64,000 nt of DNA from Mangrovicella endophytica (GTDB lineage: Bacteria; Pseudomonadota; Alphaproteobacteria; Rhizobiales; Rhizobiaceae): contig NZ_PKMZ01000011.1 of NCBI RefSeq assembly GCF_002893625.1, positions 1 through 64,000 on the forward strand, given 5' to 3'. Positions 1-64,000 of this stretch are shown here, piece by piece; position 1 is the first letter of the stretch, and every line of letters starts with the position of its first letter. The notes beneath the pieces are model-generated. The model saw only the letters and a list, made by a program, of their open reading frames with translations. It ran no database searches and had not been told where the DNA came from. A program made the position numbers and the translations under genes.

Positions 1-2
1 TC

Positions 3-170
3 GACGCCAACTTCAAGACCGTCAACGACATCCTGGCCAAGTACCGGAACGCCGACGGCAGCTTCCAGACCTATGACAAGCTCACCCAGGAGGACCGCGT
101 GGCGCTCCAGGGTCCCATCACGACGCTTGCCGAAGACCTCGCAAACCTCACCGGTACGCTCGGGGTCTGA
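3..170 (+). CDS. C-terminal fragment of an EfeO/imelysin-like iron-uptake protein
   Basis: An open frame enters from the left edge and ends at TGA 168-170, leaving 55 residues. It contains the segments [20 protein letters not shown] and [14 protein letters not shown], which resemble the extreme C-terminus of EfeO/imelysin (peptidase M75) periplasmic proteins of the EfeUOB ferrous-iron system. The family call is from memory of the pattern. It fits the rirA regulator next door and the hemin genes beyond. The start and most of the protein lie outside the window, so the domain composition cannot be checked. A strong terminator follows. Confidence 0.6.
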
Positions 171-210
171 CGACAGCCATCGCAGGGCCGCCAACGGTCC
201 TCCGAACGAG

Positions 211-246
211 AAGGGGCTGCGGATCGCCCGTCCGCAGCCCCTTTTC
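211..246. terminator. Rho-independent terminator between the EfeO-like gene and rirA
   Basis: A perfect 13-bp stem (AAGGGGCTGCGGA, 211-223, with TCCGCAGCCCCTT, 231-243) encloses a 7-base loop and runs into CTTTTCTTT. The A-tract before the left arm and the T-tract after the right arm let it work in both directions. It lies between two convergent genes. Confidence 0.88.
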
Positions 247-283
247 TTTCAACTCTCAGCGGTCGCGCCGCCGGCGGAATGCC

Positions 284-781
284 TCAGACGGCGACCGCCA
301 CAGCCGGGAGGATCGGCGCCGGAACGGCCCGCGTGGCCGGGATCACGTCCGCCAAGCCGAGGCGGCGACGCATGAACACCTTGTCCTCGACGAGATCCTC
401 GATCGAATAGCTGCCGAGCACACCCAGAAACGCGTCGAGCGCCGCACGCAGCGCCGAATTGAGTGAGCAGCTTTCCACCAGCGGGCAGTCCGTCGCGCCG
501 GTCTCGAAGCACTCCGCAAGCGCAAAGCTTTCTTCCGTCACCTGCACGACCTGCCGAAGGCTGATCTCCGCGGCTGCACGGCCAAGACGGATGCCGCCAT
601 TGCGGCCGCGCACCGTCTCGATCATGCCGGCCTCGACGAGCGGCTGCAGGATCTTGAACAGAAACAGGTCCGACGCGCCGTAGGCGGCGGCAATCTCGGA
701 CACACGGCTGAGGCGCTCATTGTTGCTGGCGCAATACATGAGGATACGGATGGCGTAGTTCGTCTGCCGGGTCAGGCGCAT
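284..781 (-). CDS. rirA: Rrf2-family iron-responsive regulator RirA
   Basis: This 165-residue protein is an Rrf2 regulator that opens with MRLTRQTNYAIRILMYCA and has a winged helix over about residues 1-65. Three cysteines at positions 91, 99 and 105 (ECF...DCP...ESC) match the Fe-S cluster ligands known for RirA of rhizobia and Agrobacterium. RirA represses iron-uptake genes when iron is sufficient and loses DNA binding as its cluster degrades. The ATG at 781 has an AGGA ribosome-binding motif eleven bases upstream. The gene lies downstream of and in the same direction as hmuV, but a 190-bp gap with its own Irr-like box suggests separate transcription. The call is strong; the cluster is inferred from the family. 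Confidence 0.93.
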   Translation of the reverse strand: MRLTRQTNYAIRILMYCASNNERLSRVSEIAAAYGASDLFLFKILQPLVEAGMIETVRGRNGGIRLGRAAAEISLRQVVQVTEESFALAECFETGATDCPLVESCSLNSALRAALDAFLGVLGSYSIEDLVEDKVFMRRRLGLADVIPATRAVPAPILPAVAVAV

Positions 782-823
782 GGGGAAGTCCTGTCATCAG
801 GCTTCGAAAAGGCTAGACGCTAA

Positions 824-840
824 TTTAGAAGAATTCCAAG
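824..840. promoter_or_regulatory. Candidate Irr-binding ICE box upstream of rirA
   Basis: The sequence TTTAGAAGAATTCCAAG matches 12 of 14 defined positions of the iron control element (TTTAGAA-N3-TTCTAAA) recognised by Irr in rhizobia. It lies 43-59 bases upstream of the rirA start, overlapping a possible -10 (TAAATT read on the minus strand). Repression of rirA by Irr under low iron is known in Agrobacterium; its use here is inferred. Confidence 0.6.
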
Positions 841-971
841 TGATGTGAAGACAAAATCGTAAATCTGCCTGAGGTTCGTTCCACAGCGTGCCATCAATGT
901 GGCCTGCTTGGGATACGAACTGCGGAGCTGACTCCCTGCGGCGCCTGCTTCGGACGCGCGTTGATCATCGC

Positions 972-1778
972 TCAGAGCTCCGGAGATGGCGCTCCGGCCG
1001 CCTGCGGCAGGATGAAGGGCATGTCGCCGGCGGGTATCCCCCGGACGCTGATCGGCGTGCCGTAGAGGCGCTGGATGAGGTCGTCCGTCACCACCAGGCT
1101 GGGTCTGCCATCCGCAATGATACGGCCGCCGACCAGCGCGACAATGCGGTCGGCCGCCATCGCCGCCAGGTTGATGTCATGCAGGATGCAGAGGACGCCG
1201 GCGCCCTCGTCCGCCGCTGTACGCGCCAGGCGCATTGCTGCGATTTGATGCTGCAGGTCGAGGCTGGAGGTCGGCTCATCCATCAGGAGATAGGCGGTCG
1301 CCGTGCCGCGCTTCGCGATCGCCGCCAGTTGCGCCAGCGCCCGGGCAAGGTGCACGCGCTGGGCCTCACCGCCGGACATCTCCGTTACGTCGCGGGCTTC
1401 GAACCCGGCCAGTCCGACGGTTCCAAGCGCCCGGGCGGCGAGCTCGTTTTGGTCTCTGGCCCGTGCGCCGCCGGCCTCGGCGCCGAGGCGGGCCACCTCC
1501 AGAGCGGTGAAGGCAAAGGCGGTTGCGGTCGCCTGCGGGATGACCGCGCGGCGCCGCGCCAGCGCGGCAGCGGACAGGGAGGCGAGCGGTGTGCCGTCGA
1601 GGGAAACCCTTGCCGCCACCTCCCGCAGTTCGCCCGAAAGAGCCTTGAAGGCTGTCGATTTGCCCGCGCCGTTGGGGCCGATCAGGACGACGACCTCGCC
1701 CGGGGCGATGTCGATCGAGAAGCTCGACAGGACAGCGCGGCCGCCGCGCTCCACCGTAACGTCGTGCGCCGACAGCAT
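972..1778 (-). CDS. hmuV: Hemin ABC transporter ATPase HmuV
   Basis: This 268-residue ABC ATPase powers heme import through HmuU. Walker A (GPNGAGKS) sits at about 34-41, the signature SGGEAQ at about 135-140 and Walker B (LLMDEP) at about 164-169, followed by the H-loop in ILHDIN. Its ATG (1778-1776) overlaps the hmuU stop codon by one base (TGATG), so translation is coupled. The gene is last in hmuP-hmuT-hmuU-hmuV. Length and motifs are typical of HmuV, and the operon partners make heme a more likely substrate than a siderophore or cobalamin. Confidence 0.92.
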   Translation of the reverse strand: MLSAHDVTVERGGRAVLSSFSIDIAPGEVVVLIGPNGAGKSTAFKALSGELREVAARVSLDGTPLASLSAAALARRRAVIPQATATAFAFTALEVARLGAEAGGARARDQNELAARALGTVGLAGFEARDVTEMSGGEAQRVHLARALAQLAAIAKRGTATAYLLMDEPTSSLDLQHQIAAMRLARTAADEGAGVLCILHDINLAAMAADRIVALVGGRIIADGRPSLVVTDDLIQRLYGTPISVRGIPAGDMPFILPQAAGAPSPEL

Positions 1779-2881
1779 CACAGCACCAGCGCGCCGCGGC
1801 GGCGCAGCAGAAGCCAGAGGAAGAAGGGCGCGCCGATCAGCGCCGTCAGGATGCCGATCGGCATCTCCGCAGGTGCGACGCTGGTGCGGGCGATGAGGTC
1901 GGCGATGGCGAGCAGCGCGGCGCCCAGAAAGGCGGCGGCCGGCAACAGCGTGCGATGATCCGGTCCGATAGCGACGCGTAGGAGATGCGGCGCCACGAGG
2001 CCGACGAAGCCGATGATGCCGGAGACAGCGACCGCCGCGCCGACGGCCGCCGCAATCACCAGGATGGCGAGGCCTTTCAACCGCTCGACCTCGATGCCGA
2101 GGTGGAAGGCCTCCGCTTCGCCGAGCGCCAGGGCATTGAGGCCGCGCGCCATGAAGGGGGCTGCGATGAAGGCGGGCACGATCAGCGGCAGGGCGGCAGC
2201 GAGCTTCAGCCATGTCGCGCCGCCGAAGCCGCCCATGGTCCAGAAGGTCAGCTCGCGCAGCTGCTGGTCGTCGCTGATGAAGATGAGGATGCCGGTGATC
2301 GCGCCGCCGAGCGCGGCCAGCGCGATGCCGACGAGGAGCATGGTCGCGATGGAGGTCTGCCCCTCGCGGGTCGCCAATCGGTAGAGCAGCGCCGTCGTGC
2401 CAAGCCCCCCGAAAAAGGCGGCGAGCGGCAGGAGATGGCGGGATATGGCGGCCGGCATGAATGGCATCAGCGTCGGGCCGAGCACGATGACGATGACCGC
2501 CGCCAGTGCCGCGCCCGAGGACACGCCGACGATGCCGGGATCGGCCAGCGGATTGCGGAAGAGCCCCTGCATCGCGGCCCCCGACAGCGCCAGGCTGGCG
2601 CCGACGAGGAGTGCCAGCAGGACGCGCGGCAGGCGGATGTCGAGGATGATGGTCGCGGCACCCACTGGCAGCGTATGACGCTGGCCGGTGGCGCCGGCCC
2701 ATAGGATGTGGACGACCTCGCCGAGCGAGAGCCCCGCCGCGCCTGCGGCAACGGAGACGAGGCCGGCTGCGACGGCCAGGGTGGCGGCGACCAGCACGGC
2801 CTGACGGCCACGGCTGGAGCGGTCACCGGCACCGGCTCGCCGGGCCGTGGCCGTCGGCAGGGACATGCCCTCGGCGCTCAC
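1778..2881 (-). CDS. hmuU: Hemin ABC transporter permease HmuU (FecCD family)
   Basis: This 367-residue polytopic protein belongs to the FecCD/BtuC permease family, which forms the inner-membrane heme channel as a dimer. The family segments RLPRVLLALLVGASLALSG and GFVGLVAPHLLR (the loop that contacts the ATPase) are present, along with about ten hydrophobic segments. The start is probably GTG at 2881, overlapping the hmuT stop by four bases (GTGA). An ATG five codons later is the alternative. The end overlaps hmuV by one base. Confidence 0.92.
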   Translation of the reverse strand: MSAEGMSLPTATARRAGAGDRSSRGRQAVLVAATLAVAAGLVSVAAGAAGLSLGEVVHILWAGATGQRHTLPVGAATIILDIRLPRVLLALLVGASLALSGAAMQGLFRNPLADPGIVGVSSGAALAAVIVIVLGPTLMPFMPAAISRHLLPLAAFFGGLGTTALLYRLATREGQTSIATMLLVGIALAALGGAITGILIFISDDQQLRELTFWTMGGFGGATWLKLAAALPLIVPAFIAAPFMARGLNALALGEAEAFHLGIEVERLKGLAILVIAAAVGAAVAVSGIIGFVGLVAPHLLRVAIGPDHRTLLPAAAFLGAALLAIADLIARTSVAPAEMPIGILTALIGAPFFLWLLLRRRGALVL

Positions 2882-3852
2882 GGCTTGGCAGCCGCCGCAG
2901 TCTCGGTCCAGGGATGGCGCGCCAGCGGCGGTATTGCGAGTTCGGGATAGACCGTCATGGCGAGTTCCCGGGCGGCCTCGGCCGTGCGCGGCCCGAAGTT
3001 CAGGAGATAGGCGCCATCGAAGGCCAGAATGCGTCCGTCCTTCACCGCCGGGGTCGTCGCGAACGCCGGGTTCTGGCGGATCGCGTCCGTCGCGTCATGG
3101 CCGCCGCGCCCCATGGTGACGATGATGGCCGGCGCCGCCTCCACGATCGCCTCCGGCGAGGCCGGCTTGAAGCCGTCGAAGGCGAAGGCGTTGCGAAGGC
3201 CCGCCAGCGCGAACATGCCGGCGGCCGAGGTGTGATCGCCGGCGAGCAGCGGCGCGCCGTTCGCCATGGACAGGACGAAGGCCGCGGAATGCTGCGCACC
3301 CGCCTTGCCGACGGCGTCCGTCACCGTTTTCAGATCGGCCTCGACCGCCTTGGCGAGTTCCTCGCCTTTTTCCGGCACGCCCGCGGCGGCTGCGACGGCG
3401 CGGATCTTAGCGCCCACACCGGCCGCTGTCGGCTCGTCCGGGATCATCACCATCGGGACCGATGCCGTCGCCAGAACGTCGACGACATCCTTGGGGCCGG
3501 ATCCTTTCACCGCGAGGATCAGGCTCGGGCCCAGCGATAGGACGCCTTCGGAGGACAGGGCGCGCATGTAGCCGACGTCGGGCTTGGCTTGTGCCGCTGC
3601 GGGATAGGTGCTCGTCGTGTCGACGGCGATCACCTGGTCGGCGAGCCCCAGCGCGAACAGGATCTCGGTGACGGCGCCGCCGATCGACACGATGCGGGAG
3701 CGATCCGTCACCTCGACCCTTCGCCCCTCGGCATCGACGATCGTATCGGCTGCCGCTGGCAGGCAAGCCGCCAGAGCGGCAGCGAGGATCACGGCGCAGG
3801 ACAGGGTACGGCGCGCGGGCGTGACGGCGCGAAACAGAGTCTGGGTGATCAT
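2878..3852 (-). CDS. hmuT: Periplasmic hemin-binding protein HmuT
   Basis: This 324-residue protein has a Sec signal peptide (hydrophobic stretch about 18-32, probable cleavage near AAADT at 35) and then a cluster-8 periplasmic binding fold (RIVSIGGAVTEILFALG at about 53-69, later GPRTAEAARELA). HmuT captures heme that has crossed the outer membrane and hands it to HmuU. It follows hmuP by two bases and overlaps hmuU by four, as expected for a tight operon. In other species hmuS usually sits between hmuP or hmuR and hmuT; it is absent here. Confidence 0.92.
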   Translation of the reverse strand: MITQTLFRAVTPARRTLSCAVILAAALAACLPAAADTIVDAEGRRVEVTDRSRIVSIGGAVTEILFALGLADQVIAVDTTSTYPAAAQAKPDVGYMRALSSEGVLSLGPSLILAVKGSGPKDVVDVLATASVPMVMIPDEPTAAGVGAKIRAVAAAAGVPEKGEELAKAVEADLKTVTDAVGKAGAQHSAAFVLSMANGAPLLAGDHTSAAGMFALAGLRNAFAFDGFKPASPEAIVEAAPAIIVTMGRGGHDATDAIRQNPAFATTPAVKDGRILAFDGAYLLNFGPRTAEAARELAMTVYPELAIPPLARHPWTETAAAAKP

Positions 3853-3854
3853 GG

Positions 3855-4073
3855 CTACTTCGTCAGGATGAGCTTGTTCTTGGATGTAAGACGAAGCCGA
3901 TAGACCTCATCCTCATGCTGGATCAGAACTTCGCGTCCACGGGCGAAAAGTTCGCTGCTGCTGAAGCGTTCCCGCGGCGGTCGGATATGGGTGGGATCAG
4001 CTGCTCCCTCGGCACTGGGTCGCTTGCCGTCTTCCTCAACCATCGCGTCCAATCCAATCCGTGACTGTTGCAA
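3855..4073 (-). CDS. hmuP: HmuP/HemP-family hemin uptake protein
   Basis: This 72-residue protein ends in the HemP/HmuP core, with REVLIQHEDEVYRLRLTSKN and a terminal KLILTK. In Bradyrhizobium and Burkholderia-type bacteria HmuP is needed for expression or activity of the heme receptor, and in Bradyrhizobium it acts with Irr as a coactivator of the hmuR promoter. The first 35 residues are variable and polar. It is the promoter-proximal gene of the hmuTUV operon, two bases before hmuT, and divergent from hmuR across a 186-bp region containing a RirA-type site. Confidence 0.9.
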   Translation of the reverse strand: MQQSRIGLDAMVEEDGKRPSAEGAADPTHIRPPRERFSSSELFARGREVLIQHEDEVYRLRLTSKNKLILTK

Positions 4074-4130
4074 GAAGGTCGCAATTGGCCCTTTCCTGCC
4101 TTGCGTCAGCCGCTCGGCCGCCGCAATTCT

Positions 4131-4145
4131 TGACTCACATAGTCA
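4131..4145. promoter_or_regulatory. Candidate RirA-binding IRO box between hmuP and hmuR
   Basis: TGACTCACATAGTCA fits the IRO consensus TGA-N9-TCA and is a perfect 5-bp inverted repeat (TGACT/AGTCA). It lies 58 bp from the hmuP start and about 115 bp from the hmuR start, so it could serve either divergent promoter. A TTGACT hexamer overlaps its left end (4130-4135). IRO boxes bind RirA in rhizobia; occupancy here is inferred. Confidence 0.68.
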
Positions 4146-4259
4146 TATTAACGTAACGCCTGCAAGCCGGCTCCGGACAGTGTCCAGCCCGCTCGCCAGC
4201 CAGCGGCGTCCCCGCCGCAGCCAGCCAAGCTCCCCACCCAGTTCCCGAGAGTTTTGCCC

Positions 4260-6428
4260 ATGGCTGGCCACCGCCGTCGCTGCGCGCGGGCGCGTCTTTG
4301 CGCGTCCGTTTCCCCCCTCCTGCTGATGGGCTTCGCCATTCTGGCCGCGGTGCCGGACGCGCATGCTCAGACGGCCTCACAGAGTGTCGACGCCAATGCG
4401 CAGACGCCCGAAGAAACGGCTGCGGCGTCGACGGCTTCCGGCGAGACGATCGAGCTCGACACGGTGACGGTTCTCGCCGACCGCACCGAGGGGACGCCGA
4501 TCACGACCCTCGGCGGCGTCAGCGTCGTCAACCGCGAGGAGATCGAGCGCTTTCAGCCGGACCAGATCGACGACGTCCTGAAGCGGATCCCCGGCGTCGC
4601 CGTCTCGCCGCGCGACGATGATCCCGGCACGTCCGTCAATATCCGCGGCCTGCAGGATTTCGGCCGCGTCAACGTCCTGATCGACGGCGCGCGCCAGAAC
4701 TTCCAGTTTTCCGGCCACAGCGCCAATGGCACCTTCTATGTCGATCCGGCACTGATCGGCGGCGTCGACGTGATCCGCGGCCCCGTCGCCAATGCCTATG
4801 GCTCGGGCGCCATCGGCGGCGTGGTGCAGATGCGCACGCTCGATCTCGATGACCTGCTGCTGCCGAGCGAGCGCTATGCCGCGCGCTTTACTGCCGAGAT
4901 CGGCTCCAACGGCCCGAGCGGCCTCGGCAAGGCGGAAGGCGGCGTGCGCCTCTCGCAGGACGCCGACATCTATGCGGCGGCCGTCATCCGGCGGAACAAC
5001 GATTTCCGGGACGGCGACAGCAACGACATCGACAATACCGGCTTCGACGTTCAGTCGGGCCTCTTGAAGGGTCGCTTCCGCCCGGCAGAAGGACACGAGA
5101 TCACGCTGTCGGGCCTCATCTACGACACCGACTTTATCTCCTCGACGGCCGACGGCGTCGACCGCGACACGGACGTGCGCAACGAGACCTACAAGGCCGG
5201 CTGGACCTTCGAAAGCCCGGACACGACGCTGATCAACCTCAGCGCCAACATCTACCACAACAAGACGTCGCTCGATCAGACGGACCTCGACGACATCGGA
5301 GCGGAGCGGAGCGTCGACGTCGACACGACGGGCTTCGACATCACCAACGCCTCGCAGTTCGATCTCGCCGCCGTCAGAACGACGCTGAGCTACGGCGGCG
5401 ACTATTTCCGCGACAGCGTCGAGAGCGTCGATCCGCTCGGCACGACGGAGCTGTTCACGCCGTCAGGCCATCGCACCGTCTTCGGCGGCTTCGTCAACGC
5501 CAAATTCGAATACGACACCTGGCTCGAGGTCGGCATCGGAGGGCGCTACGACAAGTTCGACCTCAGCAGCGACAACGCCGACAACAACGAGGGCGATCGC
5601 TTCTCGCCCAAGGTCAGCGTCGGCATCACGCCGATCGAAGGCCTGCAGCTGTTCTCGTCCTACGCGGAGGGGCTGCGCGCGCCGGCGCTCAGCGAGGCCA
5701 TCATCTCGGGCCTGCACCCGTTCCCGGCGTTCGAATTCCTGGCGAACCCCGACCTCTCACCGGAGATCGGCCACACGATCGAAGGCGGCGTGAACCTCTC
5801 CTATGATGCGCTGCTGACGCCGGACGACGCCTTCCGCGCCAAGCTGACCGTGTTCCGAAACGACGTCGACGACTTCATCGGCACGGAGAACATCGACCGG
5901 CCGGGTGTGATGAACCCCTGCGTCGCCAACATCCCGGGCGTCGGCTGCGTGGCGCGGCTCCCCTTCGATGCCATACGCTACATCAACATCGACGAGGCGC
6001 GACTGGAAGGCGTCGAGCTGGAGGCGAGCTATGACTGGCACTGGGGCTTTGCCATGGTCAATGGCAGCATCATCGACGGCGAGGACCGCGAAACCGGCGA
6101 TGCGCTCGACAGCGTCTTCCCGGATCGGCTGACCACCACGGTCGGCTTCCGGGCGCTGGAGGACAAGCTGGTCTACGGGCTGCGCTGGAACGCCGTTGCC
6201 GGCAAGCACGACACCAGCGATCCCGCGATGGAGACCGACTCCTACAACACGTTCGACGTCTTCGCCGGCTACGAGCTGAACGAAAATGCCCGCCTCGACG
6301 CGAGCATCGAAAACATCTTCGACAAAAAGTATATTCCCTACACGGGCGGCGCGGCCATCGACCAATATGCCGCGCCGGGCCTGACGGCGAAGGTCGCCTT
6401 CACGGCCAAGCTCGGCGTGACGCAGTGA
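4260..6428 (+). CDS. hmuR: TonB-dependent heme receptor HmuR
   Basis: This 722-residue outer-membrane receptor imports heme with energy from TonB. It has a signal peptide ending near AHA-Q (about residue 36), a TonB-box-like DTVTVLA near 67-73, a plug domain (DVLKRIPGVAVSPRD, VNIRGLQDFGRVNVLIDGAR) and a 22-strand-type barrel ending in a C-terminal beta signal. Heme-receptor motifs are visible as GLRAP (FRAP-like) and NPDL (NPNL-like), flanking a loop with a histidine in SGLHPFPAF. I chose ATG 4260; TTG 4254 in the same frame would add two residues. It is divergent from hmuPTUV and followed 46 bases later by hmuQ. Confidence 0.92.
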   Translation: MAGHRRRCARARLCASVSPLLLMGFAILAAVPDAHAQTASQSVDANAQTPEETAAASTASGETIELDTVTVLADRTEGTPITTLGGVSVVNREEIERFQPDQIDDVLKRIPGVAVSPRDDDPGTSVNIRGLQDFGRVNVLIDGARQNFQFSGHSANGTFYVDPALIGGVDVIRGPVANAYGSGAIGGVVQMRTLDLDDLLLPSERYAARFTAEIGSNGPSGLGKAEGGVRLSQDADIYAAAVIRRNNDFRDGDSNDIDNTGFDVQSGLLKGRFRPAEGHEITLSGLIYDTDFISSTADGVDRDTDVRNETYKAGWTFESPDTTLINLSANIYHNKTSLDQTDLDDIGAERSVDVDTTGFDITNASQFDLAAVRTTLSYGGDYFRDSVESVDPLGTTELFTPSGHRTVFGGFVNAKFEYDTWLEVGIGGRYDKFDLSSDNADNNEGDRFSPKVSVGITPIEGLQLFSSYAEGLRAPALSEAIISGLHPFPAFEFLANPDLSPEIGHTIEGGVNLSYDALLTPDDAFRAKLTVFRNDVDDFIGTENIDRPGVMNPCVANIPGVGCVARLPFDAIRYINIDEARLEGVELEASYDWHWGFAMVNGSIIDGEDRETGDALDSVFPDRLTTTVGFRALEDKLVYGLRWNAVAGKHDTSDPAMETDSYNTFDVFAGYELNENARLDASIENIFDKKYIPYTGGAAIDQYAAPGLTAKVAFTAKLGVTQ

Positions 6429-6474
6429 TCAGCGGCGGCCGGATGACCGATCAATCGACGGAGAGGACGAATCC

Positions 6475-6801
6475 ATGTTCATCGCAATGAACCGCTTCAA
6501 GGTGCTGCCGGGATCGGAGGCCGAATTCGAGGCCGTCTGGCAGAACCGCGACTCGCAGCTCCACACGGTGCCGGGCTTCGTCGAGTTCAACCTCCTGAAG
6601 GGTCCGGAGCGTGACGGCTACACGCTCTACTCCTCGCACACGCTGTTCGAGAGCCGGGAGCATTTCGAGGCCTGGACAAAGTCGGAGGCCTTCCGCCAGG
6701 CGCATCGCGGCGCCGGCGAGCGCAAGCCGCTGACCGCCGGCCATCCGGAGTTCGAGGGCTTCGAGGTCCTGCAGACGATCGGGATGAGCGCGGCCGCCTG
6801 A
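6475..6801 (+). CDS. hmuQ: IsdG-type heme monooxygenase (HmuQ-like, ABM domain)
   Basis: This 108-residue protein has the antibiotic-biosynthesis-monooxygenase fold typical of IsdG/HmuQ: it starts MFIAMNRFKVLPGSE, has FVEFNLLKG and YSSHTLFESREHFEAW, and includes the conserved Asn-His-Trp trio of this family (N7, a His in the SHT/REHF region and W in EAWTKSEAF). HmuQ and HmuD of Bradyrhizobium degrade heme to release iron. The position after hmuR and the absence of hmuS support heme breakdown as the role. A clear GAGAGGA ribosome-binding site precedes the ATG, and a strong terminator follows. Which His is catalytic was not verified. Confidence 0.85.
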   Translation: MFIAMNRFKVLPGSEAEFEAVWQNRDSQLHTVPGFVEFNLLKGPERDGYTLYSSHTLFESREHFEAWTKSEAFRQAHRGAGERKPLTAGHPEFEGFEVLQTIGMSAAA

Positions 6802-6822
6802 CCCGGCAGCACCGTTCCGACA

Positions 6823-6855
6823 GCGAACGCCGGCCTCTGGCCGGCGTTCGCGTTT
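6823..6855 (+). terminator. Terminator after hmuQ
   Basis: A perfect 13-bp stem (GCGAACGCCGGCC, 6823-6835, with 6839-6851) and a 3-base TCT loop are followed by GTTTC. The short T-run makes it less classic than the terminator at 211, but it falls exactly in the convergent gap between hmuQ and the marR gene. Confidence 0.75.
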
Positions 6856-6922
6856 CGACGCGGGGTGGTCGGCGCTGGACACTGGTTCGGGCCCGCCTCC
6901 CGCAGCGATCGTCGCCGATGCT

Positions 6923-7372
6923 TCAGCCGGCGAGCACCTGCAGTGCGTGCCTCAGTGCCTGCGGATCGACGTCCCCCAGTTCAGCATCCACCGCGGCATG
7001 GGTGTCGCGCCAGATCGGCACCGCTGTGGCCAGAAGCTGAACGCCCTCCTCCGTCAGTGTCAGCAGCCGGCCACGGCCGTCACGTGGATCCGGCTGCACC
7101 GTCAGGAGCCCGCGCCGCTGCAGCGGCTTCAACGCCGCCGTCAGCGTGGTGCGGTCCATTGCCAGCAGCGCGGCGACGCCGCCGAGCTTTGCCGGCTCCG
7201 GACGATTCAACGACATCAGCAGCGAGAACTGGCCATTCGACAGGCCGACGGGACGCAGCGCCTCGTCGAAGCGGCGCGCCAAAGCCCGCGCGGCCCGCTG
7301 CGCATGCAGACACAGGCAGGTGTCGCGCACCAGCAGGGTTGTCTCGAAGGGCACTGCGCGATCAGCACTCAT
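6923..7372 (-). CDS. MarR-family regulator divergent from the DUF899/DUF1579 genes
   Basis: From the ATG at 7372 this is a 149-residue MarR protein. It shows the N-terminal dimer helix (CLHAQRAARALARRFDEALRP), the winged helix (NGQFSLLMSL...VAALLAMDRTTLTAALKPLQRRGLL) and the wing with the conserved DPRDGRGRLLTLTEEG. An ATG seven codons upstream (7393) overlaps a palindrome that looks like the operator, so I prefer 7372, which also has a GAG at a useful distance. MarR proteins usually repress themselves and the divergent gene, here the thioredoxin-like DUF899 protein. The ligand is unknown. Confidence 0.88.
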   Translation of the reverse strand: MSADRAVPFETTLLVRDTCLCLHAQRAARALARRFDEALRPVGLSNGQFSLLMSLNRPEPAKLGGVAALLAMDRTTLTAALKPLQRRGLLTVQPDPRDGRGRLLTLTEEGVQLLATAVPIWRDTHAAVDAELGDVDPQALRHALQVLAG

Positions 7373-7386
7373 CAGCTCTAATTGGG

Positions 7387-7408
7387 TTGACATCAACTTA
7401 TTTGTCAA
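7387..7408. promoter_or_regulatory. Inverted repeat, probable MarR operator
   Basis: TTGACA (7387-7392) and TGTCAA (7403-7408) form a perfect 6-bp inverted repeat separated by 10 bases, in the gap between the divergent marR and DUF899 genes. Each arm reads TTGACA on one strand, so both could also act as -35 elements. On the minus strand a CAATTA lies 18 bp further on and could be the -10 for marR. Operator function is inferred from position and symmetry. Confidence 0.6.
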
Positions 7409-7445
7409 GGATCGTTGCATCACTGGCAGACGAGAGGAGGATCGT

Positions 7446-8216
7446 ATGTTGCAGCATTCCATCGTGTCCCGCGAGGAATGGATCGCCGCCCGCCGGGCGC
7501 ATCTGGCACGGGAGAAGGCGCTTTTCCAGTTGCGTGACGCCGTCAATGCCGAGCGCCAGGCACTGCCCTGGGTTCGGGTCGACAAGCCCTACGCCTTCGA
7601 CACGCCCCATGGCCGCCGCTCGCTGGGCGATCTCTTTGCCGGACGCAGCCAGCTGATCGTCTATCACTTCATGCTCGCCACGGATTGGGAGGCCGGCTGC
7701 ACCGGCTGTTCGTTCCTTGCCGACCATCTCGACGGGGCGCTGCCGCATCTGGAGCACCATGACGTGACGCTGGCAGCCGTGTCCCGCGCACCGCTGCCGC
7801 GTATCGAGGCCTACAAGCGCCGCATGGGCTGGCGCTTTCCCTGGGTGTCCTCGTCCGGCAGCGACTTCAACTTCGACTTCGACGTTTCCTTTACACGCGA
7901 ACAGCTCGCCAGCGGAACCGCCACCTACAACTTCGAACCACTGCCGGCCGGCATGGATATGGAGGATCTGCACGGCCTCAGCGCCTTCTTCCGCGACGAG
8001 AGCGGCGCGATCTTCCACACCTATTCGACCTATGCGCGCGGCGTCGAGGAGATCGCGGGCACGCTGATGATCCTCGACCGGGCGCCGAAGGGCCGCAACG
8101 AAACCGGCACCTTAAGCTTCGTGCGCCGGCACGACGAGTACCAGGACGGTCCTGCCAGCGCCTCGTGCTGCAGTACCGCTACCACCCTACCACACGTCCA
8201 AGGAGACGCCGCATGA
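7446..8216 (+). CDS. DUF899-family thioredoxin-like protein
   Basis: This 256-residue protein belongs to DUF899, a family predicted to have a thioredoxin-like fold. Seen directly are the opener SREEWIAARRAHLAREKA, the segment LIVYHFMLA followed by a C85-x-x-C88 pair (GCTGCSF), the DVTLAAVSRAPL strand, GWRFPWVSS and the terminal RRHDEY. The last 18 residues after RRHDEY are unlike the family core and contain a Cys-Cys pair. A GAGGAGG ribosome-binding site precedes the ATG. The stop overlaps the next start by four bases (ATGA), so both are translated together. The substrate is unknown; the CxxC suggests thiol redox chemistry. Confidence 0.85.
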   Translation: MLQHSIVSREEWIAARRAHLAREKALFQLRDAVNAERQALPWVRVDKPYAFDTPHGRRSLGDLFAGRSQLIVYHFMLATDWEAGCTGCSFLADHLDGALPHLEHHDVTLAAVSRAPLPRIEAYKRRMGWRFPWVSSSGSDFNFDFDVSFTREQLASGTATYNFEPLPAGMDMEDLHGLSAFFRDESGAIFHTYSTYARGVEEIAGTLMILDRAPKGRNETGTLSFVRRHDEYQDGPASASCCSTATTLPHVQGDAA

Positions 8217-8704
8217 GCATGAGCTTTCCCCAACCGCAGGCCGAGCATCGCTGGCTGGAGCAACTCGTCGGCGACTGGACGGCCACGATGGACGAGCCGA
8301 CCGACTGCGCGCCGGATGCAACCGGCGTGACCTGGAACGAGCATGTCCGCTCGCTGGAAGGCCTGTGGGTCATGGCGGAAGGCCACGGCACCATGGCGGG
8401 CGACACGCCGGTGACCACCGTCATGATGCTGGGCTTCGACCCGGCGCGAAACTGCTACGTCGGCAGCTTCGTCGGCTCGATGATGACGCATCAATGGGTC
8501 TATGAAGGCCGCCTCAGCGAGGATGGGCAGACGCTCGTGCTCGATACGACCGGGCCCAATATGATGGGCGACGGCTCGCCGGCGGCCTTTCAGGACATCA
8601 TCGCGCTCGACGGTTCGGGCGGCCGCACCCTGACCTCGCGGATGCGCGGCGAGGACGGCAGCTGGCACCAGGTGATGCAGGTCGCCTATCGCCGCAACGG
8701 CTGA
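8213..8704 (+). CDS. DUF1579 family protein
   Basis: This 163-residue protein matches the DUF1579 pattern: HRWLEQLVGDWTATMD at the start, a repeated beta-strand plan (TVMMLGFDPARNCYVGSFVGSMM, QWVYEGRLSEDGQTLVLDT) and the ending WHQVMQVAYRR. The family is predicted to be a lipocalin-like barrel without a defined activity. It is translationally coupled to the DUF899 gene by an ATGA overlap. DUF899 and DUF1579 proteins often sit with SRPBCC and small glyoxalase-type genes in rhizobial genomes, but no function follows from that. Confidence 0.85.
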   Translation: MSMSFPQPQAEHRWLEQLVGDWTATMDEPTDCAPDATGVTWNEHVRSLEGLWVMAEGHGTMAGDTPVTTVMMLGFDPARNCYVGSFVGSMMTHQWVYEGRLSEDGQTLVLDTTGPNMMGDGSPAAFQDIIALDGSGGRTLTSRMRGEDGSWHQVMQVAYRRNG

Positions 8705-8724
8705 AACGAGGCGCCTGTTCTCGC

Positions 8725-8749
8725 GACCGGCGCTTGAAGCGCGCCGGTC
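8725..8749. terminator. Hairpin between convergent DUF1579 and ABC permease genes
   Basis: GACCGGCGC (8725-8733) pairs perfectly with GCGCCGGTC (8741-8749) around a 7-base loop. The right arm reaches into the stop codon of the permease gene. No T-run follows in either direction, so termination is plausible from position only. Confidence 0.45.
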
Positions 8750-9515
8750 AGCTCTTCACGCGGTAGCCGGTCTTGAAGATCCACCAGACGACGGCGAGGA
8801 ACACGGCCAGGAACAGCAGCGTCATCAGAAGGCTGACCCCGACAGAGACGTCGGCGATGCCGTAGAAGCTCCAGCGGAAGCCGCTGACGAGATAGACCAC
8901 CGGGTTGAAGAGGGTCACCGTCTGCCAGGCCGGCGGCAGCATGCTGATCGAATAGAAGCTGCCGCCCAGGAAGGTCAGCGGCGTGACGATGAGGAGCGGC
9001 ACGAGCTGCAGCTTCTCGAAGCCGTCGGCCCAGATGCCGATGATGAAGCCGAGCAGGCTGAACGTTACTGAGGTCAGCACCAGGAAGAGCAGCATCACGA
9101 AGGGATGCTCGATGCGCAGCGGCACGAACAGCGCGGCCGTCGCCAGGATGATCAGGCCGAGCATGATCGATTTCGTCGCCGCGGCGCCGACATAGGCGGT
9201 GACGATCTCGAAGGCCGAGATCGGCGCCGACAGGAGCTCGTAGATCGTGCCGGTGAATTTGGGGAAGTAGATGCCGAAAGAGGCGTTGGAGATGCTCTGC
9301 GTCAGCAGCGAGAGCATGATCAGGCCCGGCACGATGAAAGCGCCATAGCTGACGCCTTCGACGGAGGTAATGCGCGAGCCGATCGCAGCGCCGAAGACCA
9401 CGAAATACAGCGAGGTCGAGATCACCGGCGAGATGATGCTCTGCAGGAGCGTGCGGAAGGTGCGCGCCATTTCGAAGACGTAGATGGCGCGGATCGCCCG
9501 GACATTGACGGTCAT
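8748..9515 (-). CDS. ABC-2 type permease (YadH-like)
   Basis: This 255-residue membrane protein has six hydrophobic segments and the ABC-2 signature region in the second half ([35 protein letters not shown], then [15 protein letters not shown]). The sequence resembles E. coli YadH, partner of YadG. The start codon lies four bases inside the end of the ATPase gene (ATGA overlap), so the two form one exporter. The substrate is unknown; YadGH-type exporters are generally assigned to drug or lipid-like export without firm evidence. Confidence 0.88.
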
Positions 9516-10441
9516 GACCGCTGCTCCTGCACCAGGCCGACGAAGATCTCCTCCAGCGTGCTCTGGCGCGTCTCGACGTCCTTGAAGGCGATGCCGGCGG
9601 TGCCGAGCGCCGCGATGAGGGTGTTGATGCCGGTGCGCGCGGCATTGGCATCATAGGTATAGACGAGTTCGCGGCCGCCTGCCCCGAGCGTCAGAGCAAA
9701 CTCGGACAGGCCGGGCGGCACCGCATCGAGCGGCTGCTGCAGCTGCAGCGTCAGCTGCTTCTTGCCGAGCTTGCGCATCAGCTCGGCCTTCTCCTCCACG
9801 AGGATGATCTCGCCGCGCGAGATGATGCCGATCCGGTCGGCCATCTCCTCGGCTTCCTCGATATAGTGGGTGGTCAGGATGATGGTGACGCCCCGCGCCT
9901 GCAGCGCGCGCACCACGTTCCACATGCCGCGCCGGAGCTCGACGTCGACACCCGCGGTAGGCTCGTCGAGGAAGAGGATGTCCGGCTCGTGCGACAGCGC
10001 CTTGGCGATCAGGACGCGCCGCTTCATGCCGCCCGACAGCGTCATGATCTTGGAATCGCGTTTTTCCCAGAGCGACAGGTCCTTCAGCACCCGCTCGATA
10101 TGGGCGGGATCGCGCGGCTTGCCGAACAGACCGCGGCTGAAGCTCACCGTGTCCCATACCGTCTCGAAGGCGTCGGTGGTCAGTTCCTGCGGCACGAGGC
10201 CGATCTGCGAGCGCGCGGCCCGGAAGTCGCGCACGATGTCGTGGCCGGCCACCGTCACCGTCCCCCCGCTCGGATTGACGATGCCGCAGACGATCGAGAT
10301 CAGCGTCGTCTTCCCGGCGCCGTTCGGCCCGAGCAGCGCGAAAATCTCGCCCTTCTCGATCGAGAGGTCGATGCCCTTGAGCGCCTGGAAGCCGGACTCG
10401 TAGGTCTTGGAAAGCTGCTGAATGGATATGACGGAGGACAT
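9512..10441 (-). CDS. ABC transporter ATPase (YadG-like)
   Basis: From ATG 10441 this is a 309-residue ABC-2 exporter ATPase. Walker A GPNGAGKT is at about 38-45, the signature [15 protein letters not shown] is followed by Walker [11 protein letters not shown], and the H-loop is in [15 protein letters not shown]. The run [14 protein letters not shown] is close to E. coli YadG. A C-terminal extension of about 80 residues after the nucleotide-binding core ends in [12 protein letters not shown], as in YadG. The ATG has only a weak upstream ribosome-binding site. Confidence 0.9.
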
Positions 10442-10655
10442 GGGATGAACCGCTGGACGATGCGGGTAAGTGGGCGATCGCCGCCGAGTCGGCAAGTCGG
10501 GTGATGCGGACGCTCTGTCCACACCGCCATGCCCGTCGCTATTCAGCGCCGAGTTGATCCCCTCGCCTCTTGACCTCGAGCGGCTAAAGCCGTCAGCAGG
10601 GCACGTTCACTCCTCAAGCGCCGGGCCCCTCCGCCGCACAGCTCTCGGAACCCCG

Positions 10656-11813
10656 ATGCGGATCAGCGTGCTCGGCTCTACCGGATCGATCGGGCGCAAC
10701 ACGCTCGACGTGATCCGCCATCTCGGCGGCCGCGACGCCTTCCAGGTCGTGGCACTAACCGGCCAGGACAATGTCGAGCTGCTTGCCGGCCAGGCGGTCG
10801 AATTCGGGGCAGCTGTCGCGGTCACCGCGAACGAAGCGCGCCTGCCCGAGCTGCGCAGCGCCCTGGCGGGCACCGGCATCGAGGCTGCGGCAGGTGACGC
10901 CGCGCTCGTCGAGGCCGCCAGCCGCCCGGTCGACTGGTGCATGGCGGCGATCGTCGGCATCGCCGGCCTTGCGCCGACGCTGGCCGCCGCACGCCAGGGT
11001 GCCCGCATCGCGCTCGCCAACAAGGAATGCCTCGTCTCCGCCGGCGCTCTGTTCCAGCGGGCGATCGAGCGTGCCGGCGGGCTGCTGCTGCCGGTCGACA
11101 GCGAGCACAGCGCCATCTTCCAGGTCATCGACCGCGCCGCCGAAGCAGCCGTCGAACGGATCATCCTCACCGCATCCGGCGGCCCGTTCCGGCTCTGGCC
11201 GGCGGAGCGGATGGCGGATGTCACCCCGAAGGTCGCGGCCGCCCATCCCAACTGGTCGATGGGCGTGAAAATCTCCATCGACAGCGCCAGCCTGTTTAAC
11301 AAGGCGCTGGAGATGATCGAGGCCAAGCACCTCTTCGGCGCGTCGGGACGCACCATCGAGGTCGTCGTGCATCCGCAGTCGGTCGTCCACTCCATGGTCG
11401 GCTACAGCGACGGCTCGGTGCTGGCGCAGCTCGGCCCGCCGGACATGCGCACGGCCATCGGCTACGCCCTGACCTATCCGGCACGTCCGAACCTGCCGGT
11501 CGAGCGCCTCGACTTCTCGGCCCTCGCTCGCCTCGACTTCGAGGCTCCGGACGAGGGCCGCTTCCCTGCGCTGCGACTCGCACGGCGGGCGATGGAGGCG
11601 GGCGGCCTGTCCGGCGCGATCCTGAACGGCGCCAAGGAGGTGGCTCTGGGCGCGTTCATCGATCGGCGGATCGGCTTCCTCGACATCGCACGGATCGTCG
11701 AACAGGTGATGGACGAGGTCGCGCCCGGTTCGGACCCCGAGACGATCGAAGCTGTCTTCGCTGCCGATGGGGAAGCACGACGCCGTGCCGATGCCTATGC
11801 GCCACGGCGATAG
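10656..11813 (+). CDS. dxr: 1-deoxy-D-xylulose 5-phosphate reductoisomerase
   Basis: This 385-residue enzyme converts DXP to MEP, the committed step of the non-mevalonate isoprenoid pathway, using NADPH and a divalent metal. The NADPH motif GSTGSIG is at residues 7-13. NKECLVSAG, the metal and substrate motif DSEHSAIFQ, ASGGPFR, the flexible-loop and catalytic region HPNWSMG/ISIDSASLFNKALEMIEA and HPQSVVHSM are all present. Start ATG 10656 begins exactly at the conserved MRISVLGSTG; longer in-frame extensions upstream lack family similarity. The gene stands alone, divergent from the ABC exporter. Confidence 0.95.
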   Translation: MRISVLGSTGSIGRNTLDVIRHLGGRDAFQVVALTGQDNVELLAGQAVEFGAAVAVTANEARLPELRSALAGTGIEAAAGDAALVEAASRPVDWCMAAIVGIAGLAPTLAAARQGARIALANKECLVSAGALFQRAIERAGGLLLPVDSEHSAIFQVIDRAAEAAVERIILTASGGPFRLWPAERMADVTPKVAAAHPNWSMGVKISIDSASLFNKALEMIEAKHLFGASGRTIEVVVHPQSVVHSMVGYSDGSVLAQLGPPDMRTAIGYALTYPARPNLPVERLDFSALARLDFEAPDEGRFPALRLARRAMEAGGLSGAILNGAKEVALGAFIDRRIGFLDIARIVEQVMDEVAPGSDPETIEAVFAADGEARRRADAYAPRR

Positions 11814-11827
11814 AACGAGCCAGATCT

Positions 11828-11848
11828 CCACCGCAGAGGCGGTTTTCT
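11828..11848 (+). terminator. Short hairpin with T-run after dxr
   Basis: ACCGC (11830-11834) pairs with GCGGT (11839-11843) around AGAG, followed by TTTCTC. The stem is short (5 bp), but the T-tract and position 15 bp after the dxr stop make a weak terminator likely. Confidence 0.5.
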
Positions 11849-11899
11849 CATCGAAATAGATCGTCTCGTAACCACAATTTCCGCACGCATCTTGCGATC

Positions 11900-11916
11900 A
11901 TAAGCTCGCTTATAAT
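11900..11916 (+). promoter_or_regulatory. Palindromic operator overlapping the -10 of the marR-emrAB operon
   Basis: ATAAGC-TC-GCTTAT (11900-11913) is a perfect inverted repeat whose right arm overlaps a consensus TATAAT (11911-11916). The marR ATG is only 11 bases past the -10, so the transcript would have little or no leader. MarR binding here would block RNA polymerase, consistent with autorepression; this is inference. Confidence 0.62.
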
Positions 11917-11926
11917 ATTAAGGCTC

Positions 11927-12433
11927 ATGAACGAGCCGCAGCACGAACTTCTCCTCGACCCGAAGTCGCCGCATATCGGCTTCCTCCTGGCCGACGCCTC
12001 GCGCCTGATGCGCAAACGTTTCGAGCATGAGAGCCGCGACATCGCCATGACCGCCGCGCAGATGAAGATCCTGGCGCGCGTCTGGAAGATGGAAGGCACC
12101 AGCCAGGCACGGCTGGCCAATGCTCTCGACCTCGAGCCGATCACCCTCTGCCGGCACGTCGACCGCATGGAGGCGGCCGGGCTGGTCGAGCGTCGTCCCG
12201 ACCCGGCCGATCGCCGGGCACGTCAGCTCTTCACCACCGAAGCCGGGCGTGCGCTGCTTCCCGACATGCGCATACGCGGCGAACGCGTCGTGAAGGCGGC
12301 GCTCCGCGGCGTCAGCGAAGCCGACGTCCAGACCGTTATCGCCACTCTCAACACCATCATTGCCAATCTCGGCGAGGACGGTGATCGCGCCTGCGATCTC
12401 GCCGCCGCCGCGCAAGTCACGGAAGACGCGTGA
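11927..12433 (+). CDS. MarR-family regulator of the EmrAB-like efflux operon
   Basis: This 168-residue MarR protein has the recognition-helix region QMKILARVWKMEGTSQARLANALDLEPITLCRHVDRMEAAGLVERR and the wing DPADRRARQLFTTEAG, with dimerisation helices at both ends. Its stop overlaps the start of the EmrA-like gene (TGATG), so regulator and pump are one operon, the arrangement known for MarR-type EmrR. It probably represses the pump until an antimicrobial or phenolic ligand binds. Transcription seems to start almost at the ATG. Confidence 0.9.
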   Translation: MNEPQHELLLDPKSPHIGFLLADASRLMRKRFEHESRDIAMTAAQMKILARVWKMEGTSQARLANALDLEPITLCRHVDRMEAAGLVERRPDPADRRARQLFTTEAGRALLPDMRIRGERVVKAALRGVSEADVQTVIATLNTIIANLGEDGDRACDLAAAAQVTEDA

Positions 12434-13785
12434 TGAACATGAAGCCCGACCAGAAGAGCATCGACGCCGCCGAAGCCATTCCGGCACAGTCGAGCCAGAC
12501 AGCGCCCGCCTCCCTGGAGAGCACGACGCAGCCCGCAGCGGAGCAGGCACCGGTTCAGGCACCGGCCGCCGCTGCCGCAAGCGCACCGCCGGCCGCGCCC
12601 GCCGCTGCAGCCGACGTGTCTGCCAAGCCGAAGAAGAAGCGGCGGCCCCTGCGCTTCCTGATGATGATCATCCTGCCGCTTGGGCTTGCCGCGGCGGGTG
12701 GCTACTACTGGGTCACCGGCGGACGCTTCATCAACACCGAGGACGCCTACGTCCAGCAGAACATGGTGTCGATATCACCGGAGGTCTCGGGCCAGATCGT
12801 CGAGATCGGCACCGGCGAGAACAAGATCGTCCACCAGGGCGATCTCCTGTTCCGCATCGATGATTCCACCTACCGGGCGGCCGTCGACCAGAAGCAGGCC
12901 GAGGTCGCGACCGCGCGCCTCGGCGTCGAGCGTCTGAAGGCGGCCTATGAGTCGGCTCTGTCCGACCGCAAGACGGCGCAGGACGCGCTCGACTTCCAGC
13001 GCACCAACCAGCGGCGGCAGCAGAACCTCGTCAAGGGCGGCGTCATCTCGGAGGCCGCCCTCGATCAGTCCAGCCTGTCGCTGCAGCAGGCACAGGGCAA
13101 GCTCGCTTCCGCGGAGCAGGCCGTGCTGAGCGCCAAGGCCGCTCTCGGCGGCAATCCGGCCATCGAGACCGACCGCCATCCCGACGTCATCTCCGCCCTG
13201 TCCGAGCTGAACCGCGCCGAGATCGATCTGCGCCACACGGTCGTCACGGCGCCGTCTGACGGTATCGTCAGCCAGATCGATCGTCTGCAGGTCGGCCAGT
13301 ATGTCGGCCCGTCCGTCGCCGTGGTGGCATTGGTTCAGACCGACCCGCTCTGGATCACCGCCAACTACAAGGAAACGGACCTCACCCACATGCAGCCGGG
13401 CCAGCCGGTCGAGATCGAGATCGATACCTTCCCCGACCACGCCTTCCGCGGCACGGTGGAGAGCATCGGCGCCGGCACCGGCTCGGAATTCTCGCTGCTG
13501 CCGGCGCAGAATGCGACCGGCAACTGGGTCAAGGTCGTGCAGCGCATCCCGGTGCGCATCGCGCTCGACGACGATCCGGCGGAAGTTGCGCTGCGCACCG
13601 GCATGAGCGCCAGCGTCACCGTCGATACGGGGCATGCCCGCGGCCTGCCGGACTTCGTCGCCAAGCCGCTCGCGACGGCCAATCTTCCGCAGTCGATCGC
13701 CAAGCCGCTCGCCGACGCCGGCCTCCTGCCGGCCAGGTCTGGCGGCGCCATGGCGGCAAGCGCCGCCGAGGCGCCGGTCCGGTGA
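12433..13785 (+). CDS. EmrA-like membrane fusion protein (HlyD family)
   Basis: This 450-residue periplasmic adaptor joins the inner-membrane pump to an outer-membrane channel. It has an Ala/Pro-rich cytoplasmic tail (about 1-65), one transmembrane helix (LRFLMMIILPLGLAAAGGYYW, about 73-93), the biotinyl-lipoyl half motif (VSISPEVSGQIVEIGTGENKIVHQGDLLFRID), a long coiled-coil hairpin and the second lipoyl half plus beta-barrel (VVTAPSDGIVSQIDRLQVGQYV, WITANYKETDL). The start overlaps the marR stop by one base and the end overlaps the emrB-like start (GTGA). An outer-membrane partner is not in the window. Confidence 0.92.
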   Translation: MNMKPDQKSIDAAEAIPAQSSQTAPASLESTTQPAAEQAPVQAPAAAAASAPPAAPAAAADVSAKPKKKRRPLRFLMMIILPLGLAAAGGYYWVTGGRFINTEDAYVQQNMVSISPEVSGQIVEIGTGENKIVHQGDLLFRIDDSTYRAAVDQKQAEVATARLGVERLKAAYESALSDRKTAQDALDFQRTNQRRQQNLVKGGVISEAALDQSSLSLQQAQGKLASAEQAVLSAKAALGGNPAIETDRHPDVISALSELNRAEIDLRHTVVTAPSDGIVSQIDRLQVGQYVGPSVAVVALVQTDPLWITANYKETDLTHMQPGQPVEIEIDTFPDHAFRGTVESIGAGTGSEFSLLPAQNATGNWVKVVQRIPVRIALDDDPAEVALRTGMSASVTVDTGHARGLPDFVAKPLATANLPQSIAKPLADAGLLPARSGGAMAASAAEAPVR

Positions 13786-15344
13786 GCGCGGCCTCCGCCG
13801 GGGCGGCCGGCGCAGCTCCTGCAGCCCGCAACGCCGTCCACAACAAGGGCCTGATCACGGTCTCGACCATGCTCGCGACCATCATGCAGGTGCTGGATAC
13901 GACGATCGCCAACGTGGCGCTGCCATCCATGCAGGGCTCGCTGGGCGCCTCGCAGGACCAGATCAGCTGGGTGCTGACCTCCTATATCGTCGCGGCCGCG
14001 ATCATGACGCCGGTGACGGGCTGGCTTTCCGACCGCTTCGGGCGGCGCGAGCTGTTCATCGCCTCGGCCGTCGGCTTCGTCGTCGCGTCGATGCTCTGCG
14101 GCATCGCCTCCAGCCTCAACGAGATGATCGTCTTCCGGCTGTTCCAGGGCATCTGCGGCGCGTCACTCGTGCCGCTGAGCCAGGCTGTCCTCCTCGACAT
14201 CAACCCCAAGGAGAAGCATGGCCAGGCCATGGCGATCTGGGGCGCCGGCATCATGATCGGACCGATCATCGGACCGACCCTCGGCGGCTGGCTGACGGAC
14301 GTCTTCAACTGGCGTTACGTCTTCTTCGTCAATCTGCCGATCGGCATCCTCGCCATCCTCGGCATGGTGGCGACGCTGCCGCGCACGGAGCGGCGCCTGC
14401 GCGGCTTCGATTTCCTGGGCTTTGCCATGCTGTCGATTGCCATCGGCGCGTTCCAGATGCTGCTCGACCGCGGCGAGCAGGAGGACTGGTTCGCTTCGCC
14501 TGAGATCTGGATCGAGCTCGGCCTGACAGTCTCCGGCCTGTGGATGTTCGTCATCCATATCACCGGCCGGAACAACCCCTTCATGGATCCGAAGATCTTC
14601 AAGGATCGCAACCTCGTCACCGCGCTGGTGCTGATCTTCATCATTGGCGTCATCCTGCTGGCCGGCCTCGCGCTGCTGCCACCGCTCCTGCAGAACATCC
14701 TCGGCTATCCCGTGGTGACGACCGGCTTCGTGCTGGCGCCGCGCGGCGTTGGGACGATGATCTCGATGCTGGTGGTCGGCCGCCTCGTCAGCCTCATCGA
14801 TGCGCGCCTCTTGATCCTCGCCGGCCTGGGACTGACAGCCTACTCCCTCTACATCATGACCGGTTTCTCGCCGATTATGAGCGACGGCCCGATCATCGTC
14901 AGCGGCGTCGTCCAGGGTCTTGGCCTCGGCCTGGTGATGGTGCCTCTGTCGACGCTCGCCTTTGCGACGTTGCGGCCGGAGCAGCGCACCGACGCCGCCA
15001 GCCTCTTCAGCCTCCTGCGCAATCTCGGCTCCAGCGTCGGCATCTCCATCGTGGTGACGGCGCTGGCGCAGAACACGCAGGTGAACCGCACCGAGCTGGT
15101 CTCCAAGCTGACTCCGTTCAACATGGACATCGCCGGCATGGCGCACGGGTTGGGCGTCGGTCCGGAGACGGCGATCGCGCTCCTCAGCAGCCAGGTCTCG
15201 ACGCAGGCGGCGATGATCTCCTATCTCGACGACTTCATGCTGATGATGTGGATCACTCTCGCGGTGATCCCGCTGCTCCTGTTCCTGCGCAAGCCGCAGA
15301 TGGGCGGCGGCAAGCCGGATCCGGCTCACGTCGCCATGGAGTAG
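13782..15344 (+). CDS. EmrB/QacA-type MFS drug transporter (DHA2, 14 TM)
   Basis: This 520-residue proton antiporter has 14 hydrophobic segments. DHA2 motifs are visible: LDTTIANVALPSM (motif D1), the loop GWLSDRFGRRELF (motif A), and FRLFQGICGASLVPLSQA with GPTLGGWLTDVFNWRYVFFVNLPIG (motif C). It starts with GTG at 13782, overlapping the EmrA-like stop by four bases. With the preceding genes it forms a tripartite efflux system for hydrophobic toxic compounds. The substrate is not predictable from sequence. Confidence 0.93.
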   Translation: MSAASAGAAGAAPAARNAVHNKGLITVSTMLATIMQVLDTTIANVALPSMQGSLGASQDQISWVLTSYIVAAAIMTPVTGWLSDRFGRRELFIASAVGFVVASMLCGIASSLNEMIVFRLFQGICGASLVPLSQAVLLDINPKEKHGQAMAIWGAGIMIGPIIGPTLGGWLTDVFNWRYVFFVNLPIGILAILGMVATLPRTERRLRGFDFLGFAMLSIAIGAFQMLLDRGEQEDWFASPEIWIELGLTVSGLWMFVIHITGRNNPFMDPKIFKDRNLVTALVLIFIIGVILLAGLALLPPLLQNILGYPVVTTGFVLAPRGVGTMISMLVVGRLVSLIDARLLILAGLGLTAYSLYIMTGFSPIMSDGPIIVSGVVQGLGLGLVMVPLSTLAFATLRPEQRTDAASLFSLLRNLGSSVGISIVVTALAQNTQVNRTELVSKLTPFNMDIAGMAHGLGVGPETAIALLSSQVSTQAAMISYLDDFMLMMWITLAVIPLLLFLRKPQMGGGKPDPAHVAME

Positions 15345-15350
15345 CCGCCA

Positions 15351-15379
15351 CCCCTGCCGAAACGATCCTGCGGCAGGGG
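15351..15379 (+). terminator. Hairpin after the emrB-like gene
   Basis: CCCCTGCCG (15351-15359) pairs perfectly with CGGCAGGGG (15371-15379) around an 11-base loop, seven bases past the stop. No T-run follows, so it may be a Rho-dependent or processing hairpin rather than an intrinsic terminator. Confidence 0.4.
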
Positions 15380-15491
15380 AACGGCGACCCCTCGGCGTCT
15401 TCAAACGGCGACACGGATGCTCTAAGGCGTCCTCACCGCAGCGGGTTGTTCTGAGCACCTCCGCAGCCCCGTGACGAGGACGAGCGAGACG

Positions 15492-16388
15492 ATGAGCGAC
15501 GAGATGAACGGCACGGGCGAGTTGCAGGCCCATATGCTCGCAGAAGCCCTGCCCTTCATGCAGGCCTACGAGAACAAGAACGTCGTCGTGAAATATGGCG
15601 GCCACGCCATGGGCGACATCGCGCTCGGCAAGGCGTTTGCCCGCGACATCGCGCTGCTCAAGCAGTCCGGCATCAATCCGGTCGTCGTCCATGGCGGCGG
15701 GCCGCAGATCGCGCGCATGCTGCAGAAGATGGGGATCGAATCGCGCTTCGAGGGGGGCCTCAGGGTCACCGACGAGCGGACGATGGAGATCGTCGAAATG
15801 GTTCTCGCCGGCTCCATCAACAAGGAGATCGTCGCGCTGATCAATGCCGAGGGCGAGTGGGCAATCGGCCTCTGCGGCAAGGACGGCAACATGGTCTTCG
15901 CGCAGAAGGCCACCAAGACAGCGATCGATCCCGATTCCAACATCGAGCGGGTGCTCGATCTCGGCTATGTCGGCGAGCCCGCGGAGGTCGACCGCACCCT
16001 TCTCGACCTTCTCGCCCGCTCCGAGATGATCCCGGTGATCGCGCCGGTCGCGCCAGGTCGCGACGGCAAGACCTACAACATCAATGCCGACACCTTTGCC
16101 GGCGCCATCGCCGGCGCGCTGAGCGCCGCGCGCCTGCTGTTTCTCACCGACGTGCCCGGCGTCCTCGATCGCTCCGGCAAGCTGATCAAGGAGCTGTCGG
16201 TCGCCGAAGCGCGCGCCCTCATCGCCGACGGCACGATTTCGGGCGGCATGATCCCGAAGGTCGAGACCTGCATCGAGGCGATTGACCGCGGCGTCGAGGG
16301 CGTGGTCATCCTCAGCGGCAAGACACCGCATGCCGTGCTGCTGGAGCTCCTGACCGAGCACGGCGCCGGCACGCTGATCGTGCCCTGA
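15492..16388 (+). CDS. argB: Acetylglutamate kinase
   Basis: This 298-residue enzyme phosphorylates N-acetylglutamate, the second step of cyclic arginine synthesis. The P-loop-like [10 protein letters not shown], the substrate region [10 protein letters not shown], the glycine-rich [29 protein letters not shown], the [12 protein letters not shown] strand and the ending [14 protein letters not shown] are all family features. The N-terminal helix (about residues 8-25, before [12 protein letters not shown]) is the one that in arginine-sensitive NAGKs supports hexamer formation and feedback inhibition. I chose ATG 15492; GTG 15471 in frame adds seven residues. A short palindrome (16385-16409) covers the stop codon. 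Confidence 0.95.
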
Positions 16389-16421
16389 GGCGAGGCGAAG
16401 CCGCCTCAGCGATCCGCCACA

Positions 16422-17501
16422 TCAATGCAGCGGAATGCGGTACTTACGCGGGCCACCATCGGCCAGTCCGTCGAAGAGAACGAGGATCTCAAGTTGATCC
16501 TCGCTCTGCTCGAGAACGGTCACCGCCTCGGCCTTGGCGCGCCCAGACCCTGATGCGACGTCGTCAAGGACGGCGAGCTTGTCAGTGCTTCCGTCAGGGA
16601 GAGCGACGCGAAAGACCGCATAGGGGATGTCGTCCTGCTCCAACGTCGGCCCTGCCAGGATGAGCAGGGAACCGTCTGACAGCGTGGCCATGTCCCTGAT
16701 CCCGGTGTTCGGCCCGAGCGGCAGACGCCATTCGCGGCTGGGCTTCACCGTCTCGGCAGCCGCGGTGAACAACATGTCAGCCGGCACGGACAGCACGACT
16801 GCATTGCCATCGACCGAGGGCGCGCGAAGGCCCACCAGGAGGTCGTCACCGACGACCGCCAACCCTTCGATATTGAGACCGTCCTCACGCTTCAGCGAGC
16901 GCGTGAGGTAGTCCTTGAGCGTCGACGCGGACAGGGCCTCGAAGAGGCGATAGCTCGGCAGGATCTCGACCGCCCGCCCTTCGCCGTCGAGCGTCACACG
17001 GACGAGCAGGAAGCTCGAGTCACGATACTCGTCATCATTGCGGCTGCAGCCGTGGGAGCCGGCCACGTAGAATACCCCGGCGCCGGCAGCCGCAACGGCC
17101 TCGCCATCGAGGTCCTTGAACTTCTTCTTGCCGCCTGCGCAGGAAAAGGACTGCGGCGGCGAGCCGACGGCGCCTTTTGCCTCCTTCTTGCCGATGAGTT
17201 CGATCTCCGGCCCGACGACCATCTGCCCGTCGGAGAGCGTCGCGAGCTGCCCCGTCCGGTTCTCGTCATTGACGATGAGACAGCGGAGGTCTCCTGACGA
17301 CGCGATTTTCACACAACCGATGCCGCTGAGATCTTCGGCCGTGTCCCCGTCCTTGCCGGCGAAGTGCCCTGAAACGGTGATGGTCGCATCGGGAGCAACG
17401 GTCACAGCCTTGTCATCGGCGAGGACGTGGGATGGCAAGGGCGAGCAAAGCGCCAGCCCGAGAAGCAATGGATGGAACTTCGAGCCTACAGCCTTCAGCA
17501 T
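16422..17501 (-). CDS. Secreted DUF3616-domain protein
   Basis: This 359-residue protein has a signal peptide (LLLGLALCSPLPSHVLADD, cleavage near residue 29) and then a DUF3616-like beta-propeller-type body with repeated strands such as GLNIEGLAVVGDDLLVGLRAP and GIRDMATLSDGSLLILAGP. Four cysteines (GCVKIA, RCLIV, SFSCAGG, HGCSRN) could form disulfides in the periplasm. The ATG at 17501 puts the signal peptide at the N-terminus; eight codons upstream is a second ATG. It is convergent with argB and divergent from the MFS gene. The family has no firm biochemical role. Confidence 0.8.
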   Translation of the reverse strand: MLKAVGSKFHPLLLGLALCSPLPSHVLADDKAVTVAPDATITVSGHFAGKDGDTAEDLSGIGCVKIASSGDLRCLIVNDENRTGQLATLSDGQMVVGPEIELIGKKEAKGAVGSPPQSFSCAGGKKKFKDLDGEAVAAAGAGVFYVAGSHGCSRNDDEYRDSSFLLVRVTLDGEGRAVEILPSYRLFEALSASTLKDYLTRSLKREDGLNIEGLAVVGDDLLVGLRAPSVDGNAVVLSVPADMLFTAAAETVKPSREWRLPLGPNTGIRDMATLSDGSLLILAGPTLEQDDIPYAVFRVALPDGSTDKLAVLDDVASGSGRAKAEAVTVLEQSEDQLEILVLFDGLADGGPRKYRIPLH

Positions 17502-17798
17502 CGCAGCCTCCCGACAAGCGATCACAAGACGACATCAGTACAGTTTCTCCCAAAGCAGCTCAATCGCAGATCGTCTTCGCCAATACATCTTATCTGACCG
17601 CGTCACTTCGGCAGTGCCCATCTGAGCCGGCGCAGCCCCAGAGGGCCCGATCGAGCAACGCCGCTTGTCAGCTTCCGGCGTTGCTGCCTGCGCCGGATGC
17701 CAGGAATCCTGCACGGCGGTTGCCACAGGGTGTAACCTGCGGTACTCCGCAGCCGTACCTTGAGGTACGCTCCTCAACGACCCGAAAGCACACGCCCC
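17502..17798. other. Divergent intergenic region
   Basis: This 297-bp gap separates the DUF3616 and MFS genes. I see one perfect small palindrome, GTACC-TTGA-GGTAC (17755-17768), about 30 bp before the MFS start, which could be a regulator site. No RNA gene or convincing coding frame is visible. Confidence 0.5.
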
Positions 17799-19118
17799 GT
17801 GTCCGCCGTCTCTCCTACGTCCGCTGGCAATGCGCCGGCGAATTCGAAGTCCCGTGTCCTGTTTGCCAGTCTGATCGGCACGACGATCGAGTTCTTCGAC
17901 TTCTATATCTACGCCACCGCCGCGGTGATCGTGTTCCCGAAGCTGTTCTTTCCGGGCTCCGACGCGACCTCGGCGATGCTCCAGTCCTTTGCGACCTTCG
18001 CGATCGCCTTCTTCGCGCGCCCCATCGGTGCGGCGATCTTCGGCCATTATGGCGACCGCATCGGGCGCAAGGCGACCCTCGTCGCAGCGCTGATGACCAT
18101 GGGACTGTCGACCGTTCTGATCGGCTGCCTGCCGACCTACGCCACGGCCGGCGTTCTGGCGCCGCTGCTGCTGGCGCTCTGCCGGCTCGGCCAGGGTCTT
18201 GGCCTCGGCGGTGAGTGGGGCGGCGCGGTGCTGCTCGCGACGGAGAACGCGCCGGCCGGCCGTCAGGCCTGGTACGGCATGTTCCCGCAGCTCGGAGCAC
18301 CCATCGGCTTCATCTGTGCGACGGGCAGTTTCCTCCTCCTCAGCGAGGTCATGACCGACGAGCAGTTCTTCTCGATCGGCTGGCGCATCCCCTTCATCGC
18401 CAGCGCGCTTCTCGTCTTCGTCGGCCTCTATGTCCGGCTGAAACTGACCGAGACTCCGGCCTTCCAACGCGCCGTCGAAAAGCACGAGCGCGTCCGCGTC
18501 CCGGTGCTCGCGGTGCTTGCCGACCACAAGCGCGAGCTGTTCCTCGGCACGCTCGGCGCACTCGCCACCTTCGTGCTCTTCTACCTCATGACGGTGTTCT
18601 CGCTCGGCTGGGCGACGCTCGATGCGGCCAAGGGTGGTCTCGGCTATGCGCGCGGCACGTTCCTGCCGATCCAGATGCTCGGCGTCGTCTTCTTCGGTCT
18701 CGCCATTCCAGTCTCCGCCCTCCTGGCGGACCGCTTCGGCAGCCGCACGACCATCCTGTGGACGTCGGTGGCCATCATGATCTTCGGTCTGACCTTCGGG
18801 CCGCTGTTCGGCTCGGGCAGCGTCGTCGGCGTGGTCCTGTTCTCGATCATCGGCCTGGCACTGATGGGCCTCACCTACGGTCCGCTCGGCACGGCGCTGG
18901 CGGAGCTGTTTCCGACCGCGGTGCGCTACACCGGCTCGTCGCTGACCTTCAACCTCGGCGGCATCATCGGCGCCTCGCTGGCGCCTTATATCGCGACCTG
19001 GCTGGCCACCCATTACGGCCTCGCCTATGTCGGCTACTACCTGACGATCGCCGGCCTCATCACCGCGATCGCCATTGCGGCGATCCCGCGCCGCATCAGG
19101 CGCCAGCTCGGCGCCTGA
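17799..19118 (+). CDS. MHS-family MFS transporter (metabolite:H+ symporter type)
   Basis: From GTG 17799 this is a 439-residue 12-TM transporter. TTG 17760 in frame would add 13 residues. The segments SLIGTTIEFFDFYIYATAAVIVFPKLFFP, RPIGAAIFGHYGDRIGRKATL (motif A), LCRLGQGLGLGGEWGGAVLLATENAP and RTTILW are characteristic of the MHS group (ShiA, ProP, KgtP, citrate carriers), which import organic acids or compatible solutes with protons. The GGEWGGA motif is diagnostic of the group but not of the substrate. The ribosome-binding site is weak. Confidence 0.88.
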   Translation: MSAVSPTSAGNAPANSKSRVLFASLIGTTIEFFDFYIYATAAVIVFPKLFFPGSDATSAMLQSFATFAIAFFARPIGAAIFGHYGDRIGRKATLVAALMTMGLSTVLIGCLPTYATAGVLAPLLLALCRLGQGLGLGGEWGGAVLLATENAPAGRQAWYGMFPQLGAPIGFICATGSFLLLSEVMTDEQFFSIGWRIPFIASALLVFVGLYVRLKLTETPAFQRAVEKHERVRVPVLAVLADHKRELFLGTLGALATFVLFYLMTVFSLGWATLDAAKGGLGYARGTFLPIQMLGVVFFGLAIPVSALLADRFGSRTTILWTSVAIMIFGLTFGPLFGSGSVVGVVLFSIIGLALMGLTYGPLGTALAELFPTAVRYTGSSLTFNLGGIIGASLAPYIATWLATHYGLAYVGYYLTIAGLITAIAIAAIPRRIRRQLGA

Positions 19119-19146
19119 TCCTCACCGTCAGTCGGCGGCGTCGCGC

Positions 19147-20058
19147 TCAGGCGGCGCTGCCGAGTAGGGCAAGAATCGCAGCCAGGATCATCAGACAGCC
19201 CGCCAGTTCCAGCCGGGTGATCCGCTCGCGAAACAGCAGCACCGACGAGGCGAAGGTGAAGAGAAGCTCCACCTGGCCGAGCGCCCGGACATAGGCGACG
19301 CGCTCCAGCGTCATCGCGGTGAACCAGCCAATCGAGCCGAGGACGCCGGCAAGCCCAACCAGCAGCGAGGTGCGCCAGGCGATGGCGACCGCCCGGATCT
19401 CGGCCGGCTCGCGCAGGATCATCCAGGCCAGCATCACAACGGTCTGGACAGCGGTCGCCGCGGCGAGGCTCGTCGCCGCCCGGATCGCGACATCGCCACC
19501 ATCCAGAGACAGCGAAGCCCAGCGGAAGCAGACGGCGGAAATGCCGAACAGTGCGCCGGAGCCGACGCCGATCGCCGCGGAGCGGGAGAACAGCGCATCG
19601 CGAATGCTCAAGTTCCCGGCGGCTGCCCGTCCGCCGATCGAAATCAGCACCACGCCGGCAATGCCGACGAGGATCGCCGCCAGGCCCGCGGCCGAGATCG
19701 TCTCGCCGATGATCAAAAGTCCGAACAGCGCCGCCTGGACAGGCTCGGTCTTGGAATAGGCCGTACCGACCATGAAGTTGCGCAGGCCGAACAGCCGCAG
19801 CAGCAGGAATGTCCCGCCGATCTGAGCCAGCGCTCCGGAGGCCACCGCCGGCAGGAAGGTTTGCGTCGGCGCCGGCATAGCAAGACCGAAGCCTTCGTGC
19901 AGGATCGCAAGATAGAGCAGCGCGAAGGGCAGGCCGAAACCGAAGCGCACGAAGGTCGCGCCCGTGGTGCCCATCTGACGCTTCAGATGCTTCTGGAGCG
20001 TCGAGCGCAGGTTCTGCAGAAAGGCGGCGGCGAGCGTGAGGGGGATCCAGAGCGGCAT
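19147..20058 (-). CDS. EamA/DMT-superfamily transporter
   Basis: This 303-residue protein has ten hydrophobic segments in two EamA-type halves. The first half ends in GTAYSKTEPVQAALFGLLIIGETISAAGLAAILVGIAGVVLISIGG and the second in VRALGQVELLFTFASSVLLFRERITRLELAGCLMILAAILAL. DMT exporters move amino acids or other small metabolites. It is convergent with the MHS transporter, with 28 bp between stops. Substrate and direction are not predictable. Confidence 0.88.
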   Translation of the reverse strand: MPLWIPLTLAAAFLQNLRSTLQKHLKRQMGTTGATFVRFGFGLPFALLYLAILHEGFGLAMPAPTQTFLPAVASGALAQIGGTFLLLRLFGLRNFMVGTAYSKTEPVQAALFGLLIIGETISAAGLAAILVGIAGVVLISIGGRAAAGNLSIRDALFSRSAAIGVGSGALFGISAVCFRWASLSLDGGDVAIRAATSLAAATAVQTVVMLAWMILREPAEIRAVAIAWRTSLLVGLAGVLGSIGWFTAMTLERVAYVRALGQVELLFTFASSVLLFRERITRLELAGCLMILAAILALLGSAA

Positions 20059-20110
20059 GGGGCATCATGTCCTATGACGCGATCGGCCGCGTCATCATGG
20101 TGCCTTCCTA

Positions 20111-20160
20111 GCAGCTTAAGCGTCGATCGCTCCAGGCAGCTTAAGCGTCGATCGCTCCAG
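20111..20160. repeat. Perfect 25-bp tandem duplication
   Basis: The 25-bp unit GCAGCTTAAGCGTCGATCGC plus TCCAG occurs twice back to back (20111-20135 and 20136-20160) with no mismatch. It lies in the divergent gap between the EamA gene and the HAD gene, 52 bp from the EamA start and 83 bp from the HAD start. Each unit contains the palindromic CTTAAG and CGATCG. It may be a recent slippage duplication or a doubled regulator site. Confidence 0.9.
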
Positions 20161-20243
20161 ACGTTAGGCCTGCCGCCAGCTTGAGCCGGTAAGATCAAGC
20201 GTCCGAACTGCATCGTCCGCAAAGCGAAAGTCCCATCCGAGCA

Positions 20244-20963
20244 ATGACAGCCCAGCCAGCCATCAAGCAGACGGCCGAAGCCGACCGCCGCGACTTCTCC
20301 GACGTGCGCGACTGGGTGTTCGATCTCGACAACACGCTTTATCCGCGGCACACGAACCTCTTTGCGCAGATCGACGAGCGCATGACGTCCTTCGTCGCCA
20401 AGCTCCTGTCGCTACCGCCCGAAGAGGCACGGGTGCGGCAGAAGGATTTCTACCGCCGCTACGGCACGACGCTGCGCGGGCTGATGAGCGAGCATGAGGT
20501 CGATCCGGACGCCTTCCTGCAGTACGTCCACGACATCGACTACTCGCGCCTCTTGCCCGATCCGGAGCTCGGCGCGGAGATCAAGGCGCTCCCGGGGCGC
20601 AAGTTCATCTTCACCAATGGCGATCGCGGCCATGCGGAGCGGACGGCGCGAGCACTCGGTATCCTCGATCATTTCGAGGACATCTTCGACCTCGTTGCCG
20701 CCGACCTTTTGCCCAAGCCCGCTTCCGCGACTTACGACAAGTTCATGGGGCTGCACCGGGTCGATGCCGAACACGCGGTCATGTTCGAGGATCTCGCCCG
20801 CAATCTGGAAGTGCCGAAGCGCCTCGGCATGCGCACGGTTCTGATCGTGCCACGCAACTTCGAGACGACCTTCGGCGACGTCTGGGAGCACGAAGGGCGC
20901 GATGGCGAACACATCGATTATGTCACCGACGACCTGACCGCGTTCCTGCGCGCCATCCATTGA
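20244..20963 (+). CDS. HAD-superfamily pyrimidine 5'-nucleotidase-like protein
   Basis: This 239-residue HAD hydrolase has motif I FDLDNTLYP (D27, D29), motif II KFIFTNGD, a motif III lysine in LLPKPASATYDKF and motif IV VMFEDLARNLEVPK. The cap is helical (residues about 35-105), as in the pyrimidine 5'-nucleotidase (SDT1/PHM8-type) group. Likely substrates are nucleotide monophosphates or similar small phosphates. It lies between argB and dapD, a common rhizobial order, though four other genes separate it from argB here. Confidence 0.88.
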   Translation: MTAQPAIKQTAEADRRDFSDVRDWVFDLDNTLYPRHTNLFAQIDERMTSFVAKLLSLPPEEARVRQKDFYRRYGTTLRGLMSEHEVDPDAFLQYVHDIDYSRLLPDPELGAEIKALPGRKFIFTNGDRGHAERTARALGILDHFEDIFDLVAADLLPKPASATYDKFMGLHRVDAEHAVMFEDLARNLEVPKRLGMRTVLIVPRNFETTFGDVWEHEGRDGEHIDYVTDDLTAFLRAIH

Positions 20964-20972
20964 GATAACGCC

Positions 20973-20995
20973 GCGCCCGCCGCTGGGGCGGGCGC
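20973..20995. terminator. GC-rich hairpin after the HAD gene
   Basis: GCGCCCGCC (20973-20981) pairs with GGCGGGCGC (20987-20995) around five bases, ten bases after the HAD stop and 18 bases before the end of the convergent small gene. There is no T-run, so the terminator role is uncertain. Confidence 0.45.
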
Positions 20996-21012
20996 CGAAA
21001 AGCTCTCCGTTA

Positions 21013-21315
21013 TCAATCGCCGAGAAGCGAACGCCCCGGATGGGCGAGCGAAGCCTTGCCGTCGGTGGCGGCATCGCTGAGCATGTCGGCCTCGGCCTTG
21101 CCGCGCCCGGTGCCCCCGCCGTTTTCGGCAAATACCGCGTCCATTTGCTCGTTGGCTTGGGTCGCCTCGCCGCGCAGCGCCGCCTCGCGATCGGCGCGGC
21201 TGCGGCCGTCCGAGTCGGAGCGATCATGCCGACCCTCCGTCTCGTCCTCATCGATATGCTCCGGCACATCGAGCGCCTGCTGGCGCCGCATCATCTGGGA
21301 ATCGGTGTCCGACAT
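21013..21315 (-). CDS. Small acidic hypothetical protein
   Basis: I do not recognise this 100-residue protein. From ATG 21315 it opens MSDTDSQMMRRQQALDVPEH and is rich in Asp, Glu, Arg and Gly, with no hydrophobic segment, so it should be soluble and probably partly disordered. A good GGAGG ribosome-binding site lies about nine bases before the ATG, the main support for a real gene. It is divergent from dapD and convergent with the HAD gene. Absence of a recognised domain limits confidence. Confidence 0.6.
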   Translation of the reverse strand: MSDTDSQMMRRQQALDVPEHIDEDETEGRHDRSDSDGRSRADREAALRGEATQANEQMDAVFAENGGGTGRGKAEADMLSDAATDGKASLAHPGRSLLGD

Positions 21316-21478
21316 CGTACTGCCTCCGCAGGACCACGCTGCCACCCGGCAGCCTTTGGAATCGAACGGGAGCCTTGCCGTCATGGTTCCTCACGGCAGC
21401 AGGCGTGGCTTGATTGACCCTCCGAACCCCTTCCAATAGGAACGGCAGGCCCTTTCAGTCGAGAACGAGATCTTGCCG

Positions 21479-22339
21479 ATGACCGTGCCCGCGCAGACCC
21501 GAGCCGCCCTCGAATCCACCATCGAGAGCGCCTTCGAAGCGCGCGACACGGTTTCCGCCTCGACGAAGGGCGAGGTGCGCGACGCGGTCGATACGGCTCT
21601 GGAGCTTCTGGACAGCGGCGCGGCCCGCGTCGCCGAGCGCGGCGAGGATGGGACCTGGCACGTCAACCAGTGGCTGAAGAAGGCCGTGCTCCTGTCCTTC
21701 CGGCTGAGCGACATGGCGATCATCGAAGGCGGTGCCGGTGGTGCCCCCTGGTGGGACAAGGTGCCATCGAAGTTCGCCGGCTGGGACGCGGAGCGCTTCC
21801 GGACAAGCGGTATCCGTGCCGTGCCCGGATCGATCGTGCGGCGTTCGGCCTTCATCGACAAGGGCGTCATCCTGATGCCCTCCTTCGTCAATCTCGGCGC
21901 CTATGTCGGCGAGGGATCGATGGTGGACGGCTGGGCCACGGTCGGCTCCTGTGCGCAGATCGGCCGCCACGTTCACCTCTCCGGCGGCGTCGGAATCGGC
22001 GGCGTCCTGGAGCCGATGCAGGCCGGGCCGACGATCATCGAGGACAACTGCTTCATCGGCGCGCGCTCGGAGGTGGTCGAGGGCTGCATCGTGCGCGAAG
22101 GCTCGGTGCTCGGCATGGGCGTCTTCATCGGCCAGTCGACTAAGATCGTCGATCGCGCCACCGGTTCGATCACCTATGGCGAGGTACCGCCCTACTCCGT
22201 CGTCGTCGCCGGTACGCTGCCGGGCAAGCCGATGGGCAATGGCGAGCCGGGGCCGGGCCTCTACTGCGCTGTGATCGTCAAGCGGGTCGACGAGAAGACG
22301 CGGTCGAAGACTTCGATCAACGATCTCCTGCGCAGCTGA
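21479..22339 (+). CDS. dapD: 2,3,4,5-tetrahydropyridine-2,6-dicarboxylate N-succinyltransferase
   Basis: This 286-residue enzyme succinylates tetrahydrodipicolinate in the lysine and diaminopimelate pathway that feeds peptidoglycan. The N-terminal helical domain ends near W-W-D-K-V-P, and the left-handed beta-helix of hexapeptide repeats begins at [51 protein letters not shown] and the C-terminal tail with [10 protein letters not shown] are typical. ATG 21479 is used; an in-frame TTG two codons earlier is less likely. A perfect 7-bp palindrome (22330-22346) is centred on the stop codon. dapE lies 1.8 kb downstream. Confidence 0.95.
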
Positions 22340-22610
22340 GCTGCGCTGTCTGGGGCGGGGCGCTGCGGGCGGCTGAAGGACGGCGGCTCGCGGAGCTGAT
22401 GCTCTACGCCGCTTCGACGACGTTCATGACTGATGCAGCAACCGCCCGGGCGTGCCGCAGCGGCTGAGAGCCGCCCGAGACACGCATGCGACGGTGCGAT
22501 GAGGCCGTGCGGCGTATGGCGCGCCGGCCGGAACCCGCGAAGATGTCGGGTGGTCGGCGCCCTCGAGCGCCTGGCCTGAACTCAATGTAATCTTGCGGCT
22601 GGGCGCTCGC
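22340..22610. other. Convergent intergenic region
   Basis: This 271-bp gap lies between dapD and the transglycosylase gene, which point at each other. Apart from the GCGCAGC-TGA-GCTGCGC palindrome straddling the dapD stop (22330-22346), I see no terminator with a T-run, RNA gene or convincing reading frame. Confidence 0.5.
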
Positions 22611-23948
22611 TCAGCGGAAACCGATGCCGGACGAGCCGTCGATGGCAGCTGTCTCGGAAGCGGCCGGCGCGCTGGTGTCAAAACGTCCGGCGTCCAGCGA
22701 CGAGGCGGCGGCGATTCGGCCGCCCTTGGCGGATGAGCCGGCACGGGCAAACAACGACGTGCGCGGCGCGAGAGTCGGCTTCGGTGCCTCGGCGGAGGCC
22801 ACCGTCCTTGCCGCTTCGGCGGGCTGCGCCGCGGCCGCTTCGGTCTTGGTCGCGCCCTTGCCCCAGGATACGCCGGGGAGCACCGCGGCGGCGGCGATGG
22901 GCTGCAGAGCGGTGGACAGGGTCGGCTTCACCGCGCGAACCAGCTTGCCGGTCTCGGCAGCAGCCAGAACAACGCCTGCCTTCAGCGTCTTCGGCATACG
23001 GCTGCGCACCTCGGCCATGTGCGACTTCACCGACGAGCAGTAAGCCAGCGTTGCCCGGCTCATGCGCGTGGCACGGTGGCCGGCCTTGTAGCGCATCGAG
23101 GTGCCGCAGACGTCGTGGCCGCTCTTCTCCCACGCACCGGAGAGGTATTTCATGCCGTATTTGAGGTTGGTGGCAGGATCGAGCAGCGCCGAGGCCGGGC
23201 CGGAGAAGCCGAGGCCCCGGGCGGTCGAGGGCTTGATCTGCGAGAGACCGTAGACGCCGCTGCCCCGGGCATTCGGATTGTAGCGGCTTTCCGTATGCAC
23301 AACGGCATAGGCGAGCTCGCTCGGGATGTTGTTCTCGGCCGCATAGCTCTCGATGAGGCGGTCGATGGTGGCGCTGCCGCTGATCGAACCGGTCGTGTCC
23401 GACACTGCGATCGCGACCGGAGCCTGGGGCAGCTCGGACGCGTCTGCGACGGCCGGCACATCCTTGGCTGCAAGCGCCACCGCCTGGCGGGCCGACTGGA
23501 CGACGGACAGGCGACGCTGCGCGGCGCCGTCCTCACCCTGTAAAGCCGTGACGGCGGCGATCTGCGGTTTGGCCTGAGTTGCATCCGCAACCTGCACGGC
23601 GGCCGCAGTGTCCGCGGCCACATCAGCCTTTGCGGCAACGCGCGAGGTCTTGTCCGTGGCGATCGTGCCGGCTTTCGCGGTCTTCGCCGCATCCGCGGAA
23701 GCGAGCGCTACGCCGCTCTTGCTGTCCGGGGCATCCGCATCGGCCGTCTTGGCGACGGCGCTCCCAGCTGCGGCGGACGGCGCTGCCGATGCTACATCGG
23801 CCGTTGCAGGCGCTACGCTCGTCCGCTTGGCGAGCTGCGGGCCCTCGGAAACACAGGCCCCGAGCGTCAAAGTTCCTGCCAGCACAGCGGCTGACCCGAT
23901 CAAGCGTTGGGCGTCGAAGCCGACCAGGGTCCAGCCGCGTACCGTCAT
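22611..23948 (-). CDS. Lytic transglycosylase-like lipoprotein with SLT domain
   Basis: This 445-residue protein starts at ATG 23948 after a GAGGGG ribosome-binding site. A hydrophobic signal ends in the lipobox LGAC (residue about 31), so it should be a lipoprotein. An Ala/Asp/Lys-rich low-complexity region (about 35-195) leads to the SLT domain: IDRLIESYAAENNIPSELAYAVVHTESRYNP, with the catalytic Glu in HTESRYNP, then GVYGLSQIKPSTARGLGF and NLKYGMKYLSG. A second Ala-rich tail follows. SLT enzymes cleave peptidoglycan glycan strands to 1,6-anhydro products. The flanking low-complexity regions make it longer than a minimal SLT protein. Confidence 0.88.
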   Translation of the reverse strand: MTVRGWTLVGFDAQRLIGSAAVLAGTLTLGACVSEGPQLAKRTSVAPATADVASAAPSAAAGSAVAKTADADAPDSKSGVALASADAAKTAKAGTIATDKTSRVAAKADVAADTAAAVQVADATQAKPQIAAVTALQGEDGAAQRRLSVVQSARQAVALAAKDVPAVADASELPQAPVAIAVSDTTGSISGSATIDRLIESYAAENNIPSELAYAVVHTESRYNPNARGSGVYGLSQIKPSTARGLGFSGPASALLDPATNLKYGMKYLSGAWEKSGHDVCGTSMRYKAGHRATRMSRATLAYCSSVKSHMAEVRSRMPKTLKAGVVLAAAETGKLVRAVKPTLSTALQPIAAAAVLPGVSWGKGATKTEAAAAQPAEAARTVASAEAPKPTLAPRTSLFARAGSSAKGGRIAAASSLDAGRFDTSAPAASETAAIDGSSGIGFR

Positions 23949-24104
23949 GGTGATCCCCTCACCTGTTTCGCTCGTTAGGGTCTCCTTGGGAAAGAAGGCC
24001 GAAACGTGGCAGGATTGGATCGAGGCTTGCCGCATTCCCCAACGGAATCACCTCGGCAACGCCAGTGTGGCAGGCCTGCACGCTTTAAGCTATCTGCTCC
24101 GGCC

Positions 24105-25295
24105 ATGCTGAACGATCCCGCCGCCGTCCTGTCCCGCCTCATCCGCTGCCCGTCCGTTACCCCTGCCGAAGGCGGTGCGCTGAGCGAGCTGGAGGCGATG
24201 CTGTCCTCCCTCGGCTTCGACTGCCATCGCCCGGTCTTCACCGAGGCCGGAACGCCGGATGTGGAAAACTTGGCTGCGCGGCTCGGCACAGACGGCCCTC
24301 ATCTCGCCTTTGCCGGGCACACCGACGTCGTGCCCCCCGGAGACGAGGCAGGCTGGCGACACCCGCCCTTCGCGGCAGCGGTCGAGGACGGCGAGCTCTA
24401 TGGGCGCGGCGCGGTCGACATGAAGGGCGGCATCGCCTGCTTCATCGCGGCTCTCGCCAGGCACGTCGGGCATCATGGTGTCCCGGCCGGTCAGGTTTCG
24501 CTGCTGATCACCGGCGACGAGGAAGGGCCGGCGGTCAATGGAACCGACAAGCTTCTCCAGTGGGCGGCGGAGCGCGGCGAGCGCTTCGATGCCTGCGTGG
24601 TCGGGGAGCCCACGAACCCGCAAGCTATGGGCGACATGATCAAGATCGGCCGGCGCGGCTCGATCTCGGGGCATATCACCGTGGAGGGCGTGCAGGGGCA
24701 TGTCGCCTATCCGCATCTCGCCGACAATCCACTGCGCAGCTTGACGCAGATGCTGGACGCGCTGATGCGCGAACCGCTCGACGCCGGCAACGAGCGGTTC
24801 CAGGCCACCAACCTCGAAGTCACCGCGGTCGATACCGGCAACCCCTCGGTGAACGTCATTCCGGCGCGGGCCAGCGCCGCCTTCAACATTCGCTTCAACG
24901 ACATCTGGACACCCGCCAGCCTTCAGGCCGAGATCCGGTCGAGGCTGGAAGCGGCCGCGGCGGCAACCGCGCTGCGGCAGGGCCGCGATGCGCCCGCGCG
25001 CTTCACGCTGGAATGGCGGGAGCGGCCGGCGGAGGTGTTCCTGACGCGCGACGATGCGCTGATCGAATCGCTCAGCGGCGCCGTGGAGGCCGTGACGGGA
25101 CGACGGCCGGAGCTTTCCACCTCCGGCGGCACCTCCGATGCCCGCTTCATCAAAGATTATTGCCCGGTGGTGGAGTTCGGTCTCGTGGGCAAGACGATGC
25201 ACATGACCAACGAGCGGGTGCCGCTTGCCGATCTCGAAACGCTGACGCGTATCTACGAGGTCTTCATCGACCGCTGGTTCGCCGCGCATGGATAG
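24105..25295 (+). CDS. dapE: Succinyl-diaminopimelate desuccinylase
   Basis: This 396-residue M20 metallopeptidase removes succinate from N-succinyl-LL-DAP. Metal and catalytic motifs are visible: GHTDVVPPGD, LYGRGAVDMKGG, the general-base region TGDEEGPAVNG, VVGEPTNP and the C-terminal GKTMHMTNERV. The dimerisation lid (GRRGSISGHITVEGVQGHVAYPH) sits in the middle. ATG 24105 starts the conserved LNDPAAVLSRLIRCPSVTP; frames extending further upstream cross the promoter of the divergent transglycosylase. The end overlaps the next gene by eight bases. Confidence 0.95.
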   Translation: MLNDPAAVLSRLIRCPSVTPAEGGALSELEAMLSSLGFDCHRPVFTEAGTPDVENLAARLGTDGPHLAFAGHTDVVPPGDEAGWRHPPFAAAVEDGELYGRGAVDMKGGIACFIAALARHVGHHGVPAGQVSLLITGDEEGPAVNGTDKLLQWAAERGERFDACVVGEPTNPQAMGDMIKIGRRGSISGHITVEGVQGHVAYPHLADNPLRSLTQMLDALMREPLDAGNERFQATNLEVTAVDTGNPSVNVIPARASAAFNIRFNDIWTPASLQAEIRSRLEAAAAATALRQGRDAPARFTLEWRERPAEVFLTRDDALIESLSGAVEAVTGRRPELSTSGGTSDARFIKDYCPVVEFGLVGKTMHMTNERVPLADLETLTRIYEVFIDRWFAAHG

Positions 25296-25890
25296 TGCCT
25301 TTCCGCGCCTGGACGAGGTGCTGCGCTATTTCTCGGCCAGCTGGCGGATGATGCTGGGCCATGCGGACGGGCTGCGCGGCCTCGACCTCACGGCCGACGG
25401 GTTCTGGACGTCCTTTTCGGCCCTGGTGGTGGCGCTGCCGCCGATCGCCCTCTCCTGGATCGCATCCGAGTCGCTGCAGCCTGCCGATGCCTCAAGGCTT
25501 GCCGGACCACTGACGGTCTATGCCGCCCATGCCGCCGCCGATCTGACCGCCTGGCTGCTGCCGGTGCTGATCCTGATGATGCTCGCGCGCCCGCTCGGCA
25601 TGACGCGCACGATTGTGCCCATCGTGGTTGCGGGGAACTGGGGCAGTGCGCTCCTCAGCTGGGCAACCGCACCTTACTGGGTGCTGATGATGCTGTTCGG
25701 CGCCGGCGAGGGCATGCTGCTCCTCAGCAGCCTGATGACGCTGGCAATGGTGGTGCTGACGGCGCGGCTGCTCTTCGTCGCGACGGACAGGGACTACTCG
25801 GCGGCAATCGCCATCACCGCGCTGATGGTCGTCGCCTCGCTTCTCAGCTACGCCGCAGTTGGCGATGTCACCGGCATCGAGCTGATCTGA
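25288..25890 (+). CDS. Multi-pass membrane protein of unknown function
   Basis: I cannot assign this 200-residue protein to a named family. It has about five hydrophobic segments (around 40-60, 75-105, 112-135, 140-160 and 175-192) and short loops. Its ATG lies inside the last codons of dapE (8-bp overlap), so the two are translated together. The 3' end overlaps the 3' end of truA on the other strand by 43 bp. In rhizobial genomes an unnamed membrane protein is commonly seen between dapE and truA, which suggests the gene is real and conserved. Confidence 0.75.
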
Positions 25891-26663
25891 CCATCACCGG
25901 GCAGGCTCAACCGCCGTTCGCCGGTATAGTCGACCCGCGTCAAATACAGCCCGTCCGGCGGCGCGACTGGGCCGCAGCGCTTGCGGTCGCGCGACTGGAG
26001 CGCCGCGACAAGATCGTCCTCGCTCCAGCGCGCCTCTCCGATCAGCTTCAGCGACCCTGCGAAGGAGCGGATCTGGTTGTGCAGGAAGGACTGCGCCGAG
26101 GCGTGGATATGCACCTCGTCGCCGGGACCGCGCACCACGTCCAGCCGCTCCAGCGTGCGGACCGGGCTCTTCGCCTGGCAGTGGGCGGAGCGGAAGGTGT
26201 TGAAATCATGCGTGCCGAGAAGGCGCTTCGCCGCCTTGTCCATCGCCTCGACGTCGAGCGGCTTCCACACCCACCAGACCTGGCCCGCCAGAAGCGCCGG
26301 TGGCGGACGACGGTTGAAGATGCGGTAGAGGTAGTGCCGCTTGCGCGCGGAGAAGCGGGCATCGAAGCTGTCCGGCACAGGCTCGGCGGAGAGGATCGAG
26401 ACCGATTCCTCACGTAAGTGCGCATTCAGCGCGTCACGGACCGTGTCGCCGGTCCAGTCGCGGGACAGGTCGCAATGGGCCACCTGCCCGCTGGCATGGA
26501 CGCCTGCGTCGGTGCGGCCGGCGCCGAACAGCGTCACCGCCTCGCCGGTAAAGGCCTGCAACGCGATCTCGATCGCCTCCTGAACAGAGAGGCCATTCGC
26601 CTGCCGCTGCCAGCCACAATAGGGCCGGCCGTCATATTCCACTGTGAGTTTGAAGCGCGGCAT
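25848..26663 (-). CDS. truA: tRNA pseudouridine synthase A
   Basis: This 271-residue enzyme makes pseudouridine at positions 38-40 of the tRNA anticodon arm. The catalytic Asp is D52 in [26 protein letters not shown], the [11 protein letters not shown] strand, [15 protein letters not shown] and the C-terminal [30 protein letters not shown] are family features. It is one base downstream of fmt, completing the def-fmt-truA operon. Its last 43 bases overlap the convergent membrane-protein gene. Confidence 0.95.
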
Positions 26664-26664
26664 C

Positions 26665-27648
26665 TCAAGCAGCGCCCAGCCGCGTACCGGCGGCGATTAG
26701 CGTGCCGCGCAGAAGCTCTGCCGCAGCCAGAGGCCGCCCGCCTGCCCGCTGCAGTTCCAGGAGGCGCACCGCGCCCGAGCCGCAGGCCACCGTCAGCGCC
26801 GCATCGACGGCGGTGCCTGGCTCTCCCTCGATACTGATCGAGCCGGACGGATCTGCCCGCACGGCTTCGGCGCGCAGCAGCTTCACCCGTTCCGGCTTGC
26901 CGCCGAAGGGGATCGTCGTCCAGGCGCCAGGAAAGGGCGAGAAGGCGTTGATCCGTGACGCGACGGCCTCGGCCGCCTGCGTGAAGTCGATTTCAGCTTC
27001 GGCCTTGTCGATCTTCCTGGCATAGACCGGCTCACGCCCCGTGCGCGCAGCCAGGCTTGCCTGGTCCTCGAAGGCGAGCGTGCCCGCCTCAAGCTGCGCC
27101 AGTGCCCGTACCATCAAGGTCGCCGAGAGACGCGACAGGCGGTCGTGCAACTCGCCGGCCGTCTCGGTGCCGCCGATCAGGATCTCCTCGAAAAGCGCAA
27201 CCGGACCGGTATCGAGCCCCTTCTCCATCCGCATCACCATCATCCCGGTGCTGCGGTCACCGGCCTCGATCGCCCGTTGGATGGGCGCCGCGCCGCGCCA
27301 GCGCGGCAGCAGTGAGGCATGGCCGTTAAGGCAGCCATGGCGCGGCACGTCGAGGATCGCCTGCGGCAGCAGCAGGCCGTAGGCAACGACGATGGCGACG
27401 TCCGGTTTCAGCGCCGCGAAGGCCTCGCGGTCTGCCGCGTCCTTGAAGTTCTCCGGTGTCACAACGGCAAGGCCCAGCCGCCGCGCTTCGGCTTCCACGG
27501 GCGAGGCCGTCAGTTCCAGGCCGCGGCGCCCGGCACGCCGGGCCGGCTGCGTGTAGACGGCAGCGATATCGTAGCCGGCTTCGGCGAGCGCCATCAGCGT
27601 CGGCACGGAAAAGGCCGGCGTGCCCATGAAGACGATGCGGAGCGGCAT
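26665..27648 (-). CDS. fmt: Methionyl-tRNA formyltransferase
   Basis: This 327-residue enzyme formylates initiator Met-tRNA with 10-formyl-THF. The catalytic triad N108, H110 and D146 is recognisable in [20 protein letters not shown] and [18 protein letters not shown] opens the Rossmann domain, and the C-terminal OB-like domain begins near [23 protein letters not shown]. The gene lies between def (59 bp upstream) and truA (1 bp downstream), a standard arrangement with peptide deformylase. Confidence 0.95.
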
Positions 27649-27707
27649 CGCTCCTCCTTCGGAAGTGGCCTGGAGGCGACAGCCCGCAGGTGTCAGCCTG
27701 TGGGGCG

Positions 27708-28220
27708 TCAGCCGATCTTGCGGGCGGCCTTGGTGAACTTCTTCACCACCATGTCGCGCTTCAGCTTCGAGATGTGGTCGATGAAGAGGACGCCGTTGAG
27801 GTGATCGATCTCGTGCTGCAGGCAGGTGGCCAGGATCCCGTCCGCCTGCTCCTCATGCATGGCCCCGTCGAGGCCGAGATAACGCACCGTCACGCCGGCC
27901 GGCCGCTCCACCTCCGCATAGTAGTCGGGGATCGAGAGGCAGCCTTCCTCATAGGTGTTGCGTTCGTCCGTCGCGGCGACGATCTCCGGATTGAGGAAGA
28001 CGCGTGGCGCCTTCTCCTCGCCTTCCCGCGCAACGTCGATCACCAGCATGCGGAGCGGCTCGCCGACCTGGATCGCCGCAAGGCCGATGCCGGGCGCGTC
28101 ATACATCGTCTCCAGCATGTCAGCGGAGAGCCGCCGCACCTGATCGTCAACCGTCTCCACCGGACGCGAGACCTCGCGGAGCAGTGGATCGGGGAGGATG
28201 ATGAGCGGCTTGATCGTCAT
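27708..28220 (-). CDS. def: Peptide deformylase
   Basis: This 170-residue metalloenzyme removes the N-terminal formyl group from new proteins. Motif [11 protein letters not shown] (44-53), motif [10 protein letters not shown] with metal ligand C94, and motif [14 protein letters not shown] with H136, E137 and H140 are intact. The start is ATG 28220; an in-frame TTG three codons earlier is unlikely. It is the first gene of def-fmt-truA and is divergent from rmuC. Confidence 0.95.
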
Positions 28221-28342
28221 ATTCGTCAACTAAGCGCTGGCCGAAGAACGGTCAATCGGAGGCGACACCGGACACGAGGCGGACATATCGATGTTCACCC
28301 TTTGATCTGGTGAAACCCCGCATCTTCCGCTACGCTGTGCGG

Positions 28343-29509
28343 ATGGACCTGTCCGACCTCCCGACGATTCTCTCCCGTCCCGTTCTTTCCATGGCGGGTG
28401 TGCGGGTGAGCCTGGCCATGACGATCGCGGTTGGCCTCGCCATCCTCTTCGCCGCGTTGTGGCTGCGGACGCGAGCGGACGTGGCCGCATTGCTGCGTGA
28501 GGCCGATGTCCGGGCCGAGGACGGCGAGACGCGGCTCGACGCGGTGCTGCGTTCGCAAGCCGAGATCACCGGTCGGATGCAGAGCATGACCGAGATCCTC
28601 GGCACGCGGCAGGCCGAGCTCGCCCGCGCCGTCTCAGAGCGGCTGGACGGCATGAGCAGCCGCGTCGGCCAGAGCATCATCGAGACGACGCGGGACACCA
28701 AGGCGAGCCTCTCCGCCCTGTCGGAGCGTCTTGCCGTGATCGACCGGGCGCAGAACGAGATCAAGGGTCTGGCCGGCGAGGTGGTGCGGCTGCAGGACAT
28801 CCTCGCCAACAAGCAGACCCGCGGCGCCTTCGGCGAAGGGCGGATGCAGGCGATCATCCAGGATGCGCTCCCGGCCGGAGCCTATTCCTTCCAGGCGACG
28901 CTCTCCAACGGCAAGCGGCCGGACTGTCTGGTGCTGATGCCGAACGGCGCGCCGGCACTCGCCATCGACGCGAAGTTCCCGCTGGAGGCTTGGACGGCCA
29001 TCCATGCTGCCGAAAGCGAGGAGGCGCGCAGCTTTGCCGGCCAACGTCTGCGGCGCGACATGGACGTGCATGTGCGCGCCATCGCCGAGAAATACCTCGT
29101 GCCCGGCGAGACACAGGACACCGCCTTCCTGTTCGTGCCATCCGAGTCGATCTTCGCGGAGTTGCACGAGAGCTTTGACGATGTCGTGCAGAAGGCGCAT
29201 CGGGCGCGGGTGGTGATCGTCTCGCCGTCACTGCTGATGTTGTCGATCCAGGTCGTCCAGGCGGTGCTGAAGGACGCCCGCATGCGAGCGGAAGCCGGCC
29301 GCATCCAGAAGGAGGTGCGGCTTCTCACCGAGGATCTTGCGCGGCTCGATGCACGCGTGGCGGCGCTGCGGACCCATTTCGCCCATACAGGACGCGACAT
29401 CGACCAGATCCTGGTCTCGACCGAGAAGCTCCTGAAGCGGGGCGAGCGGATCGAAGCGGTGGATCTCGGCGACGATAGTGAAAGCCTCACAAAGCAGTTT
29501 GCTTCGTGA
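28343..29509 (+). CDS. rmuC: DNA recombination protein RmuC
   Basis: From ATG 28343 this is a 388-residue RmuC protein; GTG 28310 would add 11 residues. An N-terminal hydrophobic segment (about residues 24-42, VSLAMTIAVGLAILFAALWL) is followed by a coiled coil of heptads to about 150 and then the RmuC nuclease-like core: RGAFGEGRMQAIIQDALP, RPDCLVLMPNG, AIDAKFPLEAW and TAFLFVPSESIFAELHE. RmuC limits inversions between short inverted repeats in E. coli. The order beside def is seen in many rhizobia. Confidence 0.92.
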   Translation: MDLSDLPTILSRPVLSMAGVRVSLAMTIAVGLAILFAALWLRTRADVAALLREADVRAEDGETRLDAVLRSQAEITGRMQSMTEILGTRQAELARAVSERLDGMSSRVGQSIIETTRDTKASLSALSERLAVIDRAQNEIKGLAGEVVRLQDILANKQTRGAFGEGRMQAIIQDALPAGAYSFQATLSNGKRPDCLVLMPNGAPALAIDAKFPLEAWTAIHAAESEEARSFAGQRLRRDMDVHVRAIAEKYLVPGETQDTAFLFVPSESIFAELHESFDDVVQKAHRARVVIVSPSLLMLSIQVVQAVLKDARMRAEAGRIQKEVRLLTEDLARLDARVAALRTHFAHTGRDIDQILVSTEKLLKRGERIEAVDLGDDSESLTKQFAS

Positions 29510-29652
29510 CAGTTGCATTAATCAAGCATCGACGTGCAGTCGGGCCGGATGCCGCATTGGTGATGCATCGCCCTAACAAAAAGTAAAGGCGCGGTGGATC
29601 AAAAAACGATCCGTTGACGTTGCTTGCACGACACTTGACTGTGGAGAGTGGG

Positions 29653-31206
29653 ATGCGTCGCGCAGTTCACGCCTTGGTGGCGAGCCTAGTTCTTTCGGCG
29701 GTTCCGGCAGCTTTTTCTGCTCCGGTTCAGGCCGCAAGCGCGCTGTCCGACGCCTATAACAGCCAGACCGATGCCGCCTTCCGGAAGGGCCTGCAGATGC
29801 GGCTCGCCTGGACGGGCGACTATGCCGGTGCGTTCGATGGCGACATCGGCGCCGGCAGCCTCCGGGCGATTCGCGACTTCCAGGCCCGCCATGGTCTCAC
29901 TGCTGATGGCGTGATCAGCGAGCCGCTGCTGCGCCAGCTGGTCGAGGAAAGCGATCGCATCCAGTCGCAGCTCGGCCTCATGAACGTTGCCGACGCGACC
30001 ACCGGTGTGACCCTGCCGCTGCCGCTCGCTCTGGTGCGCGATCTCGGCCGCACGAGTGTCGGCCGCGTCTGGCGTTCGGCCGACGAATCGATCGAGATCG
30101 AGACCGTCCGCCTCGCCGACGGCAACAAGACGCTGTCAGGCCTCTACGCAGCGCTGTCGACGGCGACGCCGGACCGCTCCGTCACGGCCGCGGAGTTCGG
30201 CGGATCGTGGTTTACGGTCGCCGGCGAGGAAAAGGGCCGCGCCTACTTCATCCGCTTCCAGGATCGCGGCGACGAGTTGCGCGGCTTCTCGGCCTCCTAT
30301 GCCGCTGCGCAGGCCGAGCGGATGAAGCCTTATGTTGCGGTCGCTTCGAACCTCGTCGACCCGTTCGCCGGCGAGCCGGAGGATGCGCTGGTCGCCTCCA
30401 ACCAGAATGGCCGCAGCCTGCGCGAGCTGATCAGCGCGGCCCGCCGCTCGCCGGAGGGCACCCGCTATGCGATGGCCTATTCCGATCCGGCCAACCCGCA
30501 TCTCTTCGAGCTGCCGCAGGAGCCCGCGGCGCGCAGCCAGCCCTCGGACCACGATCGTCGCGCCGAGATCGGCAACGGTCCGTCCGATACGTCGGGCACC
30601 GGCTTCGTCGTGTCCCGTGACGGCTGGATCCTGACCAACGCGCATGTCGCCGGCGCCTGCAAAACGATCCTTGTCGGCGACCTCGGCGCCTCGGATCGCC
30701 GCATCATCGACAAGGCCAACGACCTGGCGCTGATCCATGTCGAGGCTAAGCTGGCCGAGCCGCTGCCGATCTCCGCGACCAAGCCGCGCCTCGGCGAGGA
30801 CATCCTGGCGCTCGGCTTCCCGCTGCGCTCGATCCTGGCCGACAGCCTCAACGTCACCCGCGGCAACGTCTCGTCGCTGATGGGCCTGATGAACGACCCC
30901 AACTACCTGCAGATCTCGGCGCCGGTCCAGCCGGGCAACTCGGGTGGCCCGCTCATCGATCTCGCCGGCCGCGTCGTCGGCGTCGTGACCGCCAAGCTGA
31001 ACGCCGTCGCGGTCGCCGACGTCACCGGCGACATCCCGCAGTCCATCAACTTCGCCATCCGCACGGATGCCGCGACGAAGTTCCTGACCGAGAACGGTAT
31101 CGAGTTCGAGACCGCCGATGCAGGCGCTGCTCTGGAGAGCGTCCCAGACGCTACGGCCAAGGTGAAGGATGCTGTCCTGCCGGTGCTCTGCCTTGGCAAC
31201 GAGTAA
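29653..31206 (+). CDS. Exported PG-binding trypsin-like serine protease
   Basis: This 517-residue protein has a signal peptide (about 1-33, ending FSAPVQAAS), a peptidoglycan-binding type 1 domain (about 45-100: FRKGLQMRLAWTGDYAG, SLRAIRDFQARHGLTADGVIS), a middle region of about 200 residues I do not recognise, and a C-terminal trypsin-like domain. The catalytic triad is H331 (TNAHVAGA), D357 (NDLALIHVE) and S430 (QPGNSGGPL). There is no PDZ domain, unlike DegP. The PG-binding part should hold the protease at the cell wall. ATG 29653 starts directly at the signal peptide. The gene stands alone. Confidence 0.88.
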   Translation: MRRAVHALVASLVLSAVPAAFSAPVQAASALSDAYNSQTDAAFRKGLQMRLAWTGDYAGAFDGDIGAGSLRAIRDFQARHGLTADGVISEPLLRQLVEESDRIQSQLGLMNVADATTGVTLPLPLALVRDLGRTSVGRVWRSADESIEIETVRLADGNKTLSGLYAALSTATPDRSVTAAEFGGSWFTVAGEEKGRAYFIRFQDRGDELRGFSASYAAAQAERMKPYVAVASNLVDPFAGEPEDALVASNQNGRSLRELISAARRSPEGTRYAMAYSDPANPHLFELPQEPAARSQPSDHDRRAEIGNGPSDTSGTGFVVSRDGWILTNAHVAGACKTILVGDLGASDRRIIDKANDLALIHVEAKLAEPLPISATKPRLGEDILALGFPLRSILADSLNVTRGNVSSLMGLMNDPNYLQISAPVQPGNSGGPLIDLAGRVVGVVTAKLNAVAVADVTGDIPQSINFAIRTDAATKFLTENGIEFETADAGAALESVPDATAKVKDAVLPVLCLGNE

Positions 31207-31338
31207 GCCGAAACGCAGGGACGGCCCTGCCGTCCGATGAACCCGTGGTCCGAACCTTTTGCCAGTTCGGCCGGCGGGAGACGCGTGTGAGTACCCGTTC
31301 CTCCGGTAAGTGATTCGTCGGTAGCGGGCGACTGGATC

Positions 31339-31370
31339 GGGGAAGTTCCGTTCGAGAACGGAACTTCCCC
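31339..31370. repeat. Perfect 32-bp palindrome in a 368-bp convergent gap
   Basis: GGGGAAGTTCCGTTC (31339-31353) and GAACGGAACTTCCCC (31356-31370) are exact reverse complements with only GA between. The gap 31207-31574 between the protease and mltB genes otherwise holds a 6-bp GGACGG hairpin (31219-31235) and no gene I can support. No T-run follows the palindrome on either strand, so a simple terminator is not the obvious explanation. Confidence 0.85.
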
Positions 31371-31574
31371 GCTGCCTCCCCAGGCAACTCCACCGCGTCA
31401 CGCGCCACGCTCGGGGCGCGCTCTCCTGGCCGAGACCTAGAAGCTAGTCCGACAGCTGCCGCAGCGAATAGGACCCTTGCGCAACGGCGCGAGCCTTTCC
31501 GAAGGCATCCTCAACGAAGCGTTAAGAAGCCGTCTGCCGGAGACCGGCAGTCCGACTACGATAAGGCCGTTCGG

Positions 31575-32828
31575 TCATCGAAGTGCGCGCAGCAGCGACT
31601 TGGATGGCCAGCAGGTGACATCCAGGCCCTGCTTTTCCTCAGCGAGACCGATGGAGCGGCGGGTCTTGAAGCCCGGCAGCCCATCCGCGCCACCGACGTC
31701 GGAACCCATCGCCTCGAGCTTGCGCTGCAGGCGGGCGACATCGCCGCGCGTCAGGCCTTCCGTCTTCGTCCAGCGTCCGGCGAAACCCGTTCCACCGCTC
31801 ATGCGATCGGCGAGATGGCCGATGAAAAGCGCATAGAGGTCGGAGTTGTTGTAGTCCTTCAGGACGTAGAAGTTCGGCGTCACCACGAAGGTCGGGCCGA
31901 GCCGGCCCTCCGGCAGCATGAGATGGCCCTTGGCCTTCAGCTCGGCTGCGGGAAACGCCTTGCCGGACACACGGCGCACACCCGTGTCGACGAAGGCACT
32001 GATCGGCTGCCCGCGATCTGGCCCTTCCAGCGCGCAGGAGACCGACTCCGGCAGGTTCGCCTCGAATCCCCAGTCCCGGCCCGGCGTCCAGCCGGCCTGT
32101 CGAAGATAGTTGGCGATCGACGCTAGCGTGTCGGGTACCGAACGCCAGATGTCCTTGCGGCCATCGCCGTCGAAATCGACCGCAAGCTTCAGGAACTTCG
32201 ACGGCATGAACTGCGGCTGACCGAGCGCGCCGGCCCAGGAAGAGCGCATGTCGGAGACCCTCAGATGCCCGTCGGCGACGATCTCCAGCGCCGCCAGCAG
32301 CTCCTCGCGGAACATTGCCTTGCGGCGCGAGAGGTAGGCCTTGGTACCGAGCACCTCGAAGGCGTTGTTGGGGATCTTGGCGGCGCCGAAGCCGGATTCG
32401 CGGCCCCATATGGCGACGATGATCGGCGCCGGTACGCCATAGGCGGCCTCGATGCGCGACAGGACGCGCTTGTTCTCGGCGAGCAGCGTGCGTCCCTTGG
32501 CCGACAGGCGCTTCAGCTGCGCCTCGTCGAAATAGGCGGCCGGGCTCTTGAACTCGGCCTGGAAGTTGACCTCCTCCACCGTCTCCGGCTGGCCCGGCAG
32601 TTGCAGGTCCGGCAGCTTCAGATTGGGCGAGACGCCATCGAAGGCCGCATCGAAGATCGCGCGGGGCACGCCGCGCTTCCGGGCATCGGGCCAGATGTCA
32701 GCCTCGAGGAAGGCGCGGAAGCCTTTGCGGATCGCAGCATCGTCGGCAAAAGCCGGACGGCTCGCCAGCGGCAGCATCGCCAGCACCACAGCCATCGCGA
32801 TCGTCGCGGCGCGAAGGATCATCCTCAT
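31575..32828 (-). CDS. MltB-family lytic murein transglycosylase
   Basis: This 417-residue protein has a signal peptide (about 1-28, ending PAFADD), an SLT_2/MltB catalytic domain (about 30-340) with the catalytic Glu in IWGRESGFG and the fold motif GALGQPQFMPS, and a C-terminal PG-binding domain (about 350-410: LTRGDVARLQRKLEAMG, TRRSIGLAEEKQGL). It cleaves glycan strands in the periplasm. It lies 53 bp downstream of recR in the same direction, with a GGGAGA ribosome-binding site, and may share that operon. No lipobox is visible, unlike E. coli MltB. Confidence 0.9.
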   Translation of the reverse strand: MRMILRAATIAMAVVLAMLPLASRPAFADDAAIRKGFRAFLEADIWPDARKRGVPRAIFDAAFDGVSPNLKLPDLQLPGQPETVEEVNFQAEFKSPAAYFDEAQLKRLSAKGRTLLAENKRVLSRIEAAYGVPAPIIVAIWGRESGFGAAKIPNNAFEVLGTKAYLSRRKAMFREELLAALEIVADGHLRVSDMRSSWAGALGQPQFMPSKFLKLAVDFDGDGRKDIWRSVPDTLASIANYLRQAGWTPGRDWGFEANLPESVSCALEGPDRGQPISAFVDTGVRRVSGKAFPAAELKAKGHLMLPEGRLGPTFVVTPNFYVLKDYNNSDLYALFIGHLADRMSGGTGFAGRWTKTEGLTRGDVARLQRKLEAMGSDVGGADGLPGFKTRRSIGLAEEKQGLDVTCWPSKSLLRALR

Positions 32829-32881
32829 CCCGTCTCCCTCTCCATGCGCGGCATGATCGATGCAGGCGATCGAGGCCAGCG

Positions 32882-33487
32882 TCAGAACGCCGTGCGCGAG
32901 CGCATCGCGGCAGACAATGTGCCCTCGTCGAGATAGTCGAGCTCGCCGCCGACCGGCACGCCATGGGCGAGCCGGGTGATCTTCAGGTCGAAGCCGGCGA
33001 GCTGGTCGATCAGGTAGTGCGCCGTGGTCTGCCCTTCGACCGTCGCGTTGACCGCGATGATCAGCTCCTTGACCCTACCTTCGGCGACACGATCCACCAG
33101 CCGGCCGATGGTGAGATCGTCAGGTCCGACACCCTCCAGCGGCGACAGGACGCCGCCAAGCACGTGGTAGGCGGCGTTCAGCGCCTTGGCGCGCTCCAGC
33201 GCCCAGAGATCGGCGACATCCTCGACCACCACGACCGTCGACTGGTCGCGCCCGGGGTCGCAGCAGATCGTGCAGGGGTCGCGCGTGTCGATGTTGCCGC
33301 AGGCCGAGCAGACGCGCACATGCGCCAGCGCCTCACCCATTGCGGTGGTGAGCGGCGCCAGCAGCTGCTCCCGCCGTTTGACGAGGTGCAGCGTCGCGCG
33401 CCGTGCCGAGCGGGGGCCGAGGCCGGGGAGCTTGGCAAGCAGCTGGATCAGCCGCTCGATCTCCGGCCCTGCAATCGATTTCGCCAT
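32882..33487 (-). CDS. recR: Recombination protein RecR
   Basis: This 201-residue protein acts with RecF and RecO to load RecA at gaps. An N-terminal helix-hairpin-helix ([24 protein letters not shown]), a four-cysteine zinc finger ([16 protein letters not shown], about 60-75), the Toprim core ([15 protein letters not shown], with EGQTTAHYL) and a C-terminal Walker-B-like tail ([22 protein letters not shown]) are all present. It is 20 bp downstream of ybaB in the dnaX-ybaB-recR operon, an arrangement widespread in bacteria. Confidence 0.95.
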
Positions 33488-33507
33488 CTAACGTCAGGAG
33501 CCTGCGG

Positions 33508-33831
33508 TCAGAATGGAAACTTCATCCCGCCCGGCAGCTGCAGACCCGAGGTCAGTTCCTGCGTGCGCTCCTGGATGGCGAGGTCCAGCTTGCCCTTGGC
33601 GTCGGCATGGGCCGCAACCACCAGATCCTCCAGAATATCCTTCTCGCCTTCCTTCAGGAGGCTCGGATCGATGCCGATGGCGGTCAACTCGCCCTTGCCG
33701 CTGAGCGTGACGGACACGACGCCGCCGCCGGACTGGCCGACGACTTCGAGGCCGGCGATCTCCTCCTGCAGGCCCTGCATCTTCTCCTGCATGGCTTTCG
33801 CCTGCTTCATCATGCCCATCAGGTCTTTCAC
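33508..33831 (-). CDS. YbaB/EbfC-family nucleoid-associated protein
   Basis: This 107-residue protein has the family plan of an N-terminal helix ([22 protein letters not shown]), a middle beta sheet ([27 protein letters not shown]) and a C-terminal helix, ending in the conserved glycine-rich MKFPF tail. YbaB/EbfC dimers bind DNA. The ATG overlaps the dnaX stop by four bases (ATGA), and recR follows 20 bp later, so the three are one operon. Confidence 0.93.
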
Positions 33832-35828
33832 GACAGCGTCTCCTCGTCGTCTTCGTCGTCATCCTCGATCGGGTCGATGCCCGGATGATCGGGGAACTCG
33901 TCTTCAGCCGTCTCAACGTCCGGCTCCAGTTCGCCAGCAGCGGGCTCCGGCAGCACGGTCGCCCCGGCGGCCTCGGCTACGGCCTCGGCCTCCCCCCGCA
34001 GCCGCACGTCGGTGACCTTGGCGCCCGGAAAGGCCGCCAGGATCGCCGCCACCTCGGGATCACTCGTCGCATCGGACAGGAGGGCGTCGCGCCGGTTGCG
34101 CTCGGTCTCCTCCAGCGTCTCGGCACCGCCGGAGCTGGCGACGCTGACGACCCAGCGCCGGCCGGTCCAGTCGTGCAGCCGACGCGACAGATCGCCCGGC
34201 AAGGTCCGCGGCGCACCATCCTTCAGCGCCACCTCGATGCGGCCGGGCTCAATGGATACGAGGCGCAGATAGCGGCGGATCGATACGCGCATCAGCGAAT
34301 CGCGCTTCTCCTCCGCAAGGTCCGCCAGCGCGGCGATGGAGCCGATCTCGACTTCGGGCCCTGCCGGCGCAGGCTTAGGCGCGGCGGCCAGAGCTGGCGC
34401 GGCTTCGCTGCGCGGGGCGATCGAGAGCTGCGGCCGCGGCGCCAGGCTTGTCGCAGCCGGCGCGGCGGCGGTGGCCGGCGCGGCACTGCTGCCTGCCATC
34501 GGCCGGGGCGCTGCGGCAGCCGCGCGCGGCGCGCCACCTGCGGCCGATGCGGCTGCGGCGGACTGCATGGAGGAGCCGCCATCGCGGCCGTTTGTCACCG
34601 CCGGCGCGTCCCGTACCGGCCCACTTGGCAGCGCCGGCAGCGGCTCGCCGGAGCGCAGCATGCGCAGGAGGTCTTCGGGCGCCGGAAGGTCGGCGGCATG
34701 TGCGATGCGGATCAGCGCCATCTCGGCGGCCTGGCGCGGCGAGACCGCGGCCCGCGCCTCCTCGATCGCCTTCAACAGCATCTGCCAGACCTGCGACAGG
34801 GTGCGGACCGAGAGCTTCGAGGAGAAGGCAAGGCCGCGCTCGATCTCTGCCGGCGACAGCGAGGCGTCGTCCGTCGCGTCCGGCACGTAGCGCAGCATGG
34901 TGACGAGGTGGGTGAAGTCGGCGAGGTCCGACAAGATGACGACAGGGTCGGCACCGGCCGTGTACTGCGCCCGCAGCTCGGCCAGCGCGGCGGCGCCGTC
35001 TCCCTTCATCAGATGCTCGAAGAGATCGATGATACGGACACGGTCGGCAAGGCCGAGCATGTCCTGCACCGTTGCGGCGTCGATGGTGCCGGCGCCATGG
35101 GCGATCGCCTGGTCCGTCAGCGACAGCGCGTCGCGCACCGAGCCTTCCGCCGCGCGCGCGATCAGCCGCAGCGCGTCGTCGTCGGCCTTGACCCCTTCGG
35201 CTTCGGTGATGCCGCGCAGGTGGGAGATCATCGTCACCGTATCGACGCGGCGCAGGTCGAAGCGCTGGCAGCGCGACAGCACCGTGATCGGAACCTTCCG
35301 GATCTCGGTCGTGGCGAAGACGAACTTGGCGTGCTCCGGCGGCTCCTCCAGCGTCTTCAACAGGCCGTTGAAGGCCTGGTTCGACAGCATGTGAACTTCG
35401 TCGATGATGTAGACCTTGTAGCGCGCCGACACCGGCCGGTAGCGCACCTGCGCGATGATCTCGCGGATATCGTCGATACCGGTATGCGAGGCCGCGTCCA
35501 TCTCGACAACGTCGACATGGCGTCCTTCCATGATCGCCTGGCAGTGGATGCCCAGGCCGCGCATGGCAATGGTCGGCTGCCCGATCTCGTCGGTCTGGAA
35601 GTTCAGCGCGCGGGCGAGGATGCGCGCCGTCGTGGTCTTGCCGACGCCGCGCACACCGGTGAGCATCCAGGCCTGGGCGATGCGGCCTGTGTCGAAGGCG
35701 TTGGTCAGGGTGCGCACCATAGGCGCCTGGCCGATCAGGTCGTCAAAACTCTTCGGCCGGTACTTGCGGGCAAGCACCCGGTACGGCTTGGCGAGCGCCT
35801 CTGCCAGTGCCTCGGTCTCCACGCTCAC
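33828..35828 (-). CDS. dnaX: DNA polymerase III subunit gamma/tau
   Basis: From GTG 35828 this is a 666-residue clamp-loader subunit. A GGAGG lies upstream of that GTG, and the conserved [21 protein letters not shown] follows. Walker A is GVRGVGKTT, the DEXX box is IIDEVHMLS, and the SRC motif is in [13 protein letters not shown]. The Cys-rich zinc module of E. coli is reduced, with [23 protein letters not shown] only, as in other rhizobia. An Ala/Pro-rich linker (about 410-525) leads to the tau C-terminal domain and a strongly acidic end (DDDEDDEE). I see no obvious slippery heptamer for a short gamma form. Confidence 0.94.
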
Positions 35829-36069
35829 CGCGCACGCCTCCGCTGCGCCGCCAAGGGCGTGCGTCGAGCAAGGCAGGTGAAGCGGTTCGGCATGGACGAT
35901 CCCGTGAGCGGAGCCGGACGGTTCTGCGGCGTCGGGCTGAAAGACGCAAGCTGGTTCGACATCAAGATGGCGTTGGTGACCGCGTTCCACAATCTTGGCA
36001 TCTTGGCGGAGCAGACCGTATCATGCGGAACCACCCGCTCCTCCCGCAGCGCCCTCCTCTCACGGTGCC

Positions 36070-36675
36070 ATGGCTCTCCACCGCTACCAGCGGCTCCGCC
36101 GCTTCGTGCTCGCAGCCGTTCTCGCTGCCGCGCTCCTCATCCTCCTGTTCGTCCGATCCAGCTGGGAGGACGACCTGATCCATGAGCTGATCGAAGCCGT
36201 CGGCCTCGGCCTCATCGCCATCGCGATCATCGGACGCATGTGGTGCACGCTGTATATCGGCGGACGCAAGGCGGCCGAGGTGGTCGACAGCGGACCCTAC
36301 TCGATCACCCGCAACCCGCTTTACGTGTTCTCCAGCATCGGCGCGGCGGGGCTTGGCGCGCAGACCGGCAGCATCACCATTGCCGTCGTCGCGATGCTCG
36401 GCTGCGTGGCCGCGTTCCAGATCGTCATTCGCCGGGAAGAAAGATTCCTGCGGGGAGAGTTCGGTCCCGCCTACGAAGCCTATCTCGCCCGCGTGCCGCG
36501 GTTCATCCCGAACCCGGCCCTTTTCCGCGACGAGAAGGAGCTGTCGATCCGCACGAGGCGCATCTATTCGACGCTCGCCGACGGGCTCGTCTTCTTCGTC
36601 TCGATGCCGCTGCTGGAAGGTGTGGAATGGCTGCAGGACAGTGGGCTCGTGCCGGTTCTGCTGCGGCTGCCGTGA
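36070..36675 (+). CDS. PEMT/ICMT-type membrane methyltransferase-family protein
   Basis: From ATG 36070 this is a 201-residue membrane protein. It has two or three N-terminal hydrophobic segments, then the isoprenylcysteine/phospholipid methyltransferase pattern: GPYSITRNPLYVFSSIGAAGLG (the RNPLY box), and the second motif with RREERFLRGEFGPAYEAYLARVPRFIP. Members of this group methylate lipids or small molecules with SAM at the membrane; the substrate is unknown. A longer TTG start at 35995 would prepend a Pro-rich stretch and is less likely. It is divergent from dnaX and convergent with ffs. Confidence 0.82.
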   Translation: MALHRYQRLRRFVLAAVLAAALLILLFVRSSWEDDLIHELIEAVGLGLIAIAIIGRMWCTLYIGGRKAAEVVDSGPYSITRNPLYVFSSIGAAGLGAQTGSITIAVVAMLGCVAAFQIVIRREERFLRGEFGPAYEAYLARVPRFIPNPALFRDEKELSIRTRRIYSTLADGLVFFVSMPLLEGVEWLQDSGLVPVLLRLP

Positions 36676-36739
36676 CTTGCAGCCGCCAGCAAGGGGCCGG
36701 TCGACGCCCCATAGCTCATTCGCACGCTAGGATGGGAAA

Positions 36740-36842
36740 GGTGGGAGGCTGGCACGATGACCCGTGCCGTGGCTCGTTGGGGCTGCTTCCTTCCGGACCT
36801 GACCCGGTTGGCGAGTGGCTCGTCCACTACCAACCTCCCACC
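36740..36842 (-). ncRNA. ffs: Signal recognition particle RNA (4.5S, bacterial small type)
   Basis: Read on the minus strand, the stretch 36804-36781 is GGTCAGGTCCGGAAGGAAGC plus AGCC, the universally conserved apical domain of SRP RNA that binds Ffh, with the GGAA tetraloop. The two ends pair: 36740-36752 with 36830-36842 forms a 13-bp helix with one G-U type mismatch, giving an RNA of about 103 nt, the size of bacterial 4.5S RNA. It lies about 1 kb upstream of dnaX, and SRP RNA is often found near dnaX in alphaproteobacteria. Ends are approximate by a few bases. Confidence 0.93.
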
Positions 36843-36846
36843 GCTA

Positions 36847-36875
36847 CATATCGTTGGTTCGCGATCTAAATGCAA
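36847..36875 (-). promoter_or_regulatory. Promoter of the SRP RNA gene
   Basis: On the minus strand TTGCAT (36875-36870) and GATATG (36852-36847) are separated by 17 bases. The RNA 5' end predicted from folding begins five bases after the -10. This fits a strong housekeeping promoter for a stable RNA. Confidence 0.6.
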
Positions 36876-36923
36876 GCGCTCGGCAATCGCGGCGCCGTTG
36901 CGCCGTGCCGCTTGGGGGAATCG

Positions 36924-37337
36924 ATGCGGGCTTTCGAACTGGATCCTCGGTTGACGCGAGACACATTCGCGGTCGGACGCCTCGGCCTCTGCGAGCTGCG
37001 GCTGATGAACGACCGGCGCTGGCCCTGGCTGATCCTCGTTCCGCAGCGCAATGACGTCGTCGAGTTCCACGAGCTGACGCCGCTCGACCAGACGATGCTG
37101 ACCTTCGAGGTGTCGCTGGTGGCCCCCGTGCTGAAGCGCATCACCCGCGCCGACAAGCTGAATATCGGCACGCTCGGCAATGTCGTGTCGATGTTCCACC
37201 TCCATATCGTCGCGCGCAGCGCCGGCGACGCGAACTGGCCGGGGCCCGTCTGGGGCCATGGCAGCGCGATCCCCTATGGCGAGATGGAGGCTTCCGAGTT
37301 GCTGGAGCGTGTGCGCGAGGCGGTCCTTTCCGCATGA
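36924..37337 (+). CDS. HIT-family protein
   Basis: This 137-residue protein ends the histidine-triad pattern with MFHLHIVARS, the H-x-H-x-x-x core; NIGTLGNVVSMFHLH precedes it. WPWLILVPQRNDVVEFHEL is the family beta-strand region. HIT proteins hydrolyse or transfer nucleotide monophosphates. ATG 36924 follows a GGGGGAA ribosome-binding site. The stop overlaps nudC by four bases, linking it to NAD(H)-related nucleotide hydrolysis; the precise substrate is not known. Confidence 0.9.
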   Translation: MRAFELDPRLTRDTFAVGRLGLCELRLMNDRRWPWLILVPQRNDVVEFHELTPLDQTMLTFEVSLVAPVLKRITRADKLNIGTLGNVVSMFHLHIVARSAGDANWPGPVWGHGSAIPYGEMEASELLERVREAVLSA

Positions 37338-38281
37338 GCGGCATCCAGAACGGGCGCGCTGCGCAGCCCGCCGAGATGAGCGCCCGCACCGGCTTTGCCG
37401 GCAACCGGCTCTTTCGGGACAGCGAGCATCGTGGCGCGGCAACGCTGACGACGGCGCTGGAGCATCCGGATGCCGTTGTCTACCTCACCGCGGACCGAAA
37501 CTGGCTGGCGCCGGGCGATCGGGAGGGGTTCGCCTTCAGCGTTTCTGCCGCGGAGCGCCTCGGCGCTGAATTTGGCGAGGCCGTGCTGCTCGGCACCGAT
37601 CCGATGGGCCGGCCCGTTCTGGCCGCAAGGCTGCCAGCAATGCCGCCGGCGGACGGCGGGATTGCCGCCTACGAACTGCGCGGCATCGCCGAAGGCATGC
37701 TGGTCGACGCCGACACCGAAGGCCGCCTGGCGCAGGCGACGCATCTCCTCGGCTGGCACGCGCGCAACCGCTTTTGCGGCTGCTGCGGCGGGGCGACGGT
37801 GTCCGAGGCCGCCGGCCTCAGGCGTCGCTGCACAGCCTGCGGAGAGGTCATCTTCCCGCGCATCGAGCCGGTCACGATCATGCTGGTGCATGACGGCGCC
37901 GGCCGCTGCATCCTCGGCCGGCAGCCGCGCTTCAAGCCGGGCTTCTGGTCGTGCCTTGCCGGCTTCGTCGAAGCGGGCGAGACGATCGAGGATGCCGTGA
38001 GACGCGAGACGCTGGAGGAGGCCGGCATCAAGGTCGGCGCCGTCAGCTACCTCGCCTCGCAGCCCTGGCCATTTCCGGGATCGCTGATGATCGGCTGCAC
38101 CGCGCTTGCTGCCGGCACGGAGATCCTCTTTGACGCGACGGAGCTGGAGGACTGCCGCTGGTTCGCCCGCGCCGAGGTGCGGCAGATGTTCGAAGGGCGC
38201 CATCCGGACGGACTGATGCTGCCCGGGCGCTTTGCCATCGCGCACCACCTGATCAAGGCCTTTGCCGATGGCGAGGTCTAG
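37334..38281 (+). CDS. nudC: NADH pyrophosphatase NudC
   Basis: This 315-residue NUDIX enzyme has an N-terminal NUDIX-like domain, a four-cysteine zinc ribbon (FCGCCGGATVSEAAGLRRRC...C), the IFPRIEPVTIMLVHD strand, and the NUDIX box GFVEAGETIEDAVRRETLEEAGI followed by the SQPWPFPGSLM motif (SQPWPFPxS), which defines NudC. NudC cleaves NADH and removes NAD caps from RNA. It is translationally coupled to the HIT gene (ATGA). Confidence 0.94.
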   Translation: MSGIQNGRAAQPAEMSARTGFAGNRLFRDSEHRGAATLTTALEHPDAVVYLTADRNWLAPGDREGFAFSVSAAERLGAEFGEAVLLGTDPMGRPVLAARLPAMPPADGGIAAYELRGIAEGMLVDADTEGRLAQATHLLGWHARNRFCGCCGGATVSEAAGLRRRCTACGEVIFPRIEPVTIMLVHDGAGRCILGRQPRFKPGFWSCLAGFVEAGETIEDAVRRETLEEAGIKVGAVSYLASQPWPFPGSLMIGCTALAAGTEILFDATELEDCRWFARAEVRQMFEGRHPDGLMLPGRFAIAHHLIKAFADGEV

Positions 38282-38313
38282 AGCATTTCCGGCCGGACAT
38301 GCTCTACGGCTTT

Positions 38314-39249
38314 CTACTCTGCCGGGGTCAGCAGGGCGTGGCGTTCCGGCGAAGCCCGGTAGACGCCGAGGCACAGGAACTCGTCGGAGAAGAAGCTCAG
38401 CTCCTCCAGCGCGCGGGAAACGGCCGGGTCATGCGGATGGCCTTCGATGTCGGCGTAGAACTGCGTCGCGGAGAAGCTGCCGCCGATCTGGTAGCTCTCC
38501 AGCTTCGTCATGTTGATGCCGTTGGTGGCAAAGCCGCCGAGCGCCTTGTAGAGCGCCGCCGGAATGTTGCGGACGCGGAAGACGAAGGTCGTCACGACGT
38601 TGCGGCTGATATAGGCGCGGCCGTTCTCGACCTGCTGCGGGTCACGCGCGGCCCAGAGGCTGAGGCGCCGTTCCTCCGGATCGGACAGCTGGATGCGCGC
38701 GGGATCGCGCAGCACGACGAAGCGGGTGACGTTGTTCTCGGAATCCTCGACATTGCGGTCGAGGATGGTCAGGCCGTAGTAGCCAGCGGCGAGCTCCGGC
38801 GCGAGCGCGGCCTGGGTCGGATCGCCCATCGCGGCGACTTCGCGCGCCGAGCCCGCGGTATCGCCGGCGATCATCGGCTTCCAGCCGTTGCGCCGCAGGT
38901 AGTCGCGGCACTGGCCGAGCGCATGGACGTGGCTGTGGACGGTGCGGATCTCCTCACGCCGAGCACCCGGCAGCGCCATCAGCTGGAAATGGATCGGCAT
39001 GAAATACTCGCCGACGATCTGCAGCTTCTTCTCCGGCATCAGCCGGTGAATGTCGGCAACGCGGCCGGCGAGCGTGTTCTCGATCGGGATCATGGCGAGC
39101 GCGGCCTCGCCGCTCTCCACTGCCGCAAAGGCATCGTCGAAGGACGGGCACGGCAGCGGCTCCAGGTCCGGATACATTGCCTGACAGGCCATGTCGGAGT
39201 TGGCGCCGGGCTCGCCCTGGAAGGCGATTTTCCCCATGACCCTGGTCAT
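38314..39249 (-). CDS. pheA: Prephenate dehydratase
   Basis: This 311-residue enzyme converts prephenate to phenylpyruvate in phenylalanine synthesis. The catalytic domain runs from [12 protein letters not shown] to about 190, with the conserved [11 protein letters not shown] and the TRF motif in NNVTRFVVL. The C-terminal ACT domain (about 210-295) includes ESYQIGG, matching the ESRP-type allosteric site as ESYQ, so feedback sensitivity may differ from ESRP enzymes. It lacks a chorismate mutase domain, as in other rhizobia. Its start overlaps the kdsB stop by four bases. Confidence 0.93.
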
Positions 39250-39992
39250 GCGAATGCTCCCGTCGTGCCGGCGTAGTGCGCGCGGGCGCGTTCCAGGTCG
39301 TCCGGCGCATCGACCCCGAGCGGCACGGTATCGACGATTTCGGCATCGATCCGCATGCCGGCCTCCAGTGCGCGCAGCTGCTCAAGCTTCTCACGCCGCT
39401 CCAGAGGCGAGGGCCCGAGCGCCACGAAGCGTTCCAGCGCCTCACGCCGATAGGCATAGAGCCCGACATGGTGGAAGAGCGGCCCCTCGCCCCAGGGCGC
39501 CGTTGCGCGCGTGAAGTACAGCGCCCTCAGCCGCGTCGGCGAGGTTTCGGTGCCGACCAGCTTCACGACATTTGGATTGGTGCGCTCGGCCTCTTCGCGG
39601 ATGTCGACGCAGAGTGTCGCAATGTCGCAGCGCGGATCGTCGAAGGGCGCGAGCACCCGCCGCACCGCCTCCGGCTCGACCGTCGGCAGGTCGCCCTGCA
39701 GGTTCACCACCGTCTCGACCGCACCGTCCGGATCGATTGCCCTGAGCGCCTCATGGATGCGGTCAGAGCCCGACTGATGCTCCATCCCGGTCATCACGGC
39801 CTCGTAGCCGGCTGCCTCCACCGCGTCCCGGATGGCCGCCGTATCGGTCGCCACCACAACCCGTCCGACAGCGGCCGCGACCGCCCGTTCGGCGACGCGC
39901 ACGATCATCGGCCGGCCGGCGATGTCGGCGAGCGGCTTGCCCGGCAGACGTGTCGAGGCCATTCGGGCCGGGATCAGGACGACGATGGACAT
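39246..39992 (-). CDS. kdsB: 3-deoxy-manno-octulosonate cytidylyltransferase
   Basis: From ATG 39992 this is a 248-residue enzyme that activates KDO as CMP-KDO for lipopolysaccharide. Motifs are [47 protein letters not shown] and [12 protein letters not shown] with [16 protein letters not shown]. An ATG four codons upstream (40004) is the alternative start. pheA follows with an ATGA overlap, a pairing common in rhizobia. The cytochrome c gene lies divergently upstream. Confidence 0.94.
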
Positions 39993-40187
39993 CTCAGCAG
40001 GCATCCGAAATCGATTGAGAACCAATCTAAAGTGGCTTGAAGCGAGGCGGTCGTGATGACAAAAGGTGCTTCGGCAGCGCTCCTTACAGCGGTTGCCACG
40101 AAACCGCAAAAGACCTAGCTTCCGCACGTTTTTTGCTTAGCAATCCGTCGGCTAGCGACAGGCCGACCGAGGGGAGCCGCCCGTTCA

Positions 40188-41579
40188 ATGGATTCGTTCG
40201 AGGCCAACAAGATCTTCGGCGCCGTCCTGGCGACGGTGTTCGTTCTGTTTGGCGGCAGCCTTCTGACCGGAAGCATCTTCCATTCCGAAGCCCCGGAAAA
40301 GCCGGGCTACCTGATCGAGGCGGCCGAGGAGAGCGGCGGCGGAGAGGCAGCGGGCGCGGCAGCCGGCGCCGAGGAGCCGCCGATCGCGGCGCTGCTGCAG
40401 ACCGCCGACGCTGAGGCGGGTGCGGCGCAGTTCAAGAAGTGCCAGGCGTGCCACACCGGCGAGGAAGGCGGCGCGAACCGTGTCGGTCCTCATCTGTGGG
40501 ACGTGGTGAACCGTCCGGTCGCATCCGTGTCGGACTTCTCCTATTCGGCTGCCATGAAGGACTTCTCCAAGGGCGGTGAAACGCACTGGGACTTCGACCA
40601 TCTCTATCACTTCCTGAAGGCGCCGAAGGAGTACGTCCCCGGCACCGCGATGGGCTTTGCCGGCCTGAAGAAGCCTGAGGACCGTGCGGCGCTCATCGCC
40701 TATCTGCGCACGCTCTCGGGCAACCCGGCTCCGCTGCCGGCAGCCCCAGCAGCCGACGCTGCGGCCGCTCCGGCCGAGGGTGCAGCTCCGGCCGCGGACG
40801 GCGCCGCGCCGGCGGCAGGCGCCGCGGCCCCGGCTGCAGATGCCGGCACGACCACCGCCGACACGCAGCAGGGCATGGGCCAGCCGCAGACGCCGGCAAC
40901 CACCGACACCGACACGGCCGCTCCGACGCCGGGCCCGGCGCCGACGCAAATCCCCTCCACCGGCGACAACGCACCGGCGGCTCCCGCCAATGCCAATAGC
41001 GGCGGCACACCGACGGGCGGCGACACATCGGCTCCGGCGGCCCAGGGCACCACCTCCGGCGCGCCTGCGCCGACGGCTCCGGCTCCGGCGGCACCCGCTC
41101 CTGCAGCTCCCGCGGCTCCGGCTCCCGCAGCGCCTGCTGCACCGGCAGCTCCTGCTCCGGCCGCGCCGCCGGCTGCCGGCCAGCAGACCGGCTCGGCCGC
41201 TCCGGCGGCCCCGGCTGCAGCGCCTCAGCAGACTGCATCGGTCGCGGGTGATCCGGCGGCCGGCAAGCAGGTCTTCAACAAGTGCAAGGCCTGCCATGCC
41301 GTCGGCGAAGGGGCCAAGAACAAGATCGGCCCGGAGCTGAACGGCATCGTCGGCGAGGCTCCGGCCGCGGTCGAAGGCTATTCCTTCTCGCCGGCGCTGC
41401 AGCAGTTCGCAGCAGCCAACCCGGCCTGGACGCCGGAGAACCTGACGCCCTGGCTGACGGACCCGAAGGCGACGGTGCCCGGCACCAAGATGGCCTTCCC
41501 GGGGCTGAAGAAGCCGGAAGACGTCGCCAACGTCATCGCCTATCTCGCGAGCTTCGACGAGAACGGCGCCGCCAAGTAA
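40188..41579 (+). CDS. Membrane-anchored two-domain cytochrome c
   Basis: This 463-residue protein has an uncleaved N-terminal anchor (about 9-29) and two class I cytochrome c domains. Domain 1 carries CQACH (85-89) with the axial Met near 155 in [15 protein letters not shown]; domain 2 carries CKACH (366-370) with Met 435 in [15 protein letters not shown]. They are joined by about 175 residues rich in Ala, Pro, Gly and Thr. CycM-like single-domain proteins sit beside kdsB in many rhizobia and donate electrons to terminal oxidases. The ATG has an AGGGGAG ribosome-binding site 11 bases away. The duplicated domain with a long linker is the unusual part. Confidence 0.9.
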
Positions 41580-41609
41580 GAGCGGCTCCAGTCGACCAGC
41601 CTGATCCTG

Positions 41610-41643
41610 AAAGGCCCGCGCTTCCCGGCGCGGGCCTTTTCGT
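41610..41643 (+). terminator. Rho-independent terminator after the cytochrome c gene
   Basis: AAAGGCCCGCGC (41610-41621) pairs perfectly with GCGCGGGCCTTT (41628-41639) around TTCCCG, followed by TCGTTT. The hairpin begins 30 bases after the stop. Confidence 0.85.
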
Positions 41644-41828
41644 TTGATCGTGCCGTGACCGCCTTGCCGCGCACACGGCTGACGGCATCTCGCAGCGGGT
41701 CGCGCCTTCCACCAAGTCGAAGAGACGCTCCCAATGGCGGCAAATCGTCCTCCGGTAGCTTGTCCAGCCGGACGATGGCCATAAACTCCTGCAAGCGTCC
41801 GCCGACAGCGGATTATCCGGAGACCGAC

Positions 41829-43814
41829 TTGACCGTTCTTCTGCGCCTTCTCGGCAGCCTCACCGCCACGATCATCCTCGCCGCACCGGCCTCCGCGCAG
41901 GAGGCACCGACCGCTTCGGCGCCGCAGACGCCGGCAGCGGCGACACCGGCCGCGGGCCCAACAGATGCCCAAGAGGCTGTGACGCAGGGCGAGTGGTCGG
42001 AATCGATCTCGCTGATCAAGCCGTCACGCTATCCCGCCGACTTCAAGCACTACGACTACGTCAATCCCGACGCGCCGAAGGGCGGCACGCTACATTCCGT
42101 GGCGATCGGCTCCTTCGACAGCTTCAACCCCTTCATCGTCAGGGGAACGCCGGCGGCCGGCCTTGCCAATTTCGGCGGCGGGCTCCTCTACGATACGCTG
42201 ATGGACCAGTCGACCGACGAGCCCTCGACCTCACATGCGATGATCGCCGAGGCGGTGCGCTATCCCAGCGACTACTCGTCGGTCACCTACCGGCTGGATC
42301 CGAAGGCGCGCTGGCATGACGGGCAGCCGATCACCGTCGAGGACGTGATCTGGAGCTTTCAGACGCTGATCAAGCTGCATCCGCAGTGGGCGACCTATTA
42401 CCAGAACGTGACGGCCGCGACGCAGACCGGCGAGCGCGAAATCACCTTCACCTTCAACCAGAAGAACAATCGCGAACTGCCCAACATCATGGGCGACCTG
42501 ACGATCCTGCCCAAGCACTGGTGGGAGGGCACGGATTCGAAGGGCAAGAAGCGCGACATCACTCAGCCGACCAGCGAGCTGCCGCTCGGCTCGGGCCCCT
42601 ACAAGATCTCGGCCTTCCGCATCGGCGATGCGATCACCTGGGAAAGGGTCGCCGACTACTGGGCGAAGGACAAGCCGGCGCGCGTCGGCCGCTATAACTT
42701 CGGCTCCATCGACTATGTCTATTTCCGCGACTCCAACGCGGCCTGGGAAGCCTTCAAGAAGGGCGGGCTCGACGACTACCGGCTCGAGAACAGCGCCCGC
42801 CGCTGGGCCGAGGGCTATGACTTCCCGGCCGCCAAGAATGGCAGCGTGATCCGCAAGGAGGTCGAGAACCACGACGTCGTGTCGATGCAGGCCTATGTCC
42901 TCAACAACCGCCTGCCGAAGTTCTCCGACATCCGCGTCCGCAAGGCGCTGACGCTCCTCTACAACTTCGAGGAGATGAACCGCACGCTGTTCTTCGGCTA
43001 CTATCGCCGTGTCGCCAGCTACTTCGAGAACAGCGAGCTCGCGGCCAAGGACCTGCCATCGCCGAAGGAGCTCGAATATCTGGAGCCGCTGCGCGGCAAG
43101 GTGCCGGAGGAGGTCTTCACCAAGCCCTTCACCCTGCCCGACTACAGCCAGCCGAACGCCGATCGGGCCTATCTGCGCGAGGCCTTCGATCTCCTGAAGC
43201 AGGCGGGCTACGAGTCCCGCGGCGGACGGATGGTGGATACCAGAACGGGGCAGCCCTTCACGATCGAGCTTCTCGGCGACGACCCGAGCGATGATCGCGT
43301 GCTCGGCCCCTTCGTGCGCCACCTCGGCCGCCTCGGCATCCAGGCAAATGTGCGCATCGTCGACAGCAACCAGTATATTGAGCGGATGCGCAACTTCGAC
43401 TTCGAAGTCGTCGCGATGAAGTACTATCCGCAGTCGCTCTCGCCCGGAAACGAGCAGCGTGATTTCTGGAGTTCCGCCGCCGCCGACGCGCCTGGAAGCC
43501 GCAACTATGCCGGCCTGAAGAACCCGGCGGTCGATCAGCTCATCGACAACATCATCCACGCACCCGACCGCGACTCGCTGGTCGCCGCCACACGCGCACT
43601 CGACCGCGTGATGCTGTGGAACTACGTCGTCGTGCCGCAGTGGTATCTCGGCAAGAGCTGGCTGGCCTACTGGAACACCTTGGACATGCCGGCGAAGGCA
43701 CCGGAATCCTCGGGCGTCGACATCTTCTCCTGGTGGGTCAAGGGCGCGTCCGCCCCGGCGGCATCCACGGCGACGCCGCAGCCTGCGGCAGCGCAAGCGC
43801 CGGCTCAGCCATGA
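41829..43814 (+). CDS. yejA: Peptide ABC transporter substrate-binding protein YejA (copy 1)
   Basis: The best start is TTG 41829, which has GGAG eight bases upstream and puts a Sec signal peptide (LLRLLGSLTATIILAAPASAQ) at the N-terminus, giving 661 residues. ATG 41775 would bury the signal. The body is SBP_bac_5/YejA type: HYDYVNPDAPKGG, GTLHSVAIGSFDSFNPF, WHDGQPITVEDVIWSF and LPLGSGPYKI. YejA captures oligopeptides, including microcin C and host antimicrobial peptides in other species. The Ala/Pro-rich tail is short. Translation is coupled to the second SBP gene by ATGA. Confidence 0.9.
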   Translation: MTVLLRLLGSLTATIILAAPASAQEAPTASAPQTPAAATPAAGPTDAQEAVTQGEWSESISLIKPSRYPADFKHYDYVNPDAPKGGTLHSVAIGSFDSFNPFIVRGTPAAGLANFGGGLLYDTLMDQSTDEPSTSHAMIAEAVRYPSDYSSVTYRLDPKARWHDGQPITVEDVIWSFQTLIKLHPQWATYYQNVTAATQTGEREITFTFNQKNNRELPNIMGDLTILPKHWWEGTDSKGKKRDITQPTSELPLGSGPYKISAFRIGDAITWERVADYWAKDKPARVGRYNFGSIDYVYFRDSNAAWEAFKKGGLDDYRLENSARRWAEGYDFPAAKNGSVIRKEVENHDVVSMQAYVLNNRLPKFSDIRVRKALTLLYNFEEMNRTLFFGYYRRVASYFENSELAAKDLPSPKELEYLEPLRGKVPEEVFTKPFTLPDYSQPNADRAYLREAFDLLKQAGYESRGGRMVDTRTGQPFTIELLGDDPSDDRVLGPFVRHLGRLGIQANVRIVDSNQYIERMRNFDFEVVAMKYYPQSLSPGNEQRDFWSSAAADAPGSRNYAGLKNPAVDQLIDNIIHAPDRDSLVAATRALDRVMLWNYVVVPQWYLGKSWLAYWNTLDMPAKAPESSGVDIFSWWVKGASAPAASTATPQPAAAQAPAQP

Positions 43815-45679
43815 CGATGCTTTTGTCGCGGCGCCGGTTCACCCAACTGGCTCTTGCCGGCGCTGCCGGCGCGGCACTGCGTCCGGCCTTCGCAGCCGTG
43901 CCTGCGGACACTGAGCTGCATGGCCTCTCCGCCTTCGGCGACCTGAAATATTCGGCCGGGTTCGCTCATTTCGACTATGCCTCGCCGCAAGCGCCGAGCG
44001 GGGGACGGTTGAACCTCTCGGTGCCGAGCTGGATCCTCAACCAGTCGCCGCTGACCTTCGACACGCTGAACACCTTCGTTCTGCGCGGCAACGCACCGCC
44101 GCGCATCGAGCTTCTCTACGACACGCTGATGGTCAGCTCGCTGGACGAGCCGGACGCGCTCTACGGCGCGCTGGCGGAGAGCGTCTCGATGTCGGCGGAC
44201 CGCAACCGCTTCACCTTCCGGCTGCGGCCGGAGGCGCGCTTCTCGACCGGGGCGCCGGTGACGGCGGACGATGTCGCCTTTTCCTACGAGACGCTGAAGA
44301 AGGACGGGCATCCGAGCCTGCAAGTGATGCTGGCCGAGGTGACGAGCGTCACTGCCAGCGACGAGCGCACCGCCGTGCTCACCTTCTCCGGCCGTCAGAA
44401 TGTCGCGCAGGCGCTCGGCACCTTCGGTGTCCCGATCATCCCGCGGGCCTTCTTTGCAGGCCGCGGTCTTGATTCCGTCAGCCGCGAGGCAGTGCCCGGC
44501 AGCGGGCAGTACCGGATCGGACGCGCCGAGTTCGGCACCTTCATCGAATATGAGAAGCGCGACGACTACTGGGCGAAGGACCTGCCCTTCGTGCGCGGGC
44601 TCAACCACTTCCAGACCATCCGGATCGACTTCTTCCGCGACCGCCAGCCGGCGCTGGAGGCCTTCAAGAAGGGTCTCATCACGGTCCGCGAGGAGTTCAC
44701 CACCAAGGACTGGGCGACGCAGTACGACTTCCCGGCCGTCACGAGCGGTGCAGTCGTCAGGCAGGAGTTCCCCGACGAGACGAGGCCGCATTTCCAATGC
44801 TGGGCGCTGAACCAGCGCCGCGAGCGTTTCACTGACGCGCGGGTGCGGCACGCGATCAACCTGTGCTTCGACTTCGAATGGACCAATGCCAACCTCCTCT
44901 TCGGTCAGCGGGTTCATTCGCAGTCGCCCTTCGAAGGCTCCGACTTCGTTGCGACCGGCGAGCCTTCGGAGGCCGAGCGCGCGCTCCTTGAGCCGCTGCG
45001 CGGCAAGGTGCCGGATGAGGTGTTCGGGCCTGTCTGGACACAGCCCGTCACCGACGCCTCGGGCGCGGACCGGGTGAAGCTGCGGGAGGCCGCAGGCCTC
45101 TTTGCCGCCGCCGGCTGGGCGCGGCAGGGCCGCCAGCTCGTTGATGCCAAGGGCGAGCCGTTCCGTCTCGAATACATGACCAACGGTCAGGAGCAGGGCC
45201 GCGTCTACGGCAAGTTCATCGATACGCTGCGGCTGATCGGCGTCGATGCCAGCATCCGTCTCGTCGATGCCGCGCAGTATCAGGAGCGCGTCAACCGCTT
45301 CGACTTCGACATGATCCTCGCCGCCTTCAGCTTCGCGCCGACGCCGACGCAGGACAGCCTGGCGATCTTCTTCGGCAGCGCCGCGCGGGACAATCCCGGT
45401 GCCTACAACTATCCGGGCATGGCGAGCGAGGCGGTGGATGCGCTGATCGCCAAGGCCGGTGCGGCACAGAGCCGCGAGGAGCTGACCACCGTCATGAAGG
45501 CGCTCGACCGCCTGCTGCGCTGGCGGCTGGACTGGCTGCCTAACATCACCTCCGACGTCCACCGTGTTGCATACTGGAACATGTTCGGATTCAAGGAACA
45601 GAAGCCCGAATACGGCTTCCCCATCGAATCGCTCTGGTGGTACGACGCACAGAAGGCTGCCGCGATCGGGAAGGCGTAA
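43811..45679 (+). CDS. Peptide ABC transporter substrate-binding protein YejA (copy 2)
   Basis: This 622-residue paralogue starts at ATG 43811, overlapping the first copy's stop by four bases. Its N-terminus [22 protein letters not shown] has a twin-arginine consensus (SRRRF) followed by a weakly hydrophobic stretch, so Tat export is likely, while copy 1 has a Sec signal. SBP_bac_5 features recur: HFDYASPQAPSGG, FSTGAPVTADDVAFSYETLK and VPGSGQYRI. Sequence identity with copy 1 looks moderate (estimated by eye). It is followed by yejB, 39 bp on. Confidence 0.9.
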   Translation: MTMLLSRRRFTQLALAGAAGAALRPAFAAVPADTELHGLSAFGDLKYSAGFAHFDYASPQAPSGGRLNLSVPSWILNQSPLTFDTLNTFVLRGNAPPRIELLYDTLMVSSLDEPDALYGALAESVSMSADRNRFTFRLRPEARFSTGAPVTADDVAFSYETLKKDGHPSLQVMLAEVTSVTASDERTAVLTFSGRQNVAQALGTFGVPIIPRAFFAGRGLDSVSREAVPGSGQYRIGRAEFGTFIEYEKRDDYWAKDLPFVRGLNHFQTIRIDFFRDRQPALEAFKKGLITVREEFTTKDWATQYDFPAVTSGAVVRQEFPDETRPHFQCWALNQRRERFTDARVRHAINLCFDFEWTNANLLFGQRVHSQSPFEGSDFVATGEPSEAERALLEPLRGKVPDEVFGPVWTQPVTDASGADRVKLREAAGLFAAAGWARQGRQLVDAKGEPFRLEYMTNGQEQGRVYGKFIDTLRLIGVDASIRLVDAAQYQERVNRFDFDMILAAFSFAPTPTQDSLAIFFGSAARDNPGAYNYPGMASEAVDALIAKAGAAQSREELTTVMKALDRLLRWRLDWLPNITSDVHRVAYWNMFGFKEQKPEYGFPIESLWWYDAQKAAAIGKA

Positions 45680-45718
45680 CGCCGCCGCGAGCCGTCCGAC
45701 AGAACAGACTGGAGCCGA

Positions 45719-46855
45719 ATGGGCGCCTACATTCTCCGCCGCATCCTGCTGATGATACCGACGCTGATCGGCATCATGGCGGTGTCCTTCGTGGTCATCC
45801 AGTTCGCGCCGGGCGGCCCGATCGAGCAGGTCATCGCCAATCTGCAGGGCCAGAGCGGCGGTGCGATGGACCGCGTCAGCGGCGGCGGCGCCGACTTCGG
45901 CGGCCAGGGCGCGCAAGGCGGCGGTGAGAACTCGGGCTATCGCGGCGCGCAAGGGCTCGATCCGGAGTTCATCAAGCGGCTGGAGGTACAGTTCGGCTTC
46001 GACAAGCCGCCGCTCGAGCGCTTCGGCACCATGCTGTGGAACTATACGCGCTTCGATTTCGGCGAGAGCTACTTCCGCTCGGTGTCGGTGATCGACCTGA
46101 TCCTGGAAAAGATGCCGGTGTCGATCTCGCTCGGCCTCTGGATCACGCTCCTGTCCTACGCGATCTCGATCCCACTCGGGATCCGCAAGGCGCTGAACGA
46201 CGGCTCGGCCTTCGACGTGTGGACGTCCGGCATCATCATCATCGCCTACGCCATTCCGGGCTTCCTCTTTGCGGTTCTCCTGATCGTTCTCTTCGCCGGC
46301 GGCTCCTTCTATGACTGGTTTCCGCTGCGGGGCCTCCTCTCCGACAACGTCCAGGGCAACTGGTGCGCCTTCTGGAACGTCAACTGGGATGCCGGGCGCT
46401 GCGTCACCCAAACCATCCCGGACTACTTCTGGCACCTGACGCTGCCGCTGATCGCCCTGGCGCTCTCCGCCTTCGCGACGACGACACTGCTCACGAAGAA
46501 CTCCTTCCTCGACGAGATCCGCAAGCAGTATGTCACAACGGCCCGCGCCAAGGGGCTGACGGAACGGCGCGTCCTCTACGGCCACGTCTTCCGCAACGCC
46601 ATGCTGATCATCGTCGCGGGCTTCCCCGGCGCCTTCATCTCCGCCTTCTTCGCGGGATCGCTGCTGATCGAGACGATCTTCTCGCTCGACGGGCTCGGGC
46701 TGCTCGGTTTCGAGAGCATCTACAAGCGCGATTACCCTGTGGTGTTCGCGACGCTCTACATCTTCTCACTGCTCGGACTGGTGACGACCCTGATCTCCGA
46801 CCTCACCTACACCTGGATCGATCCACGCATCGATTTCGACCGGCGGGAGGTGTGA
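45719..46855 (+). CDS. yejB: Peptide ABC transporter permease YejB
   Basis: This 378-residue permease has the opening helix of the OppB/DppB family (GAYILRRILLMIPTLIGIMAVSFVVIQFAPGGP) and the inner-membrane permease motif in the C-terminal half (EIRKQYVTTARAKGLTERRVLYGHVFRNAM). After the first helix there is a glycine- and glutamine-rich stretch (about 50-75, GGGADFGGQGAQGGGEN) that E. coli YejB carries in similar form. RBS GGAG lies seven bases before the ATG. It pairs with YejE to form the channel. Confidence 0.93.
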   Translation: MGAYILRRILLMIPTLIGIMAVSFVVIQFAPGGPIEQVIANLQGQSGGAMDRVSGGGADFGGQGAQGGGENSGYRGAQGLDPEFIKRLEVQFGFDKPPLERFGTMLWNYTRFDFGESYFRSVSVIDLILEKMPVSISLGLWITLLSYAISIPLGIRKALNDGSAFDVWTSGIIIIAYAIPGFLFAVLLIVLFAGGSFYDWFPLRGLLSDNVQGNWCAFWNVNWDAGRCVTQTIPDYFWHLTLPLIALALSAFATTTLLTKNSFLDEIRKQYVTTARAKGLTERRVLYGHVFRNAMLIIVAGFPGAFISAFFAGSLLIETIFSLDGLGLLGFESIYKRDYPVVFATLYIFSLLGLVTTLISDLTYTWIDPRIDFDRREV

Positions 46856-46857
46856 CG

Positions 46858-48099
46858 GTGGACGAGCCGATCCGCGAAAAGGCCGCGACGGATACCGCCG
46901 CGCCGCCGGCACGCCCGGCAGAGTTCCAGGCCGCCGACATCGGCGAGGCGCAGGCGACGGGCGTCGCGCAGATGGCGCCGACCGTGCCGGACACCGGCCG
47001 CCCTTCCGGCCTGTCGCCGCTGAACGCGCGCCGCTGGGAGAACTTCAAGGCCAACCGCCGGGGCTACTGGTCGCTCTGGGTGTTCGGCATCCTGTTCATC
47101 CTCAGCCTGTTCGCCGAGTTCCTGGCGAACGACAAGCCGATCCTCGTCTCCTACAAGGGCGAATTCTACACGCCTATCTTCGTCGACTATCCGGAGGAAA
47201 CGTTCGGCGGCTTCCTGCCGGTGACGAACTATCGCGACCCCTTCATCCAGGATGAGATCGGCGCGAATGGCTGGATGATCTGGCCGCCGATCCGCTACTC
47301 CTACATGAGCGTCAACAACGAGATCCCGACGCCGGCGCCATCCGCCCCCTCCTGGACCTTCACCAAGGAGGAGCTCTGCGGGCGCTATCCGCAAGGATTG
47401 AACGATCCCAACTGCACGCCCGGCAACTACAACTGGCTCGGCACCGACGACCAGGCGCGCGACGTCGCAGCGCGGCTGATCTACGGCTTCCGCATCTCGG
47501 TGCTGTTCGGCCTGGTGCTGACGCTCGCCTCCGCCGTCATCGGCGTCACCGCCGGCGCGATCCAGGGCTATTTCGGCGGCTGGGTGGACCTCATCTTCCA
47601 GCGCTTCATCGAGATCTGGTCGTCGATCCCGGTGCTCTACCTCCTCCTCATCATCGCGGCGATCCTGCCGCCGGGCTTCTGGATCCTGCTCGGCATCATG
47701 CTCCTGTTCTCCTGGGTCGCCTTTGTCGGCGTCGTGCGGGCGGAGTTCCTGCGGGCGCGCAACTTCGAATATGTGAATGCCGCCCGCGCGCTCGGCGTCG
47801 GCGACTGGACCATCATGGGGCGGCACCTCCTGCCGAACGCGATGGTGGCGACGCTGACCTTCCTGCCCTTTATCCTGAACGGTTCGATCACCACGCTCAC
47901 CTCGCTCGATTTCCTCGGCTTCGGCCTGCCGCCCGGATCGCCCTCGCTCGGCGAGATCCTGGCGCAGGGCAAGAACAACCTCCAGGCGCCCTGGCTCGGC
48001 ATCTCCGGCTTCGTGGTGCTGTCCTTGATGCTGTCGCTCCTCGTCTTCATCGGCGAGGCGGTGCGCGACGCCTTCGACCCCCGCAAGAGTTTCCGGTGA
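46858..48099 (+). CDS. yejE: Peptide ABC transporter permease YejE
   Basis: From GTG 46858, two bases after the yejB stop, this is a 413-residue DppC-type permease. An unusual polar N-terminal tail of about 55 residues precedes the family start SGLSPLNARRWENFKANRRGYWSLW. A large periplasmic loop (ILVSYKGEFYTPIFVDYPEETFGG and after) is typical of YejE, and the coupling motif is EYVNAARALGVGDWTIMGRHLLPNAM. The usual YejE length is about 340 residues, so the extra tail may be real or the start may lie further in. Confidence 0.92.
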   Translation: MDEPIREKAATDTAAPPARPAEFQAADIGEAQATGVAQMAPTVPDTGRPSGLSPLNARRWENFKANRRGYWSLWVFGILFILSLFAEFLANDKPILVSYKGEFYTPIFVDYPEETFGGFLPVTNYRDPFIQDEIGANGWMIWPPIRYSYMSVNNEIPTPAPSAPSWTFTKEELCGRYPQGLNDPNCTPGNYNWLGTDDQARDVAARLIYGFRISVLFGLVLTLASAVIGVTAGAIQGYFGGWVDLIFQRFIEIWSSIPVLYLLLIIAAILPPGFWILLGIMLLFSWVAFVGVVRAEFLRARNFEYVNAARALGVGDWTIMGRHLLPNAMVATLTFLPFILNGSITTLTSLDFLGFGLPPGSPSLGEILAQGKNNLQAPWLGISGFVVLSLMLSLLVFIGEAVRDAFDPRKSFR

Positions 48100-48351
48100 C
48101 GTCTCCGGGATGGGCGAGGGCTGGCTCTTGCTGATACCGGGTGGGCAGCAGTGCCGAAGCGTGGCCCTTGATTGGCGGGAAGACGCCGGACGCCATTCAC
48201 GTCGCGACAGCTCGGGAATGCGGCTGGGACATCATCTCGTGCGGCCAGCGGCTCAAGCTTCCGCCTGGACTGACGCGCATCGCCATCGAGAATGCTGCCG
48301 AACTGGGGTCGCCATGATGACCATTCACCATTTCCACTTTGAGGCGTTCGC
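48100..48351. other. 252-bp spacer inside the yej operon
   Basis: All other junctions from yejA to the ghrA-like gene have 0-39 bp spacing, so this gap stands out. An open frame at 48110-48355 (81 codons) overlaps the yejF GTG start by four bases, but by my count only about 65 percent of its third codon positions are G or C, well below the surrounding genes, and it resembles nothing I know. I see no terminator. A promoter or an RNA leader for yejF could be here. Confidence 0.5.
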
Positions 48352-50028
48352 GTGAGCCAGACCGCATCCGCCGTCGCATCGCGGCCAAGCAACGGCCCGG
48401 CCGGCGCGCCACTCCTCTCCGTCGAGAACCTCTCGGTCGCCTTCCATCAGGGCGGGCGCACGACGCTTGCCGTCGACGGCGTCTCCTTCTCCATCGCCAA
48501 GGGCGAGACGCTCGCGCTGGTCGGCGAATCCGGCTCCGGAAAGTCGGTCTCGGCGCTGTCGATCCTGAAGCTCCTGCCCTACCCCGCGGCGAGCCACCCG
48601 AACGGCGCGGTGATATTTTCCGGCGAGAACCTCATCGACGAGGACGAGCGGGATCTCAGGCGCGTTCGCGGCAACAAGATCTCGATGATCTTCCAGGAGC
48701 CGATGTCCTCGCTGAACCCGCTCCACACGATCGAGCGGCAGGTCGGCGAGGTCCTGAAGATCCACCGCGGCATCTCCGACCGGCAGGCGCGCGAGCGCAC
48801 GCTTGAGCTCTTGCGCCAGGTTGGCATCCGGGAGCCGGAGAAGCGGCTCGGCGCCTACCCGCACCAGCTGTCCGGCGGCCAGCGCCAGCGCGTCATGATC
48901 GCGATGGCGCTCGCCAACGAGCCTGAGCTCCTCATCGCCGACGAGCCGACCACGGCCCTCGACGTCACCGTGCAGGCGCAGATCCTGGAGCTTCTAAAGA
49001 AGCTGCAGGCCGAACGTCAGATGGCGATGCTGTTCATCACCCATGACCTTGGCATCGTGCGCAAGATCGCCGACCGCGTCTGCGTCATGTATCGCGGCAA
49101 GATCGTCGAGGAGGGGCCGACGGCCCGGATCTTCGCCGAGCCATCGCATGCCTATACGAAGCATCTTCTCGCCGCCGAGCCGCGCGGCATGCCGCCCGCC
49201 GCGAACGCCAATGCGCCCGTGGTGATGGAGGCCAAGGACGTGAAGGTGTGGTTCCCGATCCGCACCGGCCTGTTCCGGCGCGTGACGGACCATGTGAAGG
49301 CCGTCGACGGCATCGACCTGACGCTCAGAGCCGGCCAGACCGTCGGCATTGTCGGCGAATCCGGCTCGGGCAAGACGACGCTCGGCCTCGCCCTCTGCCG
49401 CATGATCGCCTCCAAGGGGCAGATCGCCTTTGACGGGGAGCGGATCGATGCACGCTCGTTCAAGAGCATGCGACCGCTGCGCGACCGCATCCAGATCGTC
49501 TTCCAGGATCCGTTCGGCTCGCTGAGCCCGCGCATGCCGATCACCGACATCATCTCCGAAGGCCTGAGGGTGCACCAGCCCGGCATCGGCGCGGCTGAAC
49601 GGGACGCCCGCGTGGTTGCGGCCCTGGGCGAAGTCGGCCTCGACCCGGCGACGCGCTTCCGCTACCCGCACGAATTCTCCGGCGGCCAGCGCCAGCGCAT
49701 TGCCATCGCGCGCGCCATGGTCCTCAACCCGCGCTTCGTCATGCTGGACGAGCCGACCTCGGCGCTCGACATGAGCGTGCAGGCACAGGTCGTCGATCTC
49801 CTGCGCGATCTCCAGCAGAAGCACCAGCTCGCCTATCTCTTCATCAGCCACGACCTGAAGGTGGTGCGGGCGCTCGCCAACGAGGTGGTGGTGATGCGCA
49901 ACGGCCTCGTCGTCGAGCGCGGTCCCGCCGCGGAGATCTTCGAGCGACCGCAGACCGACTACACCAAGGCGTTGATGGCGGCTGCCTTCGCCATCGAGAC
50001 GGCTCCGACCGGTGTGGTCTCGCAGTGA
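48352..50028 (+). CDS. yejF: Peptide ABC transporter ATPase YejF (two nucleotide-binding domains)
   Basis: This 558-residue protein fuses two OppD/OppF-type ATPases. Domain 1 has Walker A GESGSGKS near 61-68 and signature [15 protein letters not shown]; domain 2 has GESGSGKTT near 342 and [15 protein letters not shown]; each has DEPT Walker B. YejF energises the YejB-YejE channel. The start is GTG 48352. Its end overlaps the NUDIX gene (GTGA). Confidence 0.94.
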
Positions 50029-50693
50029 CGGCGAACACGCAGGGCCACTACCGTGACGCGCTGGCGGACCAGCCGCTCGACTTCACGGTGGAGCGGCGCG
50101 AGCGCCTGCATGACGGGTTCCGGCCGCTGGAGGCAGTGACGCTGACCCATGCCAGGCTCGGCGCCGACGGCATCATCGGGCCGGTCCATCGCGAGTTCCT
50201 GGCGACCGGCTCCGTTGCGATCATCATTCCCTATGATCCGGTGCTCGACGCCATCGTCGTCGTCAGGCAGTTCCGCCTTGCCGCAGCGCTGAAGACGCCG
50301 AACGCTGCCGCGCTGGAGCTGCCGGCGGGCCTCGTCGACGCAGACGATGCCAGTCCCGAAGCCGCGGCGGCGCGCGAGCTCGAAGAGGAAACCGGGCTGA
50401 CGGCCAAGGCCATCGAGCGCTGCTACACGCTGCTCCCCTCGCCTGGCCTCACGGACGAATACGCCTTCATCTTCCTTGCCATCGTCGATGCCTCGGCCCT
50501 GGCGACATCGGCCGGCAAGGCCGAGGAGGCAGAGGACATCCGCCCGATCCTGGCGCCTGTCGACGAGCTGATCGAGGCGGTGGACCAAGGCCGGGTCGAA
50601 AACGGCTTTCTCGTCGGCGGTACCCACTGGTTCGCCCGCAAGGGTCGCGCCTTCGCCGCGAGCCTTGCGGCCACGCTCGCCGGGGAGGGCTGA
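50025..50693 (+). CDS. NUDIX hydrolase (ADP-ribose pyrophosphatase-like)
   Basis: This 222-residue enzyme starts at GTG 50025, overlapping the yejF stop. It has the NUDIX box with GLVDADDASPEAAAARELEEETGLTAK, preceded by VVRQFRLAAALKTPNAAALELPAG, the pattern of ADP-ribose pyrophosphatases (NudF type); the usual first glycine after the box start is replaced by Ala/Asp (LVDADDAS versus GxxExGE), so metal binding could be weaker. The remaining RELEEETG is intact. Function may be housecleaning of ADP-ribose or sugar nucleotides. Confidence 0.85.
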   Translation: MTANTQGHYRDALADQPLDFTVERRERLHDGFRPLEAVTLTHARLGADGIIGPVHREFLATGSVAIIIPYDPVLDAIVVVRQFRLAAALKTPNAAALELPAGLVDADDASPEAAAARELEEETGLTAKAIERCYTLLPSPGLTDEYAFIFLAIVDASALATSAGKAEEAEDIRPILAPVDELIEAVDQGRVENGFLVGGTHWFARKGRAFAASLAATLAGEG

Positions 50694-50696
50694 GTC

Positions 50697-51638
50697 ATGC
50701 CGATTCTCCTGTCGATCGGCAGCTATGATCCGCAGCCTTGGCTGACGGCGATGGGCCGGGAAGCGCCGGAGGAGACGATCGTCCTGGCACCGGACGGTCC
50801 CGAAGATCCGAGCATCGAATATGCGGTCGTTTGGAAACAGCCGCGCAATCTCCTGACGCGCCTGCCGAACCTCAAGGCCATCTTCTCGCTCGGGGCCGGC
50901 GTCGACCACATCCTGGCCGACGACACGCTGCCGGACGTGCCGATCCTGCGTATCGTCGCGGAGGATCTCACCAACCGCATGAGCGAATATGTCGTCTGGC
51001 GCGTGCTGGACCACACGCGACAGGGACGGCTCTACCGCGAACGGCAGACCCAGCGGCTCTGGGGCGAAGAGCACCAGCCGGCGGCCCATGCGATCACCGT
51101 CGGCCTCATGGGCATCGGCGCGCTGGGGCAGGACGCGGCGGCCAAGTTGCGCGCGCTCGGTTTCCAGGTCGCGGGCTGGAGCCGCACGCCGAAGCACATC
51201 GACGGCATCACCTGCTATTCAGGGCCGGATGGTCTCGCCGCGATGCTCGGTGTGACGGACATCCTCGTCGTGCTGCTGCCCCTGACCGAGGAGACGCGCG
51301 GCATCCTGGACACACCGCTGTTCGAGCAGATGAAGCGGCAGACGCCGCTTGGCGCACCGGTGCTGATCAATGCCGGCCGCGGCGGGTTGCAGAACGAGGG
51401 CGCGATCCTGCGCGCTCTAGACGGCGGCCGCCTCTCGGAAGTCTCGCTCGACGTCTTCGAGACGGAGCCGCTGCCGGCGGCAAGCCCGCTCTGGAGCCAC
51501 CCGCGCGTCTTCGTCACGCCGCATGCGGCCGCGGCGTCTGATCCAGACGCCTTGTCGTCGCTGATCATGCGGCAGATCGCCAATCATCGCGCCGGCGAGC
51601 CGCTGAAGCACGCCGTCGACCGCAGCGCCGGCTACTGA
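50697..51638 (+). CDS. ghrA: Glyoxylate/hydroxypyruvate reductase A-like dehydrogenase
   Basis: This 313-residue D-2-hydroxyacid dehydrogenase resembles GhrA. The NAD(P) motif is GLMGIGALGQDAA, and the catalytic set is Arg in INAGRGGLQNEGA, Glu in VFETEPLP and His in VTPHAAAASD. SLGAGVDHIL and WKQPRNLLTRLPNLKAIFS are GhrA-like. GhrA reduces glyoxylate and hydroxypyruvate. The ATG is three bases past the NUDIX stop, so it ends the yej operon. Confidence 0.9.
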   Translation: MPILLSIGSYDPQPWLTAMGREAPEETIVLAPDGPEDPSIEYAVVWKQPRNLLTRLPNLKAIFSLGAGVDHILADDTLPDVPILRIVAEDLTNRMSEYVVWRVLDHTRQGRLYRERQTQRLWGEEHQPAAHAITVGLMGIGALGQDAAAKLRALGFQVAGWSRTPKHIDGITCYSGPDGLAAMLGVTDILVVLLPLTEETRGILDTPLFEQMKRQTPLGAPVLINAGRGGLQNEGAILRALDGGRLSEVSLDVFETEPLPAASPLWSHPRVFVTPHAAAASDPDALSSLIMRQIANHRAGEPLKHAVDRSAGY

Positions 51639-51654
51639 TCCGACGCACGGTGGG

Positions 51655-51679
51655 GTCCGGCGACGTTCCGCCGCCGGAC
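51655..51679 (+). terminator. Hairpin after the ghrA-like gene
   Basis: GTCCGGCG (51655-51662) pairs with CGCCGGAC (51672-51679) around nine bases and is followed by TCCGTTCTTCC, a loose pyrimidine run. It lies 17 bases after the end of the seven-gene operon. Confidence 0.5.
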
Positions 51680-51752
51680 TCCGTTCTTCCCTCTCACCCG
51701 CTGGCGATAGGGCATTGGAGCACTCTGCTGCGGAGATTGCCTAGACTCCTAC

Positions 51753-51784
51753 ATATCCATCTGGTTATATAACCTCATGGATAT
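51753..51784. promoter_or_regulatory. Nested palindrome over the arsR-type start codon
   Basis: An outer inverted repeat, ATATCCAT (51753-51760) and ATGGATAT (51777-51784), encloses a perfect 12-bp palindrome GGTTATATAACC (51763-51774). The outer right arm contains the ATG of the regulator gene (51777-51779), and the inner palindrome contains a TATATA that could be a -10. This is the expected shape of an ArsR-family operator controlling its own gene; binding is inferred. Confidence 0.7.
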
Positions 51785-52121
51785 ACGTGAAGCCTCCGAC
51801 GTGAAGTTTGCCGCACTTGCCGATCGAACGCGCCGCGCGATCCTGGCGCGACTGGCAATGGGTGAAGCGACAGTCGCTGAGCTGAACAAGCCCTTTCAGA
51901 TCAGCCAACCGGCGATCTCGAAGCATCTTCGCGTGTTGGAAGAGGCAGGCCTGATCGAGAGCGTGAAGCTCGGTCAGTCGCGGCCTCGCCGCCTCCGCCC
52001 TCAGGCTCTGACCGAGCTGACGGACTGGCTGAACGGCCTGCAGAAGCTTTGGAGCGACAGCTTCGACCGCCTCGAGACCTTTCTCGCTTCAGAGACCCCT
52101 TCGCCCAAGAAAGAGGACTAG
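51777..52121 (+). CDS. ArsR-family winged-helix regulator
   Basis: This 114-residue protein has the ArsR fold: ALADRTRRAILARLAMGEATVAELNKPFQISQPAISKHLRVLEEAGLIES, then a wing (VKLGQSRPRRLRPQALTEL). It has no metal-binding Cys motif, matching the subgroup paired with SRPBCC/AHSA1 genes in operons. It probably represses itself and the next gene through the palindrome over its start. The signal is unknown. Confidence 0.92.
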   Translation: MDIREASDVKFAALADRTRRAILARLAMGEATVAELNKPFQISQPAISKHLRVLEEAGLIESVKLGQSRPRRLRPQALTELTDWLNGLQKLWSDSFDRLETFLASETPSPKKED

Positions 52122-52124
52122 CGC

Positions 52125-52625
52125 ATGAATGCCACCCACGAGACGCCGGACTTCGTCATCACCCGCAGCTTCCAGGCACCACGCCAGCGCGTCTGGGAGG
52201 CGTGGACGAAGCCGGAGCTGTTTTCGCGCTGGTTTGGTCCGAAGGGCACGACCACGCATGTGGAGGCCTTCGATTTGCGCCCGGGCGGCATGCTGCACTA
52301 TGCGATGGTAATGCCGGATGGCAGCCGCATGTGGGGTCGTTCCGTCTATCGCGAGATCGTCGAGCCGTCGCGCCTCGTATGGGTCAACTCCTTCGCCGAT
52401 GCCCAGGGCGCCATCATCCGCGCACCCTTCTTCGACGGCAAATGGCCGCTGGAGATGCTGACTACGGTCGCCTTCGCCGACGAAGGCACGGCGACACGCG
52501 TGACCTTGACCTGGCGGCCGATCGAAGCGTCGGACGAAGAGCGTCGGACCTTTGCCTCCAACACCGCCTCGATGAATGAGGGCTGGAGCGGTAGTTTCGA
52601 CCGGCTCGACGAGGTCCTGGATTAG
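52125..52625 (+). CDS. SRPBCC/AHSA1-domain protein
   Basis: This 166-residue protein is an AHSA1-type START-like fold: FVITRSFQAPRQRVWEAWTKPELFSRWFGPKG at the start, FDLRPGGMLHYAMVMPDG in the sheet, and a C-terminal helix with GWSGSFDRLDEVL. The family binds hydrophobic ligands. The spacing of three bases from the ArsR gene marks one operon. The end overlaps a convergent gene by four bases. Confidence 0.9.
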   Translation: MNATHETPDFVITRSFQAPRQRVWEAWTKPELFSRWFGPKGTTTHVEAFDLRPGGMLHYAMVMPDGSRMWGRSVYREIVEPSRLVWVNSFADAQGAIIRAPFFDGKWPLEMLTTVAFADEGTATRVTLTWRPIEASDEERRTFASNTASMNEGWSGSFDRLDEVLD

Positions 52626-52876
52626 ACCTGCGGTCCCTGCCGAGCTCTGCCGCCGCCGCGCCGGAGATACTCATCCTCCGGCCGGCGCAGCGATGGGCCG
52701 CGACCGTCCATCAGGCCGATATCCCGCAGAAACGCATCCGGCAGATCCCTTGCTTCCGCCATCTTGGCTCGCCGTCGCCTGACCTGGATCGCACGCCAGG
52801 AGTCCAGCATCCTCGTTAATGCGTCTGCCATGCGGGCAAAGGCCGGCTGACGGCGCAGCGCGTCTCCTGATGACAT
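52622..52876 (-). CDS. Small DUF1127-like protein
   Basis: This 84-residue basic protein has the DUF1127-type pattern of a Trp- and Arg-rich helix (LDSWRAIQVRRRRAKMAEARDLPD) followed by AFLRDIGLMDG, resembling the conserved DxxLxDIG. In rhizobia DUF1127 proteins bind RNA in phosphate, phosphatidylcholine and carbon regulation. The match is approximate: the spacing and Glu/Ala content deviate. It overlaps the SRPBCC gene at its 3' end by four bases on opposite strands and is divergent from the LysR gene. Confidence 0.65.
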   Translation of the reverse strand: MSSGDALRRQPAFARMADALTRMLDSWRAIQVRRRRAKMAEARDLPDAFLRDIGLMDGRGPSLRRPEDEYLRRGGGRARQGPQV

Positions 52877-52992
52877 GGCGTTTACGGCAAAGCGCCGCCT
52901 CCTCGGTCTGTTTCGCGATCACAGACTGCCTGCAGGGGGATTGCGCTTCCAATGCGAAAAGCGGCAGCATGCATCAGGAGGCCTTATGCATC

Positions 52993-53901
52993 ATGGCTCG
53001 TGACCTGCCGCCGCTCGCCGCCCTGCGCGCCTTTGAGGCAGCAGCGCGCCATCTCAGTTTCACGCGCGCGGCCGACGAGCTCGGCATGACGCAGTCGGCG
53101 GTGAGCTATCAGATCAAGCTCCTGGAAGAGCGTGTCGGTGCTCCCCTCTTCATCCGCCAGACGCGCGCCGTCAGCCTGTCGACCCCGGGCCGGATGCTGG
53201 CCTCGGCGGCGACGGAGGCGCTGGACGCCATCGCAGTGGCGTATGCAGCCGCGAAGGGCACGACGGCCGGCATTCTCGCCGTCAGTGCCGTGCCGACCTT
53301 CGCCGCGACGTGGCTGGCGCCGCGAATCGGCGCGTTCCAGATGCGCCATCCCGAACTGGCGGTGCGGATCAGCGCCTCGCGCGAGCTGGTGGACTTCGGC
53401 AGGCAAGAATTCGACCTGGCGGTGAGGCTGGGACGCGGTCCATGGCCGGGACTGGTACAGCACCGGCTTTTCGACATCACCTTCGCGCCGATGGTCAGTC
53501 CGACTCTCCTACGCGCCCATCCGCAGCTGACCGAGCCGGTCGATCTGCTGCGGCTGCCGATCATCGATGCCAGCGATCCATGGTGGCCGTTCTGGTGGAA
53601 CTCCGCGGGTGTCGCGACGGAGGCGACCTCGGCGGCTGCCGATCGACAACGTTCGACGCTGGGCGACCAGCATCTGGAAGCGCGGGCCTGCATCGCCGGC
53701 CACGGCGTCGCGATGCTGACGCCCTCCTTCTACGCGGACGAGGTCGCCGCCGGCCTGCTCGTCCAGCCTTTCGACATCCTGGCCGGCGACGGTCAGAGCT
53801 ATTGGCTCTGCTACCCGGAGCCTCGCCGCAACCTGCCGAAGATCCGCGCCTTTCGCGACTGGCTGCTGCCGCTCTTCGCGGACGCCGCGCCGGTGCCTTG
53901 A
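52993..53901 (+). CDS. LysR-family regulator (GcvA-like)
   Basis: From ATG 52993 this is a 302-residue LysR protein. The winged helix has LAALRAFEAAARHLSFTRAADELGMTQSAVSYQIKLLEERVGAPLF, and the ligand-binding domain follows from about residue 90 (GILAVSAVPTFAATWLAPRIGAFQMRHPEL). The opening resembles GcvA/AmpR-type regulators. Two ATGCAT copies lie at 52969-52974 and 52986-52991, next to the start, and an AGGAGG lies at 52976. The likely target is the divergent DUF1127-like gene or itself. The inducer is unknown. Confidence 0.9.
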   Translation: MARDLPPLAALRAFEAAARHLSFTRAADELGMTQSAVSYQIKLLEERVGAPLFIRQTRAVSLSTPGRMLASAATEALDAIAVAYAAAKGTTAGILAVSAVPTFAATWLAPRIGAFQMRHPELAVRISASRELVDFGRQEFDLAVRLGRGPWPGLVQHRLFDITFAPMVSPTLLRAHPQLTEPVDLLRLPIIDASDPWWPFWWNSAGVATEATSAAADRQRSTLGDQHLEARACIAGHGVAMLTPSFYADEVAAGLLVQPFDILAGDGQSYWLCYPEPRRNLPKIRAFRDWLLPLFADAAPVP

Positions 53902-53931
53902 GTTTGATCTGCGATGATAGGCTAACCGCCG

Positions 53932-54804
53932 TCAGGCGAGGCGGCGCATGCTGGTGATCTCGACGCCCTTGGCGGAGTAGCGCGCGACGGTCTCGGCCAG
54001 AGGCTCGACCGCCGTCATCATGTGAAAGGCGTTGGCATGCAGCAGCGTCTCGGCATCGCGCATAATGCCGACATGGCCTTTCCAGAAGACAAGGTCACCG
54101 CGCGCAAGCGCAGCGTCGTCCGCGAGCGGCGTTCCAAGCATCTGCTCCTGCATGTCGGTGTCGCGCGGCGCCGACTGCCCGCTCATCGTCAGCGCCATCT
54201 GAACGAGGCCGGAGCAGTCGATACCCAGCATCGTCTTGCCACCCCATAGATAGGGGACACCGAGAAAGCGCTCCGCGACGGCGACGAAGTCCGGTTCAAA
54301 GCTTTTGAGCGGCGCGAGGTGCTGCGCGACCACCGCGCCCGACAAGCCCGCCTGGCCCGCGATGAGCCGATAGGTCGCGTTGCGGTCCTGCGCCTCACCG
54401 GTGGCCGTGACACGGGCGCCGAGCGGCAGGCCATCGATCGGCGGAAGCTTGATGTCGGGTCCGGGAAACAGCAGCGTCCGCGGCACCGAGACGACATGAG
54501 TCGGCTCCTCACTGCTCGGGCCGAGGGCGGCCTGCGGCATCCAGCCGACATAGCCATCGCCCTCGAGCTGCACCCAGGCCCAGCCCTCCGCCGTGTGTTC
54601 GAAGACAAGAGCGGGTTCGCCGAGCAGCGCCTCCGTCTCGAGCGGCGCGTCCGGCATCGGACGTCGGCGCAGCGGCGCGGCCGGCAGCACCACGCGCATG
54701 GGCTCGCCATCGACGAAGCGTGCCGCCTCGACGCGGCCCTTGAGGCGGCTGTCGGCAAGATCCTCGCGCACCGCATGGATGCGTCGGTCGAGCGGAGCAT
54801 TCAT
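53932..54804 (-). CDS. NlpC/P60 family peptidase with SH3-type domains
   Basis: This 290-residue protein opens with a bacterial SH3-like part (LGEPALVFEHTAEGWAWVQLEGDGYVGWMP) and ends in an NlpC/P60 domain. The catalytic Cys is in LGIDCSGLVQMAL, the His is in WKGHVGIMRD, and LLHANAFHMMT supplies the third residue. Such enzymes cut peptidoglycan stem peptides (gamma-D-Glu-DAP). No signal peptide is obvious, which is common in rhizobial members. The ATG at 54804 follows AAGGAAG. It lies downstream of the marR gene and pepB in a common rhizobial order. Confidence 0.9.
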   Translation of the reverse strand: MNAPLDRRIHAVREDLADSRLKGRVEAARFVDGEPMRVVLPAAPLRRRPMPDAPLETEALLGEPALVFEHTAEGWAWVQLEGDGYVGWMPQAALGPSSEEPTHVVSVPRTLLFPGPDIKLPPIDGLPLGARVTATGEAQDRNATYRLIAGQAGLSGAVVAQHLAPLKSFEPDFVAVAERFLGVPYLWGGKTMLGIDCSGLVQMALTMSGQSAPRDTDMQEQMLGTPLADDAALARGDLVFWKGHVGIMRDAETLLHANAFHMMTAVEPLAETVARYSAKGVEITSMRRLA

Positions 54805-54817
54805 CTGAACCACTTCC

Positions 54818-55168
54818 TTACGGGGCGAGAATGCCGGCCTGTTCGACCATGCGGTCGGCGATGCGCGAGACGTAGAGGCTGCCTTCGACGGTGCGCCGGA
54901 TGAGGACGTTGCGTCGGTCCTCCGGGTCGCGCCGGCGCTCCACAAGGTGCATGGCGCCCATCGTATCGAGAGCCCTGGTGATCACCGGCTTGGTGACGCC
55001 GAGGCGCGCGGCGAGGCCCCGCACCGTATGAGGCGGCGGCTCCAGATAGATCGTCATCAGGATCGCCGTCTGGCGGACAGTGAGATCGGGCGCGGAATCC
55101 TGCGCCTGGCGCAGCGCCGTCTGGTGGATCAGGCGCAGCGCCTGCGCCGGCCTCAGCTCCACACCCAT
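54818..55168 (-). CDS. MarR-family winged-helix protein
   Basis: This 116-residue protein is short for MarR but has the core: LTVRQTAILMTIYL, then VRGLAARLGVTKPVITRALDTMGAMHLVERRRDPEDRRNVLI. It lies between pepB and the NlpC gene on the same strand, 13 bp before the latter, and the three probably form one operon. Whether it regulates cell-wall peptide recycling is open. Confidence 0.85.
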   Translation of the reverse strand: MGVELRPAQALRLIHQTALRQAQDSAPDLTVRQTAILMTIYLEPPPHTVRGLAARLGVTKPVITRALDTMGAMHLVERRRDPEDRRNVLIRRTVEGSLYVSRIADRMVEQAGILAP

Positions 55169-55225
55169 TCGCAGCTCATTCCGTACCCGGTCCGATCGTG
55201 AGTAGACGCGATGTCACCTCAGCTT

Positions 55226-56614
55226 TCAAGCGCCGTAGCGGCTCTTCAACACGCTGTAGATGGCGCGGATCCCCTGCGCTTCGCCACCGACCGGGCCGAG
55301 ATGCGAAGCCTGCGGCCGCCAGCCATAGACGTCGAGATGCGCCCAGCTTGCCGCCTTTTCGACAAAGCCCTTGAGAAACAGCGCCGCGGTGATGGAGCCG
55401 GCAAAGCCGTCCGTGGTGACATTGTTGATGTCGGCGATCTTGGAGGCGAGCGCCTTGGCGTAGGGCTGCCACAGCGGCATGCGCCACATCGGATCACGCA
55501 CGGCGATCGATGCCTCGTTCAGCGCCGCGGCCAGTGCTTCATCGTCGGTATAGACAGGCGCCAGATCCGGTCCGAGCGCGACACGCGCAGCACCGGTCAG
55601 CGTCGCCATGTCGATCAGGAGTTGCGGCGCTTCTTCATCGGCGAGGGCCAGTGCGTCGGCGAGGATCAGCCGGCCTTCCGCGTCGGTGTTGCCGATCTCC
55701 ACCGTCTTGCCCTTGCGGCTCGTCAGGATGTCGCCGGGGCGGAAGGCTGCACCGGAGATGGCGTTCTCCACGGCGGGGATCAGCACGCGCAGCCGCAGCT
55801 TCAGCTTCGCCGCCATGATCATGCGGGCGAGGCCGAGCACGTTGGCAGCGCCGCCCATGTCCTTCTTCATCAGCAGCATCGCCGAGGACGGCTTGATGTC
55901 GAGGCCGCCCGTGTCGAAGGAGACGCCCTTGCCGACCAGCGTCACCTTGGGCGCGTCCTCCGGTCCGAAGTTCAGTTCGATCAGCCGCGGCGCCACCACG
56001 CTGGCGCGGCCAACCGCGTGGATCATCGGGAAGTTCTGCTTCACGAGGTCGTCGCCGACGATGACGGAGACGCTCGCGCCGAACTCGCCGGCCAGCGTGC
56101 GAACCGCCGCTTCCAGGGCATCCGGTCCCATGTCATTGGCCGGCGTGTTGATCAGGTCGCGCGCCAGGAAGATGCCGGCGGCGATGCTCGCCACTTCCGC
56201 AGGATCGACAGTGGACGGAACACTCAGCCGCACGTGCTTCATCGGCGCCGGCTTGCTGCGGTAGCGATCGAAGCGATAACTGCCGAGCAGGAAGGCAAGC
56301 GCGCCGAGATGGGCGTCAGTCGCATCGCCTTCGATGCGCCACGTCCCTTCGGGGAGACCCTTCGTCAGGACGCCCGCCAGCATCGCGGCGCCTGCCCCTG
56401 CGCCATCATCACCGAGCCCGAGAATCGCGCCGCTCGCTCCATCGGCCCCGGGCACCAGCAGGATTTCGCCGGCACCCGCCTGGAAGTCGGCCGCGATGCT
56501 CCAATCCCGCGCCGCGACCGGCAGCTCGTTCAACTCCGCCTTCGTCGCCGGCCACACCGGGAGAGCCTCCGCCGTGCCGTCATCCCCGTGCGAAAGCAGC
56601 ATGTCGTCGATCAT
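55226..56614 (-). CDS. Leucyl aminopeptidase family protein (M17)
   Basis: This 462-residue enzyme cleaves N-terminal residues from peptides with two metal ions. The M17 signature NTDAEGRL is intact. The metal-site regions VTLVGKGVSFDTGGLDIKPSS and MKKDMGGAANVLG are present, and SLDLP-like DLINTPANDMGP marks the junction of the two domains. The gene is first in an operon with the MarR and NlpC genes. pepA and pepB types are not separated here. Confidence 0.92.
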   Translation of the reverse strand: MIDDMLLSHGDDGTAEALPVWPATKAELNELPVAARDWSIAADFQAGAGEILLVPGADGASGAILGLGDDGAGAGAAMLAGVLTKGLPEGTWRIEGDATDAHLGALAFLLGSYRFDRYRSKPAPMKHVRLSVPSTVDPAEVASIAAGIFLARDLINTPANDMGPDALEAAVRTLAGEFGASVSVIVGDDLVKQNFPMIHAVGRASVVAPRLIELNFGPEDAPKVTLVGKGVSFDTGGLDIKPSSAMLLMKKDMGGAANVLGLARMIMAAKLKLRLRVLIPAVENAISGAAFRPGDILTSRKGKTVEIGNTDAEGRLILADALALADEEAPQLLIDMATLTGAARVALGPDLAPVYTDDEALAAALNEASIAVRDPMWRMPLWQPYAKALASKIADINNVTTDGFAGSITAALFLKGFVEKAASWAHLDVYGWRPQASHLGPVGGEAQGIRAIYSVLKSRYGA

Positions 56615-56766
56615 TGCCGGCCCTTTTCGTGATCCATCATCAGCCTGCCGCCGCAGCGCTGCGTCACAGCTATTAACCAGTCATTAGGGTTAACGAAATA
56701 TTTTCGGTGCGATGGCGCGCTTCGGTTCGCCGGCATCGTCCACAACACCCCCGCATGGGAGCCACC

Positions 56767-57582
56767 ATGAGCCGCAAGCCTCTCGGGACATCCCGCCGCG
56801 TCGCACAGGGCCTCCTCCTCGCTGTCGCGGCCGCGACGCTGCTGACGGCCAGCGGCTGCGCCAACGTCTCCCCGATGACGACCGGCTCGGTGCGCCAGAC
56901 CAAGGCCCGCTCCCTGGATGGGATGAACGCCACGCAGCTCGACTCCGTGGTGCGCTCCTATGGCGCGGCCTACCAGAAGAACCCCAAGGACAAGGGCGTC
57001 GGCCTCACCTACGCCTCGGCGCTGCAGATGACAGGCCGTAACGACCAGTCGCTGGCAGTCATGCAGCAGGTCGCGATCGCCCACCCGAAGGACCGCGACG
57101 CACTGGCCGCCTATGGCAAGGCGCTGGCGGCGGCCGGCGATCTCGAAAAGGCTCTCGCCACGGTGCGGCGCGCGCAGACGCCGGACATGCCGGACTGGCG
57201 GCTCCTTTCGGCGGAGGGCGCGATCCTCGACCAGCTCGGCCGTGCCGAAGAAGCGCGAACCCTCTACCGCAAGGCTCTCGACATCCAGCCGAACGAGCCG
57301 TCGGTGCTGTCCAATCTCGGCATGTCCTATCTCCTCGGCAACGAGCTGAAGCAGGCGGAGACCTATCTGCGCTCCGCGGCGTCCCAGCCGGGCGCTGACA
57401 GCCGCGTGCGGCAGAACTTGGCGCTCGTCGTCGGCCTGCAGGGGCGCTTCGACGAAGCCGAGCGGATCGCGTCGGCCGAGCTGTCGCCGCAGGACGCCCA
57501 GGCCAATGTCGCCTATCTCCGCCAGATGCTGGCGCAGCAGAACACCTGGTCGATGCTGAAGGACAAGGACAAGAAGTCCTGA
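56767..57582 (+). CDS. tadD: TadD-like TPR lipoprotein
   Basis: From ATG 56767 (GGGAG upstream) this is a 271-residue protein. A signal ends in ASGC (residue about 31), a lipobox. Then come about five TPR-like units, for example GLTYASALQMTGRNDQSLAVMQQ, AAYGKALAAAGDLEKALATVRRA and VLSNLGMSYLLGNELKQAETYLRSA. TadD assembles the secretin in Flp-pilus systems. The sequence lies close to the tad/cpa genes but on the opposite strand to tadB-tadC, whereas tadD commonly follows tadC on the same strand. Confidence 0.8.
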   Translation: MSRKPLGTSRRVAQGLLLAVAAATLLTASGCANVSPMTTGSVRQTKARSLDGMNATQLDSVVRSYGAAYQKNPKDKGVGLTYASALQMTGRNDQSLAVMQQVAIAHPKDRDALAAYGKALAAAGDLEKALATVRRAQTPDMPDWRLLSAEGAILDQLGRAEEARTLYRKALDIQPNEPSVLSNLGMSYLLGNELKQAETYLRSAASQPGADSRVRQNLALVVGLQGRFDEAERIASAELSPQDAQANVAYLRQMLAQQNTWSMLKDKDKKS

Positions 57583-57652
57583 TCGGCCGCCTACCCGGAC
57601 GCTCCGGGACCGGGCACGAGGCGTCCAAGAATCGCTCATGGACCGACATAGC

Positions 57653-57690
57653 GAAGCCCCGCCGACGCAAGCCGGCGGGGCTTCTGTTCT
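57653..57690. terminator. Bidirectional terminator between tadD and a small basic protein
   Basis: GAAGCCCCGCCG (57653-57664) pairs perfectly with CGGCGGGGCTTC (57673-57684) around eight bases, followed by TGTTCT. It lies in the 126-bp convergent gap. Confidence 0.72.
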
Positions 57691-57708
57691 AACCGGGCTG
57701 CGCTCTGA

Positions 57709-58023
57709 TCAGTAGGTGCCGCGCCGGTTGTGCGTCTTGCGGACGATGTTCCTCGACGCCCGGTTCTGCATACGCTCGATCCTGCGCCGCTCGTGCGGCG
57801 ACACATAGCCGTCCCGCGCGGCGCGGCGCTGGGCACGGTCGATGCGATGCTGCTGGCGGACGAGCTTGCGCGTTTCGTGCGGTGTCAGCTTGCCTGTGAC
57901 GACGCCGCGGACGATGCGATGCTCCTGCCGGTGCTCGCGCGACTCGCTGCGATGCGTCTGCGCAAGCGTCGGGGCCGTACCGGCCAAGATGAGGGCAAGA
58001 GCCGCGAGAGCCAACTTCTTCAT
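57709..58023 (-). CDS. Small exported basic protein of unknown function
   Basis: This 104-residue protein has a signal peptide (MKKLALAALALILAGTAPTLAQ, cleavage near residue 21) and a mature part rich in Arg, His and Lys (for example EHRIVRGVVTGKLTPHETRKL and RRIERMQNRASRNIVRKTHN). It has no cysteine. The repeated G-x-[LV]-[TS]-x-x-E-x-x-[RK]-[IL] pattern (GKLTPHETRKL, GYVSPHERRRI) resembles small secreted rhizobial proteins of unknown role. It lies 119 bp downstream of tadC on the same strand. Confidence 0.75.
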   Translation of the reverse strand: MKKLALAALALILAGTAPTLAQTHRSESREHRQEHRIVRGVVTGKLTPHETRKLVRQQHRIDRAQRRAARDGYVSPHERRRIERMQNRASRNIVRKTHNRRGTY

Positions 58024-58142
58024 GCTCGGTTCCTTTCGATGACTGGGACTGTCAGTCTCGCCCAGGAACGTCGAACCAAGCCGAATGATCCGGCTGCCTT
58101 ATCATTTTACCAACGGGAGCGATCGGAGGCATCCGGCCGGCC

Positions 58143-59129
58143 TCAGCGGACCTCCATCACCTTGATGGCGGCGGGTCCGATGATGACGGCGAAGAGCACC
58201 GGCAGGAAGAAGACGATCATCGGCACGGTGAGCTTCGGCGGCAGCGCGGCCGCCTTCTTCTCCGCCAGGTTCATGCGGATGTCGCGGTTTTCCTGCGACA
58301 GCGTCCGCAAAGCCTGGCCCAGCGGCGTGCCATACCGTTCCGCCTGGACCAGCGCCGTGGTAACGGCGCGCACGCTGTCGAGGCCGGTGCGGGCGGCGAG
58401 ATTGTCATAGGCCACCTTGCGGTCCGGCAGATAGGACAGCTCGGCGCAGACCAGCACCAGTTCCTCGGCCAGCGGCACCGACTGGATGCCGATCTCCTCC
58501 GCGACGCGGCGGAACGCAGCCTCGATGGAATTGCCGGACTCCACGCAGATCAGCAAGAGATCGAGCGCGTCAGGCCAGGCGCGGGTGATCGACAGCCGGC
58601 GCTTGGTCGCCTTGTTGGAGATGTAGATGTTCGGAAGGTAGAAGCCGAGATAGGCCGCGCCGATGCAGACGAGCAGGCGCATCATGGTCGGCCGCTCTTC
58701 GAGCAGTCCAAGGCCGAAGACGTAGCCGAGCGCGACGGAGAATGTCAGGATCGGCAGCACCGCCCGCAGGAACAGGAACAGCGTCAGCGGGCGCGAGCCG
58801 CGATAGCCCGCGACGCGCAGATTGGCGATCGTCTTCTCGTCGGCCAGCGCGTTCTTCAGGTTCAGCTGCTCGACGACGAGCGCTGCGATGCCCTTGCTCT
58901 CCTTCTGACGGAGGCCCCGTCCGCGCTCCTTGTCGACGGCAAGCCGGGCACGCTCGCGGGCACGAACCTGGTCACGCTCGAGCGCGACGGCCTTCATGCG
59001 CCCCTTCAGCTCGTTGCCGGACAGGAGCGGCAGGGCGATGCTGAGAAAGGTGGCGAAGACGGCGACGGCCACGAGCGCGCTGAGGATCAGCGAGCTCGAC
59101 AGGCCGTAATGCTCCAGGAAGGACTCCAT
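58143..59129 (-). CDS. tadC: Flp-pilus assembly inner-membrane protein TadC
   Basis: This 328-residue T2SF-family protein has an N-terminal TM segment (SLILSALVAVAVFATFLSIALPLL), a pair of central TM segments (LTLFLFLRAVLPILTFSVALGYVFGLG and the following RLLVCIGAAYLGFYLPN), the cytoplasmic four-helix domain (AWPDALDLLLICVESGNSIEAAFRRVAEE) and a C-terminal TM. ATG 59129 lies 47 bp after the tadB stop. TadB and TadC form the platform above the motor ATPase. Confidence 0.93.
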   Translation of the reverse strand: MESFLEHYGLSSSLILSALVAVAVFATFLSIALPLLSGNELKGRMKAVALERDQVRARERARLAVDKERGRGLRQKESKGIAALVVEQLNLKNALADEKTIANLRVAGYRGSRPLTLFLFLRAVLPILTFSVALGYVFGLGLLEERPTMMRLLVCIGAAYLGFYLPNIYISNKATKRRLSITRAWPDALDLLLICVESGNSIEAAFRRVAEEIGIQSVPLAEELVLVCAELSYLPDRKVAYDNLAARTGLDSVRAVTTALVQAERYGTPLGQALRTLSQENRDIRMNLAEKKAAALPPKLTVPMIVFFLPVLFAVIIGPAAIKVMEVR

Positions 59130-59176
59130 CGTGCAACTCTCCTGCCGACGGCGACACCGCCGGCTGCCGATCCGTT

Positions 59177-60187
59177 CTAGAAGTCGAAGTTGATCATCTT
59201 CTTCATGGTGAAGATGCCGAGCGCCATCCACACCGCCGAGGCGAGGAGAACGATGCGGCCGATATCCGTGGTGAAGAGCACCGCGATGTAGTCGGGCGTC
59301 GTCAGATAGACGAGCACCCCCACGATGATCGGCAGCGAGCCGATGATACCGCCGGAGGCCTTTGCCTCCATCGACATCGCCTGGATCTTGCCCTTCATCT
59401 TCTTGCGGTCGCGCAGCACACGGCTGAGGTTGCCGAGCGCCTCGGAGAGGTTGCCGCCGGCCTGGCTCTGGATCTGGATGACGATGGCGAAGAAGTTCGT
59501 CTCCGACAGCGGGATGTTCTGGTAGAGGCGCTCGACGGCCTCGGCGGTCGAGAGGCCGAGCTGCTGTGCCTCGATCACCTTCTGGAACTCCGAGCGCACG
59601 GGCTCGGGCGTCTCGCCAGCGATCATGCGCAGCGTATCGTTCAGCGGCAGGCCCGATTTCACGCCGCGCACGATGAGGTCGACGGCGTTCGGGAACTCGT
59701 CGATGAACTTCATCTGGCGGCGCTTGCGCAACCGGTCGACGACGAAGCGCGGCAGGCCGAGGCCACCGATGACCGCAAGGCCAAGGGCAAGGAGGAGCGA
59801 CAGGCCGAGGACGATCGCGACCAGCAGAAAGACGAAGCCGGTGACGACGCTGAAGATGATGAACTGGCGCACGCTGATCGACAGACCGGCCTGGTCGAGA
59901 CGGCGCTGCATGGTGGGGCGCGTCGTGTGGCGGTCGCGCTCCTTCTGCTTGGTCTCCAGGTCCTTCAGCGAGGACTGCAGTGTGCGCCGTCGCCGTGCCT
60001 GCTCCTGCACGCGGTCGCGGTTCATGCGCTTGGAGGCGCTGTCGGTCTCGGCCTTCTTGTACTGGTTCAGCCGGTTCTCGGCATTGCGCTCCGCAGCGAT
60101 CCGCGGCTGCAGGATGGCATAGGCAAGCGCCGCCGCAGCGACGCCCGCCAGAACCACGACCATCAGCATGCCGAGCGAGGACGACAT
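59177..60187 (-). CDS. tadB: Flp-pilus assembly inner-membrane protein TadB
   Basis: This 336-residue T2SF-family protein has an N-terminal TM, a basic and glutamine-rich cytoplasmic stretch (RVQEQARRRRTLQSSLKDLETKQKERDRH), a middle TM pair and the signature EFPNAVDLIVRGVKSGLPLNDTLRMIA with SQAGGNLSEALGNLSRVLRDRKKMKGKI. The ATG overlaps the cpaF stop by one base. Length and motifs fit TadB. Confidence 0.94.
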   Translation of the reverse strand: MSSSLGMLMVVVLAGVAAAALAYAILQPRIAAERNAENRLNQYKKAETDSASKRMNRDRVQEQARRRRTLQSSLKDLETKQKERDRHTTRPTMQRRLDQAGLSISVRQFIIFSVVTGFVFLLVAIVLGLSLLLALGLAVIGGLGLPRFVVDRLRKRRQMKFIDEFPNAVDLIVRGVKSGLPLNDTLRMIAGETPEPVRSEFQKVIEAQQLGLSTAEAVERLYQNIPLSETNFFAIVIQIQSQAGGNLSEALGNLSRVLRDRKKMKGKIQAMSMEAKASGGIIGSLPIIVGVLVYLTTPDYIAVLFTTDIGRIVLLASAVWMALGIFTMKKMINFDF

Positions 60188-61683
60188 CAGCGCAGCGCCC
60201 CCTCGCTGATCTCGGCGGCGTCCAGAGCTGCGGCGAGCCGCTGCTCCTCATTGTAGTAGCGCGCGCGCTCCCAGAAGGCCGGGCGCCCGACGCCGGTGGA
60301 GCGATGGCGGCCGACGAGGCGCCCTTGCGAGTCCTCGCCGACGATGTCGTAGAGGAAAAGGTCCTGCGTGGTGATCACATCGCCCTCCATCCCCAGCACC
60401 TCGGTGATGTGAGTGATGCGGCGCGAGCCGTCGCGCAGGCGCGCCGCCTGGATTATGACATCGACGGAGCCGACGATGATCTCGCGCACGGTGCGCGCCG
60501 GCAGCGTGAAGCCGCCCATGGCGATCATGGATTCCATGCGGTTCAGGCACTCGCGGGGCGAGTTCGAGTGGATCGTTCCCATCGAGCCGTCATGGCCGGT
60601 GTTCATGGCCTGGAGGAGGTCGAACACCTCCGGGCCGCGCACCTCGCCGACGATGATGCGCTCGGGGCGCATACGCAGGCAGTTCTTGACGAGATCGCGC
60701 ATGGTGATCTCGCCCTCGCCCTCGATGTTGGGCGGGCGCGTTTCGAGACGGACCACATGCGGCTGCTGGAGCTGCAGCTCGGCGGAGTCCTCGCAGGTGA
60801 TGATGCGCTCGTCCGTGTCGATGTAGCGCGTCAGGCAGTTCAACAGCGTCGTCTTGCCCGAGCCCGTGCCGCCGGAGATGATGACGTTGCAGCGCACGCG
60901 GCCGATGATCTGAAGGATCGTCGCGCCTTCCGGCGAGATGGCGCCGAACTTGACGAGCTGATCGAGCGTCAGCTTGTCCTTCTTGAACTTTCGGATGGTC
61001 AGCGCCGCGCCGTCGATCGCCAGTGGCGGGGCGATGACGTTGACGCGGCTGCCGTCGGGCAGGCGCGCGTCGCAGATCGGCGAAGTCTCGTCCACGCGCC
61101 GGCCGACCTGGCTGACGATCCGCTGGCAGATATTGAGGAGCTGCTGGTTGTCGCGGAAGCGGATGCTGGTCTCCTGCACCTTGCCGGCGACCTCGATGAA
61201 GGTCTGGCGGGCGCCGTTGACCATGATGTCGGCGATGTCGTCGCGCGCGAGCAGCGGCTCCAGCGGGCCATAGCCGAGGACGTCGTTGCAGATGTCGCCG
61301 AGGAGATCCTCCTGCTCGGCGATGGTCATCGCGAAATTCTTGATCGCGATGATGTCGTTGACGATGTCGCGGATCTCCTCGCGCGCGCTCTCGGCGTCGA
61401 GCTTGGCGAGCTGCGAGAGATCGATGGTGTCGATCAGGGCGGCGAAGACCTGCGTCTTCGTCTCGTAGTAGCTTTCCGGACGGGCGCGGGCCGGTTGCGG
61501 CTCGGACGCGGCCGGAACGGGATCGGGCATGCGCATCGACGGCGCGGCCACGGCGGCGCGCGGCGCTGCCTCGGCGCGCGCCGGCGCAGGCGCTGGCGCT
61601 GCGGCCACGGGCTGCGCCTGTGGCCGCTCCGGCGTCGGAGCCCGAACCGGTGCCGGGCTGTCGTTTCCGCGTTTTCCGAACAT
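60187..61683 (-). CDS. cpaF: Flp-pilus motor ATPase CpaF/TadA
   Basis: This 498-residue secretion ATPase has an Ala/Pro-rich N-terminal tail (about 1-70), then the TadA family core: [21 protein letters not shown], Walker [18 protein letters not shown], the Asp box [22 protein letters not shown], Walker [40 protein letters not shown] and the His box. It powers assembly of the type IVb (Flp) pilus. It overlaps tadB by one base and follows cpaE by 39 bp. Confidence 0.95.
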
Positions 61684-61722
61684 CGTCAGCTCTTCCTGTC
61701 AGCCCTGTCGCAGCTGCCGCTC

Positions 61723-62997
61723 CTACTTGCGCCGGAGCAGGTCTTTCAGGCCCAACAGGCCCGTCTTCTTCGGCCGTTTCGCCTCGCCGCGGCCGGTCAG
61801 CACATGGGCGATCTGGCTGAAGGCCTCGGCTGCCGGGTGCTTGGCGTCCGTCTCGGCGATCATCCGGCCGTTGTTGGCGGCGGCGCCGAAGATGGCGGGA
61901 TCGAAGTCGATCATCGCCAGCGGCTCGAGCTCCAGCGGATCGGTGAATTCCTGCGGCGAGATTTCCGGGCGCTTCGGGATCTGCAGCTGGTTCAACACGA
62001 GGCGGGGCGCTCGGTCGTTCGGCCGCAGACGCTTCAGCGTGTCGACGAGGTTCTTGGCGTTGCGCAGATTGGCCAGATCCGGCGTTGCCGTGATGACGAT
62101 TTCGTCGGCACGCGCGAGCACCTGCCGGGTCCAGTCGTTCCAGACATGCGGCACGTCAAGCGTGACGATCGGCGAGCCGCGCTGGGCCGTCTCGATCAGC
62201 GCGCTGAAGGCATCGGCATCGAAATCGTAGGTGCGATCGAGGATCGACGGCGCCGCGAGCAGTGAAAGATGGTCAGCGCATTTCGACAGGAGGCGGTCGA
62301 GGAAGACGTCGTCCATGCGGTCGGCGGAGAAGATCGCCTCGGCGATCCCCTGCGCGGGATCCTGGTCGAAGTTGATATTGGCAGTGCCGAAGGGCAGGTC
62401 GAGATCGGCCACCACCACATCGCTGGAGAAGAGCTTGGAAATCGCCCAGGAGACGTTATGCGCGATGGTCGACGAGCCGACACCGCCCTTGGCGCCGACG
62501 AAGGCGAGCGAGCGACCGAGCGGCTCGGCATCGGGCGCCACGAACAGCGAGGAGATGACGCCCATGATGTCGGCCAGGGCGACGGGAGCGACGAGATATT
62601 CCGAGATGCCGTTGCGGATGAGGTCGCGATAGAGCGCGACGTCGTTGTAGTGACCGATCACCACGACCTTGGAGCCGGGGTCGCAGACCTCCGCCAGCGC
62701 TTCCAGCTCGGTCATCAGCTCGCCCGGGGCGTAGCGCGACTCCAGGATCACCAGGTTCGGCGTCGGCGCGCTCGCATAATGCTCCGCCGCCGCCCTCACG
62801 CCGCCCATATGGACGCGTAAATGCGCCTTGGCCATGCGCCGGTCCTCGCCGGCGCGCTCGATCGGCCGCGCGACGGCTTCCGTCTCGCAGAAGGCCTGGA
62901 TCGAGATGCGCGGGATCGGCCGCAGCGCGTCCATCTCCGCCGACGGCTCTCCCATGACGGCGTCAGGATCGCCGGAATGCTTGAAACCCGCATCCAT
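61723..62997 (-). CDS. cpaE: CpaE/TadZ-family pilus localisation ATPase
   Basis: From ATG 62997 this is a 424-residue protein; a TTG two codons upstream is an alternative. A receiver-like domain (about 50-160: VHMGGVRAAAEHYASAPTPNLVILESRYAPG) is followed by a MinD/ParA-type ATPase with the deviant Walker A GAKGGVGSST. TadZ/CpaE places the pilus machine at the pole in Caulobacter and Aggregatibacter. It lies 14 bp after cpaD. Confidence 0.92.
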   Translation of the reverse strand: MDAGFKHSGDPDAVMGEPSAEMDALRPIPRISIQAFCETEAVARPIERAGEDRRMAKAHLRVHMGGVRAAAEHYASAPTPNLVILESRYAPGELMTELEALAEVCDPGSKVVVIGHYNDVALYRDLIRNGISEYLVAPVALADIMGVISSLFVAPDAEPLGRSLAFVGAKGGVGSSTIAHNVSWAISKLFSSDVVVADLDLPFGTANINFDQDPAQGIAEAIFSADRMDDVFLDRLLSKCADHLSLLAAPSILDRTYDFDADAFSALIETAQRGSPIVTLDVPHVWNDWTRQVLARADEIVITATPDLANLRNAKNLVDTLKRLRPNDRAPRLVLNQLQIPKRPEISPQEFTDPLELEPLAMIDFDPAIFGAAANNGRMIAETDAKHPAAEAFSQIAHVLTGRGEAKRPKKTGLLGLKDLLRRK

Positions 62998-63011
62998 GCT
63001 CAATCTCCCGC

Positions 63012-63764
63012 TTACCAGTCGTAGTCGGATTCGGTGGGCGAGCGCTCGGATGGCGTCGCCTCGCCGCGGCGGTACTTGTCCAGCATGTCGGTGCGGCGCT
63101 CCGCATCGATCTCGCCGACGCCGCGCGGTCCCAGAAGATCGCGCGGATCGGCGATCTGGGCGGCGAGGTTCTGCTGGCTGGCGCAGCCGAAGTTGAAGTA
63201 GTTCTTGTTGTCCGTGGTATCGCCGAGATCCTTCGGCCAGCGTCCGCAGGGCGCCGTCTTCGCCGCCAACGTGACGAAGGCGAGCCGGATCGGCGTCGGC
63301 CCGGAAAGGCCGGCTGCGGCATAGGGCTGGATGAGGATGCGATGCTGGGCGACACCGCGGGCGCGCAACGTCTTCAGGACGCTGCCCGACACGAGCTCGG
63401 CGGCCGCCTCATTGGTCGAGCCGTGCGGCAGCATGACCCGGATGACCTCGGCGCCGGAGGCACGAAACCGGGCCGCGAAGGCGCGGATGCGGCTGGCATT
63501 GGCTTCCGACAGCCGCGTCTCGGACGAGGCAACCGGGATCTCCAGGTCCTCCTCGGCCTCCGACACGGTGATCGGATGGCGGGTGCGGTAGTCGTCCGGG
63601 ATCGCACCGACCTCGACGTGCTGGACGTTGGCGCAGCCGGCCACGAGCGCGGCCAGGAGCACCGCCCCGGTGGCGGCGGCCTTGCTCGCGCCACGCCTGG
63701 TGGCGCGGCGGCCGTCGGAGGGCGCTACGGTGATCGACACGTTCTCTCTCCTGAAGCCGCTCAT
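63012..63764 (-). CDS. cpaD: CpaD-family pilus assembly lipoprotein
   Basis: This 250-residue protein has a hydrophobic stretch and lipobox VAGC (about residue 44) after a charged 30-residue leader, so the true start may lie further in. CpaD features are IPDDYRTRHPITVSEAEEDLEIPV, a beta-alpha body and the ending NFGCASQQNLAAQIADPRDLLGPR. It helps secretin assembly. The start overlaps the cpaC stop by four bases. Confidence 0.9.
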   Translation of the reverse strand: MSGFRRENVSITVAPSDGRRATRRGASKAAATGAVLLAALVAGCANVQHVEVGAIPDDYRTRHPITVSEAEEDLEIPVASSETRLSEANASRIRAFAARFRASGAEVIRVMLPHGSTNEAAAELVSGSVLKTLRARGVAQHRILIQPYAAAGLSGPTPIRLAFVTLAAKTAPCGRWPKDLGDTTDNKNYFNFGCASQQNLAAQIADPRDLLGPRGVGEIDAERRTDMLDKYRRGEATPSERSPTESDYDW

Positions 63765-64000
63765 TTGTAGATGTACCCGACGACGCCGTGGTACCGGCCG
63801 GCCGGCAGCTTGGTGTCCATGGCGCCATAGACGCGGTTGATCCGGCCGAGGAAGTTGCCGGCGCCGTCGCTGGTGAAGTTCAGGTTGTCGTCCGGCCGGG
63901 CGAGGTCCTGACGGGCAACGGGCCGCACGAGATAGGGCGTGACGATCACGACCAGCTCGGTCTCGTAGCGCTGGAAATCGCGGCTGCGGAACAGCGTGCC
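63761..64000 (-). CDS. cpaC: C-terminal fragment of pilus secretin CpaC/RcpA
   Basis: The gene continues past the right edge; 79 residues of the C-terminus are visible. The stretch GTLFRSRDFQRYETELVVIV runs into TPYLVRPV, the C-terminal hallmark of type II/III secretins of the tad type. It is followed by a short tail (RINRVYGAMD, YHGVVGYIYK). It forms the outer-membrane channel of the Flp pilus. The start and N-domains are outside the window. Confidence 0.9.
   Translation of the reverse strand, partial: GTLFRSRDFQRYETELVVIVTPYLVRPVARQDLARPDDNLNFTSDGAGNFLGRINRVYGAMDTKLPAGRYHGVVGYIYK

Follow-up and report, generated by a model that had tools for sequence, protein, structure and literature searches.

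Membrane-anchored cytochromes c of the CycM type ordinarily carry one heme domain, and the gene described here raises the question of what a second heme domain at the end of such a protein is, where it came from, and what it could do. The window, by which we mean the whole stretch of 64,000 nucleotides analysed from Mangrovicella endophytica, had been the subject of a preliminary description, which placed at positions 40188-41579 a cytochrome c with two CycM-type domains joined by an Ala/Pro/Thr linker of ~175 residues. An open reading frame was found at exactly these positions, and its product of 463 aa contains two CxxCH motifs and two stretches matching Pfam Cytochrom_C (Table 1). The spacing of 69-70 residues given for the axial methionines was also correct, Met155 and Met435 lying 70 and 69 residues past the first cysteine (66 and 65 past the histidine), and the linker, long and flexible as described, measures 172 residues and is predicted to be disordered.

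Table 1. Features of the cycM-c550 fusion gene and its immediate surroundings, in window positions.
Feature	Position	Strand	Basis or remark
kdsB, divergent neighbour (cytidylyltransferase)	39246..40127	-	PF02348
cycM-c550 fusion gene	40188..41579	+	ORF, ATG start, 463 aa; Pfam; alignment with relatives
Predicted N-terminal membrane anchor helix, residues 3-26	40194..40265	+	AF2 helix; conserved in 16 aligned proteins; hydrophobic by reading
Proximal CycM-type heme domain, residues 70-180	40395..40727	+	Pfam Cytochrom_C; 3m97 structural match; tree
Heme site CQACH, residues 85-89	40440..40454	+	axial Met155 codon 40650-40652
Ala/Pro/Thr linker, residues 181-352	40728..41243	+	composition; AF2 pLDDT <50 over most of 197-345; sits where single-domain CycM has its C-terminal tail
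Distal c550/CycA-type heme domain, residues 353-463	41244..41576	+	NF043008 best stretch 346-463; 75% identity to own cycA; tree; 8ed4 Z 18.9
Near-identical tract, 31 codons, residues 362-392	41271..41363	+	one synonymous difference from own cycA (G000:C2:83125-83490)
Heme site CKACH, residues 366-370	41283..41297	+	axial Met435 codon 41490-41492
12-bp G+C-rich hairpin, then TCGTTT (weak T-run), just 3' of the stop	41610..41645	+	direct reading; not listed by the consensus scan

The gene is real and conserved, and it joins, as a natural fusion, a membrane-anchored cytochrome c to one of soluble type. Fifteen relatives retain the frame and both heme sites, which rules out a chance open frame or joined genes, and in the alignment of these proteins with that of the window, residues C85, C88, H89, M155, C366, C369, H370, and M435 are invariant in 16/16, while the length and sequence of the linker vary. 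A methionine 50-80 residues after the histidine was present in all 19 fused distal domains. Against 12 relatives, pN/pS was 0.32-0.60 for domain 1, 0.38-0.56 for domain 2, and 0.42-0.83 for the linker, where the alignment is poor; judged by these codon comparisons, both heme domains, each with its full ligand set, are evidently under purifying selection. A 595-aa open frame on the opposite strand of the same DNA is taken as a by-product of the high G+C content.

In the AlphaFold2 model both cytochrome domains are confident (ten-residue means 62-95), while the linker is mostly below 50 at residues 197-292 and 314-345, where it is predicted to be disordered, and the overall pTM of 0.36 suggests that the two heads have no fixed arrangement. 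The predicted N-terminal helix is hydrophobic and strongly conserved among the 16 aligned proteins, its role as an anchor in the mature protein being a prediction. The proximal domain is a class-I heme domain with CxxCH, an axial methionine and a CycM-like sequence, and it matches 3m97, the membrane-anchored c552 of Paracoccus denitrificans with its linker (Z 17.3, rmsd 2.7, 118 residues). With a predicted anchor at its N-terminus, followed by a short acidic spacer and a heme domain of class I, and with a kdsB-linked locus like that of other rhizobial CycM genes, the protein resembles CycM, c552, and cytochrome cy, whereas the known examples have one heme domain and the window protein has two complete heme sites, the second following the tail. 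For comparison, CycM of B. diazoefficiens is reported to be about 19 kDa (PMC6515984) and the heme domain of R. capsulatus cytochrome cy to have 100 residues (PMC7876108).

The distal domain is of a different type. Its NCBIfam match is NF043008 (cytochrome c-550 CycA), with 190 bits against a curated cut-off of 240, and the free CycA encoded in the same genome (contig C2, 146 aa, signal-peptide-like start), which scores 127 bits on this model and so likewise falls under the cut-off, is 75% identical to the distal domain. In a domain tree of 151 rows, 18 distal domains of the window's clade group with 12 free CycA sequences (SH-aLRT 99), and this group nests inside the c550 clade (SH-aLRT 98), apart from the CycM domains; a second tree analysis placed the distal domain in the CycA clade with 100/100. 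The nearest solved structure is 8ed4, the Pseudorhizobium c552 in complex with arsenite oxidase (Z 18.9, rmsd 1.3, 105 residues, 55% identity). Judging by sequence, the distal domain is a copy of soluble cytochrome c550 (CycA), with which it shares fold and ligands; CycA is free and has a signal peptide, whereas the distal domain, preceded by the linker in one frame, has none of its own and is held at the end of CycM. A doubled CycM is ruled out for the window protein, because the distal domain falls with CycA in the tree, and of the two CycM-type domains of the preliminary description only the proximal one is of that type.

Searching the genome with the full-length protein revealed no sister single-domain CycM, only the window frame and cycA answering, so that the fusion should do the CycM job; as a single-domain c550 is encoded as well, the distal head is not the sole c550. 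A separate cycA is in fact present in 10/10 fused genomes of the family, which argues against the idea that the exported protein is cleaved within its linker so as to set the distal head free, making the fusion a second source of soluble c550. Cleavage would be in keeping with a parent type that is a free c550 and with an unfolded linker, which should be accessible to proteases, but the fusion has been retained across genera, with CycM+c550 linkers of 101-180 residues, and we regard release of the head as very unlikely. With the c550 query, no free CycA was matched in G078, G087, G028, and G126 (G numbers denote genomes, L numbers loci and f numbers families), which have a single-headed CycM and returned only CycM itself. 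The mean net charge was -4.1 for fused distal domains (n=19) versus -0.4 for free CycA (n=27), and this more acidic average suggests that the partners of the fused domains may differ from those of free c550.

The linker consists of 40% Ala, 21% Pro, and 12% Thr, also contains Gly, Gln, and Asp, and has no Lys. In single-domain CycM, 74 of the 86 frames read have a C-terminal tail of at least 20 aa (median over the whole set 62, maximum 194), and tails of this size contain 32% Ala, 19% Pro, and 13% Glu. By position and make-up, the window linker is best read as an ordinary CycM C-terminal tail to whose end a heme domain has been attached; the stretch does join the two domains, as had been described, but it is a widespread CycM tail and not a special linker. 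Compared with shuffles, the linker reached z >5 against 9 of 60 single tails, 4 of 17 CycM+c550 linkers, and 2 of 16 CycM+CycM linkers; these results are mixed because of the low complexity, and the homology of linker and tail therefore rests on position more than on sequence. That tails without a second head are common suggests that the tail either has a value of its own or is neutral. At L044 (G048), two CycM-type domains are linked by a short Ala/Pro/acidic unit repeated almost perfectly in tandem, which has the look of a recent repeat expansion.

To learn how widespread the architecture is, 151 genomes of the GTDB family were surveyed, 150 of which gave some match, and the frames of at least 285 aa and the best 30 loci were read. 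CycM followed by c550 was found in 10/151 genomes (G000, G020, G022, G023, G027, G041, G101, G121, G123, and G136), G121 (L032) carrying CycM+c550+c550, and four others encode CycM-only multiples, with two domains in G048 and G057 and three in G024 and G124. Multi-heme CycM was thus found in 14/151 family genomes; single-domain CycM is the rule, as the preliminary description had held for rhizobia, and the architecture of the window protein belongs to a minority. Among 18 loci of named relatives, ten are fused (L009-L012, L014, L015, and L024, all Jiella; L016, Aureimonas glaciei; L025, Fulvimarina; L026, Aurantimonas), and six, all from Aureimonas (L017-L022), are single with a long tail, while in L013 and L023 the frame runs to the contig end and is outside both counts.

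Several individual loci deserve mention. In L011 (Jiella flava, frame from 3938) and L032 of G121, CycM is followed by two c550 copies that are almost identical, which suggests a very recent internal duplication. The same kdsB-linked locus in G124 (L070) and G024 (L071) encodes an anchored protein whose three heme domains, all of CycM type, are joined by linkers of about 31-33 and 112-130 residues. In L009 (J. pelagia) a frameshift lies past the second CxxCH, in the distal domain, and is perhaps a sequencing error or a sign that this domain is decaying.

Across the order, 150 genomes were surveyed and the best frames of at least 277 aa read, so that the multi-heme count is a lower bound: a CycM frame with two or three heme domains was found in at least 21/150 genomes. 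These forms span ten families besides that of the window (f5, f14, f18, f28, f29, f30, f31, f34, f48, and f49) and have linkers of 29-211 residues; the typing as CycM or c550 is close for L192, L197, L198, and L201 and for the third domain of L190 and L193. The window protein is one case of a trend that recurs in the order and not a singular oddity. A match to the neighbouring cytidylyltransferase gene, which we take to be kdsB, lies beside cycM in 64/67 family loci, 52/64 order loci, and 18/18 named loci, and, outside the clade of c550 fusions, adjoins 20 of the 25 multi-heme loci; since this neighbour is so widely kept, the multi-heme forms appear to be mostly changes at one orthologous locus.

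Multi-heme CycM seems, from the domain tree, to have arisen several times in the order. In f5 (96), f18 (95), f34 (97), f31 (98), and f48 (97), second domains cluster with first domains from the same protein or family, which points to separate duplications in these families, and f28 shows no such grouping of its first with its second domains; with 113 columns the tree is short, and many of its forks are open. A single origin of all fused c550 domains was rejected by the AU test (p-AU 0.0005, 18 rows) unless gene conversion intervened. The rejection arises from G022 and G123, whose distal domains cluster with the CycA of their own genomes, and without these two, in a subset chosen after the tree was seen, one clade of the remaining 16 was not rejected (AU p 0.31). 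Either two fusions took place, or cycA overwrote the distal domain in the genus of G022 and G123; the longest near-identical runs between distal domain and own cycA are 10 and 11 codons there, too short for any overwriting to be other than old. The proximal domains of the c550 fusions and four single ones form one group (SH-aLRT 91), within which the single-headed CycM of a close relative, G037, is nearest to that of the window in the tree (89). This proximal grouping slightly favours one old fusion followed by overwriting and losses, of which G037 may be an example, and the single head of G037 indicates that the second is dispensable there.

Exchange between cycA and the distal domain is more apparent in the window itself. 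Outside the near-identical tract, the distal domain differs from its own cycA at 15 synonymous and 29 amino-acid sites, and a run of 31 codons was reproduced in 0/2000 shuffles. Each of the other nine fused genomes shares at most 7-11 such codons in a row between its distal domain and its cycA, and comparisons across genomes gave 4-20. The tract contains the CxxCH, which is conserved for its function; as synonymous differences are common at this stretch in other genomes, a recent conversion tract fits best, and recent gene conversion between cycA and the distal domain is likely.

Such recombination is what would be expected if CycM tails simply grew and gained heme domains that were kept as harmless. 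This near-neutral accretion would also agree with the wide variation in the length and sequence of the tails and with the frequency of gains and probable losses of second domains, but second domains have low pN/pS and all their ligands intact, and ten further families of the order have multi-heme forms. We therefore consider it quite unlikely that near-neutral accretion accounts for the second head.

CycM is known from work on B. japonicum and R. capsulatus to carry electrons from the bc1 complex to cytochrome c oxidase. We think it rather probable that the fusion puts two one-electron shuttle heads, working between bc1 and the cytochrome c oxidases, on a single anchor, the proximal head doing the work of CycM and the distal one being a leashed c550. 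The protein would be an inner-membrane-anchored class-I cytochrome c whose ancestral disordered tail now bears a second complete heme domain. Its proximal head, about 40 residues from the anchor, would do the ordinary CycM job between bc1 and oxidase, and its distal head would be a c550-type carrier that the leash holds permanently near the membrane, from where it could visit bc1, CtaD- and cbb3-type oxidases, or periplasmic donors using c550, with electrons perhaps also passing between the two heads. Heme loading, partners and a benefit of tethering are what we infer for this arrangement. The genome encodes five COX1-family genes, and among the four that were typed three scored above the CtaD cut-off and one above that of CcoN; three CtaD-type subunits and one CcoN are thus possible terminal partners. 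As donor to a photosynthetic reaction centre or to a copper nitrite reductase the protein was rejected, no match to Photo_RC or TIGR02376, respectively, being found in its own genome.

The predicted disorder of the linker makes a swinging distal head physically reasonable. A rough polymer estimate for 172 residues gave an rms reach of about 12 nm, a contour of 62 nm and an effective concentration at the membrane of ~0.6 mM, and the same rough estimate for 69 residues, as in cytochrome cy, gave 6.9 nm and 3.3 mM. According to PMC7876108, the heme domain of R. capsulatus cytochrome cy moves between complexes III and IV on a linker of 69 residues, the full linker being needed for fast transfer to the reaction centre and about 45 residues sufficing for respiration. 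By this comparison, a leash of 172 residues would be longer than is needed to reach an oxidase beside bc1, which would allow the head to visit separate complexes or donors in the periplasm.

The last possibility leads to a different role, in which the distal head would mainly serve soluble periplasmic enzymes and pass dehydrogenase electrons by way of the proximal head to the oxidases, the tail acting as a fishing line and not as a swing arm between bc1 and oxidase. Judged by the width of a periplasm, the estimated leash spans much of that compartment; other Cytochrom_C-domain proteins are encoded in the genome, and the c552 of 8ed4 is named there as the native electron acceptor of arsenite oxidase. 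No dehydrogenase gene was identified among the eight neighbours scanned, however, and the genome yielded neither copper nitrite reductase nor reaction centre, so that such a role appears unlikely to us. For the two-headed shuttle, we take a swing of the distal head between bc1 and oxidase as an inferred step, and the proposed swing-arm mechanism of the fusion is plausible.

Two heme domains on one membrane-anchored chain are also found in actinobacterial QcrC (diheme cytochrome c1/cc), which passes electrons from complex III to complex IV. QcrC is a bc1 subunit, whereas the window gene is unlinked to bc1 genes and its two heads are separated by a long disordered stretch. A di-heme c1 is also mentioned in the abstract of PMC5040959. 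The engineered bc1-CcoP-cyt cy fusions of R. capsulatus, as outlined in PMC7876108, likewise have a heme domain on a flexible linker at the end of a membrane respiratory protein; they are man-made and attached to a complex subunit, whereas the fusion described here is natural and attached to another carrier. In the open-licence PMC literature, mostly at the level of abstracts, we found no diheme CycM or tethered diheme carrier in this group.

Free and tethered cytochromes between complexes III and IV have so far been probed with engineered constructs. The genes described here form a natural series that shares its locus and its anchor and ranges from no extra head to two, with linkers of about 30 to 211 residues, and some of these natural constructs are present in named, cultured relatives, so that linker length, head number and head type can be compared directly in living bacteria. 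The CycM+c550 arrangement could help to test how tethering affects electron delivery. More speculatively, and with limited confidence, the CycM tail may be a general leash of Hyphomicrobiales that has repeatedly gained heme domains, giving two- and three-headed carriers whose proximal and distal heads would work with different oxidases or donors, pass electrons along inside a single chain and join the membrane-bound and soluble carrier pools.

The eight neighbours scanned include the cytidylyltransferase, a prephenate dehydratase, and family-5 solute-binding proteins, and no bc1 genes are linked. The hairpin just downstream of the fusion gene is a likely terminator. Beyond it, two tandem family-5 solute-binding proteins are encoded at 41655-45679, followed by a permease gene at 45719, which together presumably specify a peptide transporter of the YejAB type whose binding protein is doubled.
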